From: Calditrichota bacterium
Lineage (GTDB): Bacteria > Zhuqueibacterota > Zhuqueibacteria > Zhuqueibacterales > Geothermadaptataceae
Reading direction: 5' to 3'
Assembly (NCBI GenBank): GCA_008501765.1
Contig: QQUE01000020.1
Location: 1-64,000, forward strand
DNA length: 64,000 bases
The translations under genes and the position numbers were made by a program. The notes under the pieces are model-generated. The model was not told where the DNA came from. It saw only the letters and a program-made list of their open reading frames with translations, and did not search any database. Below, piece by piece: positions 1-64,000 of the stretch; position 1 is the first letter of the stretch, and each line of letters opens with the position of its first letter.

Positions 1-99
1 TTGGGCTGCAAATTGACTGATTTTATGAAAAAAACAGCTTGTATTACAGTTTTTGACTCAATAAAAACAATAAGTTAACTTGATTAGGAAATCGCAAAT

Positions 100-414
100 T
101 TAGTAACTCTGTATGTTAATTAAAAACAATAACTTCTGAATTTTGTGAAACCCTATATACTTAATATAAGCTAGTATAATGCCAGACAGCGCTAGGAAGA
201 TTGAAAAGATCATTGTTCTGAACTTAATTATCATATCGTTGAAGTGCATTTTTACAGAAACAGTTGTTTTCCATTCATCCATTACGAATTCGTTCATTGA
301 CGACATGTTTATCGAGTTGACTGGTTCTAAGTTTGTTTTTTTTAGCAAATCTATCAGTAAGGTCGTAACTACGAATATTATGTATGCTACCGACAAATAA
401 ATATATATGTTCAT
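100..414 (-). CDS. small membrane protein, second gene of integron cassette 2
   Basis: This 104-residue protein has two hydrophobic segments, at about residues 3-22 and 67-88, separated by a polar stretch with the sequence DEWKTTVSVKMHFND. It would sit in the inner membrane. It starts 14 bases after the methyltransferase stop codon, with no attC site between them, so the two genes share one cassette and probably one transcript. The polar stretch followed by a hydrophobic hairpin recalls the first half of larger four-segment membrane proteins, so it may be a shortened version (inference). I do not recognise a named family. The region is AT-rich, like the rest of the cassettes. Confidence 0.55.
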   Translation of the reverse strand: MNIYIYLSVAYIIFVVTTLLIDLLKKTNLEPVNSINMSSMNEFVMDEWKTTVSVKMHFNDMIIKFRTMIFSIFLALSGIILAYIKYIGFHKIQKLLFLINIQSY

Positions 415-428
415 TTTGTCCTCTATTC

Positions 429-1196
429 TTAAGCTGTTGACGACTCGGGTCTTTTAGCGAAGATAGTCCCATTTACTCGCGCTGGATATCTTCCCATATC
501 ACAGCTTTTCAGTGCTTTGATTGCATTGTCTGGATAAGATTCTTGATCACTCCTAGAAAAAACGACCAAAAAGTCACTAAGTAGGCGATCTGAGTTCGCA
601 ATACGATTCCAGTTTAGTGTTCCATTGAAGTATTCTAGTGAAATAGATGAATAGTTCACTTCGAGTTTCATAATATCATATGCATCTTCTATTGTCATTA
701 TATTGCCGCAATACCTCGCAAATTGCTTATTGCAAACTTTATAAATTGAGCAATGTTTCGACCACAATGTTATTATCAATTGTCCCGATTGCTTTAGTAG
801 GTTATTCATCTTTCGAATTGCAGTTTGAACATTTTGCATGTAGTACAAAGATTGTGTGCATATTATTATGTCGAAAGCTCCATCTGGCTGGTGTTGTTCA
901 AAGTATTCATCATTAAATACATACCGATGTCCATTCATTTTGTACGTGGCTGGTTCTATACAAGGGTCGATAGCTATGATTTCGATATTGTTGACGGTCA
1001 ATTTCGAAATGATTTTCTGAATATACGCACCATTGCCGGAACCAATATCTAGTATACGTAAATTGTCTGAATGCCGTGTAGAGTTTATGCGTCTGATTAT
1101 GAGTTCCTTTTCACTGCCGCCATTAAAGCATGTCTTTAGATTTTCTAACGACCGATTATAATTTCGCCAAGTCACAGACTCCTTAAGAATATTCAT
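429..1196 (-). CDS. class I SAM-dependent methyltransferase (integron cassette 2)
   Basis: The 255-residue protein has a Rossmann methyltransferase core. Motif I is LRILDIGSGNG at residues 47-57, an acidic IDP follows near residue 76, and the post-I segment FDIIICTQSLYYM precedes a helix and LIITLW near residue 140. It should transfer a methyl group from S-adenosylmethionine. The substrate cannot be read from the sequence. The type-11/type-23 fold includes many small-molecule and antibiotic-modifying enzymes. The start is well supported by GAGAAGG upstream of the ATG. It is the first gene of the cassette after the attC site at 1229-1361, and its low GC differs from the chromosomal genes to the right. 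Confidence 0.85.
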   Translation of the reverse strand: MNILKESVTWRNYNRSLENLKTCFNGGSEKELIIRRINSTRHSDNLRILDIGSGNGAYIQKIISKLTVNNIEIIAIDPCIEPATYKMNGHRYVFNDEYFEQHQPDGAFDIIICTQSLYYMQNVQTAIRKMNNLLKQSGQLIITLWSKHCSIYKVCNKQFARYCGNIMTIEDAYDIMKLEVNYSSISLEYFNGTLNWNRIANSDRLLSDFLVVFSRSDQESYPDNAIKALKSCDMGRYPARVNGTIFAKRPESSTA

Positions 1197-1228
1197 TAAG
1201 GTATCCTTCTCTTCACTTTTTAAAATAT

Positions 1229-1361
1229 ATATAACGCCGGTGTAACCTGCGGCAGGGCATTAAAAGAACCTGACGTGCTGAGTACACAAAACTTTATTAA
1301 AAGCACTAAACTATGAAAATCACGGTACCGCCCTGCCGTCAGGTTGACACACAAGTTAGGT
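1229..1361 (-). other. attC recombination site between cassettes 1 and 2
   Basis: Read on the minus strand the site begins with the core ACCTAAC (a perfect RYYYAAC, plus-strand GTTAGGT at 1355-1361) and ends with GTTATAT (plus 1229-1235, one mismatch to GTTRRRY). Just inside lie two inverted arms at 1330-1345 and 1244-1258. They pair over 15 bases and leave one unpaired base at 1339, which resembles the extrahelical base that gives attC sites their polarity. The 133-bp length is within the known 57-141 bp range. The site follows the stop of the cassette 1 gene, as expected for a gene cassette. Folding of the minus strand was judged by eye. Confidence 0.8.
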
Positions 1362-1396
1362 GCTGTAAACGACAGAATGTATTTTGAACTTGCGAT

Positions 1397-2194
1397 CTAT
1401 TTTTCCTTATTCTGAGCATTGAGTTCAGCAATTAATATTTGAGAAATATCTGAGATTACATACACAATGTCATCCGTCAGTTTTTGCAGTTCTTCCATGT
1501 TAGTTCGGTCGAAGTGATATTTTAAACCTGTCTTGTATTTTGCAGTGGTTTTTACTCGAAGTAATTCATCGTTCTGCGAGTTAACCGCCCATAGAGAATG
1601 AATTACCTTATTTCTTCTTTGCTCAATATCGTTAGCTCTTTTTAAGATCGAGTCCATTCTTTCTATCTCTGCTGAATCTGATTTTCTATAGAGAAACAAA
1701 CAGCGCAGCAGTGCGGTCAAACGGTGAAAGGACAATTCAGAAGTTATAATTTCTCCCACATCTTTGCCTGCCCCAATCAAAATCCAAATCAAGGATGAAA
1801 TATAGGTTTCGAGGCCGCTAAAATAGTTTGAAACTTTGCCAATCGCCTTGTGAAGTTCGTCTTGTTTAATCTCGTGCGCATCCGAAGCAATTGGAATTGT
1901 CTCTTCTTTCTCTAACTCTTGCAAGTCGAGAGTCTTTGGTTCTTCAACTTTTTCTGGCAGCGCAATCAGGTTCAGATTATCATTTGGATGTATCAACTTT
2001 GGTTCATTATTGAATATGTCTCTTATATTTCGTTTTACTGTTTCAACGAATGAACGAATCCTGTTATCTCGGGACATTCCCGACTTTCGAGGTTTGACTA
2101 AACCTTCATCAAAGGCCATCTCTGCTACAATTGGTAGCTCCATAGATTTTTGCTCTCTTTGCAATATTTGATGTGCAGCTTGGTGATAAGTCAT
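1397..2194 (-). CDS. HARE-HTH plus HEPN-like protein (integron cassette 1)
   Basis: In this 265-residue protein, residues 1-55 resemble the HARE-HTH domain, a winged-helix module found in restriction and chromatin proteins (start MTYHQAAHQIL, then a GLVKPRKSG wing). A charged linker covers about residues 65-110. The C-terminal all-helical half holds RNKVIH at residues 194-199, an exact R-x4-H motif of HEPN ribonucleases. The domain calls are by eye. HEPN proteins are common toxins and phage-defence effectors, so a defence or toxin role is possible but is inferred. It is the first cassette after the integrase, the position expected to be best expressed. Low GC supports acquisition. Confidence 0.6.
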   Translation of the reverse strand: MTYHQAAHQILQREQKSMELPIVAEMAFDEGLVKPRKSGMSRDNRIRSFVETVKRNIRDIFNNEPKLIHPNDNLNLIALPEKVEEPKTLDLQELEKEETIPIASDAHEIKQDELHKAIGKVSNYFSGLETYISSLIWILIGAGKDVGEIITSELSFHRLTALLRCLFLYRKSDSAEIERMDSILKRANDIEQRRNKVIHSLWAVNSQNDELLRVKTTAKYKTGLKYHFDRTNMEELQKLTDDIVYVISDISQILIAELNAQNKEK

Positions 2195-2349
2195 TGCAGT
2201 TTATTCCTTAACCAGGTAAATCCGTTCATGCTATCTACACCTAACATAGATATTATCCGACAACTTTTTTACCGGTTTATACGACTCTGATTGTTTGATA
2301 ATACATAAACTACTTTTTGTGATAACTATTTAAAAATCAAGTAACAAGC

Positions 2350-2423
2350 TAATAACGCCAATGCACCCAATTCCGTATTATACGACAATTTTTCATGTTG
2401 TATAATACGGTCGCATATACCGA
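2350..2423 (-). other. attI-like site next to intI
   Basis: On the minus strand the stretch after the integrase stop ends in GGCGTTATTA at the boundary of cassette 1. The same GGCGTTAT occurs at the end of the attC site at 1229, so both junctions share the crossover sequence. This places the primary attachment site between the 3' end of intI and the cassettes, the arrangement known from reverse integrons such as that of Treponema denticola. Accessory integrase-binding repeats were not resolved. Confidence 0.6.
2373..2410. promoter_or_regulatory. palindrome inside the attI region
   Basis: CCGTATTATAC at 2373-2383 and GTATAATACGG at 2400-2410 form a perfect 11-bp stem, extended by ACA/TGT with one mismatch. 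Each arm contains TATAAT or its complement, so the element could be a terminator for intI, a bidirectional -10 region or a protein-binding site. No clear -35 box was seen. Confidence 0.5.
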
Positions 2424-3410
2424 TCACAAACGGTCCATTGGGCTGCGTATGCCTCGGCCACCTCTTTGCATCACATGGGTATATATCATTGTTGTTTCCA
2501 CACTCTTATGTCCAAGCAATTCTTGAATTGTTCGAATATCGTAACCATCTTCCAAAAGGTGGGTCGCGAAAGAATGGCGCAGAGCATGGCAGGTTACCCG
2601 TTTTGTAATCCCTGATTCCCGGACAGCTTTTTTAAGTGCACGCTGCAGCGCCCAATCGCCCTGGTGGTGGCGCCTTTTTATACCGGTTTCAGGATCGGTC
2701 GAGATATTGGGAGCAGGAAACAACCATTGCCAGCGCCATTCGTATTCTGCATTTTTATATTTACGCTGCAAGGCATTGGGCAATGCTACAGAACCAAAAC
2801 CTGCACTAAGGTCGCTGTCATGGAGGTTTTTTACTTTTTCAATATGTTCATGCAGTGGAAGAATCAGATTGCCGGGTAATACGGTAAATCGGGCGCTTTT
2901 TCCTTTTGCATCATGAATTTGCAGTTGCTTATAACCAAAATCCACATCCTTTATACGCAATTGCAAGCATTCATTTAGCCTCAATCCTGCCCCATAAAGC
3001 AAACTGGCCATAAGCCATTTTGCACTCCGCAACTGCTGCAAAATCAATTTCACCTCGTCAACAGTCAATACAATGGGCAAACGCTTTGGCTTTTTTGCCC
3101 ATATGATATTTTGTATTTCCCCGATTTCTTTTTTCAATATATGTTTATATAAAAATACAATAGCGCATAAGGCCTGGTTCTGAGTTGAAGCAGCTACTTT
3201 TTCTTTTGTTGCAAGATGGGATAGAAAAAGATTAATTTCCATCTCACCCATGTCATTCGGGTGTTTTTTATGATGAAAAAGTACATAGCGTCTGACCCAA
3301 TGGCCATAGACATCAATGGTACGCTTGGAATAGTGCATCGTCCTGAGCGTACCCGTGAGCCGTTCGAGTAATTTCGGTGGTTGGGAATTGATACTTGTGA
3401 AATCAGGCAT
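2424..3410 (-). CDS. intI: integron integrase IntI
   Basis: This tyrosine recombinase of 328 residues matches the usual IntI length of 320-340. Catalytic residues visible are R144 (GLRLNE), H275 and R278 (CHALRHS), H301 (LLGHK) and nucleophile Y310 (MIYTH). The diagnostic IntI-only insert is present at about residues 196-232 ([11 protein letters not shown] through [10 protein letters not shown]), followed by RRHHQ. This separates it from XerC/D and phage integrases. The ATG at 3410 was chosen because the protein then begins just before PPKLLERL, as in other IntI proteins. An upstream ATG at 3515 would add 35 residues. It recombines attC with attI to capture cassettes. It points toward the cassettes, the opposite of class 1 integrons. 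Confidence 0.93.
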
Positions 3411-3544
3411 AACATTACCCCGTCCTGCATCCTGTTTTCGCACCCCTGCAAAACAATTCTTCCCAGGGTGATTCGAATTGTAAATAATTGTAGACATAAT
3501 ATTTATCAAATGCAAAATAAAATGTTCGCGCCATTGTGTAAATA

Positions 3545-3707
3545 ACGTGAGTTCGATGTAAGCTGTAACATTCTTTACCAGGCATAATTATAATAGAGCG
3601 AAGGCGTCTCGCCGAGCGTTTCGTGGGTTATCCTCGGCGGGACGCCTTCGGACAATATCCTATAATTAATTCGTTTTGTCCCAATTCTTCTTCTATCGAA
3701 CTCACGT
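3545..3707 (+). mobile_element. 163-bp MITE, copy 1
   Basis: The element begins ACGTGAGTTCGA and ends with its exact complement TCGAACTCACGT. It is flanked on both sides by TAAATA (3539-3544 and 3708-3713), a target-site duplication. Inside is a long hairpin whose arms start GAAGGCGTC and end GACGCCTTC (about 3600-3650). It has no coding capacity, so it would be moved in trans by a transposase that is not in the window. A nearly identical inverted copy lies at 9534-9696. Confidence 0.85.
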
Positions 3708-3909
3708 TAAATAACAAAATGTGAATTGGCCATCGCTTGCATTTATTCCTTGCAGGCCACCAAACCGGGTAGATCCTTTGGCGACCACGCGTGTCTTTAA
3801 TTTTTAAAAACCCGGCTCTGAAATATATTTCCAAATCCCGTTGTTTAAATCTCAATGTGAATCCTGTTCACTATCAGTATGCTGCTGCAGGCACAATAGG
3901 GAGTTGAGA

Positions 3910-4314
3910 ATGGCCGAGTTAAAAACAAAACCAACAAAATTACCTGTAACCGCGTTTCTCGATGGTGTTGCTGACGAGAAAAAACGCCGCGATTCCTACA
4001 CAATTTTAGAATTGATGCAGCGGGCAACCGGCGCCAAACCAGTGATGTGGGGCAGCAGTATTATTGGCTTTGGCAATTATCATTATTGTTACGACAGCGG
4101 CCGTGAGGGCGACTGGTTTCTCACCGGTTTTTCACCGCGCAAACAGGCGTTGACTCTTTACATTATGACTGGCTTCAAACGTTATGATAAATTGATGCAA
4201 AAACTGGGAAAATACAAAACAGGCAAAGGCTGCCTTTATTTAAAAAAACTGGACGATGTCGATCTCACGGTGCTGGAAGAATTGATCACTGCGTCTGTAA
4301 AAGCCAATTCTTAA
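3910..4314 (+). CDS. DUF1801 domain protein
   Basis: This 134-residue protein fits the DUF1801 (YdhG-like) family. It has a helical N-terminus with RRDSYTILELMQ, a central MWGSSIIGFGNYHY, then FLTGFSPRKQALTLYI and a C-terminal GKGCLYLKKLDDVDL. The family has an SRPBCC-neighbouring small fold and no agreed biochemical role. The ATG at 3910 was chosen over an in-frame start at 3841 because GGGAG lies just upstream and because the family normally begins here. It opens a three-gene run with the PhnB-like and SRPBCC genes (gaps of 22 and 15 bases). Such trios are common small accessory clusters, possibly linked to stress or detoxification (inference). Confidence 0.8.
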   Translation: MAELKTKPTKLPVTAFLDGVADEKKRRDSYTILELMQRATGAKPVMWGSSIIGFGNYHYCYDSGREGDWFLTGFSPRKQALTLYIMTGFKRYDKLMQKLGKYKTGKGCLYLKKLDDVDLTVLEELITASVKANS

Positions 4315-4336
4315 TCCATAAAGAAAGGAGGGTGGA

Positions 4337-4762
4337 ATGAAACATTTGACACCGTATCTCATGTTCAACGGTGATTGTGAAGAAGCAGTGAATTTTTACA
4401 AAGAATGCTTCGATGGCGAACTCGGGTACATGGGACGCTACGGTGATTCACCAATGGAAGTGCCGCAGGCGCAGCAGGCGAAAATCATGCACGTTGAGTT
4501 CAAATTTTGGGGCGGCTCGATCATGGCTTCCGATCACATGGATTGTGCCGGTTACACAACGAAAAGCGGGGATTCCAATATTCATCTCAGTCTGGGTTTC
4601 GATTCTATCGAAAAAATGCACAAAACTTTTGATCTGCTGAAACGGGATGGCACTGTGACGATGAAATTGCAGGAGCAATTCTGGGGCGATACTTTTGGCA
4701 TGCTCACGGATAAATTCGGCATCAAATGGATGTTTAGCTGCAATGGCTGTAAAATGGATTAA
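4337..4762 (+). CDS. PhnB-like VOC (glyoxalase/bleomycin-resistance fold) protein
   Basis: The 141-residue protein begins KHLTPYLMFNGDCEEAVNFY and contains MHVEFKFWGGSIMASD, then ends in WGDTFGMLTDKFGIKWMF, the pattern of PhnB-type members of the vicinal oxygen chelate superfamily. Two beta-alpha-beta-beta-beta modules are expected. Usual metal ligands are hard to assign, and PhnB-type proteins often have no demonstrated enzyme activity. A strong AGGAGG lies 6-10 bases upstream of the ATG. It is the second gene of the small cluster that starts at 3910. A cysteine pair near the C-terminus (CNGCK) is unusual and could bind metal (inference). Confidence 0.85.
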   Translation: MKHLTPYLMFNGDCEEAVNFYKECFDGELGYMGRYGDSPMEVPQAQQAKIMHVEFKFWGGSIMASDHMDCAGYTTKSGDSNIHLSLGFDSIEKMHKTFDLLKRDGTVTMKLQEQFWGDTFGMLTDKFGIKWMFSCNGCKMD

Positions 4763-4777
4763 TTGCGAGGGCGAAAA

Positions 4778-5209
4778 GTGAAATATACGCTGGAAATTGA
4801 GATTGATCAGCCGCGGGAAAAAGTCATCGAGCTTTTTGATAATCCGGAAAATATGCAACACTGGCAACCGGGGTTTTTGAGTCTGGAGCCGATAAGTGGC
4901 ACGCCGGGGGAGGTCGGGGCACAATCACGATTAAAATATAAGATGGGAAAACGGGATATCGAAATGGTGGAGACGATTACTGTCCGCAACTTGCCCGATG
5001 AGTTTTCCGGAACCTATGAAACCACCGGGGTTTGGAACGAAGTGAAAAATCTGTTCTCTGAGAGTGGGGATAGCAAAACCAAATGGATTTCTCATGTCGA
5101 TTTTCAACTTAGCGGTTTTATGAAAATAATTGCTTTTTTGATGCCGGGTTCATTTAAAAAACAGTCTTTTAAATATATGGAACTGTTCAAGGCGTTCGCT
5201 GAAAAATAA
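4778..5209 (+). CDS. SRPBCC-fold lipid/polyketide-binding-like protein
   Basis: The 143-residue protein starts with VKYTLEIEIDQPREKVIELF, followed by MQHWQPGFLSLEPISGTPGEVGA, characteristic of the SRPBCC (START/Bet v1) superfamily: a first strand, two short helices and a long antiparallel sheet around a hydrophobic pocket. Members bind hydrophobic ligands or act as cyclases or dehydratases. The ligand is unknown here. I chose GTG at 4778 because GAGGG sits 8 bases upstream. A TTG at 4763 directly after the previous stop is possible. It is the last gene before the satellite region. Confidence 0.8.
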   Translation: MKYTLEIEIDQPREKVIELFDNPENMQHWQPGFLSLEPISGTPGEVGAQSRLKYKMGKRDIEMVETITVRNLPDEFSGTYETTGVWNEVKNLFSESGDSKTKWISHVDFQLSGFMKIIAFLMPGSFKKQSFKYMELFKAFAEK

Positions 5210-5474
5210 GGATCAATTCAAGGAATAAGTTGAGGTTTCAATGTGTCGTGCTTCTTTAAACCCGCTGTGTAAATTTCGCCCTACTTTTAACAGCGCGCTT
5301 AGGTTCTTTCATCAAATCAGAGCATCCCGAGTAGCCCCGATGTTTTTCCGGGGCATATCGAGGGGGTGGGCATTAGAATTAAAATGAATGTCAGTGGAAT
5401 TTAAACTGAATTTAAAATCGAGAAGAGTTGGATTTTCGAAAAAAATTCATGCGCGTAAAATTGTAAGCACCCCT

Positions 5475-5817
5475 CGATACATTTCGCTTAAAAAGCAAGC
5501 GAAACACTCGGGATGCGGTGTTACGATACATTTCGCTTAAAAAGCAAGCGAAACACTCGGGATGCCGCGGTGCGATACTTTTCGCTTAAAAAGCAAGCGA
5601 AACACTCGGGATGCCGCGGTGCGATACTTTTCGCTTAACAAGCAAGCGAAACACTTGGGATGCTGCGGTGCGATACTTTTCGCTTAAAAAGCAAGCGAAA
5701 CACTCGGGATGCTGCGGTGTGATACTTTTCGCTTAAAAAGCGAGCGAAACACTCGGGATGCCGCGGTGCGATACATTTCGCTTAAAAAGCAAGCGAAACA
5801 CTCGGGATGTTTTGGTG
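5475..5817. repeat. satellite block A, seven 49-bp units
   Basis: Seven consecutive units begin with (C/T)GATAC and end with CGGTG or, for the last, TTTTGGTGAG. Unit 4 has AACAAGC in the loop and ACTTGGGATG, a variant that recurs as unit 4 of block B. This shows that whole blocks were duplicated rather than single units. Confidence 0.9.
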
Positions 5818-6071
5818 AGTTTTGGAATCAAACACAATTTGACATTTTCGGAAACGTTCGATCGAGTATCAAATAAAAAACGGAGATGCTTCGAGTAATC
5901 TTCAGGTCTACCTAAATCAGAGCATCCCGAGTAGCCCCGATGTTTTCCGGGGCATATCGATGGGGCGGACATTAGAATTAAAATGAATGTCAGTGGAATT
6001 TAGACTAAATATAAAATTGAGAAGAGTTGGATTTCCGATAAAAATATGAGTGCAAAACTGTAAGCACCCCT

Positions 6072-6416
6072 CGATACTTTTCGCTTAAAAATCAAGCGAA
6101 ACACTCGGGATGCCGCGGTGCGATACTTTTCGCTAATAAAGCAAGAGAAACACTCGGGATGCCGCGGTGCGATACTTTTCGCTTAAAAATCAAGCGAAAC
6201 ACTCGGGATGCCGCGGTGCGATACTTTTCGCTTAACAAGCAAGCGAAACACTTGGGATGCTGCGGTGCGATACTTTTCGCTTAAAAATCAAGCGAAACAC
6301 TCGGGATGCCGCGGTGCGATACTTTTCGCTTAAAAAGCGAGCGAAACACTCGGGATGCCGCGGTGCGATACTTTTCGCTTAAAAATCAAGCGAAACACTC
6401 GGGATGTTTTGGTGAG
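6072..6416. repeat. satellite block B, seven 49-bp units
   Basis: Seven units correspond in order to those of block A. Units 1, 3, 5 and 7 carry AAAAATC in the loop instead of AAAAAGC, and unit 2 has a disrupted stem (CGCTAATAAAGCAAGAG). Unit 6 carries AGCGAGCG, as unit 6 of block A does. Confidence 0.9.
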
Positions 6417-6670
6417 TTTTGGAATCAAACACAATTTGACATTTTCGGAAACGTTCGATCGAGTATCAAATAAAAAAACGGAGATGCTTCGAGTAATCTT
6501 CAGGTCTACCTAAATCAGAGCATCCCGAGTAGCCCCGATGTTTTCCGGGGCATATCGAGGGGGCGGGCATTAGAATTAAAATGAATGTCAGTGGGATTTA
6601 GACTGAATATAAAATTGAGAAGAGTTGGATTTTCAAAAAAAAAAATGCTTGTAAAACTGTAAGCACCCCT

Positions 6671-6866
6671 CGATACTTTTCGCTTAAAAAGCAAGCGAAA
6701 CACTCGGGATGCTGCGGTGTGATACGTTTCGCTTAAAAAGCAAGCGAAACACTCGGGATGCTGCGGTGCGATACTTTTCGCTTAAAAAGCGAGCGAAACA
6801 CTCGGGATGCCGCGGTGCGATACTTTTCGCTTAAAAATCAAGCGAAACACTCGGGATGCCGCAGTG
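6671..6866. repeat. satellite block C, four 49-bp units
   Basis: Four units follow the third copy of the upstream segment. The last unit ends in GCAGTGCTTTTAGG and runs directly into the unique sequence upstream of the gene at 7005, which marks the right edge of the array. Confidence 0.9.
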
Positions 6867-7004
6867 CTTTTAGGAACCTTGGTAAATTTAGTTTTCAGAG
6901 GTACTGTGTGCGCATATCCATTGAAATTGTACAGCGAAATTCATATCGGTGTTTAGACACCGGCAAAATCTATAAAAGCGAGACTTGACAACAGAAATGG
7001 AACT

Positions 7005-8621
7005 ATGAAAAAGCCGATAAAAATCTACCAATATTCAAAATTAAAAGACCGTAAACCGGCAGCAGCACTGGTCAAAAATCTGGATTTAGTGCTCGTGCGT
7101 TACGATGACAAAGTTTCCGTGCTCTACGGCCGCTGCCTGCACCGTGGCGCTTTGATGGCCGATGGCCATGTCAATGGCGACAATCTTATCTGCGGTTTGC
7201 ACGGTTGGGATTACCGCTACGACACCGGGATTTCCGAATACGATAATCACGAAATCCTGCACAAATTTCAGTCAAAAATTGAAGACGGCGGCATATGGGT
7301 TGACGAGACGGAAATTGATTCTTATCTGGAACAATACCCGCAGCCTTTCAAACGGGATGAATATTTGGGGGCATTTGCCGACACCCATCCTGAAAATACG
7401 GAACCGTTCACAAATTTTATTCGCGATTTGGCGCGCAACGGACTGAAAAATTACGGCCACCACGGCCCTTCAGAATCGATGGGCGTGGACCGCAACACGC
7501 TGCCGAAATGGGAAAACATCCAGTTCCTTCCTGCCCAATTAGCAAAGCGCCCCTTACTGGACGATGAAGCTGTCGCCACAAAAGTAACGATCGGGCCAAA
7601 AGCCAGAAAGCCGTTGCAGTTGGAAATGCCGGTTTTTGTGTCGGATATGAGTTTTGGCGCCTTATCGCGGGAAGCGAAAATTGCCCTGGCCAAAGGCGCT
7701 GAATTAGCCGGCACCGGAATTTGCAGCGGCGAGGGCGGCATGTTGCCGGAGGAACAAGCGGCAAACTCGCGTTATTTTTATGAATTGGCCTCGGCCAAAT
7801 TTGGCTTTTCGTGGGATAAAGTGCAAAAAGCACAGGCTTTTCATTTTAAAGGCGGACAGGGAGCAAAAACCGGTACCGGTGGTCATTTGCCGGGCCATAA
7901 AGTCACCCGGGAAATTGCCGAAGTGCGTGGAATTAAAGCAGGTGAAACAGCCATTTCTCCCGCTGCTTTTCCTGATTTGCGAACGGCTGAGGATTTCAAA
8001 AAATTTGCTGACAAAGTACGGGACAAAACGGGTGGCATTCCCATCGGTTTCAAAATCGCGGCCAGCCATATTGAGGCAGACATCGCGTTCGCGCTCAAAG
8101 TTGGCGTCGATTATATCATTCTCGACGGTCGCGGTGGCGGCACCGGATCTGCGCCGAGTATTCTACGAAACAACATTAATGTACCGACGATTCCCGCTTT
8201 GGCCCGGGCACGAAAATTTTTGGATAAACAAGGGGCGAAGGACATAACTTTGATTATCACCGGCGGGCTGCGCATTGCCGACGATTTTGCCAAAGCCTTG
8301 ATGCTCGGCGCCGATGCTATCGCAGTGTCCAATTCGGCGTTGCAAGCGATTGGGTGTTTGGGGATGCGGGCGTGTGGTTCCAATAATTGCCCGGTCGGCA
8401 TTGCTACGCAGGCTGAGAATCTGCGTGCGCGTCTGGAAATCGAGAAATCAGCGAAACAGCTATATAATTTTTTTACCGCGACAAACAGCTTGATTAAGGT
8501 GGTGGCGCGCGCGTGTGGTTATGCGGATATTTCACAATTTAATTTACACGATTTAAGCACCATGGATTATGAAATGTTTCGGTTAACGGGAATTTCGTAT
8601 GCCGGGAGCCGGGAAAAATAA
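7005..8621 (+). CDS. Rieske-domain/glutamate-synthase-like FMN oxidoreductase
   Basis: The 538-residue protein fuses two redox modules. Residues 1-90 are a Rieske ferredoxin with C44-x-H46 and C63-x2-H66 binding a [2Fe-2S] cluster. Residues of about 170-530 are the FMN-binding alpha/beta barrel of the glutamate synthase large subunit. It carries the FKGGQGAKTGTGGHLPG loop, DGRGGGTGSAP, and C451-x5-C457-x4-C462, the exact [3Fe-4S] spacing of GltS. The N-terminal amidotransferase domain of true GltB is absent, so it cannot make glutamate from glutamine by itself. It is probably a cytosolic flavoenzyme of unknown substrate fed electrons through the Rieske centre (inference). The downstream gene starts 8 bases after its stop. 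Confidence 0.88.
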   Translation: MKKPIKIYQYSKLKDRKPAAALVKNLDLVLVRYDDKVSVLYGRCLHRGALMADGHVNGDNLICGLHGWDYRYDTGISEYDNHEILHKFQSKIEDGGIWVDETEIDSYLEQYPQPFKRDEYLGAFADTHPENTEPFTNFIRDLARNGLKNYGHHGPSESMGVDRNTLPKWENIQFLPAQLAKRPLLDDEAVATKVTIGPKARKPLQLEMPVFVSDMSFGALSREAKIALAKGAELAGTGICSGEGGMLPEEQAANSRYFYELASAKFGFSWDKVQKAQAFHFKGGQGAKTGTGGHLPGHKVTREIAEVRGIKAGETAISPAAFPDLRTAEDFKKFADKVRDKTGGIPIGFKIAASHIEADIAFALKVGVDYIILDGRGGGTGSAPSILRNNINVPTIPALARARKFLDKQGAKDITLIITGGLRIADDFAKALMLGADAIAVSNSALQAIGCLGMRACGSNNCPVGIATQAENLRARLEIEKSAKQLYNFFTATNSLIKVVARACGYADISQFNLHDLSTMDYEMFRLTGISYAGSREK

Positions 8622-8629
8622 GGGGCCGG

Positions 8630-9358
8630 ATGAACTGGACTGAGAAAAAATTAAAGCAAATTCCACTGCGCAACGGGTTTCGGCTGCGCGGGCTGGAAAT
8701 GACGCGCCTGGAAACTTTTACCGATGCGGCATTCGCCTTTGCAACGACTTTGCTGGTCGTTTCGGTGGGCAGTATTCCGGTTAGTTACGCGGAACTGGTC
8801 CTTGCGCTCAAAGGGATTCCTGCTTTTGCCGCCAGTTTTGCTTCGATAATGTATTTCTGGATCGGTCACCGCCAATGGAGCCGCCGCTACGGCCTTGAAG
8901 ACGGAAAGTCAATTTTTATCAGCCTGTGCCTGATTTTCATCATGCTGGTTTATGTCTATCCGTTGAAAATTATTTTTTCCGCTCTCTTCGCCTGGATCAG
9001 TGGCGGGTGGTTGCCTGTCTCTTTTGCCATCGAAACCCTGCAGGAATTTCTCAACGTATTTATTATTTATGGAATTGGCTACGCCGCCCTGGCTGCGATG
9101 ATTGCTTTGCTCTATCTGCACGCATTAAAATTAAAAGATCAGCTCTGCTTGAATGCGTTGGAACACGTGAAAACGAAAAAAGAGATTGTCTCCTTTGTCG
9201 TGTTCACCGGAACAGGTTTGACATCCGCGGCTATCGCCTGGCTGGCACCGCCGCCCATAGCTGTTTTTGCAGGATTTGCGTACAGTACTCTGGCGCTAAC
9301 AATGCCTTTTGTTGCGATATTTTATGCAAAAAAAGAAGAGAAAATTTTCGAAAAATAA
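8630..9358 (+). CDS. TMEM175/DUF1211 family membrane protein (putative K+ channel)
   Basis: The 242-residue protein has the family signature RLETFTDAAFAFATTLLVVS near residues 23-42, a variant of the RxxxFSD selectivity motif, followed by about five more hydrophobic helices (for example residues 55-77, 92-117 and 183-232). Bacterial TMEM175 proteins are potassium-permeable channels. Here S is replaced by T in the FSD motif, so ion selectivity is uncertain. The ATG is preceded by AGGGG and lies 8 bases after the flavoenzyme gene, suggesting co-transcription. A functional link between the two is not evident. Confidence 0.8.
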   Translation: MNWTEKKLKQIPLRNGFRLRGLEMTRLETFTDAAFAFATTLLVVSVGSIPVSYAELVLALKGIPAFAASFASIMYFWIGHRQWSRRYGLEDGKSIFISLCLIFIMLVYVYPLKIIFSALFAWISGGWLPVSFAIETLQEFLNVFIIYGIGYAALAAMIALLYLHALKLKDQLCLNALEHVKTKKEIVSFVVFTGTGLTSAAIAWLAPPPIAVFAGFAYSTLALTMPFVAIFYAKKEEKIFEK

Positions 9359-9533
9359 ATCAGATTGTTCATTTCTAAATTTTTGAGCAGCGATAAATTT
9401 AGCCTGAATTATTTATAAAGCGCAGTGGATGTGCCTGGCACATTTTTACCAGTTTATGAAAAGATCAGGTTCGTAATTGGCCTCAAACGCAGTCAATCCC
9501 TCTTTCTCCTCGATCAAAATGTCTTGTTAAATA
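9359..9533. other. intergenic spacer
   Basis: The stretch between the channel gene and MITE copy 2 holds no ORF with a ribosome-binding site and no clear terminator. I see nothing else in it. Confidence 0.5.
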
Positions 9534-9696
9534 ACGTGAGTTCGAAATAAGAAGAAATGGGACAAAACGAATTAATTTTAGAATATAGTCCGAAGGCGTC
9601 CCGCCGAGGATAACGCACGAAACGCTCGGCGAGACGCCTTCGCTCTATTATAATTATGCCTGGTAAAGAATGTTACAGCTTACTTCGAACTCACGC
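9534..9696 (-). mobile_element. 163-bp MITE, copy 2 (inverted)
   Basis: This is the reverse complement of the element at 3545-3707, of identical length and with few differences (one TIR base, GCGTGAG instead of ACGTGAG, and scattered internal changes). It is flanked by TAAATA at 9528-9533 and 9697-9702. Because the element is inverted while the flanks read the same on the plus strand, the flanks are target duplications and not part of the element. Confidence 0.85.
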
Positions 9697-9835
9697 TAAA
9701 TATCACTCCTTCCTTCAATTATCCCCAAGATGCATATATTGCAAGTATGAAAATAAATACCTACAATTTGTCGTGGGTTGCAATTTTTCAGGAATTGGCA
9801 GGTGACATCTCATTTTCAGCACAAAGGAGAACAGG

Positions 9836-10540
9836 GTGAAAAAGTATCGCAATAAATCCAGCACAGAAATTATGCAGATGGTAACCACTGAAATAATCGA
9901 AAGGGCGATAAAATATGGGCGGAAAAAGGGGCGCAGCATTTTTATAAGCAAAACTTCCGGAGGGGCCGGTATCGATGTTTTGACCTTGGACCCGCGCACA
10001 GCCGATGGAAAAGAAAATTTGCAGAAATTTTTGACGCCGGTAAAACGGCATTATACGGTATCCGGGCTGGGGAATGCAGAGGAAAAGAATTCAATCAGTT
10101 GGCGCAAGTTAAACCTCCCGCTCGGAAGAAGATTGCTGCTGGCAACTCAGCTGATAATTTCGTTATTTCTAAAAGGCACGCCGTTAAAAAATAGACTTTA
10201 TCGCCGGATGGGCGCAAAAATCGGAACTGGCACCGTAATCATGCAATCGGTTTGGTTGGATCATTTTCGGCCCGAACTGATTACCGTCGGGGAAAATACG
10301 CTCATCGGTGCCTTCAGCCGGCTCACCGTGCATGCGTATGAGGGGGCGGGAAAATTTCGTTACGGCATGATTGAAATCGGTTCCAACTGCACGCTCGGGG
10401 CTGGTGTTGGTATGGGGCCGATTAAAATTGAAGACGAGGTGCGGGTGTTGCCCGATACGACGCTTTCGCCCTATTTTGTGAAAATAAAATCCGGCTCTGT
10501 TGTGGGGTGGAATCCGCCGCATTTGAGCCGGCCAGATTAA
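9836..10540 (+). CDS. left-handed beta-helix acyltransferase-like protein
   Basis: The 234-residue protein has a C-terminal half (about residues 120-234) with hexapeptide-repeat features: IGTGTVIMQSVWLDH, ITVGENTLIGAFSRL, IEIGSNCTLGAGVGMGPIKIEDEV. These coil into a left-handed beta-helix as in isoleucine-patch acetyltransferases. The N-terminal 110 residues are not recognisable. Family members move acetyl or other acyl groups to sugars or antibiotics. The substrate is unknown. A catalytic histidine is plausibly the one in RLTVHAYEG. The GTG start is supported by AAAGGAG 7 bases upstream; no ATG fits better. Confidence 0.72.
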   Translation: MKKYRNKSSTEIMQMVTTEIIERAIKYGRKKGRSIFISKTSGGAGIDVLTLDPRTADGKENLQKFLTPVKRHYTVSGLGNAEEKNSISWRKLNLPLGRRLLLATQLIISLFLKGTPLKNRLYRRMGAKIGTGTVIMQSVWLDHFRPELITVGENTLIGAFSRLTVHAYEGAGKFRYGMIEIGSNCTLGAGVGMGPIKIEDEVRVLPDTTLSPYFVKIKSGSVVGWNPPHLSRPD

Positions 10541-10578
10541 AATCAGGGGCCAGACGATAATTTTAGAACAGGAAATAT

Positions 10579-10854
10579 GTGGATATGGATCAGAGTAATT
10601 ATATCACTGCTATTGGCCTCTTTGCCGCACTGTGCACAACTGCTGCTTTTCTCCCCCAGGCAATCAAAACCATTAAAACTAAACAGACTCGCGATTTATC
10701 CCTGCGCATGTATATTCTGCAGGCAACAGGCAATCTCACCTGGTTTATTTACGGGATGATCACCGTAAACATTCCGATTATTTTTGCGGATAGCATCACT
10801 TCTGTTTTGGTGCTCACAATATTATTTTTAAAAATAAAATACGACCAATTATAA
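10579..10854 (+). CDS. SemiSWEET sugar transporter
   Basis: The 91-residue protein forms one three-helix bundle with the PQ-loop motif FLPQAIKTIKTKQTRDLSL near residues 25-43, then LQATGNLTWFIYG and a third helix. This is the SemiSWEET family, which dimerises in the inner membrane to pass sugars by alternating access. The conserved N-W pair expected in the pocket is visible as NLTWFIYG. Start is either GTG at 10579 or ATG at 10585; AGGA at 10570 fits the GTG better. It ends just before a strong terminator and is preceded by the acyltransferase gene with a 38-base gap. Confidence 0.9.
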   Translation: MDMDQSNYITAIGLFAALCTTAAFLPQAIKTIKTKQTRDLSLRMYILQATGNLTWFIYGMITVNIPIIFADSITSVLVLTILFLKIKYDQL

Positions 10855-10885
10855 TATCTGCCGGTAAAAATTTTTAGATTTGGAC

Positions 10886-10928
10886 AAAAAAAACCGCCTG
10901 TTTCAGTCCCTCGAAACAGGCGGTTTTA
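10886..10928. terminator. bidirectional rho-independent terminator
   Basis: The stem CCGCCTGTTTC (10894-10904) pairs with GAAACAGGCGG (10913-10923) around an 8-base loop, with an A-run on the left and TTTTATTT on the right. It separates the convergent SemiSWEET gene and the PorV/OmpA gene and can serve both. Confidence 0.92.
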
Positions 10929-10962
10929 TTTATCGCGATTCTTTATGTCCTACAAAAATTAA

Positions 10963-13932
10963 TCACTCATTTTCTACAGGTGTCAGCGGTTTTTCCAGTG
11001 AGTAAAATGAAATTTCTATTCTTCGATTCAGTTTACGGCCCAGCGGGCTGTCGTTATCACCGATGAGGAAAAAGTCACCCGTTGTGCGCACAACACCGAG
11101 CGGGTGTTCTTCACCAAAGCCGACCGCTTTATCCAGCCGTTGAAATACCTGATTATAAGCTCCCGGGTGTTGTGAGTTGACCTTCTTTAAAAATCGCTCC
11201 CGGAAAACCGTGGCTCTTTTCCGCGAAAGACGCAAGTTGACATTTTCCGGGCCCACAGCGCAGGCATGGCCGATGAAACGCATGCGCATGGTATTGTCCT
11301 GCAGCATGCGATTTATCTGTTTGAACAAGCGAATCCAGTAAAAATCATAAAACGGCTCAGTGCCGGCAAATTTTAGAGGCCAGCTAAATCGCTGTTCCCG
11401 CAGATGGGCTTCATCAGCGAGAAAGAAGCGTTGGTCCTTGGTATGAAAACGTCGTCCCAGCGAATCATCCACACTGATTGAATATTTGACGTTTTTGCCA
11501 ATCCATGGCGATTGCAGATCAGATTCGAGCCCTTGCATGTGGTTCCACGCTAATAATGTGTGCACACTTTTTTTCTTGTTGAAAGAGGAGCCTGCATTAA
11601 TATTGTCGCGTAGCTGCCCGCGATGAATAAACAGGGATGCATCTGCAAAGGGGAGAGCACTCCAAATATCCGCATAGAATTTGATAGCGAGTGGCAGTTT
11701 TTCCACGTCGTTATAAGTCACCGGGGTGAAAAGAACGCTTTCCATGCGATTGGCTGTAATCACGACGTTGCGTCTCTCCTGAAAAACCCAGCGTGCGTCC
11801 AGGGTATCGGATGGCACCGTTCGCAGGGGGTGTTTTTTGCCGGGCAAAATATTGAGCTGATTCAGATTTACATCCATCTTCAAAAGACTGTCTTTGACGG
11901 CGTTGGCTCTTAAGTTGGCGAGGAATAAATTCTCTTCGCCTGAATTTGGATCGATAAATCCTTGCAGAAAAATACTGAGCTCAGGATATTTATTCAAGCG
12001 CTCGGCAAGGGTTGTGAGCGGCGGATCCAATACCCAATCGCGGACATATTCTTTATTTATTTTCGAAGAATTTTTCGCGAAATAAACCTCGGCAATGAAC
12101 GGCAGGTCATAATTTATTTTTGATAAAATATGCGCTGTAACGGTGTCGTCGACACTGATAGAGCCCTTGGGAATCGTGTAAAATTTAGCCCGAATTTCAT
12201 TGTTTTTTTCATCCCCCTCTTTCACCGTATTTTTGTCATCAATTTTTACGGCAAATTCATGCAGCCCTTCGATTTCGGTAAACCAGTCCAATGAAAATGT
12301 CTGTTTCTCTCCGGGGCCTAATTCATCGAGATGTTTATCGAGCATGGCTTCCATAAGGAAATGTGAGCCAGCATCTTTGCTTGTGTACTGCGGCGCGGTC
12401 AAATCATCGAGGCGGAGGTTAAAATCTTTGGCTAAATATTGGCCGGCATTGGCGATTGTTACTTTTATCTTGCCCTGAAAATCATCTTCAGTAATCCATT
12501 TGTGGTAGTCAAATTCGATATCCGTGATTTGCAGATCGGGAGCGGGCAGCTTGAAGTGGAAAATAGATTTTCCCTGATCGTTGATAATCCGGTTGTGGCC
12601 ATCTTTGTCAATGGCAATCACACTCCAGAAATAGTTCCCGCCTTCGAGACTGCCACAATCAAATTTTGTGCTGGTTTGTTTTTCATCAACCAGAAGCAAA
12701 TGCGGTTTTGTAGTGAATTGGCGTCCGATATTTTCACCGTTATATTCGGCCAGAATTGTCGCGATCGCCAAGCTGTCCTGATCGAGAATTAAATGATATT
12801 TGATGTCGTCGTATAAATCCGGGTCGTAGCTTTTTGTCCAGCTAATGACAACCGGGGACGCAAGAACGAGTTCGCCCTGCTGTGGTTTGACGGACGTGAA
12901 CTTTTCCGGTCCGACAGGAAAATGAGAAACGCCGCCCCGATACGGGGAGCTGAAAAAGCTGTTGCTTTCTCGGCGGGCCAAATCGACGCGCATATTGTTG
13001 TTGCGTCCGGGCAGCATTTGCGAAATCGATTTGTAGCTGTCTTTTAAATTTAAACTCATTCCCATGGCGAAGTTGCCAAGGGCGTCTTTTTCAAGTTTAT
13101 AGCCGCCACGAACTGAAATCAATTGCGCCCAGGAAATTTCGGTCCCAAAACTGATCTGCCCATCTTCATCCCGTATCTTTCTGTAATCAGAAAGAAAATG
13201 CAGTTGCAGCCCATCGTGCGATCCAACGTGCATGGCGACGCCTGTGCGCATGGTTTTTGGGAGAGGGGTGCCGTTTACATCGTGATTGAGCGGTTCGCCG
13301 AGTTGTGTCATCGAAAATCCGGCTGAAAAGATCGTTTTTTCGAGCCCGGGAATCTTGTCGGCGAGCCCGGGCGTATTTAATCGATTCGAACGCCAGAGTA
13401 TGCCGGCATCTAAAATCCACGTCGAAGCCTGAAGATCGGCTAACGTACTGCGGTAGTATTTCAAGTTGGTTCCTACCGAAACCTGCCCAAAACCAAAACG
13501 AAACGGGTGCGCAAAAGTACCGCCGAGGAGGAGATCGTTGGCTGAAATACTGGCTGCGCTGCCTTCGGAGCTATCAAATTCCGGGACACCGAGATAGGAG
13601 GCGCTGAGCCCGAAATGGTTTACACCAAAGAGTCGAGAATGGGTCTTATATCCCATAACAAATGAGGTGTTGTAAACTTCAGGCATCCATTTGGAGTAAG
13701 AAGCTGCCCATGTCCATTCGCGGGTAAAACCCATGGCAGCCGGATTGGCGTAGAGACCGTGAATTTCATCGATCACACCCGTAAGACTGGCGCCAATCCC
13801 TTGCTGCCGCGCACCGGGATTTGTTTTCAAAAAAGCCATTCCTGCACGGATCTGAGCGTTTGATTGTGAATAGCCAATCCCCAAAAACAGCAGGATAAAT
13901 ATTGAGGTTATTACAGAACGTGGATGTTTCAT
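10963..13932 (-). CDS. PorV/PorQ-like barrel fused to CARDB and OmpA-like domains
   Basis: The 989-residue outer-membrane protein has a signal peptide to about residue 27, then a PorV/PorQ-type beta-barrel (AGMAFLKTNPGARQQGIG, with YANPAAMGF) through residue 320. A region with a fibronectin/CARDB-like segment (about 470-590) follows, with two blocks resembling OmpA-C at about 600-720 and 860-985. The last contains GHACAVGPENVNLRLSRKRA and NRRIEISFY, typical of peptidoglycan-binding domains. Fusion of a barrel to an OmpA domain would anchor it to the cell wall. The ATG at 13932 overlaps the stop of the upstream vWA gene in ATGA, so the two are translationally coupled. PorV proteins serve the type IX secretion system, but whether this one does is inferred. 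Confidence 0.8.
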   Translation of the reverse strand: MKHPRSVITSIFILLFLGIGYSQSNAQIRAGMAFLKTNPGARQQGIGASLTGVIDEIHGLYANPAAMGFTREWTWAASYSKWMPEVYNTSFVMGYKTHSRLFGVNHFGLSASYLGVPEFDSSEGSAASISANDLLLGGTFAHPFRFGFGQVSVGTNLKYYRSTLADLQASTWILDAGILWRSNRLNTPGLADKIPGLEKTIFSAGFSMTQLGEPLNHDVNGTPLPKTMRTGVAMHVGSHDGLQLHFLSDYRKIRDEDGQISFGTEISWAQLISVRGGYKLEKDALGNFAMGMSLNLKDSYKSISQMLPGRNNNMRVDLARRESNSFFSSPYRGGVSHFPVGPEKFTSVKPQQGELVLASPVVISWTKSYDPDLYDDIKYHLILDQDSLAIATILAEYNGENIGRQFTTKPHLLLVDEKQTSTKFDCGSLEGGNYFWSVIAIDKDGHNRIINDQGKSIFHFKLPAPDLQITDIEFDYHKWITEDDFQGKIKVTIANAGQYLAKDFNLRLDDLTAPQYTSKDAGSHFLMEAMLDKHLDELGPGEKQTFSLDWFTEIEGLHEFAVKIDDKNTVKEGDEKNNEIRAKFYTIPKGSISVDDTVTAHILSKINYDLPFIAEVYFAKNSSKINKEYVRDWVLDPPLTTLAERLNKYPELSIFLQGFIDPNSGEENLFLANLRANAVKDSLLKMDVNLNQLNILPGKKHPLRTVPSDTLDARWVFQERRNVVITANRMESVLFTPVTYNDVEKLPLAIKFYADIWSALPFADASLFIHRGQLRDNINAGSSFNKKKSVHTLLAWNHMQGLESDLQSPWIGKNVKYSISVDDSLGRRFHTKDQRFFLADEAHLREQRFSWPLKFAGTEPFYDFYWIRLFKQINRMLQDNTMRMRFIGHACAVGPENVNLRLSRKRATVFRERFLKKVNSQHPGAYNQVFQRLDKAVGFGEEHPLGVVRTTGDFFLIGDNDSPLGRKLNRRIEISFYSLEKPLTPVENE

Positions 13933-16900
13933 TGTACTACCACCATTTTCTTCCAAGATGTAAAATCACCGGAGCGGAGCGTTACGAGGTAAACACCGCT
14001 GCCAACCTGTTGACCTGATTTTGTAATACCGTTCCAATAATAGGTGTTGTGTCCAGCTAAATAGGCACCTTCTTCAATAATGGTAATTAATGTGCCTGAA
14101 AGATCGTATAATTCGAGAATGACATTTCTGTTTGAACTTAATTCGAAATTAATTCCAAATTTTGATTCGCGGCCGGCGCGGAAAACATTGCGCTCGAGAA
14201 CCATGTCGTCACGGGCTCTCACCGTGAGGTTGGTCGAAACACGTTTCGAATTGTTGAGAAAATCAACCGTGTGCAATTCGAAGCGGATAACTTCTTCTTT
14301 TGCTGCCGTGAATAACCGGGTATTGCGGAAAAACGGTGATACATCGAACCACTGTCCCGGCTCTAAAGTGCTTGCTGCAATAAACGCATCCGCGAAAGTG
14401 TCATCGATTTGATTGTCCGCAGTGAAAACACGCAAATCCCATGATTTGAGTTCGATGGATGTTCGGACTCGAACTAAAACGCTGTCGCCAACGAGAACTG
14501 TTTGCGGGGAAACCGCAATTTCCGGCTCCGGAATTTCCACAACGCTGTAAATTAAAGCCGTATCTGTATTATCGCTTAAATCGTCTTCTTGCTCATTCGC
14601 TGCCCGGGCTTCCGCTTTGTGGGTGAATAAACGAACAGCGTTATCCGAAGCAGAAGGAACGGCCATGTCAAATAGTATTACCCGTGTTCCATTGGGCTCG
14701 ATGGCCTCAAAAAACCATTGCACCGGATCCCCGGTAATGTTTGGATTCGGTAAATAAGTCGAAGCTACCGGAGTCGCTCCATCCGGCAGATACTCGCTGA
14801 CAAAAATGCTGTCGGCAAATATTTTACTGTTGTTTTCAATCTGAATTGCATAGTTATAAGTTGAATTTTCATCAGCAAACCAGATTGTATCATTATCGGT
14901 GAAAGTAAAAGACGTACCCTGCACGAAATTGCGAACCGCGATATCGCTGAAAAATTTATCCCCTTCGACCGCATAAACCGTTGACAGGCTGATATTATTT
15001 TCAGCAACGGTGTCTTTTTTTGACACAACTTCCGCCCGGTTTTCCAGTGCAAACGGTGTTTGTGGTACCTGGTTATCAACTCTGGCATAAAAAACAATTT
15101 TTTCCTGCTCACCTGCTTTTAGCGAGGGAATATCCCAGGCTAAATCGGCAAGCGTGGAAAAGCCAGCTTGTTTGCTCAATTGAAAATGAGATGCATTTTC
15201 TGGCAGTGTATTTAAAACCTGAAAGTTTTTTGCCTCTCCGGGGCCTGAATTTGAAATTTTTAAAGTATAACGATAAACCGATCCCAGTCGAGCGGCCGGT
15301 TGTTCTTCGCCAGAGATAAAAATAGTGGTATCCGTTAAAATTTCCGTATCGATCGATAGATCATATTTTTGCAACTCTGCAAGGGGAATAGGGATGAACG
15401 TGACCGTGTCCGCCGCTGTGTTGTTCCACGATACCGTATCGATTGGCGAAATCAACTCTGCCTGGCTGATCAGCTCTTTCACAGCATCGGGAATTATTAA
15501 TTTCGTTTTTACGAGCATGTTTATCGATTTACCTTTCCCGGCGAGAATTGTACCGAGATGCCACTCGTTTTCGCTGTGCCCGGCAATATCTCCCTCGGCA
15601 AATGTAACGTAATTTGGCAAAACATGTTTGACTTTGACATCATCTGCATGACCGGGACCGTTGTTATTTACCATGAGCGTATAATTAAATATTTCTTCCG
15701 GTGTAACCGCGTTGCGTCCGGCAATTGTTGAGTCGGTTTGCGATGAAAGCGAAAGCGCCAAATCGCTGTTTTGTTTTAAAATAACAGCATAGATAGTTTC
15801 TTCGGCGATATTGTTTTCCGGCTCTTCGTCTGCCAGTGCTTCAAGCTCGGCTTTGTGGGGCAAGGGAAACGAACCGACGGGCATGCTGTCGGCGAGCTGG
15901 GCTGTGACCTGGATAATCAGGGAGTCCTCTGCCTGAATAGCAGGAAGATTCCAAATGAGTTCGGAGCCCAAATCGGAGGCCGGTTGCGTTGAAATTGATT
16001 GGATTTTTACCGAATCCGGAATCCAGTTCCGCAGCGTTGCTCCTACCAATGTTTGGTTGCCATAGTTAAAAATCTTCAGGCTGTACGAGTAGGTTTCATT
16101 TTGCGATACCCGGCCAAATTCAAAGCCTCCCGCAGAAATTTTTCCCGGTGTGACGATGGGCATCGCAAGCGCGCCATCGTATCGTGGATACGATCCGAGA
16201 TATTTAACGGTCGTCGTTGCGTTGTTATTTGTCGCTGTAGAATCATTCACCGCAAACACTTCAGCCTCACTCAGCATATCTTTTGTACCATTGGCAAGGT
16301 TGGAGCGTACGCGAGCGCTGACGTTGAAAATCTGGATATCGCCGGGCAGCATTCCTGGAATGCGCCAGATTAAGGTGTTATTTTCATTGGTTTCAGTCGG
16401 TTTATTGGTCGCGATAAATTCAGTTTCCACCGGCAATTTATGGGTGACCCGAACATTAATTGAAGGGTTTGGCCCATGGTTGAAGACAATTATTGTGTAA
16501 TCAATCGTGCTGTCTTTGTAGGCCGCGTTGAAAGTTTGTCCGCCTTCCTGAGCCGTATCGCTGGTTGCCGAGGTCAGTGAAATCGCGAAATCGGTTGCCG
16601 CGGGACCCGGGACAAAGTAACGTCCCATTCCATGCCCAGTCCGGTTATTATCATTGACATTGACATCAATCAGCCGCTCCGAATTGTTATAAAATGGATC
16701 CGGGGAGCTGTAGTTCAAAACATAATAATTTCTGATGACTTCAGACAGGCGGGCGTAGATAGCGGCCATATCTGCGGCAGAGCCGGATTGCAAGTATTCG
16801 CCACCCGTTTCAGTGGCCAGCATTTGCAGGGTATCGGCATGAATTTCAGCGCCCAAACCGATCATGTAGATCGGAATATTGTAAGCGCGGGCGCTATCGA

Positions 16901-17663
16901 TCACGGTTGGAATGGTGTATTCTTTCGAATCTTTGTCATGACCGTCGGTGTAGGCAATGATAACCCGGCGGGCTGTGGTTTCTTCTTTGGTCATTTGAAT
17001 GGCTAAACCCAATGCATCTGCCAATGGTGTTCCGCCTCCGGCTTTACCGCCATCGATGCCTGCGTACAATCTGTTTTTATCGTTGGTGAAATTGATAACA
17101 GTGCCAATATCGCCGTGAAATTGGATGAGCCCGGCCCGGTCGCCCTGGCCCAGGCTATCGACAAATAATTTGGTGGCAGCGCGCACAGAATCGATTGCCA
17201 GGCGCATACTCCAACTCATATCCATCACCATCATAGCGCTGCTACTGGAGTGCTCATTTTGTTGAATTTCCAAAATTCTCGGAGCCGGGATTTGCTCATA
17301 AATATTGGGATTTTCGGGATAGTCCGGATGCTCTTTATGGTATTCAAGCATCGGTTGCCAGATATCTTTTATTTGTCTGCCGTTGAGTGCGAAATCGTCC
17401 GGGGCAAGCCATTTTGAGGTATCGGCGAGTCCGGTGACTGCGTTTCCTGCGGAGTCTGTCACTGAAATAGTTGATAACAGGCTCGTTGGAAAACTTCCAG
17501 TGACCCCGCGGATAGTCAGGGAGCCATCGATAACCGGATTATTTACAGTGACTTTCAGTGAGTCATTTGCCTCGCTATCTGGAATTGAAGTGCCAAAAAA
17601 TATAAGAAAGGCGAAAATTAACAGTCGCGGCAGATTGGGATTTTGAGTTGTTTTTCTTGTCAT
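13929..17663 (-). CDS. giant secreted protein with vWA and DUF11 repeats
   Basis: The 1244-residue protein has a signal peptide (about residues 12-32) and a von Willebrand A domain whose MIDAS reads D148-M-S150-W-S152, completed by GGTPLADAL and YTDGHD further on. About five DUF11/CARDB beta-sandwich repeats follow, each with a version of NNNGPGxAxDVKV and a LPxxxxF strand. The C-terminus (LYDLSGTLITIIEEGAY ... GSGVYLVTLRSG) is a FlgD-Ig/type IX sorting-like domain. It should be exported and attached to the surface, binding a ligand through a metal at the MIDAS. The ATGA overlap with the barrel-OmpA gene points to a joint function, such as a surface adhesin and its anchor (inference). Confidence 0.85.
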   Translation of the reverse strand: MTRKTTQNPNLPRLLIFAFLIFFGTSIPDSEANDSLKVTVNNPVIDGSLTIRGVTGSFPTSLLSTISVTDSAGNAVTGLADTSKWLAPDDFALNGRQIKDIWQPMLEYHKEHPDYPENPNIYEQIPAPRILEIQQNEHSSSSAMMVMDMSWSMRLAIDSVRAATKLFVDSLGQGDRAGLIQFHGDIGTVINFTNDKNRLYAGIDGGKAGGGTPLADALGLAIQMTKEETTARRVIIAYTDGHDKDSKEYTIPTVIDSARAYNIPIYMIGLGAEIHADTLQMLATETGGEYLQSGSAADMAAIYARLSEVIRNYYVLNYSSPDPFYNNSERLIDVNVNDNNRTGHGMGRYFVPGPAATDFAISLTSATSDTAQEGGQTFNAAYKDSTIDYTIIVFNHGPNPSINVRVTHKLPVETEFIATNKPTETNENNTLIWRIPGMLPGDIQIFNVSARVRSNLANGTKDMLSEAEVFAVNDSTATNNNATTTVKYLGSYPRYDGALAMPIVTPGKISAGGFEFGRVSQNETYSYSLKIFNYGNQTLVGATLRNWIPDSVKIQSISTQPASDLGSELIWNLPAIQAEDSLIIQVTAQLADSMPVGSFPLPHKAELEALADEEPENNIAEETIYAVILKQNSDLALSLSSQTDSTIAGRNAVTPEEIFNYTLMVNNNGPGHADDVKVKHVLPNYVTFAEGDIAGHSENEWHLGTILAGKGKSINMLVKTKLIIPDAVKELISQAELISPIDTVSWNNTAADTVTFIPIPLAELQKYDLSIDTEILTDTTIFISGEEQPAARLGSVYRYTLKISNSGPGEAKNFQVLNTLPENASHFQLSKQAGFSTLADLAWDIPSLKAGEQEKIVFYARVDNQVPQTPFALENRAEVVSKKDTVAENNISLSTVYAVEGDKFFSDIAVRNFVQGTSFTFTDNDTIWFADENSTYNYAIQIENNSKIFADSIFVSEYLPDGATPVASTYLPNPNITGDPVQWFFEAIEPNGTRVILFDMAVPSASDNAVRLFTHKAEARAANEQEDDLSDNTDTALIYSVVEIPEPEIAVSPQTVLVGDSVLVRVRTSIELKSWDLRVFTADNQIDDTFADAFIAASTLEPGQWFDVSPFFRNTRLFTAAKEEVIRFELHTVDFLNNSKRVSTNLTVRARDDMVLERNVFRAGRESKFGINFELSSNRNVILELYDLSGTLITIIEEGAYLAGHNTYYWNGITKSGQQVGSGVYLVTLRSGDFTSWKKMVVVQ

Positions 17664-18418
17664 GTTGATGCCTGTAGGATTTGATGTTAAATTCTATTAG
17701 ATGCTGATTTCTGCAAGACATGGTTAATGAAAGAGTACCAGTTATAAAACCATGTGCGTCTCAGGCTTCATCAGTGAATCTTGCGTACATATTTACGGCT
17801 GCAGTCAGATTTGTATCTTACCATCCCTGGTAATTTTGAGAGCTTTTTTGTCTTAAAGTTGCTTATGATTGAATGCTGCCTGAGCAAACATGGTGCCAGT
17901 ACCATAACAAACTGTTTTCCTAAGAAGATAGGGAGATTGGATTGCCATTTTATGAGCTGAAAGTGTTTAATGGTGAGACAGGGTGATAATAATATTACAT
18001 AATCAGTGACTTTACGCTCAAGATTTTTTTGATCACAAAATCACAAAAGTGGGTGTTTTGATTTTTTGTACGGCTCAGTTTAATTTGAATGGACGCTGGC
18101 TATCCAAATAACTCCGCAAGGATAACTTATTATTTTATACAGCCAAACTACAAATCACTCGAATTTACACGAATATTTTTTTTTGAGTAGAGGAGCTTGA
18201 AATTCCAATAATTTTTATTCTTGAAATTTGCAAAACTAGCGGACAATTATCTATTAATCATAGTTTTAAGTTTGCTGATATATTTGGATAATCAGATGAA
18301 TAGTCAGATTTAATTTGATATCCGGATGTTTTTGAGATGACGCGGAATGAAGAGGTACAAGTAGCAGACTATGTGCGCTTTTTGTAAAATTTTTAAGAAA
18401 GCAGTGTAAAAAAAATAC
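17664..18418. other. 755-bp AT-rich intergenic region
   Basis: The region lies upstream of the vWA operon on the minus strand and downstream of the sulfur operon. I found no ORF with a ribosome-binding site and no convincing repeat or RNA motif. It presumably holds the vWA operon promoter, but no clear -35/-10 pair was found. Confidence 0.5.
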
Positions 18419-18452
18419 AAACTGGAGCTCCTCGAAATTAAAGCTCCAGTTT
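18419..18452 (-). terminator. terminator of the sulfur operon
   Basis: AAACTGGAGCT (18419-18429) pairs with AGCTCCAGTTT (18442-18452). On the minus strand the stem is followed by a run of T residues (complement of AAAAAAAT), a standard intrinsic terminator just after the rhodanese-like gene. Confidence 0.9.
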
Positions 18453-18458
18453 AATAAA

Positions 18459-19091
18459 TTAGCAGCCTTCGTCGGCTTTTTTCTTCTTTTTAAAGTTGAT
18501 TGGTTTCCTGATTTTTGGTTTTGTTTTCTGATCTTTTTGATCCAGAACCATTCCCCCTCCGGAAAAATATTTTGAGGCGGCTTGCCTTACTTGATAGCGA
18601 AGAATTTCGCTATCGGCAACCAGATCATCCGGTTTTTCCGGATTGAGAATTCCTTTAATCCAATAGTTCATTCCACCCGTTAAAATAAATGAATCGTAGC
18701 CTTGTTGCTGCAAAAGTATCCAGCCTTGGGATGCGTGGGCATCACCGTTGCTATAGATGATGATCGTATTTTGCGGATCGATATTATCGAGACTGCCACG
18801 TTTGAAAAGATTATCAACAGGGATGTGAATTGCACCGGGGATGTGGTATTTCTCAAAATCAGATTTATTTCGCAAATCGATGATAGTTACACCGGGTTGT
18901 TTATCGATGATTATATGCGCCAGGTCTTCCGCGGCCATTTGGTTGCTTTTGGAGGTGATTTTTGCTGCCAGCTCATCTGCGGATAAAAACGGATGTTGCA
19001 CATTTCCCGCTGGTGAAATCGCGAGAATGGCTCCGAAGACAAGCAGCAAGATAAAACCGAGGCGCTTGTCGAATATTTTTTCTAATGTCAT
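18459..19091 (-). CDS. membrane-anchored rhodanese-fold protein without catalytic Cys
   Basis: The 210-residue protein has an N-terminal membrane segment (about residues 9-27) and a rhodanese domain (about 45-150) with VTIIDLRNKSDFEKYHIPGAIHIP. The active-site loop reads IIIYSNGDAHAS: the cysteine that normally follows Y is a serine, so sulfurtransferase chemistry is unlikely. The C-terminus is a lysine-rich tail with a lone terminal cysteine (ADEGC). It would face the periplasm, close to the reductase. ATG at 19091 was chosen, with GAGGAG upstream; a TTG at 19097 overlapping the previous stop is possible. It closes the operon and may bind sulfur compounds or act as a structural partner (inference). 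Confidence 0.82.
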   Translation of the reverse strand: MTLEKIFDKRLGFILLLVFGAILAISPAGNVQHPFLSADELAAKITSKSNQMAAEDLAHIIIDKQPGVTIIDLRNKSDFEKYHIPGAIHIPVDNLFKRGSLDNIDPQNTIIIYSNGDAHASQGWILLQQQGYDSFILTGGMNYWIKGILNPEKPDDLVADSEILRYQVRQAASKYFSGGGMVLDQKDQKTKPKIRKPINFKKKKKADEGC

Positions 19092-19093
19092 TT

Positions 19094-19687
19094 TCAACTC
19101 TCCTCAGCTCCAAATTTCTTTTCTAAAATTTCAGCACCCCAAAACATGCCGAGCGCCATTAAAATAATGAGAAAGGCAACCACACCCGGTGTGAGACCCA
19201 GTAAATCTGTAAGTTTGGCATTGCCCATAAAACCGGAAACGGTGAAATCCTGAAACAGCGGGAAAGTCTCACCAAATATTAACATTCCAAAAAGGGCACC
19301 GGCAATATAAATAAATCCATCGACTTTACCGGTGGCGCTGGCCACGAGAGAGGTCCCCGGACAATAGCCGCCAATTACAAAACCAATGCCCATAATGACG
19401 CCACCGGCGATTTGCGGGCCGAGATACGTTGGGTTCAGGTAGATAAGCGACATATCCAGAATGCCAACTAAATTGAGCAGCAATGTTCCGATCATGGCAA
19501 CGATGATGGCGGTAAACATGACTTTTAGCACGGTCATATCACGGAAGTAAAACTGGTGCGCCAATTTTTTCGCATCGCCGAAACCAGCACGTTCGAGTGT
19601 AAATCCGAACATAATTCCAATGATGACCGCGACGACGAAACTGATTTCAACACCAAAAAAATCAAACTTATATAAGGGTGTAAACAT
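19094..19687 (-). CDS. YeeE/YedE family sulfur transporter, second half
   Basis: The 197-residue membrane protein has about five hydrophobic helices and the signature GIGFVIGGYCPGTSLVASATGK, whose GYCPGT corresponds to the cysteine-bearing constriction of YeeE/YedE (TsuA-type) thiosulfate importers. It starts with FGFTLERAGFGDAKK, also typical. In single-chain members the two repeats are joined; here the halves are separate genes 12 bases apart. They probably form a heterodimer in the inner membrane. Next to a sulfur-compound reductase, import of thiosulfate or polysulfide is the likely job. Confidence 0.88.
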   Translation of the reverse strand: MFTPLYKFDFFGVEISFVVAVIIGIMFGFTLERAGFGDAKKLAHQFYFRDMTVLKVMFTAIIVAMIGTLLLNLVGILDMSLIYLNPTYLGPQIAGGVIMGIGFVIGGYCPGTSLVASATGKVDGFIYIAGALFGMLIFGETFPLFQDFTVSGFMGNAKLTDLLGLTPGVVAFLIILMALGMFWGAEILEKKFGAEES

Positions 19688-19699
19688 TATTGTCTCCTC

Positions 19700-20218
19700 C
19701 TAAATCCATTGTTTTCGAACGAAATATGCAACGACATAACCCGAAGCAAACATTACCATCATGAATGCCCAGCTCCCTGTGGCAAGTGTGGCGCCGCCGC
19801 TCAAAGCCTGGCCGCTGGTACAGCCCAGGGCAAGGCGGGCACCAAAACCCATGATTCCACCGCCGAGAAAGGCATATGCCCAGCGCCCTTTCGGAGTAAT
19901 CCGTGGGCCGTGTTCAGTCTTCCATTTAAATCGTCCAGCCATCAATCCGGACAACAAGCCACCGAGGATGACACCAACTACTTCAAAAACCAGCCAATTG
20001 CTCAATGGATTTTTATCGCCACCTGCATACTTTGCAAAGTAGGAATTATTATCAACATGCTCCGGGCTTACCGTGTCCACAACATACGTCACGGTTCGCA
20101 TCATAGCGCCTGAGGCTCCCAACCCGCGGCCCATAACGACAAATGTAGCAAGTAAAACAAGGCCCAATACAAAGCCGGCCACATAGGGGGACCAGTATTT
20201 TTCTTTTGTGTCTTGCAT
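19700..20218 (-). CDS. YeeE/YedE family sulfur transporter, first half
   Basis: The 172-residue membrane protein has four to five hydrophobic segments and the motif GARLALGCTSGQALSGGATLATGSW, the GC(T/S)SGxxLSG signature of YeeE/YedE. The cysteine is at about residue 133. It pairs with the gene at 19094. A basic PRITPKGRWAYAFLGG loop precedes the motif. The ATG lies 162 bases downstream of the NrfD gene's stop, a larger gap than elsewhere in the operon and large enough for a secondary promoter. Confidence 0.88.
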   Translation of the reverse strand: MQDTKEKYWSPYVAGFVLGLVLLATFVVMGRGLGASGAMMRTVTYVVDTVSPEHVDNNSYFAKYAGGDKNPLSNWLVFEVVGVILGGLLSGLMAGRFKWKTEHGPRITPKGRWAYAFLGGGIMGFGARLALGCTSGQALSGGATLATGSWAFMMVMFASGYVVAYFVRKQWI

Positions 20219-20380
20219 AGTTCAACTTTCTTTTTTGAATTAAAATATATGCTGCAAGCGGTCGATCATAATTTTTTCCGATTCAAAATCTAATCGCGCA
20301 CCGAGGTAGATTATGCGTTCAATTCCAGTTCCATTCCAGACCCGAGACCAACTTGCAGCATTTTTTGATTTTAAATTTGA

Positions 20381-21322
20381 TTAATAAACCCAGCTACTGA
20401 ATTGCCCGGCATCAACAATAATAAAACGCAGCATCAACCCGCCGAAAAGCACAAGAAAAGCGGGGATAAGTGTACTTTTCACTTTGTGCAGGCTATCCAA
20501 TATTTCGATAAATGCCGGAATAATTAATCCAATTCCAACTACAAAAATCCAAAACGGCGCCGTATATGGGCCGCCTAAAAACAGGGTTACCGCTTCCACA
20601 TGAATTTGCGTTGACGCCAGAAATCCCATAAACATGTGGATGATAAGAAAAAGCTCTATACCGATAGCAATGAGATCAATGCGTCCGAGGCGGTGCTTTT
20701 CTTCCTTGTTTTTTGAGAGAATCATGTTGAAAGCCAGCGCCGTAGAAAGCCCGGAAACCAGGAAGAGTGGTCCAAGAATCGCGGTGTTCCAAATTGGCCG
20801 TGCATTGAAAGCACTAAGCAAAATACCTGTGTAAATTCCGAGGATGGCCGCATAATAAATGAGAAGCCATGCGATAACTTTGGCATATTTTTTCACATAC
20901 GTCATAGCATTTTCCATCCAGGCATAGGGATAGCGCCAATTTGGAAAGACTTTTTCGGCATGCATCAGAGCCCATAAAAAACTCAGTGGAAAAATGATGG
21001 CTAATGTCCATGAGCCCCACGACATGGGAGATTCCAGGCGGATCGCCGTGTAGAAACGGAATACATGCAACTTGTATTCGAGATCGAGAAACAGGGCAAA
21101 TAATCCGAGTGAAAGTAATAAAGGAACAAAAAGTGGAGCGATGCGCACAGTTGCGTGCATCTCGTCCTCTTTACCGCGCAGAAAATAGACGGCAGAAAAA
21201 AACAGGATTCCGGCTACCAGGCCACCGAAAAAGAGATACACCGGAATTTCCCAGCCCCAAATTGTGAGGTGCGGATCGATGTGATGCATGTGACGTCCGC
21301 TGGTGATCGTAATTTCTTGCAT
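20381..21322 (-). CDS. NrfD/PsrC-type membrane subunit
   Basis: The 313-residue protein has eight to nine transmembrane helices and begins with WGWEIPVYLFFGGLVAGILF, the start of the NrfD/PsrC fold that passes electrons from menaquinol to the periplasmic iron-sulfur and molybdopterin subunits. It carries no cofactor motif of its own, as expected of the family. Together with genes at 21399 and 22017 it makes a three-subunit complex of the polysulfide/thiosulfate reductase type. Confidence 0.9.
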   Translation of the reverse strand: MQEITITSGRHMHHIDPHLTIWGWEIPVYLFFGGLVAGILFFSAVYFLRGKEDEMHATVRIAPLFVPLLLSLGLFALFLDLEYKLHVFRFYTAIRLESPMSWGSWTLAIIFPLSFLWALMHAEKVFPNWRYPYAWMENAMTYVKKYAKVIAWLLIYYAAILGIYTGILLSAFNARPIWNTAILGPLFLVSGLSTALAFNMILSKNKEEKHRLGRIDLIAIGIELFLIIHMFMGFLASTQIHVEAVTLFLGGPYTAPFWIFVVGIGLIIPAFIEILDSLHKVKSTLIPAFLVLFGGLMLRFIIVDAGQFSSWVY

Positions 21323-21398
21323 TTTTACCTCAATTAATTTTTGAATGTCAGATGTTCAATTTCACCAACATCTAACCACTATCATCTGAAAACTATTT

Positions 21399-21938
21399 TT
21401 ACAACAGATAAAATATCTTTGGCTTGGTTCCAGCTTCGGGAATCAAAGCATGATTTGGACGCGAGCGAATGAGCTTGCTCACTTCACTGTTGGCATCATC
21501 CAAATCACCAAAATACATGCATTTTGTTGGGCACACAGCCACGCAGGCAGGATCCAGGCCTTCGCGAACACGGTGCATGCAAAAAGTACATTTGTCAACA
21601 TAACCTTCCGGGTGGACGTATCGTGCATCGTAGGGGCAGGATGCGATGCAGGCTTTACAACCCGTGCATAAATCCTTGTCCACCAGCACAACCCCGTAAT
21701 CCTCGTCCGTGTAGCTCGCTCCGGTTGGGCAGCAACGAACACAAGGGGCATTCTCGCAATGATTGCAGCGTTCACTGCGAATTTCCATGTGCAGGTCCGG
21801 GAAGGCACCACGCACATCTTCTACAATCCAGTCCCGGCAATAGCCGTCCGGGACGTTGTTCTCGGTCTTGCACGCCACCACACAATCGGCGCAACCGACG
21901 CATTTTTTTGTATCGATGACCATTCCATAGCGGGCCAT
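21399..21938 (-). CDS. four-cluster ferredoxin-like iron-sulfur subunit (PsrB/PhsB type)
   Basis: In this 179-residue protein, the cysteine groups CVGCADCVVAC, CNHCENAPCVRCC, CTGCKACIASC and CTFCMHR...CVAVC would bind four [4Fe-4S] clusters, the usual set for the beta subunit of DMSO-reductase-family complexes. It links the NrfD-type quinol site to the molybdopterin subunit. It has no signal peptide, as is normal, because it is co-exported with the TAT-borne catalytic subunit. Confidence 0.93.
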   Translation of the reverse strand: MARYGMVIDTKKCVGCADCVVACKTENNVPDGYCRDWIVEDVRGAFPDLHMEIRSERCNHCENAPCVRCCPTGASYTDEDYGVVLVDKDLCTGCKACIASCPYDARYVHPEGYVDKCTFCMHRVREGLDPACVAVCPTKCMYFGDLDDANSEVSKLIRSRPNHALIPEAGTKPKIFYLL

Positions 21939-22016
21939 ATTTATCTCCAGTTAAATTATTGCTATTGGTAGTTTGCGATCGGCCATTAGCTGAAAGCCAA
22001 TAGCCAAATGCTTATT

Positions 22017-24248
22017 TCAACTCACACCTGCTGATTCAAAAGTGACAAAATTTACCCGCATTCCGGTGCCGCCCATTATCGGGTCAACTTTGACGCGGGA
22101 GATCAATTTTGTGTCATCAGCGCCGCGCATGTACGCTCGTTTCAGCCGTTTATCCGTGTGGCCGAAACCATGCACCATGTAAACGCTGTCATGGCGGATT
22201 CTCTCAGTTACTTTTACTTTAATTTTCGTGCTGCGCTCGCCATCCTGGTTGACTAAAACCACGGATTGGTTATTTTTCAAACCGTGCAAGCGTGCCACTG
22301 TTTTATTTACCCAAACTTCATTTTCCGCCATTAAATCCGTCAAAAGGGGATTGTTTGTCGTACGGGCAAAAGTATGTGTTGGCGCGCGGCCATAAAGCAA
22401 GCGGTAATAGCCTTCCGGCGGCTGCTCATGGTGTGTATAGCGCGGTACAGCATCAAAACCGTAGGAAGCCAGCAGACTCGATGCGAGTTCAATTTTGCCA
22501 CTCGGGGTATCGAATTCGGGCTGCATCCCTTCTTCAAAATAAAGCGGGTAGCGATCTTCGAATTCGTGCACACCTTTTTTGCGCATTTCTTCCAGTGTCA
22601 AACCAACTTTACTCAATCGGGTTTCGAGATATTCTTCGAAATTTTTCCACGGGAAGTATTTTTCAAGTCCCATTTTAATTCCCAGTTCACGGGCGATCCA
22701 CCAGCCTGGTTTCGAATTGTATTTTGGCTCGAAAGCGGGCGCCCGCAGGGCAATTGTCGGGACGCGGCCAGGAAGCGCGCGCAAGTCGTCATAGCGCTCC
22801 AGATAAGAGCATTCGGGCAAAACGACATCCGCGTAACCGGTTATTTCCGCAGGCATTAGATCGATGGCTACGAGCAGGTCGAGATTTTGGATGGCCTCGA
22901 CGGTTTTTTTCGGCTCGGGCAAAGTGTGCAGGAGATTTGTCCCGTAAACCAGCCAGCCTTTGAACGCACAACTTTTATCGGCTTTTGGAATAGTGGCATC
23001 ACAAATACCGTTGGCCAGAGCCAGATTGGCTAATGGATAAAGATCGGGAAATGCATCACGCCAGCTTTTGGTGGGCGTGGGATATTTGGGATATTTGTAT
23101 TTTGGAACAGAAGCCTTGTTCGGATAATAAAATCCGCCGCGGCGGCCCCAGCTTCCCAATAAAGCATTGATTATCGCGCCGGCCCGCACACGTTGCGTAT
23201 CATCGCCATACCAGGTAACATGCCGTCCCGGATGCACGATTGTCGATGGGCGGTGACGCGCCATTTCGCGCGCGGTTTCAACGATAACGTGGGGTTTAAT
23301 CGTTGTGATTGGATAGGCCCATTCCGGGGTGTATTTTGCAACTTCACGTTTTAATTCTTCAAACCCGGCGGTATATTTTGCGACATATTCCTCGTCGTAT
23401 AATTTTTCTTTGATGATGACATGAATCCACGACAATAGCAGAGCCAAGTCAGTTCCCGGCCGTATCGGCAGCCAATGTTTTGCTTTTGAGGCTGCAGTTG
23501 AAAATCGTGGATCGACACAGATAACTGTTGCACCCTGTCCCACAGCATCGGCGAATTCCTGAACCTGTGTATTGTGCATATTTTCGCCGAGATGGCTGCC
23601 GATGAGAACGATACATTTCGCATCCCGGATGTCAGTTCGCTCGGGCGAGCCGACGCCTTCGCCAAAGGTGAGAAGATAGGCTTCCTCTCGCGGGCCGCGG
23701 CATTGCGCGTAAGATGGTGCGGTAATATTGTTCGAGCCGTAGGCACGCAACAGATGTTTAAAATAGGAGCCACCGGAACCGTGTGTAAACAGCGCGACGC
23801 ATTCCGGACCGTGTTCCTCAGCAATTTTTTTCAGTTTATCTGCGATAACAGTAAACGCTTCGTCCCAACTGGCTTCTACGAATGTTTGTTTGCCGTCGAC
23901 AACTTTTCTTATCAGTGGTGTGCGTAGTCGATCCTCGTCGAGATAGGCGCCAATTCCACCCGTGCCGCGCGGACACAACCGGCCGTTGCTATTTGGATCG
24001 GCGTCGTTGCCGGTGATTTTCCATGGTTCGCCATTTTTAGCGTGCACCCAACCGGCACATTGCCAAAAACAGATTTCACACACGGTCGGCGTTTTTACAG
24101 CACCGCTGATGGATGCGCCTGCGCCTTTTGCGATTTCTTTGATTTGTGGAACGGAAGATTTATTGTAGAAACCAGCGCCCAAACTCAAACCACCCAGAGA
24201 AAGGCCACTGATTTTAATAAATTCTCTTCTTGAAAAAGAGTTTCCCAT
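22017..24248 (-). CDS. molybdopterin oxidoreductase, catalytic subunit (polysulfide/thiosulfate reductase-like)
   Basis: The 743-residue protein has a twin-arginine signal (SRREFIKISGLSLGGL) at its N-terminus and a [4Fe-4S] site C-x2-C-x3-C followed about 27 residues later by LCPRG. A cysteine in YAQCRGPREEAY near residue 185 is a plausible molybdenum ligand. The C-terminus has the molybdopterin-dinucleotide-binding domain (LLYGRAPTHTFARTTNNP). These features put it with PhsA/PsrA in the DMSO reductase family, acting in the periplasm. Arsenate or tetrathionate as substrate cannot be excluded, but the YeeE/YedE genes and the rhodanese fold in the operon favour sulfur compounds. ATG at 24248 follows GGTGAGG; an in-frame GTG at 24263 would overlap the regulator gene. 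Confidence 0.9.
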   Translation of the reverse strand: MGNSFSRREFIKISGLSLGGLSLGAGFYNKSSVPQIKEIAKGAGASISGAVKTPTVCEICFWQCAGWVHAKNGEPWKITGNDADPNSNGRLCPRGTGGIGAYLDEDRLRTPLIRKVVDGKQTFVEASWDEAFTVIADKLKKIAEEHGPECVALFTHGSGGSYFKHLLRAYGSNNITAPSYAQCRGPREEAYLLTFGEGVGSPERTDIRDAKCIVLIGSHLGENMHNTQVQEFADAVGQGATVICVDPRFSTAASKAKHWLPIRPGTDLALLLSWIHVIIKEKLYDEEYVAKYTAGFEELKREVAKYTPEWAYPITTIKPHVIVETAREMARHRPSTIVHPGRHVTWYGDDTQRVRAGAIINALLGSWGRRGGFYYPNKASVPKYKYPKYPTPTKSWRDAFPDLYPLANLALANGICDATIPKADKSCAFKGWLVYGTNLLHTLPEPKKTVEAIQNLDLLVAIDLMPAEITGYADVVLPECSYLERYDDLRALPGRVPTIALRAPAFEPKYNSKPGWWIARELGIKMGLEKYFPWKNFEEYLETRLSKVGLTLEEMRKKGVHEFEDRYPLYFEEGMQPEFDTPSGKIELASSLLASYGFDAVPRYTHHEQPPEGYYRLLYGRAPTHTFARTTNNPLLTDLMAENEVWVNKTVARLHGLKNNQSVVLVNQDGERSTKIKVKVTERIRHDSVYMVHGFGHTDKRLKRAYMRGADDTKLISRVKVDPIMGGTGMRVNFVTFESAGVS

Positions 24249-24252
24249 AGTT

Positions 24253-24711
24253 TTAAACCTCACCTTTATTGATGGGATTTCCTTCGATTTTTGTGTATTT
24301 TTGAAGTAAACCTTTTAGATTTGTACATTCGTGGGCATTTAAATAAACATGGCATTCGCGGCAGTTGAAAGTGCTGCAATCTCCACCGAGCTCATTTTTT
24401 ATCATCCAGCAGGGTTTGACGGCGCCGTTAAAAGCCGGGCAGTGTTCCCGGTCTGACAACGAGCACGGCTTGATTTGCCAGCATGGAATGAGCGATAGCA
24501 ATCGCCGGATTCCTTCAATATTTAAACCCTGGTTTTTAATTAAGGATCGGATACAATTGAGCCAATGGACATCTTCCTCGTTATAATAGCGCTGCCCCGT
24601 GTCAGTTTTCGCAACGACAATCAAGCCTTCGCGTTCATACATGCGGATGGTTTCAACCGCTACGTCGAGCTGCCTGGAAACTTCACCAATCTTGTATGTT
24701 TTTTCACCCAT
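24253..24711 (-). CDS. cysteine-rich MerR-family regulator
   Basis: The 152-residue protein has an N-terminal winged helix (YKIGEVSRQLDVAVETIRMYEREGLI, residues 6-31, followed by RYYNEEDVHWL) typical of MerR. The C-terminal half has nine cysteines (for example PCWQIKPCSL, HCPAF, NCRECHVYL), far more than metal-sensing MerR proteins such as ZntR. It could hold an iron-sulfur cluster or sense sulfane sulfur through thiols (inference). It is the first gene of the operon, and its stop lies only a few bases from the reductase start, so it very probably controls its own operon. It should bind a promoter upstream of 24711, where I could not point to a 19-bp spaced promoter with certainty. Confidence 0.88.
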   Translation of the reverse strand: MGEKTYKIGEVSRQLDVAVETIRMYEREGLIVVAKTDTGQRYYNEEDVHWLNCIRSLIKNQGLNIEGIRRLLSLIPCWQIKPCSLSDREHCPAFNGAVKPCWMIKNELGGDCSTFNCRECHVYLNAHECTNLKGLLQKYTKIEGNPINKGEV

Positions 24712-25151
24712 ATCACATTCCTTTTTTTGCCCTGAAGAAACCAGTGTATTGATTCCTGTATTTGAAAATGCAGTATTATCAAAGAGTGGGCCAAATTAAT
24801 AAAAAGTCTATAACTTACTGAATTAAAAGTATTTATTAGGTTTTTGAAATGCGTTTTCTTAGCTTATTACCTTCTTGTTTCTAAGAAAAAGCAGTGCTGG
24901 ATTGCTGATTTTGAGAAAAATAAAATCGGCAAAATTCTAATGCTCATGACGTCGGTAAAATTGAGTAAACTAAGATTGAAACAAAGACAGATTTTTGCAG
25001 AAAATAGAGCGAGTTCGTGGCAATGGTCTCAAAGGGATGGAGAATTTAATCAAAAAATTGATTGAATATTACTCTGAATATTTTTGTTTCTCAATGTGAT
25101 TTACTTATATTGTTCAATTAATATGAAAACGGTAATTCAAGAGGAAAAATT
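24712..25151. other. 440-bp divergent intergenic region
   Basis: The region separates the divergent MerR gene and the metallo-beta-lactamase-fold gene and should hold both promoters. A 73-codon ORF at 24844-25065 has no good start context or recognisable protein. No repeat or RNA motif was seen. Confidence 0.5.
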
Positions 25152-26027
25152 ATGCGAAATAAAGGAACAGGATTTGTAATTCTGGTAATGTTTTTGTGCA
25201 TTGTTGGCAAATTATTTGGCCATGCAGGGAAGACAATACAGGATGATACGCAAATCAAGACAATTCATGTCAGCGGAAATATTTATATGTTGGAGGGAAG
25301 CGGTGGCAATATCGGAGTATCCGCTGGGCCAGATGGCGTCCTGATGATCGACGATCAGTTTGCAACCCTGTCTTCTAAAATTCGAGAGGCTGTGCGAAAA
25401 ATAAATCCGGGTGAAATCAAGTTTCTTGTTAACACACACCACCACGGTGACCATACAGGTGGCAATAAATTTTTCAGCGAAGAAGCCGTAATTCTGGCGC
25501 ACCACAATGTGCGAAAACACCTGTCGGACAATGGGGAAAAACAAATACCAGGATTGCCGATTATCACATTTGAGGACGGATTGTCCATTCATTTTAATGA
25601 CGAAGAGATAAAAGTAATCCACTGGGCCGGTGGTCATACCGATGGGGATGCCGTTGTCCATTTTCAGAAATCAAATGTCGTACACATGGGTGATCAAATG
25701 TTTGCAGGCCGGTTTCCTTACATAGATTTGAATGATGGCGGTGATGTGCAAAAATATATTTCCAATGTCGAAGCGCTTTTGAATAAGTTGCCGGAGGATA
25801 TTATAATTATTCCCGGACATGGGAATCTGTCAACAAAAGCGGATTTGAGAATTTTTTATTCCATGCTGGTGGAAACAACCGATTTGATTCGTCTCAAAAT
25901 TAAAAACGGGGTCGAATTAAATGCAATTCTCAAAGAAGGCCTTCCCGATAAATGGCAAGATTGGGCGTGGAGTTTTATCTCGGAAGAAAAATGGATAAAA
26001 ATCGTTTATACGAGTTTCACACGCTGA
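25152..26027 (+). CDS. secreted metallo-beta-lactamase-fold hydrolase
   Basis: The 291-residue protein has an N-terminal hydrophobic signal (residues 8-23) and the metal-site motif NTHHHGDHTGG near residue 95, a second ligand region HWAGGHTDGDAV near residue 160, and a later IIPGHGNLS. These give the HxHxDH and further His of the fold, so zinc or iron at a binuclear site is expected. Domain order and the secreted N-terminus resemble class B3-like and hydroxyacylglutathione-hydrolase-like enzymes. The substrate is unknown. No clear operon partner: the next gene on this strand is 270 bases away. Resistance function should not be assumed. Confidence 0.9.
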   Translation: MRNKGTGFVILVMFLCIVGKLFGHAGKTIQDDTQIKTIHVSGNIYMLEGSGGNIGVSAGPDGVLMIDDQFATLSSKIREAVRKINPGEIKFLVNTHHHGDHTGGNKFFSEEAVILAHHNVRKHLSDNGEKQIPGLPIITFEDGLSIHFNDEEIKVIHWAGGHTDGDAVVHFQKSNVVHMGDQMFAGRFPYIDLNDGGDVQKYISNVEALLNKLPEDIIIIPGHGNLSTKADLRIFYSMLVETTDLIRLKIKNGVELNAILKEGLPDKWQDWAWSFISEEKWIKIVYTSFTR

Positions 26028-26138
26028 GAAATTCACCCGAAACAAACTTTAGAAAATAAACTACTGTTTTGTCAAGTCTAAACCTGTGAATGGCTATCCG
26101 TGTTGAAAATATTTATTACACAGTGCCTTTAATTCAAT

Positions 26139-26200
26139 TCGGTGCACTCGGAGTGCAATCCCTTCATGGATTGCTGTGCATTGCATAAAGGCAAAACACG
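26139..26200. repeat. REP-like double hairpin
   Basis: The short stretch holds two adjacent inverted repeats, GTGCACTCggaGTGCA and GCAATCccttcatgGATTGC, upstream of the pentaheme gene. This compact palindromic layout is like REP elements and could also form an RNA structure. No second copy was found in this window. Confidence 0.5.
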
Positions 26201-26299
26201 CCAAATCTACAAATTAAGACTTGACAATCCACTACGGTCAAAGTTGTTCCGAATTTAAACTATATCAAGCACACTATCACAGATTGTAATTTCAATAAT

Positions 26300-27709
26300 A
26301 TGCGATTAAAAATATACAAACTTGCTGGCTGTTTTCTCGCTGTCGCTCTACTATTTCAATGCTCATACAAAAATGAAAGCCAGCATGTGCCACTGGAAGA
26401 GCGGTTTGACAAAAATAAACACGGTTACGCTTTTGCGATTCCAAATTTGCAGCCCGTCGCTGAGGTTCATGGAATTCAGGCAATCAATTGCAGCGCGTGC
26501 CATTTGGAAATTTATCAGGAGTGGCAGGCTTCAACCCATGCCGCCGCGTTGCGTGATATTCAATTTCAGGCTGAGCTTTCAAAAGCTGATTCGCCGAAAT
26601 GGCTTTGCCTTAACTGCCATATTCCCGTTCAAAATCAGCGCGATTCCATAGTAACCCATCTCCGGGATAATGATGTCCTGCAACCGGTATCTCATGCCAA
26701 CCCGCAATTCGATCCGCAATTTCAGCAAGAGGCCATCTCCTGTGCTGCCTGCCACATCCGTCGCGATGAAGAAACCGGTGCCAGCTATATTATTGGCGCG
26801 ATTGGCAGCCCGTTCGCGCCACATCCGGTCAGGAAGGATAAGGAATTTCTGCGCCAGATTTGTTTGCGTTGCCACGATCCACAGGGCGAAAGATTGACGC
26901 AGAACCTGCTTTGTTGGTTCGATAGCTCAAAAGAATTGGATGAGGGTCAAATTCATTTAAGGGAGAAATTTGGTACTTCCAAAGACTGTGTAGATTGCCA
27001 CATGCCGGTTAAGCGGCGCCGATTGACCGTGACGTACCCTGATTTGCCGGAGCGGGATTCCCACTTGCACCATTGGGTGGGGGGCGGTGTTCCTAAAAGT
27101 TTTTCAGATTACGACGGCCTGCTGGAAAGAGGATTTACCAGTGGATTGGAAATAAAAGTCCATCCCATTCTAAAAAGACGGCCGGATCGGCAAATCGAAA
27201 TAATTATTGATTTTACAAATGTGAGCTCTGGGCATTATCTCCCCACAGCCGATCCTGAGCGATTTTTGTTGGCCAAAGTATTACTCTTTGATAGCGGTGG
27301 CACGCTTTTGCAGGAAAAAGAATATCGGATCGGGCAGAAATGGTTGTGGAACCCAGCGCGTAAAGTCGGCGATAATCGATTGAAACAGGGGGAGACGCGC
27401 ACCTGGAAAACGACCTTGCAGGTACCGGAAAATGTGACCGGAGACCAGCTATCTGTTCGCGTTTACAATGTCCGATTGAGTTCAGAAAACGCGAATTATA
27501 TGATGCAGGCGACGAATGTTAATGAAAATTTTCTTCCAAACGGGCAAGCATTGGTCAATAACGCCATCGATCACTATCCTTTTGCCAGTTTTATCTACAG
27601 GGAAGATATAAATCTGAAAAACATGCAGAATAAAGTTTTTTCACCACAGGAATTGATTGATTTGTCAAAGGCAGAAAAGGGGAAAAGTTTGGCTGACCGC
27701 GATTATTGA
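26300..27709 (+). CDS. pentaheme cytochrome c lipoprotein (cytochrome c554 family)
   Basis: The 469-residue protein has a hydrophobic signal ending near cysteine (LLFQCSY, probable lipobox) and five CXXCH heme sites: CSACH, CLNCH, CAACH, CLRCH and CVDCH, in the first 240 residues. Further His residues (for example STHAAALR, SHLHHWVGG) can be axial ligands. The C-terminal 200 residues are beta-rich and have no heme motif, perhaps a docking domain. The heme spacing is like cytochrome c554/multiheme proteins of anaerobic respiration. It may carry electrons out of the quinol pool across the periplasm; acceptor unknown. It is not in an operon with the reductase. Confidence 0.88.
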   Translation: MRLKIYKLAGCFLAVALLFQCSYKNESQHVPLEERFDKNKHGYAFAIPNLQPVAEVHGIQAINCSACHLEIYQEWQASTHAAALRDIQFQAELSKADSPKWLCLNCHIPVQNQRDSIVTHLRDNDVLQPVSHANPQFDPQFQQEAISCAACHIRRDEETGASYIIGAIGSPFAPHPVRKDKEFLRQICLRCHDPQGERLTQNLLCWFDSSKELDEGQIHLREKFGTSKDCVDCHMPVKRRRLTVTYPDLPERDSHLHHWVGGGVPKSFSDYDGLLERGFTSGLEIKVHPILKRRPDRQIEIIIDFTNVSSGHYLPTADPERFLLAKVLLFDSGGTLLQEKEYRIGQKWLWNPARKVGDNRLKQGETRTWKTTLQVPENVTGDQLSVRVYNVRLSSENANYMMQATNVNENFLPNGQALVNNAIDHYPFASFIYREDINLKNMQNKVFSPQELIDLSKAEKGKSLADRDY

Positions 27710-27740
27710 CGAATCTCCCTATTTGCATTTGCCGACAACC

Positions 27741-28754
27741 TTATTCGGCCAGCAGTTTTCTCTTGCGCAGCGCGTGTTCAAGCAAGGGCGCAATCTGTTG
27801 CCGGATTGCAGAATTGGCAAAACCCACCCAGGATACTTCATCGCTGGTATTCAATTTTGGCCTCAATAGTTCCCCGTTTTCATTCGTGATAATAACTCCA
27901 AGCTCCCTCGCAATTAATTCTGTGCAAATGTCGTAAGGGTGGCAGGTAATCCCCGGTGTTAGATTGCGATTTTGCAACTCATTTTTCAGAAGCGGGCGAA
28001 TGTCCGCATTAAATCGGTCGTGCCCGGCCATCAGCTCGTATAACTGGCCTCCGGTGGAAATGTACTGGTCTTCGAAACAATGGGCTTTTCCGGGTTGCAC
28101 CGGGCCGAGTGCACCGCGGATAATTTCTTCATCGATTTCCGCAATCAAATCCCGCGCGCCTGGGAAAAACCGGGAAAGCATGGCAAATCCGTGGGCGATG
28201 GTGGGAGCTGTCGCCGGCTGGATTTTAATAATATGTTCTGCATTTGTCAGGCGATTATGCCGCACAACCTGCGCACCCTGGCCACGAATAGCCCACAATT
28301 GATCGGACAAATATTGCTTAGCTAATGGTATTTCCGTTTGTACCGCCAACTGAATATCCTGCAAATTCGTATTTGCACCGCGGTTGGGCGCAACACCCGT
28401 GAGAATCCAGGCGCTGCGCTTCTGATACATCAATGCCCGTGTTCCGTCAATCGGATCGACGATGATACGATATTCCGCCTCGTCTTCAGATGTTCCGTGC
28501 GGCAAAATAACTTGGCCGGCTTCGATGCCTTCAGCTATGAGAATGACCGGAGTGTGGGCAGCGATTTCTTCTGTGACAAATTCAATTAGAATTTTTTCAC
28601 AAATGCTGTCGATAGCATAAATTGTGTCATCCGAGCCCTCGTGATCGATAGCGGCGATTTGTTCTGTGGGCAATTTTTCGCAGGTTTGAACGATCGCGTG
28701 ACGCAGCCTGTTATGCAATTGAATTATGAGTTTGAGAATATGATTTATTCGCAT
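27741..28754 (-). CDS. inositol monophosphatase family protein
   Basis: The 337-residue protein contains IVDPIDGTRALMYQKRSAWILTG, the DPIDGT metal-binding signature of the IMPase/FBPase superfamily, preceded by an AEGIEAGQ acidic segment. The C-terminal part contains CTELIARELGVIITN. It probably dephosphorylates a small sugar or nucleotide phosphate, such as PAP or inositol phosphate. The family has several substrates and I cannot choose. At 337 residues it is longer than classical IMPase (about 270). The gene is alone on the minus strand and converges on the pentaheme gene. Confidence 0.85.
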   Translation of the reverse strand: MRINHILKLIIQLHNRLRHAIVQTCEKLPTEQIAAIDHEGSDDTIYAIDSICEKILIEFVTEEIAAHTPVILIAEGIEAGQVILPHGTSEDEAEYRIIVDPIDGTRALMYQKRSAWILTGVAPNRGANTNLQDIQLAVQTEIPLAKQYLSDQLWAIRGQGAQVVRHNRLTNAEHIIKIQPATAPTIAHGFAMLSRFFPGARDLIAEIDEEIIRGALGPVQPGKAHCFEDQYISTGGQLYELMAGHDRFNADIRPLLKNELQNRNLTPGITCHPYDICTELIARELGVIITNENGELLRPKLNTSDEVSWVGFANSAIRQQIAPLLEHALRKRKLLAE

Positions 28755-29289
28755 GTGCTGCGACTTTCATTAATATTTTTTATCGAGATCATGGGTGGTT
28801 TTCTGCGCACAATTCAGCATCTTTCAAGCAAGAATTGTATCGCTTTGATATCGAAGTTGTGAATAATTTTTTGCCGGATCAAAAAAAATGTATTAGAATA
28901 TTTGATTATTAAAAAAAAGTTTACTATGTTCGTTCTTTTATTGAAAAAAGCATTTTTGGGTCGGTATGGCACCCGATTCCTGTTTGGCTAATTTGAAATT
29001 CCGGGAGCACCTTTTTATAAAGTGATGTTTGTCGCCCGCTGCCCGGAAGATTTACTCTAAAATTTAATATATTAAACGTTGCATACGATACGAAATTTAC
29101 TATTCAAATTGCAGTTAAATCAGAGAATATTTCTTAATTTTAAATAAAGATTTTTAAAAATATGTTCAAATGGGATATTATTTTTTGCTATTCTCCAATA
29201 AAATTTTATTATAATGTTTGTTAAAAAAGAGCAAGACTCCCTGAATTGAATTTAATCATGAATTATTATTCATCATAATAGAGGAAGAA
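28755..29289. other. 535-bp AT-rich region upstream of nqr operon
   Basis: The region lies between the divergent IMPase gene and nqrA and should hold both promoters. It has a TATAAT-like box near 29208. No gene, repeat or recognisable riboswitch was seen. AT content is high throughout. Confidence 0.5.
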
Positions 29290-30636
29290 ATGGGACTTAC
29301 AAAACTCAAAAAAGGTTTGGACCTTCCCATTAATGGTGCACCGGAAGAGGCAGTGTTTGAAGGGACGTCTGTTTCGCAGGTTGCATTGGTTGGTGATGAT
29401 TATGTTGGCATGAAGCCAACGATGGCCGTTAAAATAGGTGATACGGTAAAACTTGGCCAGTTACTTTTCACTGACAAAAAAATGGAAGGTGTCAAATTTA
29501 CGTCACCCGGCGCTGGAAAAATCGTTGCCATCAATCGTGGTGAAAAGCGTATTTTCCAGTCGGTTGTAGTTGAATTGGAAGGGGATGCAGAAGTTACATT
29601 TAAAAGCTATCCGGTGGCTAAGTTGGCTTCCCTGAAAGCGGATGCTGTGCGCGAACAGCTTATTGAGTCTGGATTATGGACGGCTTTACGAGCCCGGCCA
29701 TTTAGCAAAATTGCGAATCCAACTGAAACACCACACTCAATTTTTGTCACAGCGATGGATACAAATCCGCATGCCCCGGCAATTAAAAATATGCTGGCCG
29801 AACGTGAAGATGATTTTGTGAACGGATTGGAAATTCTCCGGAAGCTTACGGATGGTAAAATTTTCGTATGCAAATCACCCGGCGATAATGTGCCAACCGG
29901 CTCAGTCGACGTGGTTGTTGAAGAATTTGCCGGCCCTCATCCTGCCGGGCTTGTAGGCACGCACATCCATTTTCTCGATCCGGTTCATCGTGCTAAAACA
30001 GTTTGGCATATCGGATTACAAGATGTTATTGCATTCGGTCTCCTTTTTACCACTGGCCGTCTTTTTACCGAAAGAATCGTTTCTTTTGCTGGCCCGACTG
30101 TCAAACATCCGCGGCATCTAAAAACCCGCCAGGGTGCCTTGCTCGACGATCTGACAAATGGAGAATTAAAAGAAGTTGAAAACAGACTAATTTCAGGCTC
30201 CGTTCTTTCCGGCAGAACAGCTGTCGGCCCTTTTTCATTTCTGGGTCGTTATCATCAGCAAATTTCAGCACTGGAAGAGGGACGGGAACGTGAATTTTTT
30301 GGCTGGTTGGCTCCGGGCAATAATGCCCATTCACTGAAAAATATTGTAATCTCGAAATTCTTTTTCGGTAAAAAGTTTGATTTTACGACTTCGGCAAATG
30401 GCAGCCACCGGGCTATCGTACCCAATGGCAATTATGAAGCTGTTGTTCCCCTCGATGTTCAGCCGACTTACCTTTTACGCGCACTCGCAGTGAAAGACCT
30501 CGAAGAGGCTGAAAAACTGGGTGCTCTTGAACTCGATGAAGAAGATTTGGCGTTGAGCACATATGCGTGCCCATCCAAAAATGATTTCGGCCCGATTCTG
30601 AGAGATAATTTAACGATAATTGAGAAGGAAGGATAG
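29290..30636 (+). CDS. nqrA: Na+-NQR subunit A
   Basis: This is the 448-residue cytosolic subunit A of the sodium-translocating NADH:quinone oxidoreductase. It begins with [39 protein letters not shown] and has the lipoyl-like fold of the family, including [14 protein letters not shown]. It is the first of six contiguous genes in the order A to F. GAGGAAG lies upstream of the ATG. The complex pumps sodium on electron transfer from NADH to quinone. Length matches known NqrA (about 445). Confidence 0.97.
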
Positions 30637-31844
30637 TGAAATTCTTAAGAAAAATATTAGATAAACAGGATCATCATTTCCAAAAAGGCGGGAAACTCGA
30701 GAAGTTTTTCGCGATCTGGGAAATGCAGGATACGATTCTGTACACACCGGGCAATGTGACGAAAACTGCGTCCCATGTCCGTGATAAAATGGATTTAAAG
30801 CGCATGATGATTCTTGTCTATTTTGCGCTTATTCCAACCGTTTTGATGGCTTTGTACAATACTGGCCTGCAAGCCAATCTCGCACTTGCAAAAATCGGCG
30901 GTGCTGCCGCTGGTTCGGGTGATTGGCATACGGCCATGGCAACTTTTCTTGGTATAGGTTCAAATCCGGAAAATCTATTCAGCAATCTCGCGCTTGGCGC
31001 GCTTTATTTCTTGCCAATTTACCTGGTGGCTGCGGCTGCTGGCGGTTTCTGGGAAATACTTTTTGCCATCGTCAGGAAACACGAAGTTACAGAGGGATTC
31101 CTCGTGACCAGCCTGCTCTTTCCATTGATTTTGCCTGCGACAATTCCCCTATGGCAAGTTGCTTTGGGAATGAGCTTCGGCGTTGTAATCGGCAAGGAAG
31201 TTTTTGGTGGCGTCGGAATGAATATTTTGAATCCGGCACTCACCGGGCGTGCTTTTCTCTTTTTCGCCTATCCGGCAGAGATTTCCGGAGATGCGGTTTG
31301 GGTGGCGGTGGACGGCCACAGCCAGGCAACGGCTCTCGCTCAATTTGCTGATACAACTATGGAAGTTACAGCTTCCTGGATGGATTCTTTTATCGGAACT
31401 ATCCCCGGTTCCATGGGCGAGACTTCAGCGCTGGCGTGCCTGATCGGTGCATTTATTCTCATAGTCACGCGTGTTGGATCCTGGCAAATTATGCTCAGCG
31501 TTGTGCTCGGCATGGTTGGATTTACATACTTCCTCAACTTTATCGGGAGCGACACCAATCCAATGTTCGCAATGACGCCGGAATGGCATTTTGTGGTTGG
31601 TGGTTTTGCATTCGGCACCGTATTTATGGCGACGGATCCCGTTACTGCGGCAATCACCGACGGCGGCAAGTGGATTTATGGATTTATGATCGGAATTCTG
31701 GTCGTGCTGGTGCGGGTGATCAACCCGGCTTTTCCAGAAGGAATGATGCTGGCTATTTTATTTGCCAACGTTTTCGCGCCAATTTTTGATAAAATATACC
31801 TTAATAAAAATATAAAAAGGAGGCTCGCGAGAAATGCAAAGTGA
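30636..31844 (+). CDS. nqrB: Na+-NQR subunit B
   Basis: The 402-residue membrane subunit has about ten helices. It shares its first base with the last base of the nqrA stop (GTG start, GGAAGGA upstream). The covalent FMN site normally reads D-x-x-(S/T)-G-A-T; here it is D226-G-H-S229-Q230-A-T232, with Gln instead of Gly, so the flavin threonine T232 is kept. ApbE, encoded downstream, would attach the FMN. Riboflavin is expected as an additional cofactor from the family. Confidence 0.97.
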
Positions 31845-32631
31845 TAGCATTCAAAAGACCGTTGGCGTCGCACTCGCTGTCTGCCTGGTCTGTTCGGTGC
31901 TGGTTTCCGTTTCTGCAGTTTATTTGCAGAGCATTCAGGAGGAAAACAAGCGCCTTGATAAAATAAAAAATATTCTCATGGCTGGCGGCTTATATGATAA
32001 AAAAGCCGATATTCAGTCTGTTTTTAAAGAAAAAATAACCAGCGCGCTCATCGATCTGTCCACTGGTGACGAACTTTCGGAAGAGCAATTTACAGCCAAA
32101 CTCTCACCCGAAACATTCGATATCAAAGAAATGGCGGCAGATAAAGTCTTGGGCCAGGCACTTGGAGCTGAAGATGATATTGCTGGAATAAATAGAATTC
32201 CTAAAAATATGCTCGTCTATTCCGTTGTAGAAAATGGTGTAATCGATAAAATCATCCTGCCGATGCACGGCAAAGGATTATGGTCAACGATGTACGGATT
32301 TGTTGCCATGAGCAATGATTTGAAAACCATCAAAGGACTCACTTTTTACGAGCACGGTGAAACCCCCGGACTCGGTGGTGAAATAGAGAATCCCAGTTGG
32401 CGCGCATCATGGACCGGGAAACTGGCCTTCGATGACCAGGCACAACTGGTGCTCGAAATATTAAAGGGCAAAGTAAATCCAGCCAGCGCAAAAGCTTCGA
32501 GCCAGATCGACGGACTCGCCGGCGCTACGCTGACCACACGCGGTGTGGAAAAAATGATTAAATTCTGGTTTGGTAAGAACGGTTATGGCCCGTTTCTGAA
32601 AAAATTGAGGGAGGCGAGCTCAAATGGCTAA
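31834..32631 (+). CDS. nqrC: Na+-NQR subunit C
   Basis: The 265-residue subunit has one N-terminal membrane helix and a periplasmic FMN-binding domain. The site for covalent FMN is D226-x2-A229-G-A-T232 (LAGATLT), with a conserved lead-in of QIDGL. It overlaps nqrB by 11 bases and its ATG is preceded by AAAAGGAGG. It is the usual ApbE target in NQR. Confidence 0.96.
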
Positions 32632-33247
32632 TAAATATAAAGATGTATTGCTCGATCCGATTTTTAATAACAATCCTATCGGGCTGCAAGTTCTGGGAAT
32701 TTGTTCGGCTCTGGCTGTAACAACGCGTCTGCAAACAGCGGTCGTGATGTCGCTTGCAGTCATCGTCGTCACTGCATTTTCCAATTTGTCGGTCAGCCTT
32801 ATCCGCAATCACATTCCCAACAGTATTCGGATTCTGGTAGAAATGACAATTATCGCCTCATTGGTAATTATTGCTGATCAGTTTATCAAAGCTTTTGCTT
32901 ACGATATCAGCAAGCAGCTCTCCATTTTTGTAGGGCTGATTATCACCAACTGTATAATAATGGGGCGGGCGGAAGCCTTTGCTTTGAAAAATCCGCCGCT
33001 CATCAGTTTTATGGATGGAATCGGTAACGGATTTGGCTATACCTTTGTGCTGCTTTTTGTCGGATTCTTCCGGGAATTGCTTGGCACAGGGCAGTTATTT
33101 AATGTCACTGTTTTGCCATTGGCATCCGAAGGTGGCTGGTATTCGATCAACGGTTTAATGGTTCTCAGCCCCAGCGCTTTCTTCTTGATCGGGCTGCTTA
33201 TTTGGGCGATCAGAGCCTGGAAACCAGATCAAGTGGAGGAGAATTAA
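32624..33247 (+). CDS. nqrD: Na+-NQR subunit D
   Basis: The 207-residue subunit has six membrane helices and belongs to the NqrD/RnfE family, with the typical [19 protein letters not shown]-like segment ([18 protein letters not shown]). It overlaps nqrC by 8 bases. Paired with NqrE it forms the pseudo-symmetric membrane core that is involved in sodium passage and holds a central iron-sulfur centre. Confidence 0.96.
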
Positions 33248-33250
33248 ATC

Positions 33251-33862
33251 ATGGTTGAACATTATTTAAGTTTATTTATAAAATCCATTTTTATGGAAAA
33301 TCTTGCCCTGGCATTTTTCCTGGGCATGTGTACCTATCTCGCCGTCTCGAAAAAAGTCGATACGTCAATTGGATTGGGTATTGCCGTCATCGTTGTACAG
33401 GGTATTACATTGCCTGTCAACAACCTGCTCTACACCGCGCTACTGAAAAAAGGCGCCTGGGCATGGGCAGGCTATCCTGAATTGGACCTCACTTTTTTGG
33501 GGCTGATAACCTATATCGGTGTGATTGCCTCGATGGTGCAGATTCTTGAAATGGCGCTGGATAAATTCTTCCCGCCACTTTACAATGCGCTGGGCATTTT
33601 TCTACCGTTGATCACGGTGAACTGCGCTATTCTTGGCGGCTCTCTTCTCATGGTCGAAAGAAATATGAATTTTGCCGAATCAGTTACTTTTGGTATCGGT
33701 TCAGGTGTTGGCTGGGCGCTGGCAATTATTGCGTTGGCTGGTATTCGTGAAAAAATGAAGTATAGCAACGTGCCTGAAGGGCTGCGCGGCCTGGGCATTA
33801 CCTTTATTACGGTCGGCCTTATGGCTATGGCCTTTATGTTATTTTCTGGAATTCAACTTTAG
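33251..33862 (+). CDS. nqrE: Na+-NQR subunit E
   Basis: The 203-residue subunit has six helices, with [24 protein letters not shown] near its start and [20 protein letters not shown] in the middle, the NqrE/RnfA signature. A cysteine in each of NqrD and NqrE (NCIIMG and NCAILGG) supplies the ligands of the central iron centre. It starts 3 bases after nqrD. Confidence 0.96.
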
Positions 33863-33874
33863 AGAGATAGATAA

Positions 33875-35107
33875 ATGACTGGAATAAGTTTAGTATTATT
33901 CGGCTCGGTGATGTTTGTACTCATCGTGATCATGTTGGTGACGGTGATTCTCTTCGCAAAATCCAAGCTTGTTGCGAGCGGGAATGCGCGAATCATCATC
34001 AATGACGATCCCGATAATTCCATCACGGTTCCTCTCGGTGGAAAATTATTGGACACCCTAGCCAGTGAAAAAATCTTTATCCCTTCCGCCTGCGGTGGAG
34101 GGGGTACCTGCGGTCAGTGTAAGGTGGATGTAAAAGAGGGCGGTGGTGATATTCTTCCCACCGAAACTTCGCATATCAACAAAAAAGAGCAGCGGGAAGG
34201 ATGTCGTCTATCCTGTCAGGTCCCGGTAAAAGGCGACATGAAAATCGAAGTGGACCCTGAAATATTTAGCGTAAAAAAATGGGTATGTAAAGTCCGCTCC
34301 AATCGCAATGTGGCCACATTTATTAAAGAATTCATCATTGACCTGCCCGAAGGTGAAGATGTCAACTTTCGTGCCGGTGGATATATTCAAATTGAAGCGC
34401 CACCCCATGTTGTGCATTACAAAGATTTCGTAGTAGAAGAAGAGTATCGCGAAGATTGGGACAAATACGACATCTGGCGTTATGTTTCCAAAGCGGAAGA
34501 GCCGGTTGTTCGTGCCTATTCGATGGCAAACTACCCGGAAGAAAAAGGCATGATTATGCTCAACGTGCGTATTGCAACACCACCACCGAACATGCCAGAT
34601 GTGCCTCCAGGTTTGATGTCTTCCTATATTTTTAGCCTGAAACAAGGGGATGAAGTGACCATTTCCGGGCCTTACGGCGAGTTCTTTGCTCGCGAAACCG
34701 ACAGCGAAATGATGTTTGTCGGAGGTGGCGCAGGTATGGCGCCAATGCGTTCCCACATTTTTGATCAGTTGAAACGGATCAAAACGGATCGGAAAATAAC
34801 CTACTGGTACGGTGCACGCAGTTTACGCGAAATGTTTTTTGTCGAAGATTTCGATACCCTGCAGAAAGAAAACGACAACTTCACCTGGCATGTCGGCCTC
34901 TCCGAACCGCTTGAAGAAGACAACTGGAAAGGTTATGTCGGATTTATCCACCAGGTGATTTTCGATAATTATCTCAAGGACCACGATGCTCCGGAAGATA
35001 TCGAATATTATCTCTGTGGGCCTCCAATGATGAACTCAGCAGTAACGCTGATGCTGCTCGATCTTGGCGTCGAGCCGGAAAACATCATGTACGACGATTT
35101 TGGGTAA
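33875..35107 (+). CDS. nqrF: Na+-NQR subunit F (NADH dehydrogenase subunit)
   Basis: The 410-residue subunit has an N-terminal membrane helix (residues 5-29) and a [2Fe-2S] ferredoxin domain with C73, C79, C82 and C114, the standard spacing. A ferredoxin-reductase FAD domain (RAYSMANYP) and an NADH domain ([28 protein letters not shown]) follow. It takes the hydride from NADH and ends the A-F operon. Length and domain order are normal. Confidence 0.97.
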
Positions 35108-35109
35108 TT

Positions 35110-35177
35110 GATGTCGGAGCAGTTTTAAGTTGATGAGCATCGGGACTACTCAGGATGCTCGGTACTGCGCCGCAACT
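35110..35177. repeat. nested inverted repeat with REP-like core
   Basis: An outer stem TTAAGTTG/CAACTTAA encloses an inner stem GAGCATC/GATGCTC. The inner part GAGCATC(G)GGACTACTC is closely related, in reverse complement, to the GAGCATCCCGAGTAGCC segment of the satellite at 5317, 5917 and 6515. It may act as the nqr terminator, though no T-run follows. Confidence 0.65.
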
Positions 35178-35336
35178 TAACCCTGACGAGACTGTCGAAA
35201 AAGTGTGAGAACCGGTCGCTGAGCTTGTCGAAGCGCCCGGCGTTACCCCCAAATTTGGGCCCTTCGACAAGCTCAGGGTCCAAATTTTTTGGATTTTCAA
35301 CAGTCTCGACAGGATTTCAAAACGCTGTCAGGGTTG
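35178..35336. mobile_element. MITE/REP-like element with CTTCGACAAGCTCAG hairpin
   Basis: Outer inverted repeats AACCCTGAC (35178-35186) and GTCAGGGTT (35327-35335) enclose GAGACTGTCGAAAA (35188-35201) and its near complement TTTTCAACAGTCTC (35294-35307). Inside is the pair CTGAGCTTGTCGAAG / CTTCGACAAGCTCAG, a sequence widespread in bacterial repeats. It is non-coding and depends on an outside transposase if mobile. Confidence 0.75.
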
Positions 35337-35437
35337 ACTATTGGAATATCCAATTTACAAATCATGTTTTTTTATTCAGTTCCTTGTATGAAAATTCGAA
35401 ATAATTATATTCATCATTAATATATGTGGAGTGTGAT

Positions 35438-35902
35438 ATGAAAACTGCCCGTGAAATGCTGCTGGAAAAAGGGAATGAAATTATTGCAGTTTCACCCGAT
35501 GCGACGCTTTATGATGCTATCCAGGTGATGATTGACCATAATATTGGTGCAGTGCTCATAAAAGATGGCGAAAAAATTACCGGCATCTGGACGGAAAGGG
35601 ACCTGGTCCGCAATTCTGTGCAGGCAGGATTTAATCCCAAAACGGCTAAAATCGGCGATTATATGGTGACAAATCTCAAGAAAACCAGCGGTGATACAAC
35701 CTGTATGGCCATGATGGATAAATTTCTCGGAATGCGTTTGCGCCATTTATTGGTCGAAGAACAGGGTAAAATTACCGGTCTCATTTCAATTGGTGACGTC
35801 ATTAAAGGCAGCCTGATGGAAAAAACCGCTGAACTGGAAGCATTGAACAAAATGGTTAAATGGGATTATTACGAAAATTGGCGCTGGAAACGAAAAGATT
35901 AA
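35438..35902 (+). CDS. two-CBS-domain protein
   Basis: The 154-residue protein has two CBS domains (about residues 5-60 and 70-125): IAVSPDATLYDAIQVMIDHNIGAVLI with GIWTERDLVRN, then LRHLLVEEQGKITGLISIGDVIKG. CBS pairs usually bind adenosine nucleotides and act as energy sensors. A short charged tail follows. It lies between nqrF and apbE and might tune the pump or its maturation (inference). ATG at 35438 was preferred to GTG at 35426 because GGAG sits 7 bases upstream. Confidence 0.9.
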   Translation: MKTAREMLLEKGNEIIAVSPDATLYDAIQVMIDHNIGAVLIKDGEKITGIWTERDLVRNSVQAGFNPKTAKIGDYMVTNLKKTSGDTTCMAMMDKFLGMRLRHLLVEEQGKITGLISIGDVIKGSLMEKTAELEALNKMVKWDYYENWRWKRKD

Positions 35903-36043
35903 TTTTTGAATACGACGCGCTGCACAAAAACAAATCATCGCGACTGCCCGTTGCGTACAGAAGAGCCACCCGGAAATCACCATGCCCGTTGTGATTAATC
36001 ACGGCAAAATTTGTCAACGCGTCTGCATGCTAAATAGAGTACG

Positions 36044-37084
36044 ATGAGTAAGAAAATAATTAAATTCGGGCTGATTTTGATTTTGTTTATTCTCGCAGCC
36101 TGCGTTAAAAATGAACCGGCATTTATCGAGCTGAAATTTGATGGTTCCACCATGGGCACGTCGTACATGGTGAAAATTGTGACTCCTGCCGGAAGTGATC
36201 CTAAAAAATTTCAAACAGATCTGCAAAAAAATGTGGATGATATTCTGTACAAGCTCGATAAATTGCAGATGTCGACCTACAGTAAAAATTCGGAGTTATC
36301 TCAATTTAATCTGTCTAAAAAATTGGACTGGTTTCCGGTTTCTGCTGAACTGGCTACCGTTTTTGATAAAAGCGATGAAATTTATCAGCGAACAGCCGGT
36401 GCATTTGATATCACCGTCGGACCACTGGTAAATTTATGGGGTTTTGGACCAGAGTTGCAATCTGCCAAAATTCCGACGGAAAATGCAATTAAAGCCCGAA
36501 AACGGCTTGTGGGACAACAAAATATCGCTGTTCGCCTGCATCCACCAGCCATAAAAAAAACAAAGGCAGATGTCTACTGCGATTTATCGGCCATTGCGAA
36601 AGGATTTGCTGTCGACGAAGTTGCCGCCTATTTAGCAAACGCGGGATTTAAAAATTATCTTGTTGAGATTGGTGGTGAAATTCGGGCCAGTGGACGAAAA
36701 GCAAATGGCGATGTCTGGCGTATCGGCGTGGCCACACCGGTGAGCCGGGGGGGGATTCAAAAAGTGGTTCGTGTGGCCGATACGGGCATGGCCACTTCGG
36801 GTGATTATCTCAATTATTTTGAAAAAAATGGTGTGCGCTATTCGCACACAATCGATCCGGTCACCGGAAAGCCGATCACCCATAAACTGGCCTCGGTCAC
36901 GATTATTCATCCTTCGTGCATGATTGCCGACGGCTATGCCACCGCAATCAATGTTATGGGCCCGGAAAAAGGCTATGAATTTGCGCTCGAAAGGAATTTA
37001 CCGGTTTTGATGATTGTTCGCAGTGATGACGGTTTCATCGAAAAAATGACGCCGCAATTTGAAAAAATATTTACCCAAAAATAG
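36044..37084 (+). CDS. apbE: ApbE: FAD:protein FMN transferase (lipoprotein)
   Basis: The 346-residue protein has a lipoprotein signal ending in LAAC (about residues 15-22), then MGTSYMVKIV and the ApbE core AGAFDITVGPLVNLWGFG, DLSAIAKGFAVDEVAAYL, EIGGEIRASG and a metal-binding DPVTGKP/TSGDYLNYF region. It moves FMN from FAD to the threonines of NqrB and NqrC in the periplasm, using magnesium. Its position after nqrF and before the nqrM-like gene is the standard arrangement. Confidence 0.96.
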   Translation: MSKKIIKFGLILILFILAACVKNEPAFIELKFDGSTMGTSYMVKIVTPAGSDPKKFQTDLQKNVDDILYKLDKLQMSTYSKNSELSQFNLSKKLDWFPVSAELATVFDKSDEIYQRTAGAFDITVGPLVNLWGFGPELQSAKIPTENAIKARKRLVGQQNIAVRLHPPAIKKTKADVYCDLSAIAKGFAVDEVAAYLANAGFKNYLVEIGGEIRASGRKANGDVWRIGVATPVSRGGIQKVVRVADTGMATSGDYLNYFEKNGVRYSHTIDPVTGKPITHKLASVTIIHPSCMIADGYATAINVMGPEKGYEFALERNLPVLMIVRSDDGFIEKMTPQFEKIFTQK

Positions 37085-37095
37085 AGAATATTAAA

Positions 37096-37293
37096 ATGGT
37101 ACCTTATTTAATCGTATTCGGATTTATGGTAGTCGGTTTTACCTTCATGGCTGCCATGCTGCATTTCGCTCAGTGGAAGAAAAAAGAAGGCAGTTGCGGT
37201 TGCAGCGCCGGCCTGGAAGAAGAATATTTACTCTCCGGCAAATTGCCGACAACCTGTGCCCGGACGGGGCAGAGCTGTTCGAATAAAAAATAA
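37096..37293 (+). CDS. nqrM: NqrM-like maturation factor
   Basis: The 65-residue protein has one membrane helix (about 3-24), then GSCGCSAGLEEEYLL and CARTGQSC, giving five cysteines in total. NqrM proteins are small membrane proteins with a C-rich tail needed to deliver iron to the central NqrD/E site. Their tail is usually GSCGG...CxC. The match here is partial, but size, helix, cysteines and position 11 bases after apbE support the call. Confidence 0.75.
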   Translation: MVPYLIVFGFMVVGFTFMAAMLHFAQWKKKEGSCGCSAGLEEEYLLSGKLPTTCARTGQSCSNKK

Positions 37294-37295
37294 GC

Positions 37296-37324
37296 TTGAT
37301 TGTGTAAGAACATTTCACTATAAT
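37296..37324 (+). promoter_or_regulatory. sigma-70-like promoter of the metal-resistance operon
   Basis: TTGATT (37296-37301) and a perfect TATAAT (37319-37324) are separated by 17 bases. It is 40 bases upstream of the first ORF of the island and directly after the nqrM-like gene. FCB bacteria partly use other promoter types, so the match is suggestive only. Confidence 0.6.
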
Positions 37325-37363
37325 TCGCGTCCTGATAAACACAAGTAACGAAATTGGACTTAA

Positions 37364-37726
37364 ATGAAATCAGTTTTTAATAAAATTTTCTTAATCACGG
37401 CACTAATCCTGCTTTTTGGGCAGGGGGCTAATCAGGTTTTTTGTGGCGATATCGACTGCCTTGAAGAAGATGCCTCAGGACATTGCTCAACTTTGCTGTG
37501 CAGTATTTTTAGTGGCGAAAGTAGCGACAGTGGCAATGGGACACATTCCAACCCTGCAGGGCAAGATAGCGACGGTGATTGTCCGTGTGTGTGTCATATT
37601 CAGTTCAATAGCACAGATGCAGCCTCGCTTAAGTTTGAGCTCACAATTATCGGTCAAATCACTGTCGATTCGACAGAATACTCCAAGATTTTCATCTATC
37701 CCATCTATCATCCTCCAACCGTATAA
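37364..37726 (+). CDS. small secreted cysteine-rich protein
   Basis: The 120-residue protein has a signal peptide (about residues 7-27), then GDIDCLEEDASGHC, CS and CPCVCH, with a Gly/Ser/Asp-rich middle. Eight cysteines and a lone histidine lie in the mature part up to about residue 90. Such proteins often precede RND efflux operons in this phylum, and a periplasmic metal-binding role is reasonable (inference). I do not recognise a named family. It begins the operon after the promoter at 37296. Confidence 0.75.
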   Translation: MKSVFNKIFLITALILLFGQGANQVFCGDIDCLEEDASGHCSTLLCSIFSGESSDSGNGTHSNPAGQDSDGDCPCVCHIQFNSTDAASLKFELTIIGQITVDSTEYSKIFIYPIYHPPTV

Positions 37727-38025
37727 TCTCTCTACTTTCATTCTCTTATTTTACACTTATAGCATTTAATCGTATTTGATTAGAGCAGTCGTTATTCCAT
37801 TTCGTGTTGTTTGCAATATCGGGAAATCCTTCTATTGAATCAGCGCCAGTTTTGAAAATGGCAGGAAATTTCCCATTACGCAGCTTCGGTAAAACCGGAA
37901 CGACTGCCATTGCTAAACAGTTATTTTCAAATATTAACCTAGAAATATCCATTTTTCGGTCAGATTCAAGTTTGTTTGCACCTTTTAATCTGTGCCTGAT
38001 AAATGCAATTAACCGGAGTTTTCAA

Positions 38026-39351
38026 ATGCAAATAAAGCAGATAGTGCTTTCATGTGCACTTTCAGCAATCTTTCTTTTTAAGTGCAGCGGCGCACGGGTA
38101 GCGATGCATTCTTCAGCTCACGTGCCTCTTCTCACTGATAAAATTGAGACCATAAAAAATAACATCGAGCCACCTGATACCCTTTTGCTGGACAATGCCA
38201 TATCCCTGGCATTGAAAAACAATCTCGAATTGCGAGCATTTTTAACGGAAATCAAAGCGCGTGAAGCGCTCACCCTGCAGGAAAGCTTGCTCCCCAATCC
38301 TGAGCTGGATATCGAGCTGGAGAATTTTGCCGGTAGTGGTTCTCTTGGTGGAGTAAAAGGCAACGAAACCACGCTGGCAATCGGTCAATTAATTGAGCTT
38401 GGAGGGAAGCGCGCGAAGCGCACACAAGTTGCCGCCTTGCAAAGTGATTTGGCTTTGTGGCGCTATGAAATTGCACGATTGAATATCGTGACAAATGTTC
38501 GCCGGGAGTATGCTCAGGTCTTTTTGGCACAGGAAAAACTTGATCTCGATCGCAAACTTCTTGCGCTCTCCGGAGCATTTAAAGCAAATATTGATACACT
38601 GGTTTTGGCCGGACGTCTTTCACAAGCGGAGTCGGCCCGCGCCCAGGTTGAATTGTCGCAAAGGAGACTGACGCTGCAAAGAAGTCAGCGGGAATTAAAT
38701 AATGCCCAAAGACGGCTTACAGCAATCTGGGGCACCGGCAACGTTGATTTTTCTGTGGTAAAAGGCAGTCTGACATTCATTAAATCGATGCCAAGTGCGG
38801 ACCGGGTGATGCAATCTTTGGAAAATAGCCCTGCACTTATCGAGCAGAAATCAATTATTGCAGTACAAAAAACCAAAACAGCGCTGGCCAAAGCGCTCGC
38901 TATTCCAGATCCGGTAATCCGGGCAGGATATCGTCATTTCAATGAAACTGACGATAAAGCCTTCGTTGCCGGATTAAGCATTCCGCTGACAATTTTTAAC
39001 CGGAATCAGGGTGGCAAAGAGGAAGCAAAGCTGCGTGAATTGCAGGCCGAACAATTCTATGCGAGCCTGAAAAACGATGTTCAGACTGAGGTAAGCAACC
39101 GGCTGGAAACCATTCGCACGATTGCCGCAGAAATTGAAATGATACAGGAAATCATCATTCCCGAAGCACAAAAAGCTTACAATATTATTAATCAAAACTA
39201 CCGGTTGGGTAAATATGCTTTAATCGATTTACTGGATGCCCAGCGGCAGTTGTTTGATGCGCAAGGCCGCTTTCTCGATGCTCTGGGCGAGATCAAGCTG
39301 GAAATTATTGAACTTGAAGGTCGCCTTGGTCGATCCCTGGACTCACTCTAA
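38026..39351 (+). CDS. TolC/CzcC-type outer-membrane factor (lipoprotein)
   Basis: The 441-residue protein has a signal with a cysteine (SAIFLFKCSG, lipobox-like) and two OEP helical-hairpin repeats, with alpha-helical segments at NNLELRAFLTEIKAREAL and RLSQAESARAQVELSQRR, and ARGxx-type beta strands between. As CzcC it forms the outer-membrane exit channel. I chose ATG at 38026 (GGAG upstream) over a start at 37804, which would add 74 non-conserved residues before the signal. It is followed by the adaptor gene, in the usual C-B-A order. Confidence 0.92.
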   Translation: MQIKQIVLSCALSAIFLFKCSGARVAMHSSAHVPLLTDKIETIKNNIEPPDTLLLDNAISLALKNNLELRAFLTEIKAREALTLQESLLPNPELDIELENFAGSGSLGGVKGNETTLAIGQLIELGGKRAKRTQVAALQSDLALWRYEIARLNIVTNVRREYAQVFLAQEKLDLDRKLLALSGAFKANIDTLVLAGRLSQAESARAQVELSQRRLTLQRSQRELNNAQRRLTAIWGTGNVDFSVVKGSLTFIKSMPSADRVMQSLENSPALIEQKSIIAVQKTKTALAKALAIPDPVIRAGYRHFNETDDKAFVAGLSIPLTIFNRNQGGKEEAKLRELQAEQFYASLKNDVQTEVSNRLETIRTIAAEIEMIQEIIIPEAQKAYNIINQNYRLGKYALIDLLDAQRQLFDAQGRFLDALGEIKLEIIELEGRLGRSLDSL

Positions 39352-39374
39352 ATAGATATAAAAAGGAATTGAAA

Positions 39375-40328
39375 ATGAAACGAACTCAAGCTAATGCAAT
39401 TGCATTATTTAATATATTTTTGATGGCGCTTTTTTTCATAAGCTGTGAAAGCAAACCAGCTCATGAAGAAGGCGAAAAGACTGAACACGAGGGTGAACGC
39501 CGTAGCGAAATTGTTCAACTCAGTAAACAGGAGTTGGATGAATTTGGTATTGAACTCGCGAATGCCGGACCGGGAAAACTGAAAATTCATGTTTCTCTTC
39601 CGGGTGAAATTATCATCCCGCCAGACAACCTGGCCCATATCCATCCCCGTTTCCCGGGCATGGTGAAAAAAGTGTTCAAACACATCGGCGATTTTGTGAA
39701 AAAGGGGGAAACTCTGGCGATTATCGAAGGCAATGAATCGCTCACGGAATACAAAGTCAATTCATTGATAGATGGAATTATCGTCGAAAAACACCTTTCT
39801 CTTGGCGAAGTAGTGGATAACAGCGAACACGGCTTTGTTGTTGCCGACCTGAGTAACGTGTGGGCCATGCTGACGCTTTATCAAAAAGATTTGCCCTCTG
39901 TTGAAATCGGTCAGAAAGTGACCATCTCAGCCGGGCTGGAATTACCGAAAAGCGAGGGAATAATCGCTTATATCTCGCCAATTATCGATGAAACAACCCG
40001 CACTGCAGAAGCCCGCATTGTGTTAAAAAATACACTGGGACATTGGAAACCGGGTCTGTTTGTCACTGGAGAAATAATTACTTCCGATGTTGAAGTTGCT
40101 TTGCTGGTACCTAAAACTGCTCTTGAAATATTTGAAAATCAAAATGTAGTTTTTGTCCAATCCAAAGAGGGCTTTGTTCCGCGCGCTGTTCAAATCGGTC
40201 GTCGAAATGAAGTTTCCGTTGAGGTTATCGGCGGGTTAAATCCTGGTGAGACTTATGTTTCCAAAGGTGGTTTTACATTGAAGGCAGAATTGCAAAAAAG
40301 CGAGCTTGGCGAAGGGCATGGACATTAA
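39375..40328 (+). CDS. CzcB/CusB-type periplasmic adaptor (lipoprotein)
   Basis: The 317-residue protein has a lipoprotein signal (FFISCES) and a histidine/glutamate-rich N-terminus. The adaptor core has IHPRFPGMVKKVFKHIGDFVKKGETLAIIEG (a lipoyl-like hairpin) and YISPIIDETTRTAEARIVLKN, and a short C-terminal HGH tail. It bridges the RND pump and the CzcC channel. The ATG at 39375 is favoured over TTG at 39369, with AGGA upstream. Confidence 0.93.
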   Translation: MKRTQANAIALFNIFLMALFFISCESKPAHEEGEKTEHEGERRSEIVQLSKQELDEFGIELANAGPGKLKIHVSLPGEIIIPPDNLAHIHPRFPGMVKKVFKHIGDFVKKGETLAIIEGNESLTEYKVNSLIDGIIVEKHLSLGEVVDNSEHGFVVADLSNVWAMLTLYQKDLPSVEIGQKVTISAGLELPKSEGIIAYISPIIDETTRTAEARIVLKNTLGHWKPGLFVTGEIITSDVEVALLVPKTALEIFENQNVVFVQSKEGFVPRAVQIGRRNEVSVEVIGGLNPGETYVSKGGFTLKAELQKSELGEGHGH

Positions 40329-40343
40329 ATCAGAAAGAAAAAC

Positions 40344-43300
40344 ATGAAAACAATTATAGATTTTTCACTTAAAAACCGGCTCCTGCTGGTTGTGCTTGGT
40401 GTACTCGTGCTGGCCGGCGGTTTTTACAGCTACCGGCAATTGCCCATTGACGCCTTCCCGGATGTGTCCCCGGCGTTGGTGCAAGTCTTTACGGTTACGG
40501 AAGGCCTGGCCCCGGAAGAGATCGAAAAATACGTGACTTTCCCGGTAGAAGTCGCCATGAATGGCTTGCCAAATCTCGATCATATCCGTTCGGTATCCAA
40601 CTTTGGGCTGTCGGTCGTCAATATTTATTTTGAAGATGAAACGGATATATATTTTTCCCGGCAACTTGTAAACGAACGTTTGCAGGAAGCTCGTGAGCAA
40701 ATCCCCGAAGGTTTTGGCGATCCGCAAATGGGCCCAATTTCTACCGGAATGGGCTTGATTTTATTTTATTATTTGCGCGATGAAACCGGAGATTATACAT
40801 TGACTGAGTTGCGCACCATTCAAGACTGGCTCATCAAATACCAATTGCAAACCGTGCCCGGTGTAACCGAAGTGCTCGGCATCGGCGGGTGGGAGAAACA
40901 ATTTCAGGTCATCGTCAATCCCGATGCGCTGCTGCGCTATGACGTTACTCTCGCTGATTTGATTGAAAAAATACACGCCAACAATCTTAATGTGGGCGCC
41001 CAGTTTATCGAAAAAAACGCAGAAGAATTTATCGTGCGCTCCGTTGGTCTGGCGCAATCCATCACGGACATTGAAAATATTGTTATCAAAGCCGATGACG
41101 GCACACCGATTTTTTTACGCCAATTGGCATCAATTGAAATTGGCGGGGCTGTCAGGCGCGGGGTGCAAACCATGGATGGCGTGAAGGAGGTCGTTTCCGG
41201 TCAGGTAGTCAAACTCTACGGCAGCAATTCATCCACTGTCATCGGTCAGGTAGAACAAAAATTGGTGGAAATCAACAAGTCGCTGCCGCCAGGTATAAAA
41301 CTCATCCCTTATTATCAACAAAAATCGCTGGTCGAAGCGGCAGTCAGCACCGTCACCATCGCCCTGGTGCAAGGCATTTTTCTGGTGATGCTCATCCTGT
41401 TGGTGTTCATGGGGTCGGTTCGTCCCAGCCTGGTGGTCGCTTTGTCGATTCCGTTTTCAATCCTGTTCGCGATGATAGGCATGTATTACTTCGGAATATC
41501 TGTCAACCTGATGTCCTTTGGCGGCCTCGCTATCGCCATCGGAATGATGGTGGATGGCACGATTGTTATGGTGGAAAATATCGACCGCCTGTTGCGGGAA
41601 TCAAATGGCGATCAGCCGCGGATTTATGCGGTGGCCCGGGCGTCAAAAGAGGTGGCCCGGCCGATTCTATTTGCCATCTCAATAATCATCGTCGTTTTCC
41701 TTCCGTTATTCACACTGCAAGGCGTCGAGGGCAAAACCTTTAAACCGCTTGCCTATACAGTTTCATTGGCCATGCTGGGATCACTGGTTTTTGCCCTGTT
41801 CCTGGCGCCGGTTTTTTCACAAATGATTATGCGCCGCCCGATAAGCGCAGAAAATTCTGCAGAAAATAATGAGAACTTTCTGCTGCGTTTTTTGCAGAAA
41901 ATTTACCGACCGGTGGTCACATTTTTGGTCAGAAAGCGCATACTTGCAGTTGCTTTAGCGCTGGCGCTGTTCGTCATTGGTGCTTTGATTTATCCACGAC
42001 TGGGTTCAGAATTTACACCGACTTTGCAGGAAGGCACGATAGTTATGCGCCTGACCCTGGCCCCGTCAATTTCTTTGAATCAAAGTATAAAAACAACCCA
42101 GATTGTCGAACGGCGGATTAAAAAAATACAGGAAGTGAATACGGTTGTAACCCGCATCGGCCGCGGTGAAGTGGGTGCACACACCGATCCCATCAACAGC
42201 GCTGAAATGTATATTTTATTAAAAGATAAAAGTGAATGGCGCGAGGCGGAAACCCAGGCCGATCTTGAAGATTTGATCCGTGATGAAGCGGGCAATATCC
42301 CAGGTGTTTTGGCCAACTTTACCCAGCCAATTCAAATGACCGTGGATGAATTACTCGAGGGCGTGCGCGCTGAACTCGCCATCAAACTATTTGGCGATGA
42401 TCTTGAAACTTTGAAAAAGACGGCCGATGAAGTGGCGCGCGTCATTCAGGGCGTTCCCGGTGCTGCCGATGTGCAGCCCGACCAGGTCAGTGGTACGCCA
42501 CAATTGCTGATTAAAGTGGATCGCCAGGCTATCGCCCGCTATGGAATCAACGTGCAGGATGTGCAGCAAACCGTCCGCGCTTCTGTGGGCGGTGAAACAG
42601 CCGGACAGCTTTTTGAAGGTGTGCGCCGCTTTGATATTTTGGTGCGTTTTGATGAGAATTATCGCAACACACCCGAGGCTATTAGTCAGATATTAATAGA
42701 AGCGCCAAATGGCGCCAAAGTGCCATTGAGTCAGTTAACCCGGATTTCAGAAATAGTCGGGCCACGACAAATTACCCGTGAAAACAGCCAGCGTTTTATA
42801 ACTATTCAGTGTAATGTAACTGGTCGGGATATTGTTTCATTTGTCGAAGAAGGGCAAAAAGCTATTGACGAAAAAATCAGTTTGCCAGCAGGCTATTATG
42901 TAACTTGGGGCGGACAGTTTCGCCTGCAACAAGAAGCTAATAAGCGTCTGGCTGTGGTTGTCCCCATCACCCTTTTAATTATTTTTCTGCTGCTTTATTC
43001 CAGTTTCAATTCCATGAAAAATACCTTTCTTATTCTGCTGAACATCCCGCTGGCATTAGTGGGCGGTGTAGTGGGGCTGTGGCTGACCGGGCAGAATTTG
43101 TCCGTGCCTTCATCCATTGGTTTTATCGCATTGTTTGGCATCGCTCTCGAAAATGGGATGGTGCTGGTCACCTACTTAAATCAATTGCTGCGTGATGGTG
43201 TTGATGTCGACAAAGCTTCAATAAAAGGCGCCCTGTTGCGATTACGCCCTGTGCTGATGACTGCAATGACAACGGCTTTGGGCCTGATTCCATTACTTTT

Positions 43301-43445
43301 AGCGGCTGGCGTTGGCAGCGAAGTTCAGCGCCCGCTGGCCACTGTAGTTGTCGGCGGGTTGGTCACTTCAACCATTTTAACTCTATTGGTTATCCCGGCG
43401 ATTTATAAATGGTTTGCTATCGATATTAAAGACGAAGAAATGTAA
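40344..43445 (+). CDS. CzcA/CusA-family RND heavy-metal efflux pump
   Basis: The 1033-residue pump has the RND layout: helix, periplasmic domain 1, six helices, helix, periplasmic domain 2 and five helices. The central helix 4 motif GMMVDGTIVMVENI carries the acidic residue used in proton coupling of CzcA. It exports divalent metals (Zn, Cd, Co) or Cu/Ag; the P-ATPase downstream points to Zn/Cd. The three CusA-type methionines could not be placed, which fits CzcA better than CusA. Length is normal. Confidence 0.95.
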   Translation: MKTIIDFSLKNRLLLVVLGVLVLAGGFYSYRQLPIDAFPDVSPALVQVFTVTEGLAPEEIEKYVTFPVEVAMNGLPNLDHIRSVSNFGLSVVNIYFEDETDIYFSRQLVNERLQEAREQIPEGFGDPQMGPISTGMGLILFYYLRDETGDYTLTELRTIQDWLIKYQLQTVPGVTEVLGIGGWEKQFQVIVNPDALLRYDVTLADLIEKIHANNLNVGAQFIEKNAEEFIVRSVGLAQSITDIENIVIKADDGTPIFLRQLASIEIGGAVRRGVQTMDGVKEVVSGQVVKLYGSNSSTVIGQVEQKLVEINKSLPPGIKLIPYYQQKSLVEAAVSTVTIALVQGIFLVMLILLVFMGSVRPSLVVALSIPFSILFAMIGMYYFGISVNLMSFGGLAIAIGMMVDGTIVMVENIDRLLRESNGDQPRIYAVARASKEVARPILFAISIIIVVFLPLFTLQGVEGKTFKPLAYTVSLAMLGSLVFALFLAPVFSQMIMRRPISAENSAENNENFLLRFLQKIYRPVVTFLVRKRILAVALALALFVIGALIYPRLGSEFTPTLQEGTIVMRLTLAPSISLNQSIKTTQIVERRIKKIQEVNTVVTRIGRGEVGAHTDPINSAEMYILLKDKSEWREAETQADLEDLIRDEAGNIPGVLANFTQPIQMTVDELLEGVRAELAIKLFGDDLETLKKTADEVARVIQGVPGAADVQPDQVSGTPQLLIKVDRQAIARYGINVQDVQQTVRASVGGETAGQLFEGVRRFDILVRFDENYRNTPEAISQILIEAPNGAKVPLSQLTRISEIVGPRQITRENSQRFITIQCNVTGRDIVSFVEEGQKAIDEKISLPAGYYVTWGGQFRLQQEANKRLAVVVPITLLIIFLLLYSSFNSMKNTFLILLNIPLALVGGVVGLWLTGQNLSVPSSIGFIALFGIALENGMVLVTYLNQLLRDGVDVDKASIKGALLRLRPVLMTAMTTALGLIPLLLAAGVGSEVQRPLATVVVGGLVTSTILTLLVIPAIYKWFAIDIKDEEM

Positions 43446-43457
43446 TCTGTTTTAATG

Positions 43458-43479
43458 GGCGATGGGAAAAGTCATCGCC
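43458..43479. terminator. weak hairpin between pump and PII genes
   Basis: GGCGATG (43458-43464) pairs with CATCGCC (43473-43479) around an 8-base loop. Only TGTTATAA follows, so it is at best a weak terminator or an RNA-stabilising hairpin that would lower downstream expression. Confidence 0.55.
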
Positions 43480-43508
43480 TGTTATAATAACATAAATGGA
43501 GATTTAAA

Positions 43509-43850
43509 ATGAAAGAAATAAAAGCAATTATCCGTCCGTTCAAATCGGATGAGGTCATTACTGATTTGCATCAAATAGAAGAATTACCCGGAATAACAAT
43601 TTCCGAGATATAAGGTTTTGGTAAATCCAAAGCAAAGGGCGCTAAAGATGCAATCACAGAAGGATTGCATTTGTTTGTTAAAAAGGTAAAAATAGAAATC
43701 GTCGTTCACGACAATATGGTTGATCAAGTTGTCAATTGCATTCAAAAAATTGCTCATACCGGAAATCCGGGTGATGGAAAGATATTTATCATTGAAGTAG
43801 ATGATACAATAAAAATTAGGACAAGTGAACGGGGCAGTGAGGCCATTTAG
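43509..43850 (+). pseudogene. PII-family gene interrupted by an in-frame stop
   Basis: In frame 43509-43850 (114 codons) the translation reads MKEIKAIIRPFKSDEVITDL ... ITISEI, then TAA at 43611-43613, then GFGKSKAKGAKDAI ... VKIEIVVHDN ... GDGKIFIIEVDD. PII proteins have a basic residue here (EV(K/R)GFG), and TAA differs from AAA by one base. The GFGxSKxKG T-loop, KxxIxxV and GDGxIF signatures are otherwise intact. Frame and spacing are perfect, so this is a recent nonsense mutation or a sequencing error. PII proteins linked to metal efflux operons (the PII-NG group) are known, and it sits between the pump and the P-ATPase. Confidence 0.88.
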
Positions 43851-43893
43851 AAAAAAATAAAGTATGATCTTTATAATACACTGAGAAATAAAT

Positions 43894-45978
43894 ATGAAAA
43901 AATATCATCTGAAAAACCTGGATTGTGCCTCCTGTGCAGCAAAAATAGAGAGAGGTGTTTCTCAGTTGGATGAAGTAAAATTTGTTTCAGTCAATTTTGC
44001 TACATCAACGATGACCCTTGATTGCGCGGATGACCAAAAAGCGCTGGCGGAGGTTCAGGCAATTGAACCGGAAGTCCAGATAGTCGAACCAAATCAACGA
44101 TCGGGAGATTTGTCCAAATCCGAACTGTTTGAAAACAAAGCGGAATTGCTGCGGATTTTGCTAACCGTCATTATATTGCTGGGCGGGTTGCTTTTCGAAG
44201 ATCAACTTCTCAAGTCTCCTTTTGGCATCGGGAAGTATCTGGTTTTTGGAATAGCCTACCTTATCAGCGGCTACAAGGTTGTCAGGACGGCGGCTAAAAA
44301 CATTATCAAAGGCAAGATTTTCGATGAACAATTCCTGATGACGATCGCGACTTTGGGCGCCGTTGCAATCGATGAGATGCCTGAAGCCGTTGCGGTGATG
44401 CTGTTTTATGTCGTCGGTGAGTTTTTTCAGGATTTTGCCGTCAACCGCTCCCGCAGATCGGTTCAATCCCTGCTGGCTCTAAAGCCGGAATACGCAAATT
44501 TAAAATTGGATACGGAAATAGCGCAGGTAGACCCGGAGACTGTAAACGTAGGTCAGACCATAATAGTCAAAGCTGGTGAAAGAATTCCACTCGATGGCCT
44601 CGTTATCGATGGGAATTCGCTTGTGGATACATCAGCTCTCACTGGTGAATCCATCCCCACACCGGTCAATCCACAGGCGATCGTTCTTTCCGGGATGATC
44701 AATAAATCAGGCGTATTAACCGTCGAGGTGACCAAACCTTACCGGGAATCCTCCATAGCCCGGATTTTGGAGTTGGTGGAAAATGCCGCCAGCAAAAAAG
44801 CCGAAACGGAAAAATTCATCACCACTTTTGCGCGCTATTATACGCCGGTCGTGGTTTTTAGCGCATTAGTTCTGGCCCTGATACCACCGCTGCTCATAAC
44901 CGGAGCCACTTTTGAAGACTGGATTTACCGGGCGCTTGTGGTATTGGTTATCTCCTGCCCATGCGCATTGGTGATTAGCATTCCCCTGGGTTATTTCGGT
45001 GGTATTGGTGGTGCCGCTAAACGAGGAGTTTTAGTTAAGGGTTCAAACTATCTTGATGCTCTTACTGAATTAAAAACAGTTGTATTTGATAAAACCGGCA
45101 CGCTGACAAAGGGTGAATTCAAAGTTTCTAAAATAGTTACTGCAAACAATTTTACCGAAACACAGGTTTTGCAGTATGCCGCTCAGGTTGAGGCTAATTC
45201 CAATCATCCGATTGCAGCTGCAATCGTTGCTGAATATACGCCCAAAGTGGATCTTTCCAACGTGGAAGATGTTGAGGAAATTCCAGGGCATGGCCTGATC
45301 GCAAAAGCTGATGGAAAGACCATAACAGTTGGAAATGACCGCTTGTTACACCGGGAAAATATCGAGCATCCGGTGTGCGATGTTGAAGGGACTGTGATTC
45401 ATCTGGCAGTAGAAAACACGTACGCTGGTTATATTGTCATTTCAGATAACATAAAGGATGACGCACAAGATGCGATAGATAAACTAAATGCCAAGAATAT
45501 TAAAACGATGATGTTGACTGGCGACAATAAAAATGCAGCCAACTCCATTGCGCGGAAACTCAAGATAGACCAATACTATTCTGAGTTATTACCCGAAGAT
45601 AAGCTGGATCATCTGGAGCGCATAATATCAGAATCACAACCCGGAAAAGTCGCTTTCGTGGGTGATGGCATCAACGATGCTCCGGTGCTGGCCAGAGCGG
45701 ATATAGGGATCGCCATGGGTGCTTTGGGTTCAGACGCCGCAGTTGAAACAGCTGATGTCGTTTTGATGACCGACAATCCTTCTAAAGTGGTCACTGCTGT
45801 AGATATAGCACATAAAACTCGTAAAATTGTATGGCAGAATATTCTCTTCGCAATGGGTGTGAAATTGATGTTTATCGGCCTGGGAGTCATAGGTATCGCC
45901 ACAATGTGGGAGGCTGTTTTTGGCGATATGGGTGTCGCCCTGGTTGCCATTTTTAATGCCATGCGAGTGAAAAACTAA
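43894..45978 (+). CDS. Zn/Cd-type P1B ATPase
   Basis: The 694-residue protein has an N-terminal HMA domain with CASC (C11, C14), membrane helices, the CPC motif at about residues 354-356 (SCPCALVISIPLGYFGGIGG), the phosphorylation site DKTGTLTKG at residue 399 and the hinge GDGINDAP near residue 590. The CPCALVISIPLG form with downstream AAKRGVLVKG is typical of ZntA/CadA. It pumps metal out of the cytosol into the periplasm, where CzcCBA could remove it. It is preceded by the broken PII gene and followed 23 bases later by the sensor kinase gene. Confidence 0.93.
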   Translation: MKKYHLKNLDCASCAAKIERGVSQLDEVKFVSVNFATSTMTLDCADDQKALAEVQAIEPEVQIVEPNQRSGDLSKSELFENKAELLRILLTVIILLGGLLFEDQLLKSPFGIGKYLVFGIAYLISGYKVVRTAAKNIIKGKIFDEQFLMTIATLGAVAIDEMPEAVAVMLFYVVGEFFQDFAVNRSRRSVQSLLALKPEYANLKLDTEIAQVDPETVNVGQTIIVKAGERIPLDGLVIDGNSLVDTSALTGESIPTPVNPQAIVLSGMINKSGVLTVEVTKPYRESSIARILELVENAASKKAETEKFITTFARYYTPVVVFSALVLALIPPLLITGATFEDWIYRALVVLVISCPCALVISIPLGYFGGIGGAAKRGVLVKGSNYLDALTELKTVVFDKTGTLTKGEFKVSKIVTANNFTETQVLQYAAQVEANSNHPIAAAIVAEYTPKVDLSNVEDVEEIPGHGLIAKADGKTITVGNDRLLHRENIEHPVCDVEGTVIHLAVENTYAGYIVISDNIKDDAQDAIDKLNAKNIKTMMLTGDNKNAANSIARKLKIDQYYSELLPEDKLDHLERIISESQPGKVAFVGDGINDAPVLARADIGIAMGALGSDAAVETADVVLMTDNPSKVVTAVDIAHKTRKIVWQNILFAMGVKLMFIGLGVIGIATMWEAVFGDMGVALVAIFNAMRVKN

Positions 45979-46001
45979 CGCTAAAAAAAAGTTCTAACAA
46001 G

Positions 46002-47714
46002 ATGATCCTGAAAAAACAACCCCTCTATTATCCGGTACTTGTGCTTTTTGCTCTTGTTCTCGTTGCATTGAGCAGTCTGGCATTTTATACCGTGCTCAAT
46101 TTGCACCGCGAAGAGCAATTGATGACCGAGCATCTCACCAGCATGGGGCTGCTGGCGATAGAATCCATTGAATCCAGTGTGGCCGTGAGTTCAAAAGAAA
46201 GGCCCTGGCAAAAACAGCAATTGCAGAACCTGTTTGAGAAATTCGGTCAACAGGAAAATATTGTTTATCTGCACCTGGTCTCACCGGAAGGACGAATAGC
46301 GATGAGCAGTGATGATAGCCTAAACGGGCGTCAACACGTGGTGCAAGTAATGACTTTTTCAGACGTTCGCGTCGACAGTGCGGAAGCCGTGATGGTACTT
46401 TTGGGCAATCAGAAAAATGTTTTTGAAGTGCGAAAGCAATTTCTCCCGCATGATGTGCCTCCATCTGTGCAAACAAAAAATACCCGCGTCTTTCCTGAGC
46501 TCATATCCGGGGAGTTCATTATTATTGTTGGCATGACAACTGCGGATTTTTATGCTGCGCTTGCGGAAGATACCCGGCGCGCGATAGGCAGCGGACTTGT
46601 TCTTTTGCTCCTTGCTTTTTCCTCGGCGTTTTTTGCCTTTATCATCCAAAAATATTATACAACGAATAAATCCCTGAAAACAGCTGAATCTTTTATTCGC
46701 AACGTGATCGAAAATATGGGACATGGCCTGGTCGCGCTGGATGTTTCCGGGAAAATAGTGACGATAAACAGAAAAGCATGCCGTTTATTACGGGAAGATG
46801 AAAAAACAGCCGTTGATCGCGATTTCTTTGAGATAATGAAAAATGTAGATTGTACCATTGATAAAACGCAGATTCTGCAAGAAAACTGGACCGAAAAAAA
46901 AGTTCGCTGCACAACGGCTGGCCATACAACCCCAATCAGTCTGACGACACGGCGGATTCATGACCAGGAAGATTGTGCTGCCGGAACCGTTATTTTAATG
47001 CGCGACCTGCAGGAGATCGAAGCGTTGGAAGAGCGTGTCAAACGCTCAGAACGTCTGGCCAGCCTGGGACAGATGGCGGCTGTCATCGCTCACGAGGTGC
47101 GCAACCCATTAGGATCGATCAAAGGTCTGGCACAATATTTTGCCCGCAAATTTGAGCATGAACTCGATGAGAAAAAATATGCTGAAGCCATTATCAACGA
47201 AACCGATCGTTTAAATCGAGTCGTTGTCGATTTGCTCGATTTTGCACGGCCGCATGAACCGACCTATCGGCGTTGCACTATGGCCGGGATTGTCGGCCAT
47301 GCACTGGAACTGGTACGCGCCGATCTCGAAGCGAAACAAATTCTGATAGAACAGAGCAGAGAGGAAGATGTGCCGGTATTTGAAGCCGATCCCGATCTGC
47401 TGGCACAGGTTTTAATGAATCTTTTTCTAAATGCCGTGGAGGCGATGAATATGCGCGGCACCCTCAGCATTCGCTGCCGTTATCTTGCCGAAAGTGAAAT
47501 GGTTCAAACGCAGGTTGAAGATAACGGCACAGGCATTCCACCAGCGGCTATCGGCAAAGTATTTGATCCGTTTTTTACTCTAAAAAAAGACGGCACCGGG
47601 CTGGGGCTGGCGCTTGTGCACCGCATCATCGAAAACCATAGCGGCAGTATCGAAGTGACGGCCGCTCCCGGTAAAGGGACCATATTCACAATTAAACTAC
47701 CGGTAAAAATATGA
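46002..47714 (+). CDS. ZraS-like sensor histidine kinase
   Basis: The 570-residue kinase has two membrane helices (about residues 10-31 and 195-220) flanking a periplasmic sensor domain, a cytoplasmic PAS-like segment (about 235-340), the phospho-acceptor H364 in IAHEVRNPLGSIKG, and the ATPase N/G boxes (MNLFLNAVEAMNM, DNGTGIPP, GTGLGLALVHRII). The layout is that of ZraS/NtrB. By its place between the P-ATPase and the sigma-54 regulator, periplasmic metal is the likely signal (inference). The gene overlaps the regulator start by 4 bases (ATGA). Confidence 0.9.
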   Translation: MILKKQPLYYPVLVLFALVLVALSSLAFYTVLNLHREEQLMTEHLTSMGLLAIESIESSVAVSSKERPWQKQQLQNLFEKFGQQENIVYLHLVSPEGRIAMSSDDSLNGRQHVVQVMTFSDVRVDSAEAVMVLLGNQKNVFEVRKQFLPHDVPPSVQTKNTRVFPELISGEFIIIVGMTTADFYAALAEDTRRAIGSGLVLLLLAFSSAFFAFIIQKYYTTNKSLKTAESFIRNVIENMGHGLVALDVSGKIVTINRKACRLLREDEKTAVDRDFFEIMKNVDCTIDKTQILQENWTEKKVRCTTAGHTTPISLTTRRIHDQEDCAAGTVILMRDLQEIEALEERVKRSERLASLGQMAAVIAHEVRNPLGSIKGLAQYFARKFEHELDEKKYAEAIINETDRLNRVVVDLLDFARPHEPTYRRCTMAGIVGHALELVRADLEAKQILIEQSREEDVPVFEADPDLLAQVLMNLFLNAVEAMNMRGTLSIRCRYLAESEMVQTQVEDNGTGIPPAAIGKVFDPFFTLKKDGTGLGLALVHRIIENHSGSIEVTAAPGKGTIFTIKLPVKI

Positions 47715-49069
47715 ATCAGCAAAAGAAAATCCTGGTAGTCGATGATGACGCCAATTTTCGGTTGACCTTGCGTGCAACCCTGCAACAGGCGGGTTATGAA
47801 ATATATGAGGCCGAGGATGGCCGTGATGCGGTAGAGCTGGCCGGAGAAACCCTCTTTGATCTCATCCTGCTGGATTTGCGCATGAAGGACATGCAGGGAG
47901 ATGAAGCGCTGCGCCGGATAAAATCCCTCAGCCCGGCGGTGCCGGTCGTCATTATGACGGCTTTTGCGACGGTGCAAACCGCGGTTGAAACCCTGAAACA
48001 AAATGCTTTTGACTATTTGATTAAACCTGTCGATATGAACGTTTTGCTGGCCATCGTGGAAAAAGCCATGCATTATTATGAGATGGAGCGGGAGAACAAA
48101 GTATTAAAGGAGCGTATCGGTGAGCAGTTCGATTTTTCCCGGATTATTGGCCGCAGCAAAAAGATGCGCCAAGCGATGGAAATACTCAGCCTTGCTGCAC
48201 CCAGTCATGCGACAATTCTCATTCTCGGGGAGAGCGGCACCGGCAAGGAGCTGATCGCCAACGCTATTCATCAAAACAGCGGGCGCAGAGAGCAGGCATT
48301 TGTAAAAATTAACTGTGCGGCGCTTGCCGAGAATCTACTTGAGAGCGAGCTGTTCGGGCATGAGCGCGGCGCTTTCACTGGGGCAATTCAGCAGCGCAAG
48401 GGACGATTTGAAATGGCTGACAGTGGTACAATATTTCTGGATGAAATCGGTGATATGGCCCCGTCAACACAGGCAAAAATTTTAAGGGTATTGCAAGAAG
48501 GAGAATTCGAACGCCTGGGCAGCAGCAAAACGATGAAAGTGGATGTGCGTATCATCGCGGCAACACACCGCAACCTTGAAGAGGCCATAACTAAAAATAC
48601 ATTCCGGGAAGATTTGTATTTCAGGCTGAGTGTTGTAACGCTGGAGCTGCCGCCGTTGCGCGAACGGCAGGAAGATATTCCAGCGCTGGCAGAACATTTT
48701 TTGCATAAATATGCTGAAAAGAACCAGCGACTGATGAAAGGATTTGCACCGAAAACCATGGATATATTGCTGCGCTATAGCTGGCCGGGAAATATTCGCG
48801 AGCTCGAAAATACCATAGAACGCGCCGTGATTTTGTGCCGGGAAGAATTTGTGCAGCCAGAGTGCTTGCCAAAACAATTTCAAGAACTTTTGGGGTTAAA
48901 AAACGAGGGCGAAACCGGCGTACGCATCGGCCATTCCATTCGTGAGGTGGAAAAAGAACTCATCCTGAAGACACTCGATCAGACGGACGGTAACCGCACA
49001 CACGCGGCCGAGATTCTCGGCATCACCCGCCGGGCCTTGCAGTATAAACTCAAAGAATATGGCCTGTAA
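47711..49069 (+). CDS. ZraR-like sigma-54 response regulator
   Basis: The 452-residue protein has a receiver (residues 5-118) with phospho-acceptor D55 and acidic pocket D11-D13, an AAA+ domain with Walker A GESGTGKE at about residue 172 and the sigma-54 contact loop GAFTGA at about 220, an Arg finger region, and a Fis-type helix-turn-helix (DGNRTHAAEILGITRRALQYK) at the end. It is the partner of the histidine kinase and should activate the sigma-54 promoter at 49282 from the palindromes 49105-49119 and 49147-49163. Confidence 0.94.
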   Translation: MNQQKKILVVDDDANFRLTLRATLQQAGYEIYEAEDGRDAVELAGETLFDLILLDLRMKDMQGDEALRRIKSLSPAVPVVIMTAFATVQTAVETLKQNAFDYLIKPVDMNVLLAIVEKAMHYYEMERENKVLKERIGEQFDFSRIIGRSKKMRQAMEILSLAAPSHATILILGESGTGKELIANAIHQNSGRREQAFVKINCAALAENLLESELFGHERGAFTGAIQQRKGRFEMADSGTIFLDEIGDMAPSTQAKILRVLQEGEFERLGSSKTMKVDVRIIAATHRNLEEAITKNTFREDLYFRLSVVTLELPPLRERQEDIPALAEHFLHKYAEKNQRLMKGFAPKTMDILLRYSWPGNIRELENTIERAVILCREEFVQPECLPKQFQELLGLKNEGETGVRIGHSIREVEKELILKTLDQTDGNRTHAAEILGITRRALQYKLKEYGL

Positions 49070-49104
49070 CCTCCAATATCTGCACTGCATGCGTTATCCC
49101 GGCT

Positions 49105-49119
49105 GCGAAAACTTTTCGC
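49105..49119. promoter_or_regulatory. upstream activator site 1
   Basis: GCGAAAACTTTTCGC is a perfect palindrome of the form GCGAAA-N3-TTTCGC. A second site of the same form lies 43 bases downstream. It is 160-180 bases upstream of the sigma-54 promoter, the usual position for binding by an NtrC/ZraR-type activator. Confidence 0.8.
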
Positions 49120-49146
49120 GGTGAGGTCGGGATTTCTTTTTTCTTC

Positions 49147-49163
49147 TGCGAAATCATTTCGCA
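49147..49163. promoter_or_regulatory. upstream activator site 2
   Basis: TGCGAAATCATTTCGCA is a perfect 17-base palindrome, again GCGAAA-N3-TTTCGC, with an outer T/A pair. Centres of the two sites are 43 bases apart, close to four helical turns, so dimers would bind on the same face. Confidence 0.8.
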
Positions 49164-49281
49164 CCATCCTGTTTGTAAAAGATTCTTTATTCTGAAAATA
49201 GAATTCATTGCAGATTAAAAATTCTTGAAAAACAACTATTTAACCAATAAAATTCTATCGAGGATAAATAGTCGATTGATA

Positions 49282-49297
49282 TGGCATACCCCTTGCT
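49282..49297 (+). promoter_or_regulatory. sigma-54 promoter
   Basis: TGGCATACCCCTTGCT matches the consensus TGGCAY-N5-TTGCW, with GG and GC separated by the required 10 bases. Transcription should begin near 49308, 48 bases before the ATG at 49356. No other region of the island showed so close a match. Confidence 0.9.
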
Positions 49298-49355
49298 ATG
49301 CCACTCACGAACAAAGAAGTAAGAACAATAATTATTAAAAAAGGAGTAGGCTATC

Positions 49356-49874
49356 ATGAAAAAGCAATTAATTCTCGGATTTTCTGTCGTTCTGTTTATC
49401 GGGCTTGCCGCTTTATCTTATGCACAAAACTATCATACACCATCCCGGTATACCAAGTACGATTCTGTTTCTCTTTTTGATATGTGCCCCTGGCATGATA
49501 CGAATGCAAACAGGATGCATCGCCATAATATGATGACTAACCGTTACATGATGATGGGTTGCAGAATGGGTAACACCGCCCCGCGATCAGTCAGGATGAT
49601 GACTAATAACAATATTTTTTGCTCTTGGGACGCCGCAGAATTCAACGCCTGGCAACGATCGAATAATATTTCAACACCTTTGAGCATAAAGAATGCCCAG
49701 CGGTGGGCTGAGTATTATGTCAATGCATATAATAATCACGATTTAGTTATTAGTGAAATCGTGGAGATGAACCATGGTTTTGAGATTGAAGTGCGCAGCA
49801 AAAAAGACGATAAAGTCGTGAAGAGACTCCTGGTTGACAGGACCAGCGGTTGGATAACTCAAGTTCAGAATTAA
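49356..49874 (+). CDS. Met/His/Cys-rich secreted protein with PepSY-like end
   Basis: The 172-residue protein has a signal peptide (about residues 4-23, cleavage after SYAQ) and a stretch with CPWHD, MHRHNMMTNRYMMMGCRMG and MMTNNN, very rich in Met, His and Cys, suited to binding copper-like or zinc-like metals. The last 75 residues resemble a PepSY domain (AQRWAEYYVNAYNNH ... FEIEVRSKKDD). As the first gene behind the sigma-54 promoter it is the counterpart in this island of the periplasmic zinc protein ZraP of enterobacteria, by regulation only (inference). Confidence 0.82.
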   Translation: MKKQLILGFSVVLFIGLAALSYAQNYHTPSRYTKYDSVSLFDMCPWHDTNANRMHRHNMMTNRYMMMGCRMGNTAPRSVRMMTNNNIFCSWDAAEFNAWQRSNNISTPLSIKNAQRWAEYYVNAYNNHDLVISEIVEMNHGFEIEVRSKKDDKVVKRLLVDRTSGWITQVQN

Positions 49875-49891
49875 TAATAAAACAAATCACC

Positions 49892-49919
49892 TTCCAGGTT
49901 TTGTTAATCCCGGAAGGAT
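49892..49919. terminator. weak intercistronic hairpin
   Basis: CCTTCC pairs with GGAAGG across 16 bases, followed by ATTTTAACC. The stem is short, so it is probably a partial terminator that lets the downstream genes be read at a lower level. Confidence 0.4.
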
Positions 49920-49946
49920 TTTAACCCACTCATTGGGAGAATAAAA

Positions 49947-50267
49947 ATGTGGCATAATATGTGTCCTGGAAGCTTCGGATTTGGTGGCTGGTTTATTTAC
50001 CAAATGTTTTGGATTGCATTCATCGTGGGCGGTGGTTATTTTCTTTACCGCCTGATAAAAAACCCTGATAAAGAACCGATACGCAGTGGCAGTTATTCAA
50101 CTTATCGGGCTGATGATTGCCCGAAGTGCAATGCTCCGGTCGAAGCCGCCTTCCTGCGTTGCCCGGAATGCGGCCACAAGCTCAAACACAATTGTCCGGG
50201 ATGTGGAAAAATAGTCAAGACCCATTGGCAGGTTTGTGCCTATTGCGAAATGGATTTGAAAAATTAG
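49947..50267 (+). CDS. small membrane protein with double zinc ribbon
   Basis: The 106-residue protein has one N-terminal membrane helix (about 12-35) and four CxxC pairs (CPKC, CPEC, CPGC, CAYC) in the C-terminal 60 residues, forming two zinc ribbons. The ribbon domain should face the cytosol. It is the second gene of the sigma-54 operon and may sense or buffer zinc at the membrane (inference). An ATG with GGGAGA upstream sets the start. Confidence 0.82.
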   Translation: MWHNMCPGSFGFGGWFIYQMFWIAFIVGGGYFLYRLIKNPDKEPIRSGSYSTYRADDCPKCNAPVEAAFLRCPECGHKLKHNCPGCGKIVKTHWQVCAYCEMDLKN

Positions 50268-50289
50268 AATCAAAAAAAGGAGTTATAAA

Positions 50290-50673
50290 ATGAGTTACTA
50301 TTTTACTAAGACAGTCGACCTTTCATTCGGCGATGCTATAGCAAAAGTAACCGAAGATTTGAAAAATGAAGGTTTTGGCATTCTTACGGAAATCGATGTG
50401 AAAGAAACCCTGAAAAAGAAACTGGATGTTGATTTTCGGCCTTACAAAATTCTCGGTGCTTGCAACCCGCCTTTTGCCTATAAAGCGCTGCAGGCTGAAG
50501 AGAAAATCGGAACCATGCTGCCGTGCAACGTAATCGTGCAGCAAAAAGAAGACAGCGTGGAAGTTTCAGCAGTTGATCCCATGGCTTCGATGCAAGCCGT
50601 GCAGAATCCGGCGCTGGCAGAGATTGCAGATAAAATACAGAAGAAACTCAAAAATGTGATTAATAATCTATAG
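50290..50673 (+). CDS. DUF302 domain protein
   Basis: The 127-residue protein has the DUF302 pattern: KTVDLSFGDAIAKVTEDLKNEGFGILTEIDV, then DVDFRPYKILGACNPPFAYKALQAE and a C-terminal helix. The single cysteine in LGACNP is conserved in the family and may coordinate a metal or take part in redox chemistry. The function of DUF302 is unknown; members often occur with metal-resistance genes. AAAGGAG lies 7 bases upstream of the ATG. Confidence 0.85.
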   Translation: MSYYFTKTVDLSFGDAIAKVTEDLKNEGFGILTEIDVKETLKKKLDVDFRPYKILGACNPPFAYKALQAEEKIGTMLPCNVIVQQKEDSVEVSAVDPMASMQAVQNPALAEIADKIQKKLKNVINNL

Positions 50674-50723
50674 CTAACTTCAAATTATTAACAGATGAAT
50701 ATTTTTCAAACAAGAGGTACAGC

Positions 50724-52283
50724 ATGAGAAAATTAAGTTTCAAGCTTGCGACAGGTATTATGGCAATTATTTTTACTGTTTTGTTGCAGACGTCAGGTGT
50801 TAATGCACAAGGAAATTGGCACCATGGCGATGGCAATCAATACTCCTGGCCAGATTCGTTGCAGACAGAAACATATACCGGGACAATTATCGTCGATTCG
50901 ACATTTTTTCACCCGTTATATTATCTCGATACTGATGGTGACAGGGTGGCTGAATATCAGCTTATGTTCGGCCCGTGGTGGTATACACCGGAGAATGGCG
51001 CTGAATGGCCCGGACACGGTGATTCCATCACTATTGTGGGCGCTGCAACAACGATGATGATGAATCAAACTTCCACCTCAATCGTTGTATTTGAAATCAA
51101 CGGCGTAAGATGGCGCGAACCAATTGCTGTAGGTGGTCATGGCTGGAATATGGGAAATTTCTGGGATATGAATGCTGATACATTGACTGTGAACGGAACG
51201 GTGTTCGTCGATTCAACCTATTATTATCCAGTCTATTTTCTCGATACCAATGCCGACAGCTTGCCCGACTACCGTCTCAGTTTCGGCCCGCCGTGGTTTG
51301 AACCCTCAAATGGTGCAGTTCGCCCACTACAGAGTGATGTTGTGACTATTTTCGGGCGTACTCATATTGGAATGATGGGTTACGAAACATTGATGGTTTC
51401 GCGCATTAACGACCTGGAATGGCAGCCGCTGAATGGACCGGCGTCCTGGGCCGGAAGCTGGATGCCCCGGAATCATGCTGATTCTTCCTTTATATTCTGT
51501 GCCAATGATAGCAGTAACTGGCTCAGTTTTGCTCCCGGTCATATGGGCGGAGGTATGGGCGGCATGCACGGTATGCGTTGGCCAGACTCCACCTTTGTCC
51601 AATTCTGGGAGATTTATCCCGACAGCCTGCCGGGTGATCACACACCTGGAAATTTTATGGGATTTTATGTGAATATACATGACCCCATGGGCAGTACAAT
51701 GATGGGTGGTAGTTCTTGGGGTGGCAATAATTGGGGCGGTCATCACGGAATGATGAATTTCGAGAAAAGCCACCGTTTCCTTTTCCAATATACCAATGAT
51801 GATCTGCATCGCAATAATCTCGAGGAAAATTCCATAGCACTTCACTATTGGGACACAACTCAAAATACCTGGAAAATTGCAGCCGATGCCGTTGTTAATG
51901 TGGATAAAAACACCGTAACGCTGACAAGTTCGGAAATCAATACATATTATGCATTGCGGGCAAGTGAGACAACAACTGCAGTTCAAACCAGTGATATAGC
52001 GCCTGCTTCTTTCAAATTGCTGGCAAACTATCCGAATCCTTTCAACCCGGAGACCACTGTTGCGTTTGAGCTTGCAGAACGCAGCCCGGTACGTCTCGAA
52101 ATCTACAATCTTTTGGGACAGCATCTTGCAACGCTTATAAACGAAGTTCGTGATGCCGGCAGTTACCAGATGATCTGGAATGGTCGCGATGCCCAGAACC
52201 GGCAACTGTCCAGCGGGATTTATTTGCTTAAAATGCAGGTCAATACACAGTCGACTGTCCGACGAATGACCCTGTTGAAATAA
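50724..52283 (+). CDS. large Met/His-rich secreted protein with type IX sorting domain
   Basis: The 519-residue protein has a signal peptide to about residue 28 and two copies of a 90-residue unit (about 45-140 and 150-245) beginning ETYTGTIIVDSTFFHPLYYL and LTVNGTVFVDSTYYYPVYFL and ending in FGP-W. A Met/Gly/His-rich part (GHMGGGMGGMHGMRW, MMGGSSWGG) follows. The end carries ANYPNPFNPETTVAFEL and a sorting beta-sandwich. It should be secreted by type IX to the cell surface. As the last and largest gene of the sigma-54 operon it could be a surface metal sink (inference). Confidence 0.82.
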   Translation: MRKLSFKLATGIMAIIFTVLLQTSGVNAQGNWHHGDGNQYSWPDSLQTETYTGTIIVDSTFFHPLYYLDTDGDRVAEYQLMFGPWWYTPENGAEWPGHGDSITIVGAATTMMMNQTSTSIVVFEINGVRWREPIAVGGHGWNMGNFWDMNADTLTVNGTVFVDSTYYYPVYFLDTNADSLPDYRLSFGPPWFEPSNGAVRPLQSDVVTIFGRTHIGMMGYETLMVSRINDLEWQPLNGPASWAGSWMPRNHADSSFIFCANDSSNWLSFAPGHMGGGMGGMHGMRWPDSTFVQFWEIYPDSLPGDHTPGNFMGFYVNIHDPMGSTMMGGSSWGGNNWGGHHGMMNFEKSHRFLFQYTNDDLHRNNLEENSIALHYWDTTQNTWKIAADAVVNVDKNTVTLTSSEINTYYALRASETTTAVQTSDIAPASFKLLANYPNPFNPETTVAFELAERSPVRLEIYNLLGQHLATLINEVRDAGSYQMIWNGRDAQNRQLSSGIYLLKMQVNTQSTVRRMTLLK

Positions 52284-53045
52284 CAGGAAAAAAACCTGCA
52301 CCCTTTGGCTATGACGGTTGATTATTGCAGGGTGTCCCGACGGTTTTCATATTTTGTTTTTGCATTGGAAATACGTCGGGGCACTTCATTTTAAAACTCA
52401 TTACTCTTAAAAAATGCTGTTCCGCGGATCTTACTTTGGTGGAGAAGCTGGTAGAGTCAAAATAGTGTCAACTGATTAAATTTTACTGATATTTTATTTA
52501 CCCGGTGTAGAATTTTAATTTCGAGTAAAGTTGTGGGATTTAAGATAAACGAAAATCAGGAATAGGAGTAGGGCAGGCGCGGGTTCAAAATATACTCAGC
52601 CTCTGGAATTACCGGTTCGGTTGTCACAAATCTGAGCCCATATATTTAACCTTCAATTTCGTTAGCATGCTTGTTTTTGTTCAAATCAGATGCAGGCAGG
52701 GTGCGGCTAAATCAGCTTGCTTTTTTAAACTATTTTCAATATAGTAATATTCGTAATTATTTATATTAAAAAAACCAATTTTATTATGATATTCCGACCC
52801 CGGGGTGCACCGATACTACGTTCTCATTCTCTTTCGCGACTCATTTTTTCCCAAATAAATAACAGCTTAATCAATCAAAAATTATTCCTGCCTGGCAGAA
52901 GTTCAATGAACGGTTCCGGATTTTAATTTCTCTGATTAATGGCTGGCCTAACCTGCTCACTTTCTTTTGCACTGAAACGCAAAAATTGTAATAGTAGGTT
53001 CAACAGAATTTTGATCCAAGATTCGGAAGAAAAGGTATTAATCTG
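52284..53045. other. 762-bp intergenic region
   Basis: The region between the sigma-54 operon and the kinase gene holds one hairpin near 52334-52384 (arms GTGTCCCGACG and CGTCGGGGCAC), a possible terminator for the operon. Otherwise I see AT-rich sequence with no gene, repeat or recognisable promoter. Confidence 0.5.
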
Positions 53046-55637
53046 ATGATCGGCGAAACTATCTCACATTATACGATTACCGAATTTATCGGCGAAGGTG
53101 GGATCGGCGTTGTTTACAAAGCGCATGATTTCCACCTGAACCGTGTGGTGGCGATAAAATTTCTACCCCAGTCATTCTCTAAAGATGCCGGAATTCGAGA
53201 GCAATTTCTGCACGGCGCCCGTGCTGCTTCAGCGTTGGATCATCCCAATATCTGCCCGATTCATGATTTCGACCAAACGGTTGACGGGCACATGTTCATG
53301 GTCATGGCTTTTTGTGAAGGCCGCACATTGCGACAGATTATCGACGAAACAACAAAAGACAGCGGTCCAGGTTTACCACACGAACAATCCATTGATATAA
53401 TTTTCCAACTCGTGCAAGGACTTGGGGAGGCGCATAAAAACGGCGTCGTGCATCGCGATATCAAACCTTCGAATATAATTGTCAGTAATGACGGTGAGCT
53501 GAAAATTCTTGATTTCGGCCTGGCACAAATAAAAGGCGGTGTGGAAAAATTCGAAAATTCAGCAGCGCCGGGAACGTTGCTCTACATGTCACCGGAACAG
53601 GCCATTGGCGAAAAAACAGACAGCCGCAGCGATATCTGGTCTCTGGGCGTGGTGATGTATGAAATGCTCGGAGGCGTGCTCCCTTTTCAAGGTGAATACG
53701 AACAAGCTGTGATTTATGCAATTTTGAAGGAGAATCCAGAATTGATTACCAGACGCCGGTCGGATGTGCCGCCGGCACTGGAAACGATCATTCATAAATG
53801 CCTGGGAAAAAATCCATCGTTGCGTTACCCAACGTGTGCTTCGCTGATCGCCGACTTGGCGCCACTACGGCAAAAAATCCTGGTGCCGACAAACGGCGCT
53901 TATACTTCTGTTGAAATTGCAAAACCGTCGCACCCTTCGCGCTTTCTCTGGTCAATCATAGCCAGCTCCATAGCACTAATTGCTTTTTTTATGTTTTATA
54001 CTTTCCTGCCGTTCGATCGAGAGGCGCATCCAGGGCCGGTTGCAGAAATGCCTTTTACAAGCCTTGATGGTATGGAATATTCTCCCGATTTTTCACCCGA
54101 CAGCAAGGAGATTGCGTTTTATTGGAAAGAAAATGATTTGATTAATCCAGACATTTATATCAAATCTATTCGTACCGGTGAAATGCGGCAGGTTACAAAG
54201 CATCCGGGGGGTGAAAGATATCCGGTCTGGTCGCCCGACGGAAAAAATATTGCCTATGTGCGCGCGGATAAAATTTATATTTCTTCTTCCCTGGGTAATG
54301 GAACCGAAAAATTGCTTTGTTCAAAAGCTGCATTTGGGGGAGTAGACTGGTCACCGGACGGAAAATGGATAGCATTTACAGAAGGCGATTCAAGCAACAA
54401 TATTTTTATTTCAATAATCTCGGTGGAAACCGGAGAAAGACGATCGCTTACTTCGATTCCTCAAAAAACGCAATGGGAACAAGACCTTTGGCCCGTATTC
54501 TCTCCCGATGGCCAAAAGATCGCTTTTTCTCGACATTTGGGATTTGAACGGGCTGATATTTACACGGTTACTTTTGATGGTCGTCAAACGAAGCGCCTCA
54601 CTTTTGATGAAAAAGAAGTAATCGGATTAGCCTGGACTCCGAACGGTGGTGAAATAATATTCAGTTCCAATCGCGGCGGAGAACGCCGGCTTTGGCGAAT
54701 TTCGGCCAAAGGTGGAAAACCCGAACTTTTGTCAGTCGGTCAATATGCACGTTATCCGACCGTTTCTCCTGATGGCAAACGATTGGCTTATGCCGAACTA
54801 AAAATATCACAGAGCATTTGGAGTGTGGATTTCCCCGGGGCATCCGGTTTTGAATTTGCGCCAAAGAAGATTATATCTTCATCACGCAGTGATGAAATAT
54901 TTAAATTGTCACCGGACGGCAAGCGCATTGTTTTTGAATCCAACCGCAGCGGCAATTACGAAATTTGGCTTTGCGACAGCGATGGAGGGAATCCGCTGCA
55001 GTTGACGCATTTAAAAAATAGCTCCGGCGCCCCGTGCTGGTCACCGGATGGCAAGTGGATTGCTTTTACTTCAAAATCGAATGGCGATTATGATATTTTT
55101 GTGGTTTCAAGAGATGGCGGCGAACTGAAACGCATGACTACCGAACCGTCCCACGATACCTTTCCCCACTGGTCGAAAGACGGTAGCTGGATTTATTTTA
55201 GTTCAAATAAATCAGGAGATCACAATATTTGGAAAATTCCACTCCCCGGAGGAACGTCAGTTCAAATGACAAATAAACCTTCGCGGCATGCATTTGAATC
55301 GGCAGACGGCAAATGGCTCTACTATCATCGAAAGGATAATGGATTTATTTATAAAATGCCTGTTGGTGGCGGTGAAAGTTCCCTGGTTCTAAATGAAGAT
55401 ATCAGTGGATTTTACTGGGCGCTTGCAGAAGATGGTATTTATTATTTCGATCTTTATTCAAAAAAATGGCATTTCAAGTTCTTTGATTTTGCAACACAGA
55501 CAACAAAAATAATTACCACACTTGAATTCGAAGGTGAATGTTATAATCCGCAAATATCCCCGGATCGGCGCCGGTTGTATTTCAATTATGAAGAACCGTG
55601 GCAGGCAGATATTAAATTGGTTGAAAACTGGCGGTAA
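53046..55637 (+). CDS. Ser/Thr protein kinase with C-terminal PD40 beta-propeller
   Basis: The 863-residue protein begins with a full kinase domain (residues 1-265): P-loop GEGGIGVVY (16-24), K38 in VAIKF, HRD at 136-138, DFG at 156-158 and APGTLLYMSPEQ. A membrane helix near residues 299-320 follows, then a periplasmic region of about ten PD40/TolB-like repeats, each with a version of SPDG(K/R)xIxF. Kinase inside and propeller outside suggests a receptor whose signal is passed by phosphorylation. The propeller would bind sugars or peptides. The next gene begins 71 bases later, so a functional link to the sigma-54 activator is likely. Confidence 0.92.
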   Translation: MIGETISHYTITEFIGEGGIGVVYKAHDFHLNRVVAIKFLPQSFSKDAGIREQFLHGARAASALDHPNICPIHDFDQTVDGHMFMVMAFCEGRTLRQIIDETTKDSGPGLPHEQSIDIIFQLVQGLGEAHKNGVVHRDIKPSNIIVSNDGELKILDFGLAQIKGGVEKFENSAAPGTLLYMSPEQAIGEKTDSRSDIWSLGVVMYEMLGGVLPFQGEYEQAVIYAILKENPELITRRRSDVPPALETIIHKCLGKNPSLRYPTCASLIADLAPLRQKILVPTNGAYTSVEIAKPSHPSRFLWSIIASSIALIAFFMFYTFLPFDREAHPGPVAEMPFTSLDGMEYSPDFSPDSKEIAFYWKENDLINPDIYIKSIRTGEMRQVTKHPGGERYPVWSPDGKNIAYVRADKIYISSSLGNGTEKLLCSKAAFGGVDWSPDGKWIAFTEGDSSNNIFISIISVETGERRSLTSIPQKTQWEQDLWPVFSPDGQKIAFSRHLGFERADIYTVTFDGRQTKRLTFDEKEVIGLAWTPNGGEIIFSSNRGGERRLWRISAKGGKPELLSVGQYARYPTVSPDGKRLAYAELKISQSIWSVDFPGASGFEFAPKKIISSSRSDEIFKLSPDGKRIVFESNRSGNYEIWLCDSDGGNPLQLTHLKNSSGAPCWSPDGKWIAFTSKSNGDYDIFVVSRDGGELKRMTTEPSHDTFPHWSKDGSWIYFSSNKSGDHNIWKIPLPGGTSVQMTNKPSRHAFESADGKWLYYHRKDNGFIYKMPVGGGESSLVLNEDISGFYWALAEDGIYYFDLYSKKWHFKFFDFATQTTKIITTLEFEGECYNPQISPDRRRLYFNYEEPWQADIKLVENWR

Positions 55638-55708
55638 TGCTCGTGTTCATTCAGATGTTGGATGAAAAGGCGCTTTTTCTAACCGATTGACTTGAAGGTG
55701 AAAAGCAA

Positions 55709-57241
55709 ATGGTCTTGAGCACTATAGAAAATCAATTAAAAGTAGCGCAAGCTGTAATTCGCATTGCCCGGCTCTTTAACAAAGCAAAAGGTCTCGATAC
55801 GGCTATCGAAAAAATGATGAACGAATTTATCGACCTTGCATGTGCTGACGAAGGTTCGATTCAATTATTGCGGCCGGCAAGTTTGACGACGCGTTTTACC
55901 CTGATAAGGAAAGAAACAAACAGCAATCAGCTCCTGGACAAGCAACTCAACGATTTTCTCTCCGGCTGCGTTTTGAAAGAAAAACAAGCCGTTATAACGC
56001 ATGATCTGTCTGCGCTGCTCAACATGAAAAAACTCCCCGAACGCTATCTTGATGTGCATTCAATTCTGGCAGCGCCGTTACAGTCCGACGAGGAAATCAT
56101 TGGTGTTGTCAATCTGATTCGATACAGAAAGAACGGTGGGTTTACTCCCACAGACCTGCAAATAGTGGCGCATTTATCCAGGCAGATCGGCGAATTTATT
56201 GATTATGCGGAAATTAGAGAGAAACTGTTTGAAGAAAACAAACAGCTGAAAATAAACTTGCAGGACCGTTTTTCACTGCACGGTATCATCGGTTCGAGCC
56301 CGGCAATGAAAGATGTTTTCGAGCTTTTGGAGCGTATCATTCCAACGGATGCCCGGGTTGTAATCGAGGGTGAAAGTGGTACCGGGAAAGAGTTGATTGC
56401 CAAGTGTATCCATTACGCCGGCCCTCGAAGTGACGGTCCATTTGTCGCGGTGGATTGTGGTGCTTTGCCGCCCAACCTGCTCGAAAGTGAACTTTTTGGT
56501 TATGTAAAAGGCGCTTTTACCGGTGCGATGCGAGATAGAACAGGTTTGTTGGAAGAAGCAAATCTTGGTACGCTATTTCTAGATGAATTTACAAATATGC
56601 GCCCGGAAACGCAGGCCAAGTTGTTGCGGGTAATCCAGGAAGAAGAGGTGCGGCCGCTTGGTTCGAATCAAGTTAAAAAATTGGACGTGCGAATTATAGT
56701 CGCGGCTTCAAGTAATTTGCGGGAGCAGGTTTCAGCAGGAAAAATCCGCTCTGATCTATTTTACCGCTTGAATGTTGTATCTGTATGCGTTCCGCCGCTT
56801 CGCAATCGTCAACAGGACATCCCGGTTCTCACCCGAAGCTTTTTAAAACGGTTTGCTTCTAAACATGTTAAATCACTCTCGGATATTTCGCCAAAATCGT
56901 TGCAGATTCTGGAAAAATATTCCTGGCCTGGAAATATTCGAGAATTGGAAAACGTGATCGAAAGAGCTGTTGTAATGGCCCATTTTGATGAAACAATTCT
57001 CATGCCCCAACATTTAGCCGATGATCTTGACGCTAACCAGGTTTACCTGCCGATTAAGCTGTTGTCTCCAACCGGCAGTTTACAAATTTTATTGGCTGAT
57101 TATGAGCGTTCATTGCTGGAAACCACGCTACAAAAATGGAACTGGAATCAGTCGGCGGCAGCGCAAGAATTGAAAATATCTGAAGCCGTTATGCGATATA
57201 AAATTAAGCGTCTTGGATTGAAAAAGCCAGTCACTCCCTAG
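55709..57241 (+). CDS. GAF-domain sigma-54-dependent transcriptional activator
   Basis: The 510-residue protein has an N-terminal GAF domain (about 18-172, with IEKMMNEFIDLACADEGSIQLL), a central AAA+ sigma-54 activation domain (about 190-425, GESGTGKELI at 222 and GAFTGA at 268) and a Fis-type helix-turn-helix at the end (NQSAAAQELKISEAVMRYK). No receiver is present, so activity is probably controlled by ligand binding or phosphorylation, perhaps by the neighbouring kinase (inference). Two or three TTCGAAA-type palindromes and a sigma-54-like promoter lie directly downstream in front of the protease gene, its probable target. Confidence 0.92.
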   Translation: MVLSTIENQLKVAQAVIRIARLFNKAKGLDTAIEKMMNEFIDLACADEGSIQLLRPASLTTRFTLIRKETNSNQLLDKQLNDFLSGCVLKEKQAVITHDLSALLNMKKLPERYLDVHSILAAPLQSDEEIIGVVNLIRYRKNGGFTPTDLQIVAHLSRQIGEFIDYAEIREKLFEENKQLKINLQDRFSLHGIIGSSPAMKDVFELLERIIPTDARVVIEGESGTGKELIAKCIHYAGPRSDGPFVAVDCGALPPNLLESELFGYVKGAFTGAMRDRTGLLEEANLGTLFLDEFTNMRPETQAKLLRVIQEEEVRPLGSNQVKKLDVRIIVAASSNLREQVSAGKIRSDLFYRLNVVSVCVPPLRNRQQDIPVLTRSFLKRFASKHVKSLSDISPKSLQILEKYSWPGNIRELENVIERAVVMAHFDETILMPQHLADDLDANQVYLPIKLLSPTGSLQILLADYERSLLETTLQKWNWNQSAAAQELKISEAVMRYKIKRLGLKKPVTP

Positions 57242-57274
57242 AAATTTCCTTTCAACTTCCCCAACCAGTTATCC

Positions 57275-57322
57275 CGAAATATTCGAAATTAATTTCGAGA
57301 TCATTCGAAAATATTTTCGAAT
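57275..57322. promoter_or_regulatory. cluster of TTCGAAA palindromes
   Basis: CGAAATATTCG (57275-57285), TCGAAATTAATTTCGA (57283-57298) and ATTCGAAAATATTTTCGAAT (57303-57322) are inverted repeats sharing the half-site TTCGAAA/TTTCGAA. The last two are perfect. They sit 100-145 bases upstream of the promoter at 57422, a typical enhancer distance for a sigma-54 activator. Confidence 0.78.
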
Positions 57323-57421
57323 TAAGTCATGTTGTTCTCCTCCTATTCTTTCTGATTTTTCTTAATCTCATCTCTATAAAACAAAGAGTTAGAACCATTA
57401 TTTAAAATGGTTTCTGATAGG

Positions 57422-57437
57422 TGGCACAAAGATTGAA
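57422..57437 (+). promoter_or_regulatory. sigma-54-like promoter of the subtilisin gene
   Basis: TGGCACAAAGATTGAA has the -24 TGGCAC and TTGA at -12, with GG and GA separated by 10 bases. The last base of the -12 element deviates (GA for GC). Transcription would begin near 57448, giving an unusually long 5' leader of about 250 bases before the ATG at 57696. Confidence 0.65.
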
Positions 57438-57447
57438 TTAATATTTT

Positions 57448-57695
57448 TCATGTTTGATATCAAATAAATCAATGAATAATTAAGAAATAGCATCTGGCCA
57501 GAATGTAATTTCTAATTAGTATGGCCCATTTTTATGGGGAGCTTAATCTCGAAAAGGTCTGCTGAATTTAATGCCCCGGCTCTTATCCGCAAAGGGCTGC
57601 ATGCTTTAATTCGAGACAGATAAATCCACCAACCCGAATTACGCACCCGTGTCATCACATTTATTTTGATCAGCCTGTTTTACGGAGGCGAAAAC
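57448..57695 (+). other. long 5' leader of the subtilisin gene
   Basis: This stretch of about 250 bases holds TCTCGAA (near 57548) and TTCGAGA (near 57612), a 7-bp inverted pair that could close a domain. Inside is GCCCCGGCTCTTATCCGCAAAGGGCTGC, in which AGCCC/GGGCT-like pairing is possible. It is a candidate regulatory RNA but matches no known riboswitch well. Confidence 0.35.
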
Positions 57696-60600
57696 ATGAA
57701 TAGAAAATTCCGAATCAAGTTCATACTTGTTATATATTTGATCTGTGCTCCTCTTCTATTGGGAGGAGTTCTGTCAGGTCAAGGCCATGTTGTTTACCCG
57801 TCACAGACATCACCAACCACGATAAATCCGGCTGTGCAACCAGGTATGGTTCTCTTGAAGTTGAGGGAGTCTGCTCTCCCGCAAGTGAAATCGTCTAAAG
57901 AATCCTTCCAAATTCAGTCTCCTGCACTCAACTCCCGTTTGCAAAAACTGGGTGCGCATAAGATTGAACAATTTTATGCAGCAGGAAAAATGGCGTCAGA
58001 TAAGCAAAAATCCGGGATTGACCGCATCGTCAAAGTCTACCTTGCTGATTTTGAAAATCCAGTGGATGTGGCCCGCAAATTAACGACGGATCCGAATGTT
58101 GAATATGCTGAACCTGTTTTTATTAATGAAATCTGCGAAGTCCCTACGGATTCTCTGTATTACCGGCAATTTTATTTGCCACAAATAAATGCCCCGGATG
58201 CCTGGGCTGAGCAAAAAGGAAATCCGGCAGTAATAATTGCCATTGTCGATAACGGTGTTGATTATGTGCATCGTGATCTTAAGGACAATGTTTGGGTGAA
58301 CGAAGCGGAGGCAAACGGACTTCCGGGCTTCGATGATGATGGCAACGGATATGTTGATGATATCCATGGCTGGGACTTCGGCAATAACGACGCCTTGCCA
58401 ATGCATATATCACAGAAAGAAGGGCATGGAACGATTGTGGCTGGATTGGCATCGGCCACAACGGAGAACGAAACCGGCGTTGCCGGGGCGAGTTGGAATT
58501 GCACATTTATGCCGGTAAAATGTGCGCGAGATGCCGTGCCAACCAACATTCTTTTTGGTTATGAAGGAATTATTTATGCGGCCGACAACGGCGCGGACAT
58601 TATCAATGTGAGCTGGGGAACTTTTGGTTATTCAAGGGTAGGGCAGGATGTTATTAATTATGCCCACAGCAAGGGAGCACTCGTTATTTGTGCGGCAGGG
58701 AATTATACCTCTGCTGAGCCGTTTTACCCGGCTGCCTACCATAATACCATCGCGGTTGCTGCTGTTGATGACGTAGATCGGCTTACCAGTTATTCCAATT
58801 TCGGCACCTGGGTCGATATCAGCGCACCCGGCGGTGAATTGCAAAATGGTCTTTTTTCCACGTTGCCGGATAATCAATATGGTGAGGGTTCCGGGACATC
58901 TTTTGCGTCACCTTTGGTAGCAGGTATGTGCGGTTTGATAAAATCTCGCTTTCCAAATTCATCACCTGACGATATCAGCAAACATTTGCTTTTTGGTGCG
59001 GATAGTATTGACATGCTAAACCCCGGGCGGGAAAACCTGCTCGGTTATGGCAGGTTAAACGCATTACGGGCATTGGATGAAAATCCGGATTACGGGGCGT
59101 ATCTCCCCGCTCGACTGCATGTTTTCTCATACAGCATTGCCGATTCAGCTTTCGGCAACGGCAATAATGTTTTTGAACGAGGGGAACAATTATCATTAGA
59201 TCTCCAGCTACAAAATTTTTCGTTATCCAATAATGATCGCACACGATTCAGCATCACTAGTAATAATCCGCATATTTTGATTGAAAATTATAGCCTGGGA
59301 CCATTTCCTTTCCCAGCGGATACAACCCTGAATGTTTTATTTACTTTCAAGATTCTTGAAAATGCAGTAGCTGGCATGGACAGTCTTCAGTTTGTCATGG
59401 AGTCTGTGGCAGGATTTTCTGCGACGCAAACATTCTATTTTATGGTTGGGCAGTCTCCAATTCTTTTTATTGACCACGATCTGAGTTCAATTTTAAAGAA
59501 TGTTGATGATATTTCAGGATACTATACAGACATTTTAAACGCCAACAAGATACCGTATTCTTACTGGGATACCGGTTTGATTGACTTTCCAGACTCAGAA
59601 TTTTTAGCCCAATACCCTTTACTCATTTTAGCCGCTTCCCCTGCGGAAACCCAGCGAATAGATAAAAAGCAGCGATCCATTTTACGTAAATACCTTGACT
59701 CAGGAGGAAATTTATTTATCGCAGGCGCCAACGTCGCATCCTATCTTTCTGGCCATCCGTTTCGCGAGCCGCTGGATTTTCTAAATAATTATTTGCATGC
59801 CGAGTATGTCTCAGAACGGGAAACCGATTTTTCGCTGAATGGTGTGCCAGGGGACCCGATAGGTGACGGCATGGCTTTTCAATTGGAGCGTCCTTTTTCA
59901 GAAGCGGTTTTCCACAATCCGGATATTCTCGATCGAACCGGTTCTGCTATCCCGGTTTTTAGTTATAATGACGGGAGCACAGCCGGCCTGCGCTATTCTG
60001 GCGAACACAAACTTGTTTACTTTGGATTTGGCCTCGAATCGGTCGATTTCAGAGAAAATACCATTGGTAGAGAATTATCCCCCGTTCGCGCGGAGTTACT
60101 TCTGCGAACAATAAATTGGCTCAACATAATCGAGCATCAGCCAAGATCAGTTTCGGACGGCGAGAATTCCTCGGAATTATTTACCGTCCGCCTATCCAAT
60201 TATATTTCCACTTTTAACTCCTTAAAGCTTTTCTGGCGTAAAAACGGGGCAGGCAGATTTACTGAAATTGATATGAAAAAGACGCAGAACGGTGATTTTG
60301 TGGCGCAATTAGCCGATGTGGATTCTTACTGGCAAATTGATTATTATTTTCAACTTAACCACGATTATTACACCTGGAAAAATCCCATTGGTGCGCCGGA
60401 CGCCTACTATACTATGCAGCGTTTTACAACGCAATCTCCGGAGCAGGTTGCAGATAAATTTCAGTTCAATCTGTTACAAAATTATCCGAATCCATTTAAT
60501 CCACGCACAAATATAAATTATCAAATACCAAAAAGGGCGCATGTCGAGCTATCCGTTTACAATCTGACGGGACAATTGGTGCAAACGTTGATATCGAACG

Positions 60601-60722
60601 AACACGAACCTGGCAACTATACAATCGAATGGGATGGAAAAGATTTGGCAAGCGGCGCGTATTTCTACCGGCTCGCTTCCGGGGCGAATGTCGAGGTGAA
60701 GAAACTTTTATTGCTGAAATAG
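57696..60722 (+). CDS. secreted subtilisin-like serine protease with type IX sorting domain
   Basis: The 1008-residue protein has a signal peptide (about 5-32), an inhibitor-like propeptide (about 45-130, ending DPNVEYAEPVF), and the S8 catalytic triad D185 (IAIVDNGVDY), H244 (GHGTIVAG) and S402 (GSGTSFASPLVAG). A C-terminal half with beta-rich segments and an FxNxLQNYPNPFNPRTNINY sorting domain follows. It should be exported by type IX and act outside the cell on proteins. ATG at 57696 was chosen because GGAGG lies 7-12 bases upstream; an upstream in-frame ATG at 57666 lacks a site. The promoter region points to control by the neighbouring sigma-54 activator. Confidence 0.93.
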   Translation: MNRKFRIKFILVIYLICAPLLLGGVLSGQGHVVYPSQTSPTTINPAVQPGMVLLKLRESALPQVKSSKESFQIQSPALNSRLQKLGAHKIEQFYAAGKMASDKQKSGIDRIVKVYLADFENPVDVARKLTTDPNVEYAEPVFINEICEVPTDSLYYRQFYLPQINAPDAWAEQKGNPAVIIAIVDNGVDYVHRDLKDNVWVNEAEANGLPGFDDDGNGYVDDIHGWDFGNNDALPMHISQKEGHGTIVAGLASATTENETGVAGASWNCTFMPVKCARDAVPTNILFGYEGIIYAADNGADIINVSWGTFGYSRVGQDVINYAHSKGALVICAAGNYTSAEPFYPAAYHNTIAVAAVDDVDRLTSYSNFGTWVDISAPGGELQNGLFSTLPDNQYGEGSGTSFASPLVAGMCGLIKSRFPNSSPDDISKHLLFGADSIDMLNPGRENLLGYGRLNALRALDENPDYGAYLPARLHVFSYSIADSAFGNGNNVFERGEQLSLDLQLQNFSLSNNDRTRFSITSNNPHILIENYSLGPFPFPADTTLNVLFTFKILENAVAGMDSLQFVMESVAGFSATQTFYFMVGQSPILFIDHDLSSILKNVDDISGYYTDILNANKIPYSYWDTGLIDFPDSEFLAQYPLLILAASPAETQRIDKKQRSILRKYLDSGGNLFIAGANVASYLSGHPFREPLDFLNNYLHAEYVSERETDFSLNGVPGDPIGDGMAFQLERPFSEAVFHNPDILDRTGSAIPVFSYNDGSTAGLRYSGEHKLVYFGFGLESVDFRENTIGRELSPVRAELLLRTINWLNIIEHQPRSVSDGENSSELFTVRLSNYISTFNSLKLFWRKNGAGRFTEIDMKKTQNGDFVAQLADVDSYWQIDYYFQLNHDYYTWKNPIGAPDAYYTMQRFTTQSPEQVADKFQFNLLQNYPNPFNPRTNINYQIPKRAHVELSVYNLTGQLVQTLISNEHEPGNYTIEWDGKDLASGAYFYRLASGANVEVKKLLLLK

Positions 60723-61120
60723 TATCAAACGACCCCATTTCACTAATTTCAAATTTTTCTGGCGACGATATTTGCGGGTTGGCTCCGGAGCATGCGCGTC
60801 AAGTTAAGAAAACTGAGATTGTGGATAACTCGCAGTTCGCTGTAAACATCCCTCTAGTTAGTGCTCTGGACGAGCACAAACCTGTCTCCCTTCAAAGGGA
60901 GATTTTTAAGTCCCCCTTTGAAGGGGGATTGAGGGGGATGTCCGTGATTAGACTCAAAAACGCAGTTATCTACATTTTGTATTCCTTAACTTGACGCCTA
61001 TGGCCTCCGGAGGGGATTTTACGAAAAAAATGTGGAGCAGGATTTCAGCTATTCAACGATTTAAAAAGCCCCAGATTCTGGAAAATGTCGCTGTTAAAAC
61101 TTTTTCAGGGGATGTAATAT
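60723..61120. other. 398-bp intergenic region with repeat
   Basis: The region separates the convergent protease and PorV-like genes. It holds the CCCCTTTGAAGGGG repeat at 60884-60940 and the terminator that follows it. Two ORFs (60629-60994, 60991-61173) have no recognisable protein and are not supported. Confidence 0.5.
60884..60940. repeat. CCCCTTTGAAGGGG-type dispersed repeat
   Basis: TCTCCCTTCAAAGGGAGA is followed by TCCCCCTTTGAAGGGGGA and TTGAGGGGGATGT, two palindromic units in tandem. Sequences of this kind are scattered through many genomes, including FCB bacteria. Only this copy is in the window. Confidence 0.65.
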
Positions 61121-61124
61121 GGCA

Positions 61125-61152
61125 GAAAAAGCCGGGTAAAACCGGCTTTTTC
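61125..61152. terminator. rho-independent terminator
   Basis: GAAAAAGCCGG (61125-61135) pairs with CCGGCTTTTTC (61142-61152) around a GTAAAA loop. T-runs on both strands let it act for the minus-strand PorV-like gene and for any plus-strand readthrough. Confidence 0.9.
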
Positions 61153-61153
61153 A

Positions 61154-62212
61154 TTATTTCAGGTCAAGACTGATGCCCAGTGAAATGATGTTCATATCCA
61201 GTAAACCCACATCGACACCGCGACCATAGGCCGCTGAAATGTAAACTGGAATGATGATTTTCACCGGCTCCGGTGTTTCGAAGCCGAAACCGTAGGTCAC
61301 CCCTTTGTAGTCGTTTGCATGCTCATCTTTATACAAATCGTACAAATAACCAATTTGCCCGAAGAGATGATTGAAGAATCGGAGTTCTGCACCAATGCCA
61401 AGCGATTTCCACATTTTTTCCAAATAAGATTCATCGTTAAAGTTTTGCTGAAACTCCAATGAGATCAAATATTGCATCGACTGATCACTCTTATCTTCAA
61501 AACCGGAATTGTGCAATGCAAATCCGGCTTTGACTAATTTAGCCACCTCTTCATCCCTGGAATCTCCTTCTTTAGCTTTGTACTCAATATTCCCTCCAAT
61601 GTTATTGATAGCCAAACCAAATGAAAAAGTTTTACCGGCAGTCACAAAATCCGAACGTGCTCCAAAATCAAATAAAAACGTTTTACCTTCGTAGAAAAAA
61701 TAGTCGTGGTGTAAATATTTGGCAGTTGTGCCTAACGATAATTGAGAATGATTAAAAATGCCAAAGTTAAATGCTGCGCTCATTTGGTATTGTTTGAGCT
61801 TTGGCTCATATTTTCCAATAGAAATTGGGCTAGTTTCATCTGTATAACTATGTTCACCAAAACCAATGTTAAAATAATAAAAGCCAAATGCTGCATGTGC
61901 GAGTGGCACAGATGCAGAAAAAACATGTTGCCGGTAATATTGCTTATCAACTGTATCCCCAAAAGGAAGAGCAAAAGGCGGGGCATAAGTATAAGAAAAT
62001 GTTGGTCGTTCCACAAATGCCAAACCCGCAGGATTTGAAACCGGCGCCCAGTGGCCGTCGAGAAATGCTGTTCCGGTGTAGCCCATTGCAGCCATCGATG
62101 GGGCGCTGGGGCGTACGTGCTGCATGATGATGTAATCAGGAACCTGGGCGAGAAGGTGTGTGGAAGTTAAAAGCAGAGTTGCAACAAAAAGACCGGGGTT
62201 GAGTGATTTCAT
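61154..62212 (-). CDS. PorV/PorQ-like outer-membrane beta-barrel
   Basis: The 352-residue protein has a signal peptide (about 5-24, LLAQ) and a PorV/PorQ-type start (RPSAPSMAAMGYTGTAFLDGHWAPVSNPAGLAF), with alternating barrel strands to the end. It is shorter and free of the extra domains of the gene at 10963, so it could be an ordinary PorV/PorQ component or a porin. ATG at 62212 was chosen, with AAAGGA 8 bases upstream; the ATG at 62233 would add seven polar residues in front of the signal peptide. Confidence 0.8.
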   Translation of the reverse strand: MKSLNPGLFVATLLLTSTHLLAQVPDYIIMQHVRPSAPSMAAMGYTGTAFLDGHWAPVSNPAGLAFVERPTFSYTYAPPFALPFGDTVDKQYYRQHVFSASVPLAHAAFGFYYFNIGFGEHSYTDETSPISIGKYEPKLKQYQMSAAFNFGIFNHSQLSLGTTAKYLHHDYFFYEGKTFLFDFGARSDFVTAGKTFSFGLAINNIGGNIEYKAKEGDSRDEEVAKLVKAGFALHNSGFEDKSDQSMQYLISLEFQQNFNDESYLEKMWKSLGIGAELRFFNHLFGQIGYLYDLYKDEHANDYKGVTYGFGFETPEPVKIIIPVYISAAYGRGVDVGLLDMNIISLGISLDLK

Positions 62213-62250
62213 CGGTTTGTCCTTTCTTTTCAAATTTGATGAACCAACAC

Positions 62251-62589
62251 TTAATACAAAACACTAACGAATAAAAAGAGTACAGTCAGTAACGAAATGC
62301 TCCCAATAAAAAATGCGTCTTCATTCATGCTATATTCAGTTAAGACAGAGAAATTGTAAATTTTTCCCCTGGGAATCACTATTTTTTCGCCGGTTTTAAA
62401 TTTCCCAACAATACCATCGTTTTTTATTTCACAATTGTGAAGCCGGACTTTCTGCCCGTTTGTTTTGATAATTTCCACAAGGTCATATTTTACATTTTGT
62501 TTATTGGAAAGATTGATTCGGGTTCTTTTCAGGCAGGCAGTAGCGGGAAAAATTAGAGCAAGTAGAAGAATTAAAGTGACAATTCGCAT
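62251..62589 (-). CDS. small lipoprotein
   Basis: The 112-residue protein has a lipoprotein signal with lipobox FPATAC (cysteine at residue 19), a beta-rich middle (VKYDLVEIIKTNGQKVRLHNCEI) and a C-terminal hydrophobic helix (about 94-112). The mix of lipid anchor and helix is unusual. It is 38 bases upstream of the PorV-like gene and in the same direction, so the two are probably co-transcribed. Family not recognised. Confidence 0.7.
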   Translation of the reverse strand: MRIVTLILLLALIFPATACLKRTRINLSNKQNVKYDLVEIIKTNGQKVRLHNCEIKNDGIVGKFKTGEKIVIPRGKIYNFSVLTEYSMNEDAFFIGSISLLTVLFLFVSVLY

Positions 62590-62929
62590 TTCGTTACCCC
62601 AAGTATAGAATTGTCGCCGGTCGGATCACCGGCGGTGAAATTGAACTCCCGACGATATTATTTGTTCACTTCCATCGAATAATGGGCAAAACGGTGATCC
62701 ACATCTTTGATATGAAACAAATACCATAAATCCTGTCCAATTTTGCTGAAAATGGGATGCATTGCCTCGAAGGCACGCCCAAGTTCGAAAAATATATTGT
62801 AGTAAAACAATAAAACTCGCACATTAATAAAAAAAATCAGATATAATTAGAACCAGTGAAACATAGTAATGTTGATTCTCACAATCAAGTCAATAGAATA
62901 TGGTGAATACGCAAGTTCAGAAAGGTTTG
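62590..62929. other. 340-bp divergent intergenic region
   Basis: The region lies between the minus-strand lipoprotein gene and the plus-strand cotransporter gene and should hold both promoters. No repeat or further ORF was seen. Confidence 0.5.
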
Positions 62930-64000
62930 ATGACTATGGCAAGTATTCTCAACCGCTTTAAGCTGAAATGGAAAAAGTCTGCAAAATCGAAAGGCACAAA
63001 ATCGAGGAAGTTTGGAACATTCAGTGGGGTTTTTATACCGGATGTCCTGACAATACTTGGTGTTATCATGTTTTTGCGGCTTGGATGGGTCGTTGGGAAT
63101 GCAGGATTTCTCGGTGCTGTTGTCATAATTTTGCTTGCTAAATCCATTACAATCTGCACTGGACTTTCCCTTGCGTCGATTACTACCAATATCCGGATCG
63201 GCGCAGGTGGAGCATATTCAATAATCTCAAAATCGCTTGGACTCGAAGCCGGGGGCAGCATTGGAATACCGTTTTATATTTCCCAGACATTGTCTGCGGC
63301 ATTGTATATAATCGGTTTTACCGAAGGTTGGTTAAGGATATTTCCCGATCACGTTCCGTTGGTCGTTGCTACCACATCCTGGTTGAGTCTTTTGGTCATC
63401 TCCTACATAAGTGCACATTTTGCGATAAAAGTGCAATACTTAATAATGGCAATACTGGCCGGTTCACTTCTTTCATTTTTTCTTGCCCCGGTTGATATCC
63501 CACAATCTTCGGAATTAGTTGGAAATTTTGAAGACGCCAGTTTTTGGGTTGTATTTGCGATCTTTTTTCCGGCTGTAACTGGAATTATGGCTGGTGCAAA
63601 CATGTCTGGTGATTTAAAAGATCCACGGCGTGCGCTTCCAATCGGTACGCTTTCCTCAATTTTCGTCACCATGGTCATCTATATTGTTCTCGCCTGGGTG
63701 CTCAGTCGTATTGCAAGTCCCGAGGAGTTGCGAACAAATCAGATGATCATGGTAGATAAAGCGCTTTGGGCGCCGGTAATTATTGCTGGAATCTTAGGTG
63801 CCACGTTATCCTCAGCACTCGGTAGCATGCTCGGTGCTCCGCGTATTTTGCAAGCACTTGCCGCACAACGTACTGTCCCTTTCCATCAATTTTTTGCTGC
63901 AAAATCCCGAAAAAATGAACCACGCAACGCAATTATTTTCACCGGTATTTTTATAGAGGTCGCTTTAATTTTAGGAAATATTGATCTGTTGGCATCTTTA
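62930..64000 (+). CDS. SLC12-type cation-chloride cotransporter, 5' part
   Basis: The 357 codons visible have no stop and run to the window end; the full length cannot be given. The N-terminal part has a positively charged tail and FGTFSGVFIPDVLTILGVIMFLRLGW, the first-helix signature of the Na-K-Cl cotransporter family in the APC superfamily, followed by about nine further helices and GANMSGDLKDPRRALPIGT. It would move cations and chloride, or amino acids in related members. Starts at 62930, 62936 or 62900 are possible; 62930 was used, with AAAGG at 62921 close by, but ATG at 62936 has the better spacing. Confidence 0.88.
   Translation, partial: MTMASILNRFKLKWKKSAKSKGTKSRKFGTFSGVFIPDVLTILGVIMFLRLGWVVGNAGFLGAVVIILLAKSITICTGLSLASITTNIRIGAGGAYSIISKSLGLEAGGSIGIPFYISQTLSAALYIIGFTEGWLRIFPDHVPLVVATTSWLSLLVISYISAHFAIKVQYLIMAILAGSLLSFFLAPVDIPQSSELVGNFEDASFWVVFAIFFPAVTGIMAGANMSGDLKDPRRALPIGTLSSIFVTMVIYIVLAWVLSRIASPEELRTNQMIMVDKALWAPVIIAGILGATLSSALGSMLGAPRILQALAAQRTVPFHQFFAAKSRKNEPRNAIIFTGIFIEVALILGNIDLLASL

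What the first reader, a model, noticed from the sequence alone, without database searches (positions are those of the whole stretch)
5315..6870. Bacterial higher-order satellite
Blocks of 7, 7 and 4 units of 49 bp sit in a 600-bp repeat that has itself been duplicated; variant units keep their order (unit 4 in blocks A and B). Arrays of nested tandem repeats are rare in bacteria. Each unit has a hairpin TTTCGCTT/AAGCGAAA. The upstream segment carries the complement of the unit's ACTCGGGATGC, so long-range pairing within transcripts is possible.
Basis: seen in the sequence. Interest (0 to 1): 0.72.

Follow-up and report, generated by a model that had tools for sequence, protein, structure and literature searches.

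The report
Tandem array of palindromic mobile element
The "satellite" is a local, thrice-repeated pile-up of one end of a small mobile palindrome that is scattered through this Calditrichota genome, and the full-length version of that element carries not the usual transposase but a tiny GIY-YIG DNA-cutting enzyme, which may be what spreads this widespread class of bacterial palindromes.

Summary
The repeat is real and as described: 7, 7 and 4 units of 49 bp in three ~600-bp blocks that are 91-93% alike. It is not a satellite of its own kind. Each unit is one end (a ~43-bp hairpin module plus linker) of a dispersed inverted-pair palindrome; the "upstream complement" is the other end. Most whole elements (114-117 bp, ~190 bp here) fold as a four-way junction. 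This genome has 79 ends (21 in the array), a congener at least 73, and the phylum is patchy. Linkers differ between arrays, so this is a local tandem expansion, as known for REP/REPIN clusters. The unusual part is the partner: none of 34 Y1/RAYT loci carries these ends, whereas a small GIY-YIG nuclease (UPF0213) lies between them in this genome, a congener, a KSB1 genome and the other closest homologues (both ends in 8 of 9). A decayed nuclease copy in this genome is followed by the same kind of array. Many more distant UPF0213 genes lie between other palindrome families. I read the array as a locally expanded, non-autonomous derivative of a GIY-YIG-encoding palindromic element. Transposition itself is not shown.

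The parts
5314..5913 (+). block A: AG-type end, interior, seven GT-type ends, trailing segment
5914..6511 (+). block B: same order, seven GT-type ends
6512..6867 (+). block C: AG-type end, interior, four GT-type ends
5322..5369 (+).
   Evidence: CM R1 61.5 bits
5922..5968 (+). AG-type end of block B
   Evidence: CM R1 56.4 bits
6520..6566 (+). AG-type end of block C
   Evidence: CM R1 59.1 bits
5475..5817 (-). seven 49-bp units, each a GT-type end (GCATCCCGAGTGTTTCGCTT..AAGCGAAA.GTATCG on the - strand) plus linker
6072..6414 (-). seven 49-bp units (GT-type ends)
6671..6866 (-). four 49-bp units (GT-type ends)
5370..5465 (.). interior between the two ends of the block A element; no coding similarity found
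2424..3425 (-). neighbour, not part of the element: integron integrase gene
   Evidence: TIGR02249 448 bits against cut-off 265

Best explanation
The array is a locally amplified, non-autonomous copy of a small palindromic mobile element. The element has two inverted ends. Each end is a hairpin set in conserved flanks (GCATCCYGAGT-hairpin-RTATCGARGGG). The left (AG-type) and right (GT-type) hairpins differ in sequence. Full-length copies carry a ~99-aa GIY-YIG nuclease (UPF0213 family) between an AG-type and an inverted second end; short copies have the same ends around some 15-110 bp. Shown: ends, folds, dispersal, gene-between-ends architecture in several genomes, local expansion in tandem. 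Inferred: on single-stranded or supercoiled DNA the element forms a four-way junction; the GIY-YIG nuclease recognises and nicks such hairpins or junctions at the element and at targets, and repair or replication copies the element. At this locus, slippage or unequal exchange at the right end duplicated [GT end + 6-bp linker] to seven copies; then the ~600-bp block was duplicated twice and diverged.
For: Dispersal: 79 CM matches in the own genome, 21 of them in this array; at least 73 in congener G068, 12 in G069; 10 of 82 phylum genomes, patchy. Many G068 copies sit in unrelated flanks and start and stop exactly at GCATCC...GGATGC. Structure: hairpin with compensatory changes, 95.8% of cells paired and 40 double changes against 12.7 in shuffles (0/500; AG-type); 19 of 28 whole elements fold as a four-way junction with DNA parameters, including all three window blocks. 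Partner: ends on both sides of the GIY-YIG gene in G000 (L042), G068 (L088/L155) and G045 (L077), and none in 34 Y1_Tnp loci. Counting this genome's own, the nine closest homologues carry these ends, eight on both sides and one downstream only with a truncated upstream copy, and the trait clusters on the protein tree (2 changes, 0/500 shuffles). C11 of the own genome: AG end, decayed GIY-YIG gene (77% over 167 nt), then GT ends in a 78-bp tandem array, the same anatomy as the window. Generality: 57% of 54 UPF0213 loci have flanking inverted repeats above the 95th percentile of control windows in the same contigs, 43% above the 99th. Local expansion: units are 49 bp here, 52 bp in L023 and 78 bp in L024, with locus-specific linkers.
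Against: No movement, excision or nicking was observed. The one orthologous site with both flanks (L027 against G069) holds a decayed copy, not an empty site. No target duplication was recognised. The window array has no nuclease gene and its interior shows no similarity to one. Some UPF0213 clades (Synergistota, Solirubrobacterales) lack flanking palindromes, so the family is not always tied to them. Some genomes with R1 ends (G005, G023, G037, G038) show no nuclease beside them, and G069 has 12 ends but only a UvrC-type GIY-YIG gene. The PRO9 'Deltaproteobacteria' contig is nearly the same as a Calditrichaceae one and may be mis-binned.
Confidence: 0.62

Rival explanations
1. An ordinary REPIN/BIME: the palindromes are moved by a Y1 tyrosine (HUH) transposase, RAYT, acting in trans, and the GIY-YIG gene is a passenger caught between two copies.
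For: Inverted hairpin pairs, intergenic dispersal and tandem clusters match REPINs. The AG-type end reads GTAG at the foot of the hairpin. Four Y1_Tnp genes exist in this genome.
Against: None of 34 Y1_Tnp loci from nine genomes has an R1 end within the ~1.5 kb examined. G069 has 12 ends and no Y1_Tnp, though it also lacks the small GIY-YIG gene. The GT-type end lacks GTAG. A passenger would not be expected to recur with the same end-gene-inverted end order across phyla. In P. fluorescens REPIN clusters sit beside the RAYT genes (PMC3116915); that is not seen here.
Confidence: 0.15
2. A host-selected transcript or DNA device: an array of hairpins that terminates antisense transcripts, stabilises mRNA, or binds a DNA-bending protein, kept because it is useful here.
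For: 15 terminator-like sites on the - strand against 2.5 expected; strong folding. The array lies between genes on the + strand.
Against: The same ends are scattered at unrelated loci and vary in number; units diverge and one stem is damaged (B2); no related species examined shares the array at this place. The terminator-like hits follow from one repeated unit, so they are one observation, not fifteen.
Confidence: 0.1
3. Part of an integron: the units are attC-like recombination sites of the adjacent integron integrase.
For: A good integron integrase gene lies 1.9 kb upstream, followed by three small cassette-like genes.
Against: The unit has no attC core boxes on either strand, and a simple attC scan of the window finds none. 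The same ends occur at many loci, while this is the only full integron integrase in the genome.
Confidence: 0.03
4. Assembly artefact: collapsed or duplicated repeats created the nested array.
For: Repeats of 49 and 600 bp are hard to assemble; reads were not available.
Against: Blocks differ by 7-9% in their interiors and units by scattered changes; similar arrays with other linkers occur on other contigs. Exact copy number is still unproven.
Confidence: 0.05

Closest known systems
REPINs / BIMEs (REP doublets linked to RAYT, TnpA_REP)
   Same: Two inverted hairpin repeats, intergenic, many copies, some tandem clusters that include flanking DNA, and a nuclease gene lying among the repeats (PMC3116915, PMC3733652).
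   Different: No link with RAYT; the partner is a GIY-YIG nuclease; the two ends usually carry different hairpins, so the pair folds as a four-way junction rather than one long hairpin; the GTAG tag is only partly present.
MITEs
   Same: Short non-autonomous copies share inverted ends with a gene-bearing copy.
   Different: The ends are hairpins in themselves; no target duplication recognised; the gene is not a known transposase.
UPF0213 / COG2827 GIY-YIG proteins (PDB 1zg2, 1ywl)
   Same: Same family by sequence (65 and 47 bits); GIY-YIG residues Y7, Y17, G19, R27 and E64 kept.
   Different: In the papers held I found no report of these genes lying between dispersed palindromes.
Integron attC arrays
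   Same: Palindromic units near an integron integrase.
   Different: No core boxes, no cassettes between the units.

Membership tests
REPIN / RAYT system | inverted pair of short palindromes forming a larger folded unit, dispersed between genes | tested here: met
REPIN / RAYT system | GTAG tag at the foot of each hairpin | tested here: inconclusive
   AG-type ends read GTAG with the last G in the stem; GT-type ends read GTGT or similar
REPIN / RAYT system | linked Y1 HUH transposase flanked by the same palindromes | tested here: not met
   0 of 34 Y1_Tnp loci
MITE | ends shared with a gene-bearing, potentially autonomous copy | tested here: met
   L155, L042 and L077 against 114-117 bp copies
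MITE | target-site duplication or empty site | tested here: inconclusive
   the one orthologous site found holds a decayed copy
integron attC | RYYYAAC / GTTRRRY core boxes | tested here: not met
CRISPR or other spacer array | variable spacers between constant repeats | tested here: not met
   the linker CGCGGTG is constant apart from point changes
UPF0213 GIY-YIG (partner gene, not in the window) | GIY-YIG motif with conserved catalytic residues | tested here: met
   PF01541 69 bits, alignment, PDB homologues
UPF0213 GIY-YIG (partner gene, not in the window) | structure-specific DNA cleavage at the palindrome (the proposed activity) | not testable with these tools
   needs purified protein

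The most novel reading that the evidence does not exclude
Small single-domain GIY-YIG nucleases (UPF0213/COG2827) are the mobilising enzymes of a large, so far ownerless class of bacterial dispersed palindromes, many with a CCTGAG...TCGAAGG-like core, seen here in Calditrichota, KSB1 and Chloroflexota with one end family and in Caulobacterales and Actinomycetota with others: a REPIN-like system with an unrelated enzyme that works on hairpin or four-way-junction DNA.
Probability: 0.45. Interest if true: 0.87.

Novelty: new variant of a known kind. Interest (0 to 1): 0.62.

Why it matters
REP-like palindromes are common repeats in bacteria, and only some have a proposed mover (RAYT); [quoted passage not shown] A GIY-YIG nuclease that travels with its palindromes would be a second, independent solution, would give a function to a widespread uncharacterised protein family, and would make the origin of these repeats testable at the bench. 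The array itself shows how such elements seed tandem repeats.

Tried and rejected
Rfam: no match in the window. RAYT as partner: no Y1_Tnp locus has the ends. attC: no core boxes. Synteny of the array in six relatives: flanking genes are rearranged, no array and no empty site there. Empty-site test at L027 and L030: a decayed copy in G069, and no single collinear contig for L030. Origin of the block interior from the nuclease gene: no similarity. Literature for GIY-YIG with palindromes, REPIN or UPF0213, and for the palindrome strings themselves: nothing relevant in the library held; bioRxiv and most subscription journals are not in it.

Full report
Observation. The array is there. TRF gives a 49-bp period over 5475-6406 and 6671-6867. 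Reading the sequence and aligning units gives 7, 7 and 4 units in three blocks starting at 5314, 5914 and 6512. Block interiors are 91-93% identical. A4 and B4 are identical, A6/B6/C3 share a variant, and the collinear order of A against B is the best of all permutations. The trailing segment after A and B is identical but for one base. The divergence between copies argues against a simple assembly duplication.

What the unit is. The reverse strand of each 49-bp unit reads GCATCCCGAGT-GTTTCGCTT..AAGCGAAA-.GTATCG. They are the same kind of element end in opposite orientation, with different hairpins. I call them AG-type and GT-type. Between them lies a second complementary pair (TATCGAGGGG/CCCCTCGATA). 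The pair therefore folds as a closing stem, hairpin 1, inner stem and hairpin 2: a four-way junction (19 of 28 elements). The hairpins vary by compensatory change: on 25 GT-type ends 95.8% of cells pair, with 40 double changes against 12.7 in shuffles and a sharp drop when the partner is slid; AG-type ends show the same.

Dispersal. A covariance model of one end finds 79 matches in the own genome, 21 of them in this array. In the congener G068 most copies examined are 114-117 bp; about ten lie in unrelated flanks with exact ends GCATCC...GGATGC, and a further group shares flanks because it belongs to a larger repeated unit. G068 corresponds to Calditrichaeota bacterium CLD5, so the window is from a Calditrichota genome.

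Array formation. Other arrays of GT-type ends in this genome have other unit lengths and linkers: 52 bp at L023, 78 bp at L024, pairs about 220 bp apart at L021. Linkers are nearly constant within an array and differ between arrays. So arrays arose at their own sites by tandem duplication of an end plus adjacent bases, and here the enlarged block was then duplicated twice. Tandem clusters of REPs and REPINs with flanking DNA are known (PMC3733652, PMC3116915), so this step is not new.

Partner. I looked for the enzyme. Four Y1 (RAYT/IS200-like) genes in this genome and 30 in eight relatives have no such ends within the ~1.5 kb examined. The C3 cluster, in contrast, has a 99-aa GIY-YIG gene between an AG-type and a GT-type end. 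The congener G068 has the clean case: AG-type end, gene, inverted end, nothing else. A KSB1 genome (G045) has the same order. On contig C11 of this genome a decayed copy of the gene (77% over 167 nt, with stops) lies between an AG-type end and a four-fold GT-type array, the same anatomy as the window blocks, whose interior is by now unrecognisable. A search of named genomes with the protein gave 64 loci. The nine closest, counting this genome's own, all have these ends: eight on both sides, though weakly in some Chloroflexota (L162 E-values 8e-4 and 5e-3), and one (L160) downstream only, with the upstream copy truncated. L160's gene also has an internal stop. More distant full-length homologues have none of this end family except one marginal match (L171, E 0.02). 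On the protein tree the trait needs two changes, which no shuffle of 500 matches. The protein belongs to UPF0213 (PDB 1zg2, 1ywl) with its catalytic residues kept.

Generality. For 54 homologues I compared inverted repeats between the 350 bp either side of the gene with control windows in the same contigs: median score 28 against 20; 57% above the control 95th percentile and 43% above the 99th. The sequences are other palindromes, for example CATCCTGAGGAGCC..GTCTCGAAGGATG-like in Caulobacterales and GGTCGAGGAGC..CTCGAGACC-like in Actinomycetota. Other small GIY-YIG genes in this genome and relatives lie between TGTCATTCCCG..CGGGAATCC-like or CCCTTCGACTCCGCTCAGGG palindromes, while UvrC-type GIY-YIG genes do not (in that script genes on the minus strand were read in the wrong frame, so gene limits there are approximate). 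Y1 genes in the same script also often had their own, different inverted repeats, as expected of RAYTs. UPF0213 clades from Synergistota and Solirubrobacterales lack such flanks.

Mechanism. Shown: ends, folds, dispersal, gene-between-ends in several phylum-level groups, absence of RAYT linkage, local tandem expansion. Inferred: that the nuclease acts on the hairpins or the four-way junction, that it moves the element, and that this array descends from a gene-bearing copy. I found no empty site: the one comparable locus in a congener holds a decayed copy.

Surroundings. The array lies between a polyketide-cyclase-like gene and a Rieske/glutamate-synthase-domain gene, downstream of an integron integrase (TIGR02249). 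It has no attC features, so I take the integron as a neighbour.

Verdict. Observation confirmed; the satellite reading is replaced by an expanded palindromic mobile element. The array as such is a known kind of thing; the GIY-YIG partnership is the unusual part, and I found no report of it in the papers I could search.

Noticed in passing
window 3540-3716 and 9525-9702: Two inverted copies of a ~170-bp palindromic MITE-like repeat (ends AACGTGAGTTCGA) bracket the region with the array; at least 40 copies at 94-98% identity in this genome, and G068 contig C753 has six copies at mostly 176-bp spacing.
   Followed up: partly
window 2424-3425: Integron integrase 1.9 kb upstream of the array, with three cassette-like genes (DUF1801, VOC/3-dmu-9, polyketide-cyclase-like) but no attC found by a simple scan.
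   Followed up: partly
L043, L044, L045 (own genome); L079, L082, L089, L095, L103 (relatives): Other small GIY-YIG genes lie between inverted copies of different dispersed palindromes, such as TGTCATTCCCG..CGGGAATCC and CCCTTCGACTCCGCTCAGGG.
   Followed up: partly
L164 (Anaerolineae bacterium CG2_30_64_16): Matches to the element ends repeat with an 815-bp period around the GIY-YIG gene, suggesting that the whole gene-bearing element is tandemly repeated.
   Followed up: no
L031 3245-3400: A different palindrome (CTACGGTCCTGAGCGACAGTCGAAG) appears to be inserted beside the left hairpin of one copy of this element.
   Followed up: no
window 5475-6866, - strand: Most units also offer a terminator-like hairpin on the - strand (CGAGTGTTTCGCTTG then CTTTTT): 15 sites against 2.5 expected.
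   Followed up: no
L143, L145, L146, L148-L150, L152-L154 (G068): Nine of the fetched copies share flanks beyond the element, so in that genome the palindrome is also carried inside a larger repeated unit.
   Followed up: no
window 7005-8621: One gene joins an N-terminal Rieske domain to a glutamate-synthase central domain.
   Followed up: no
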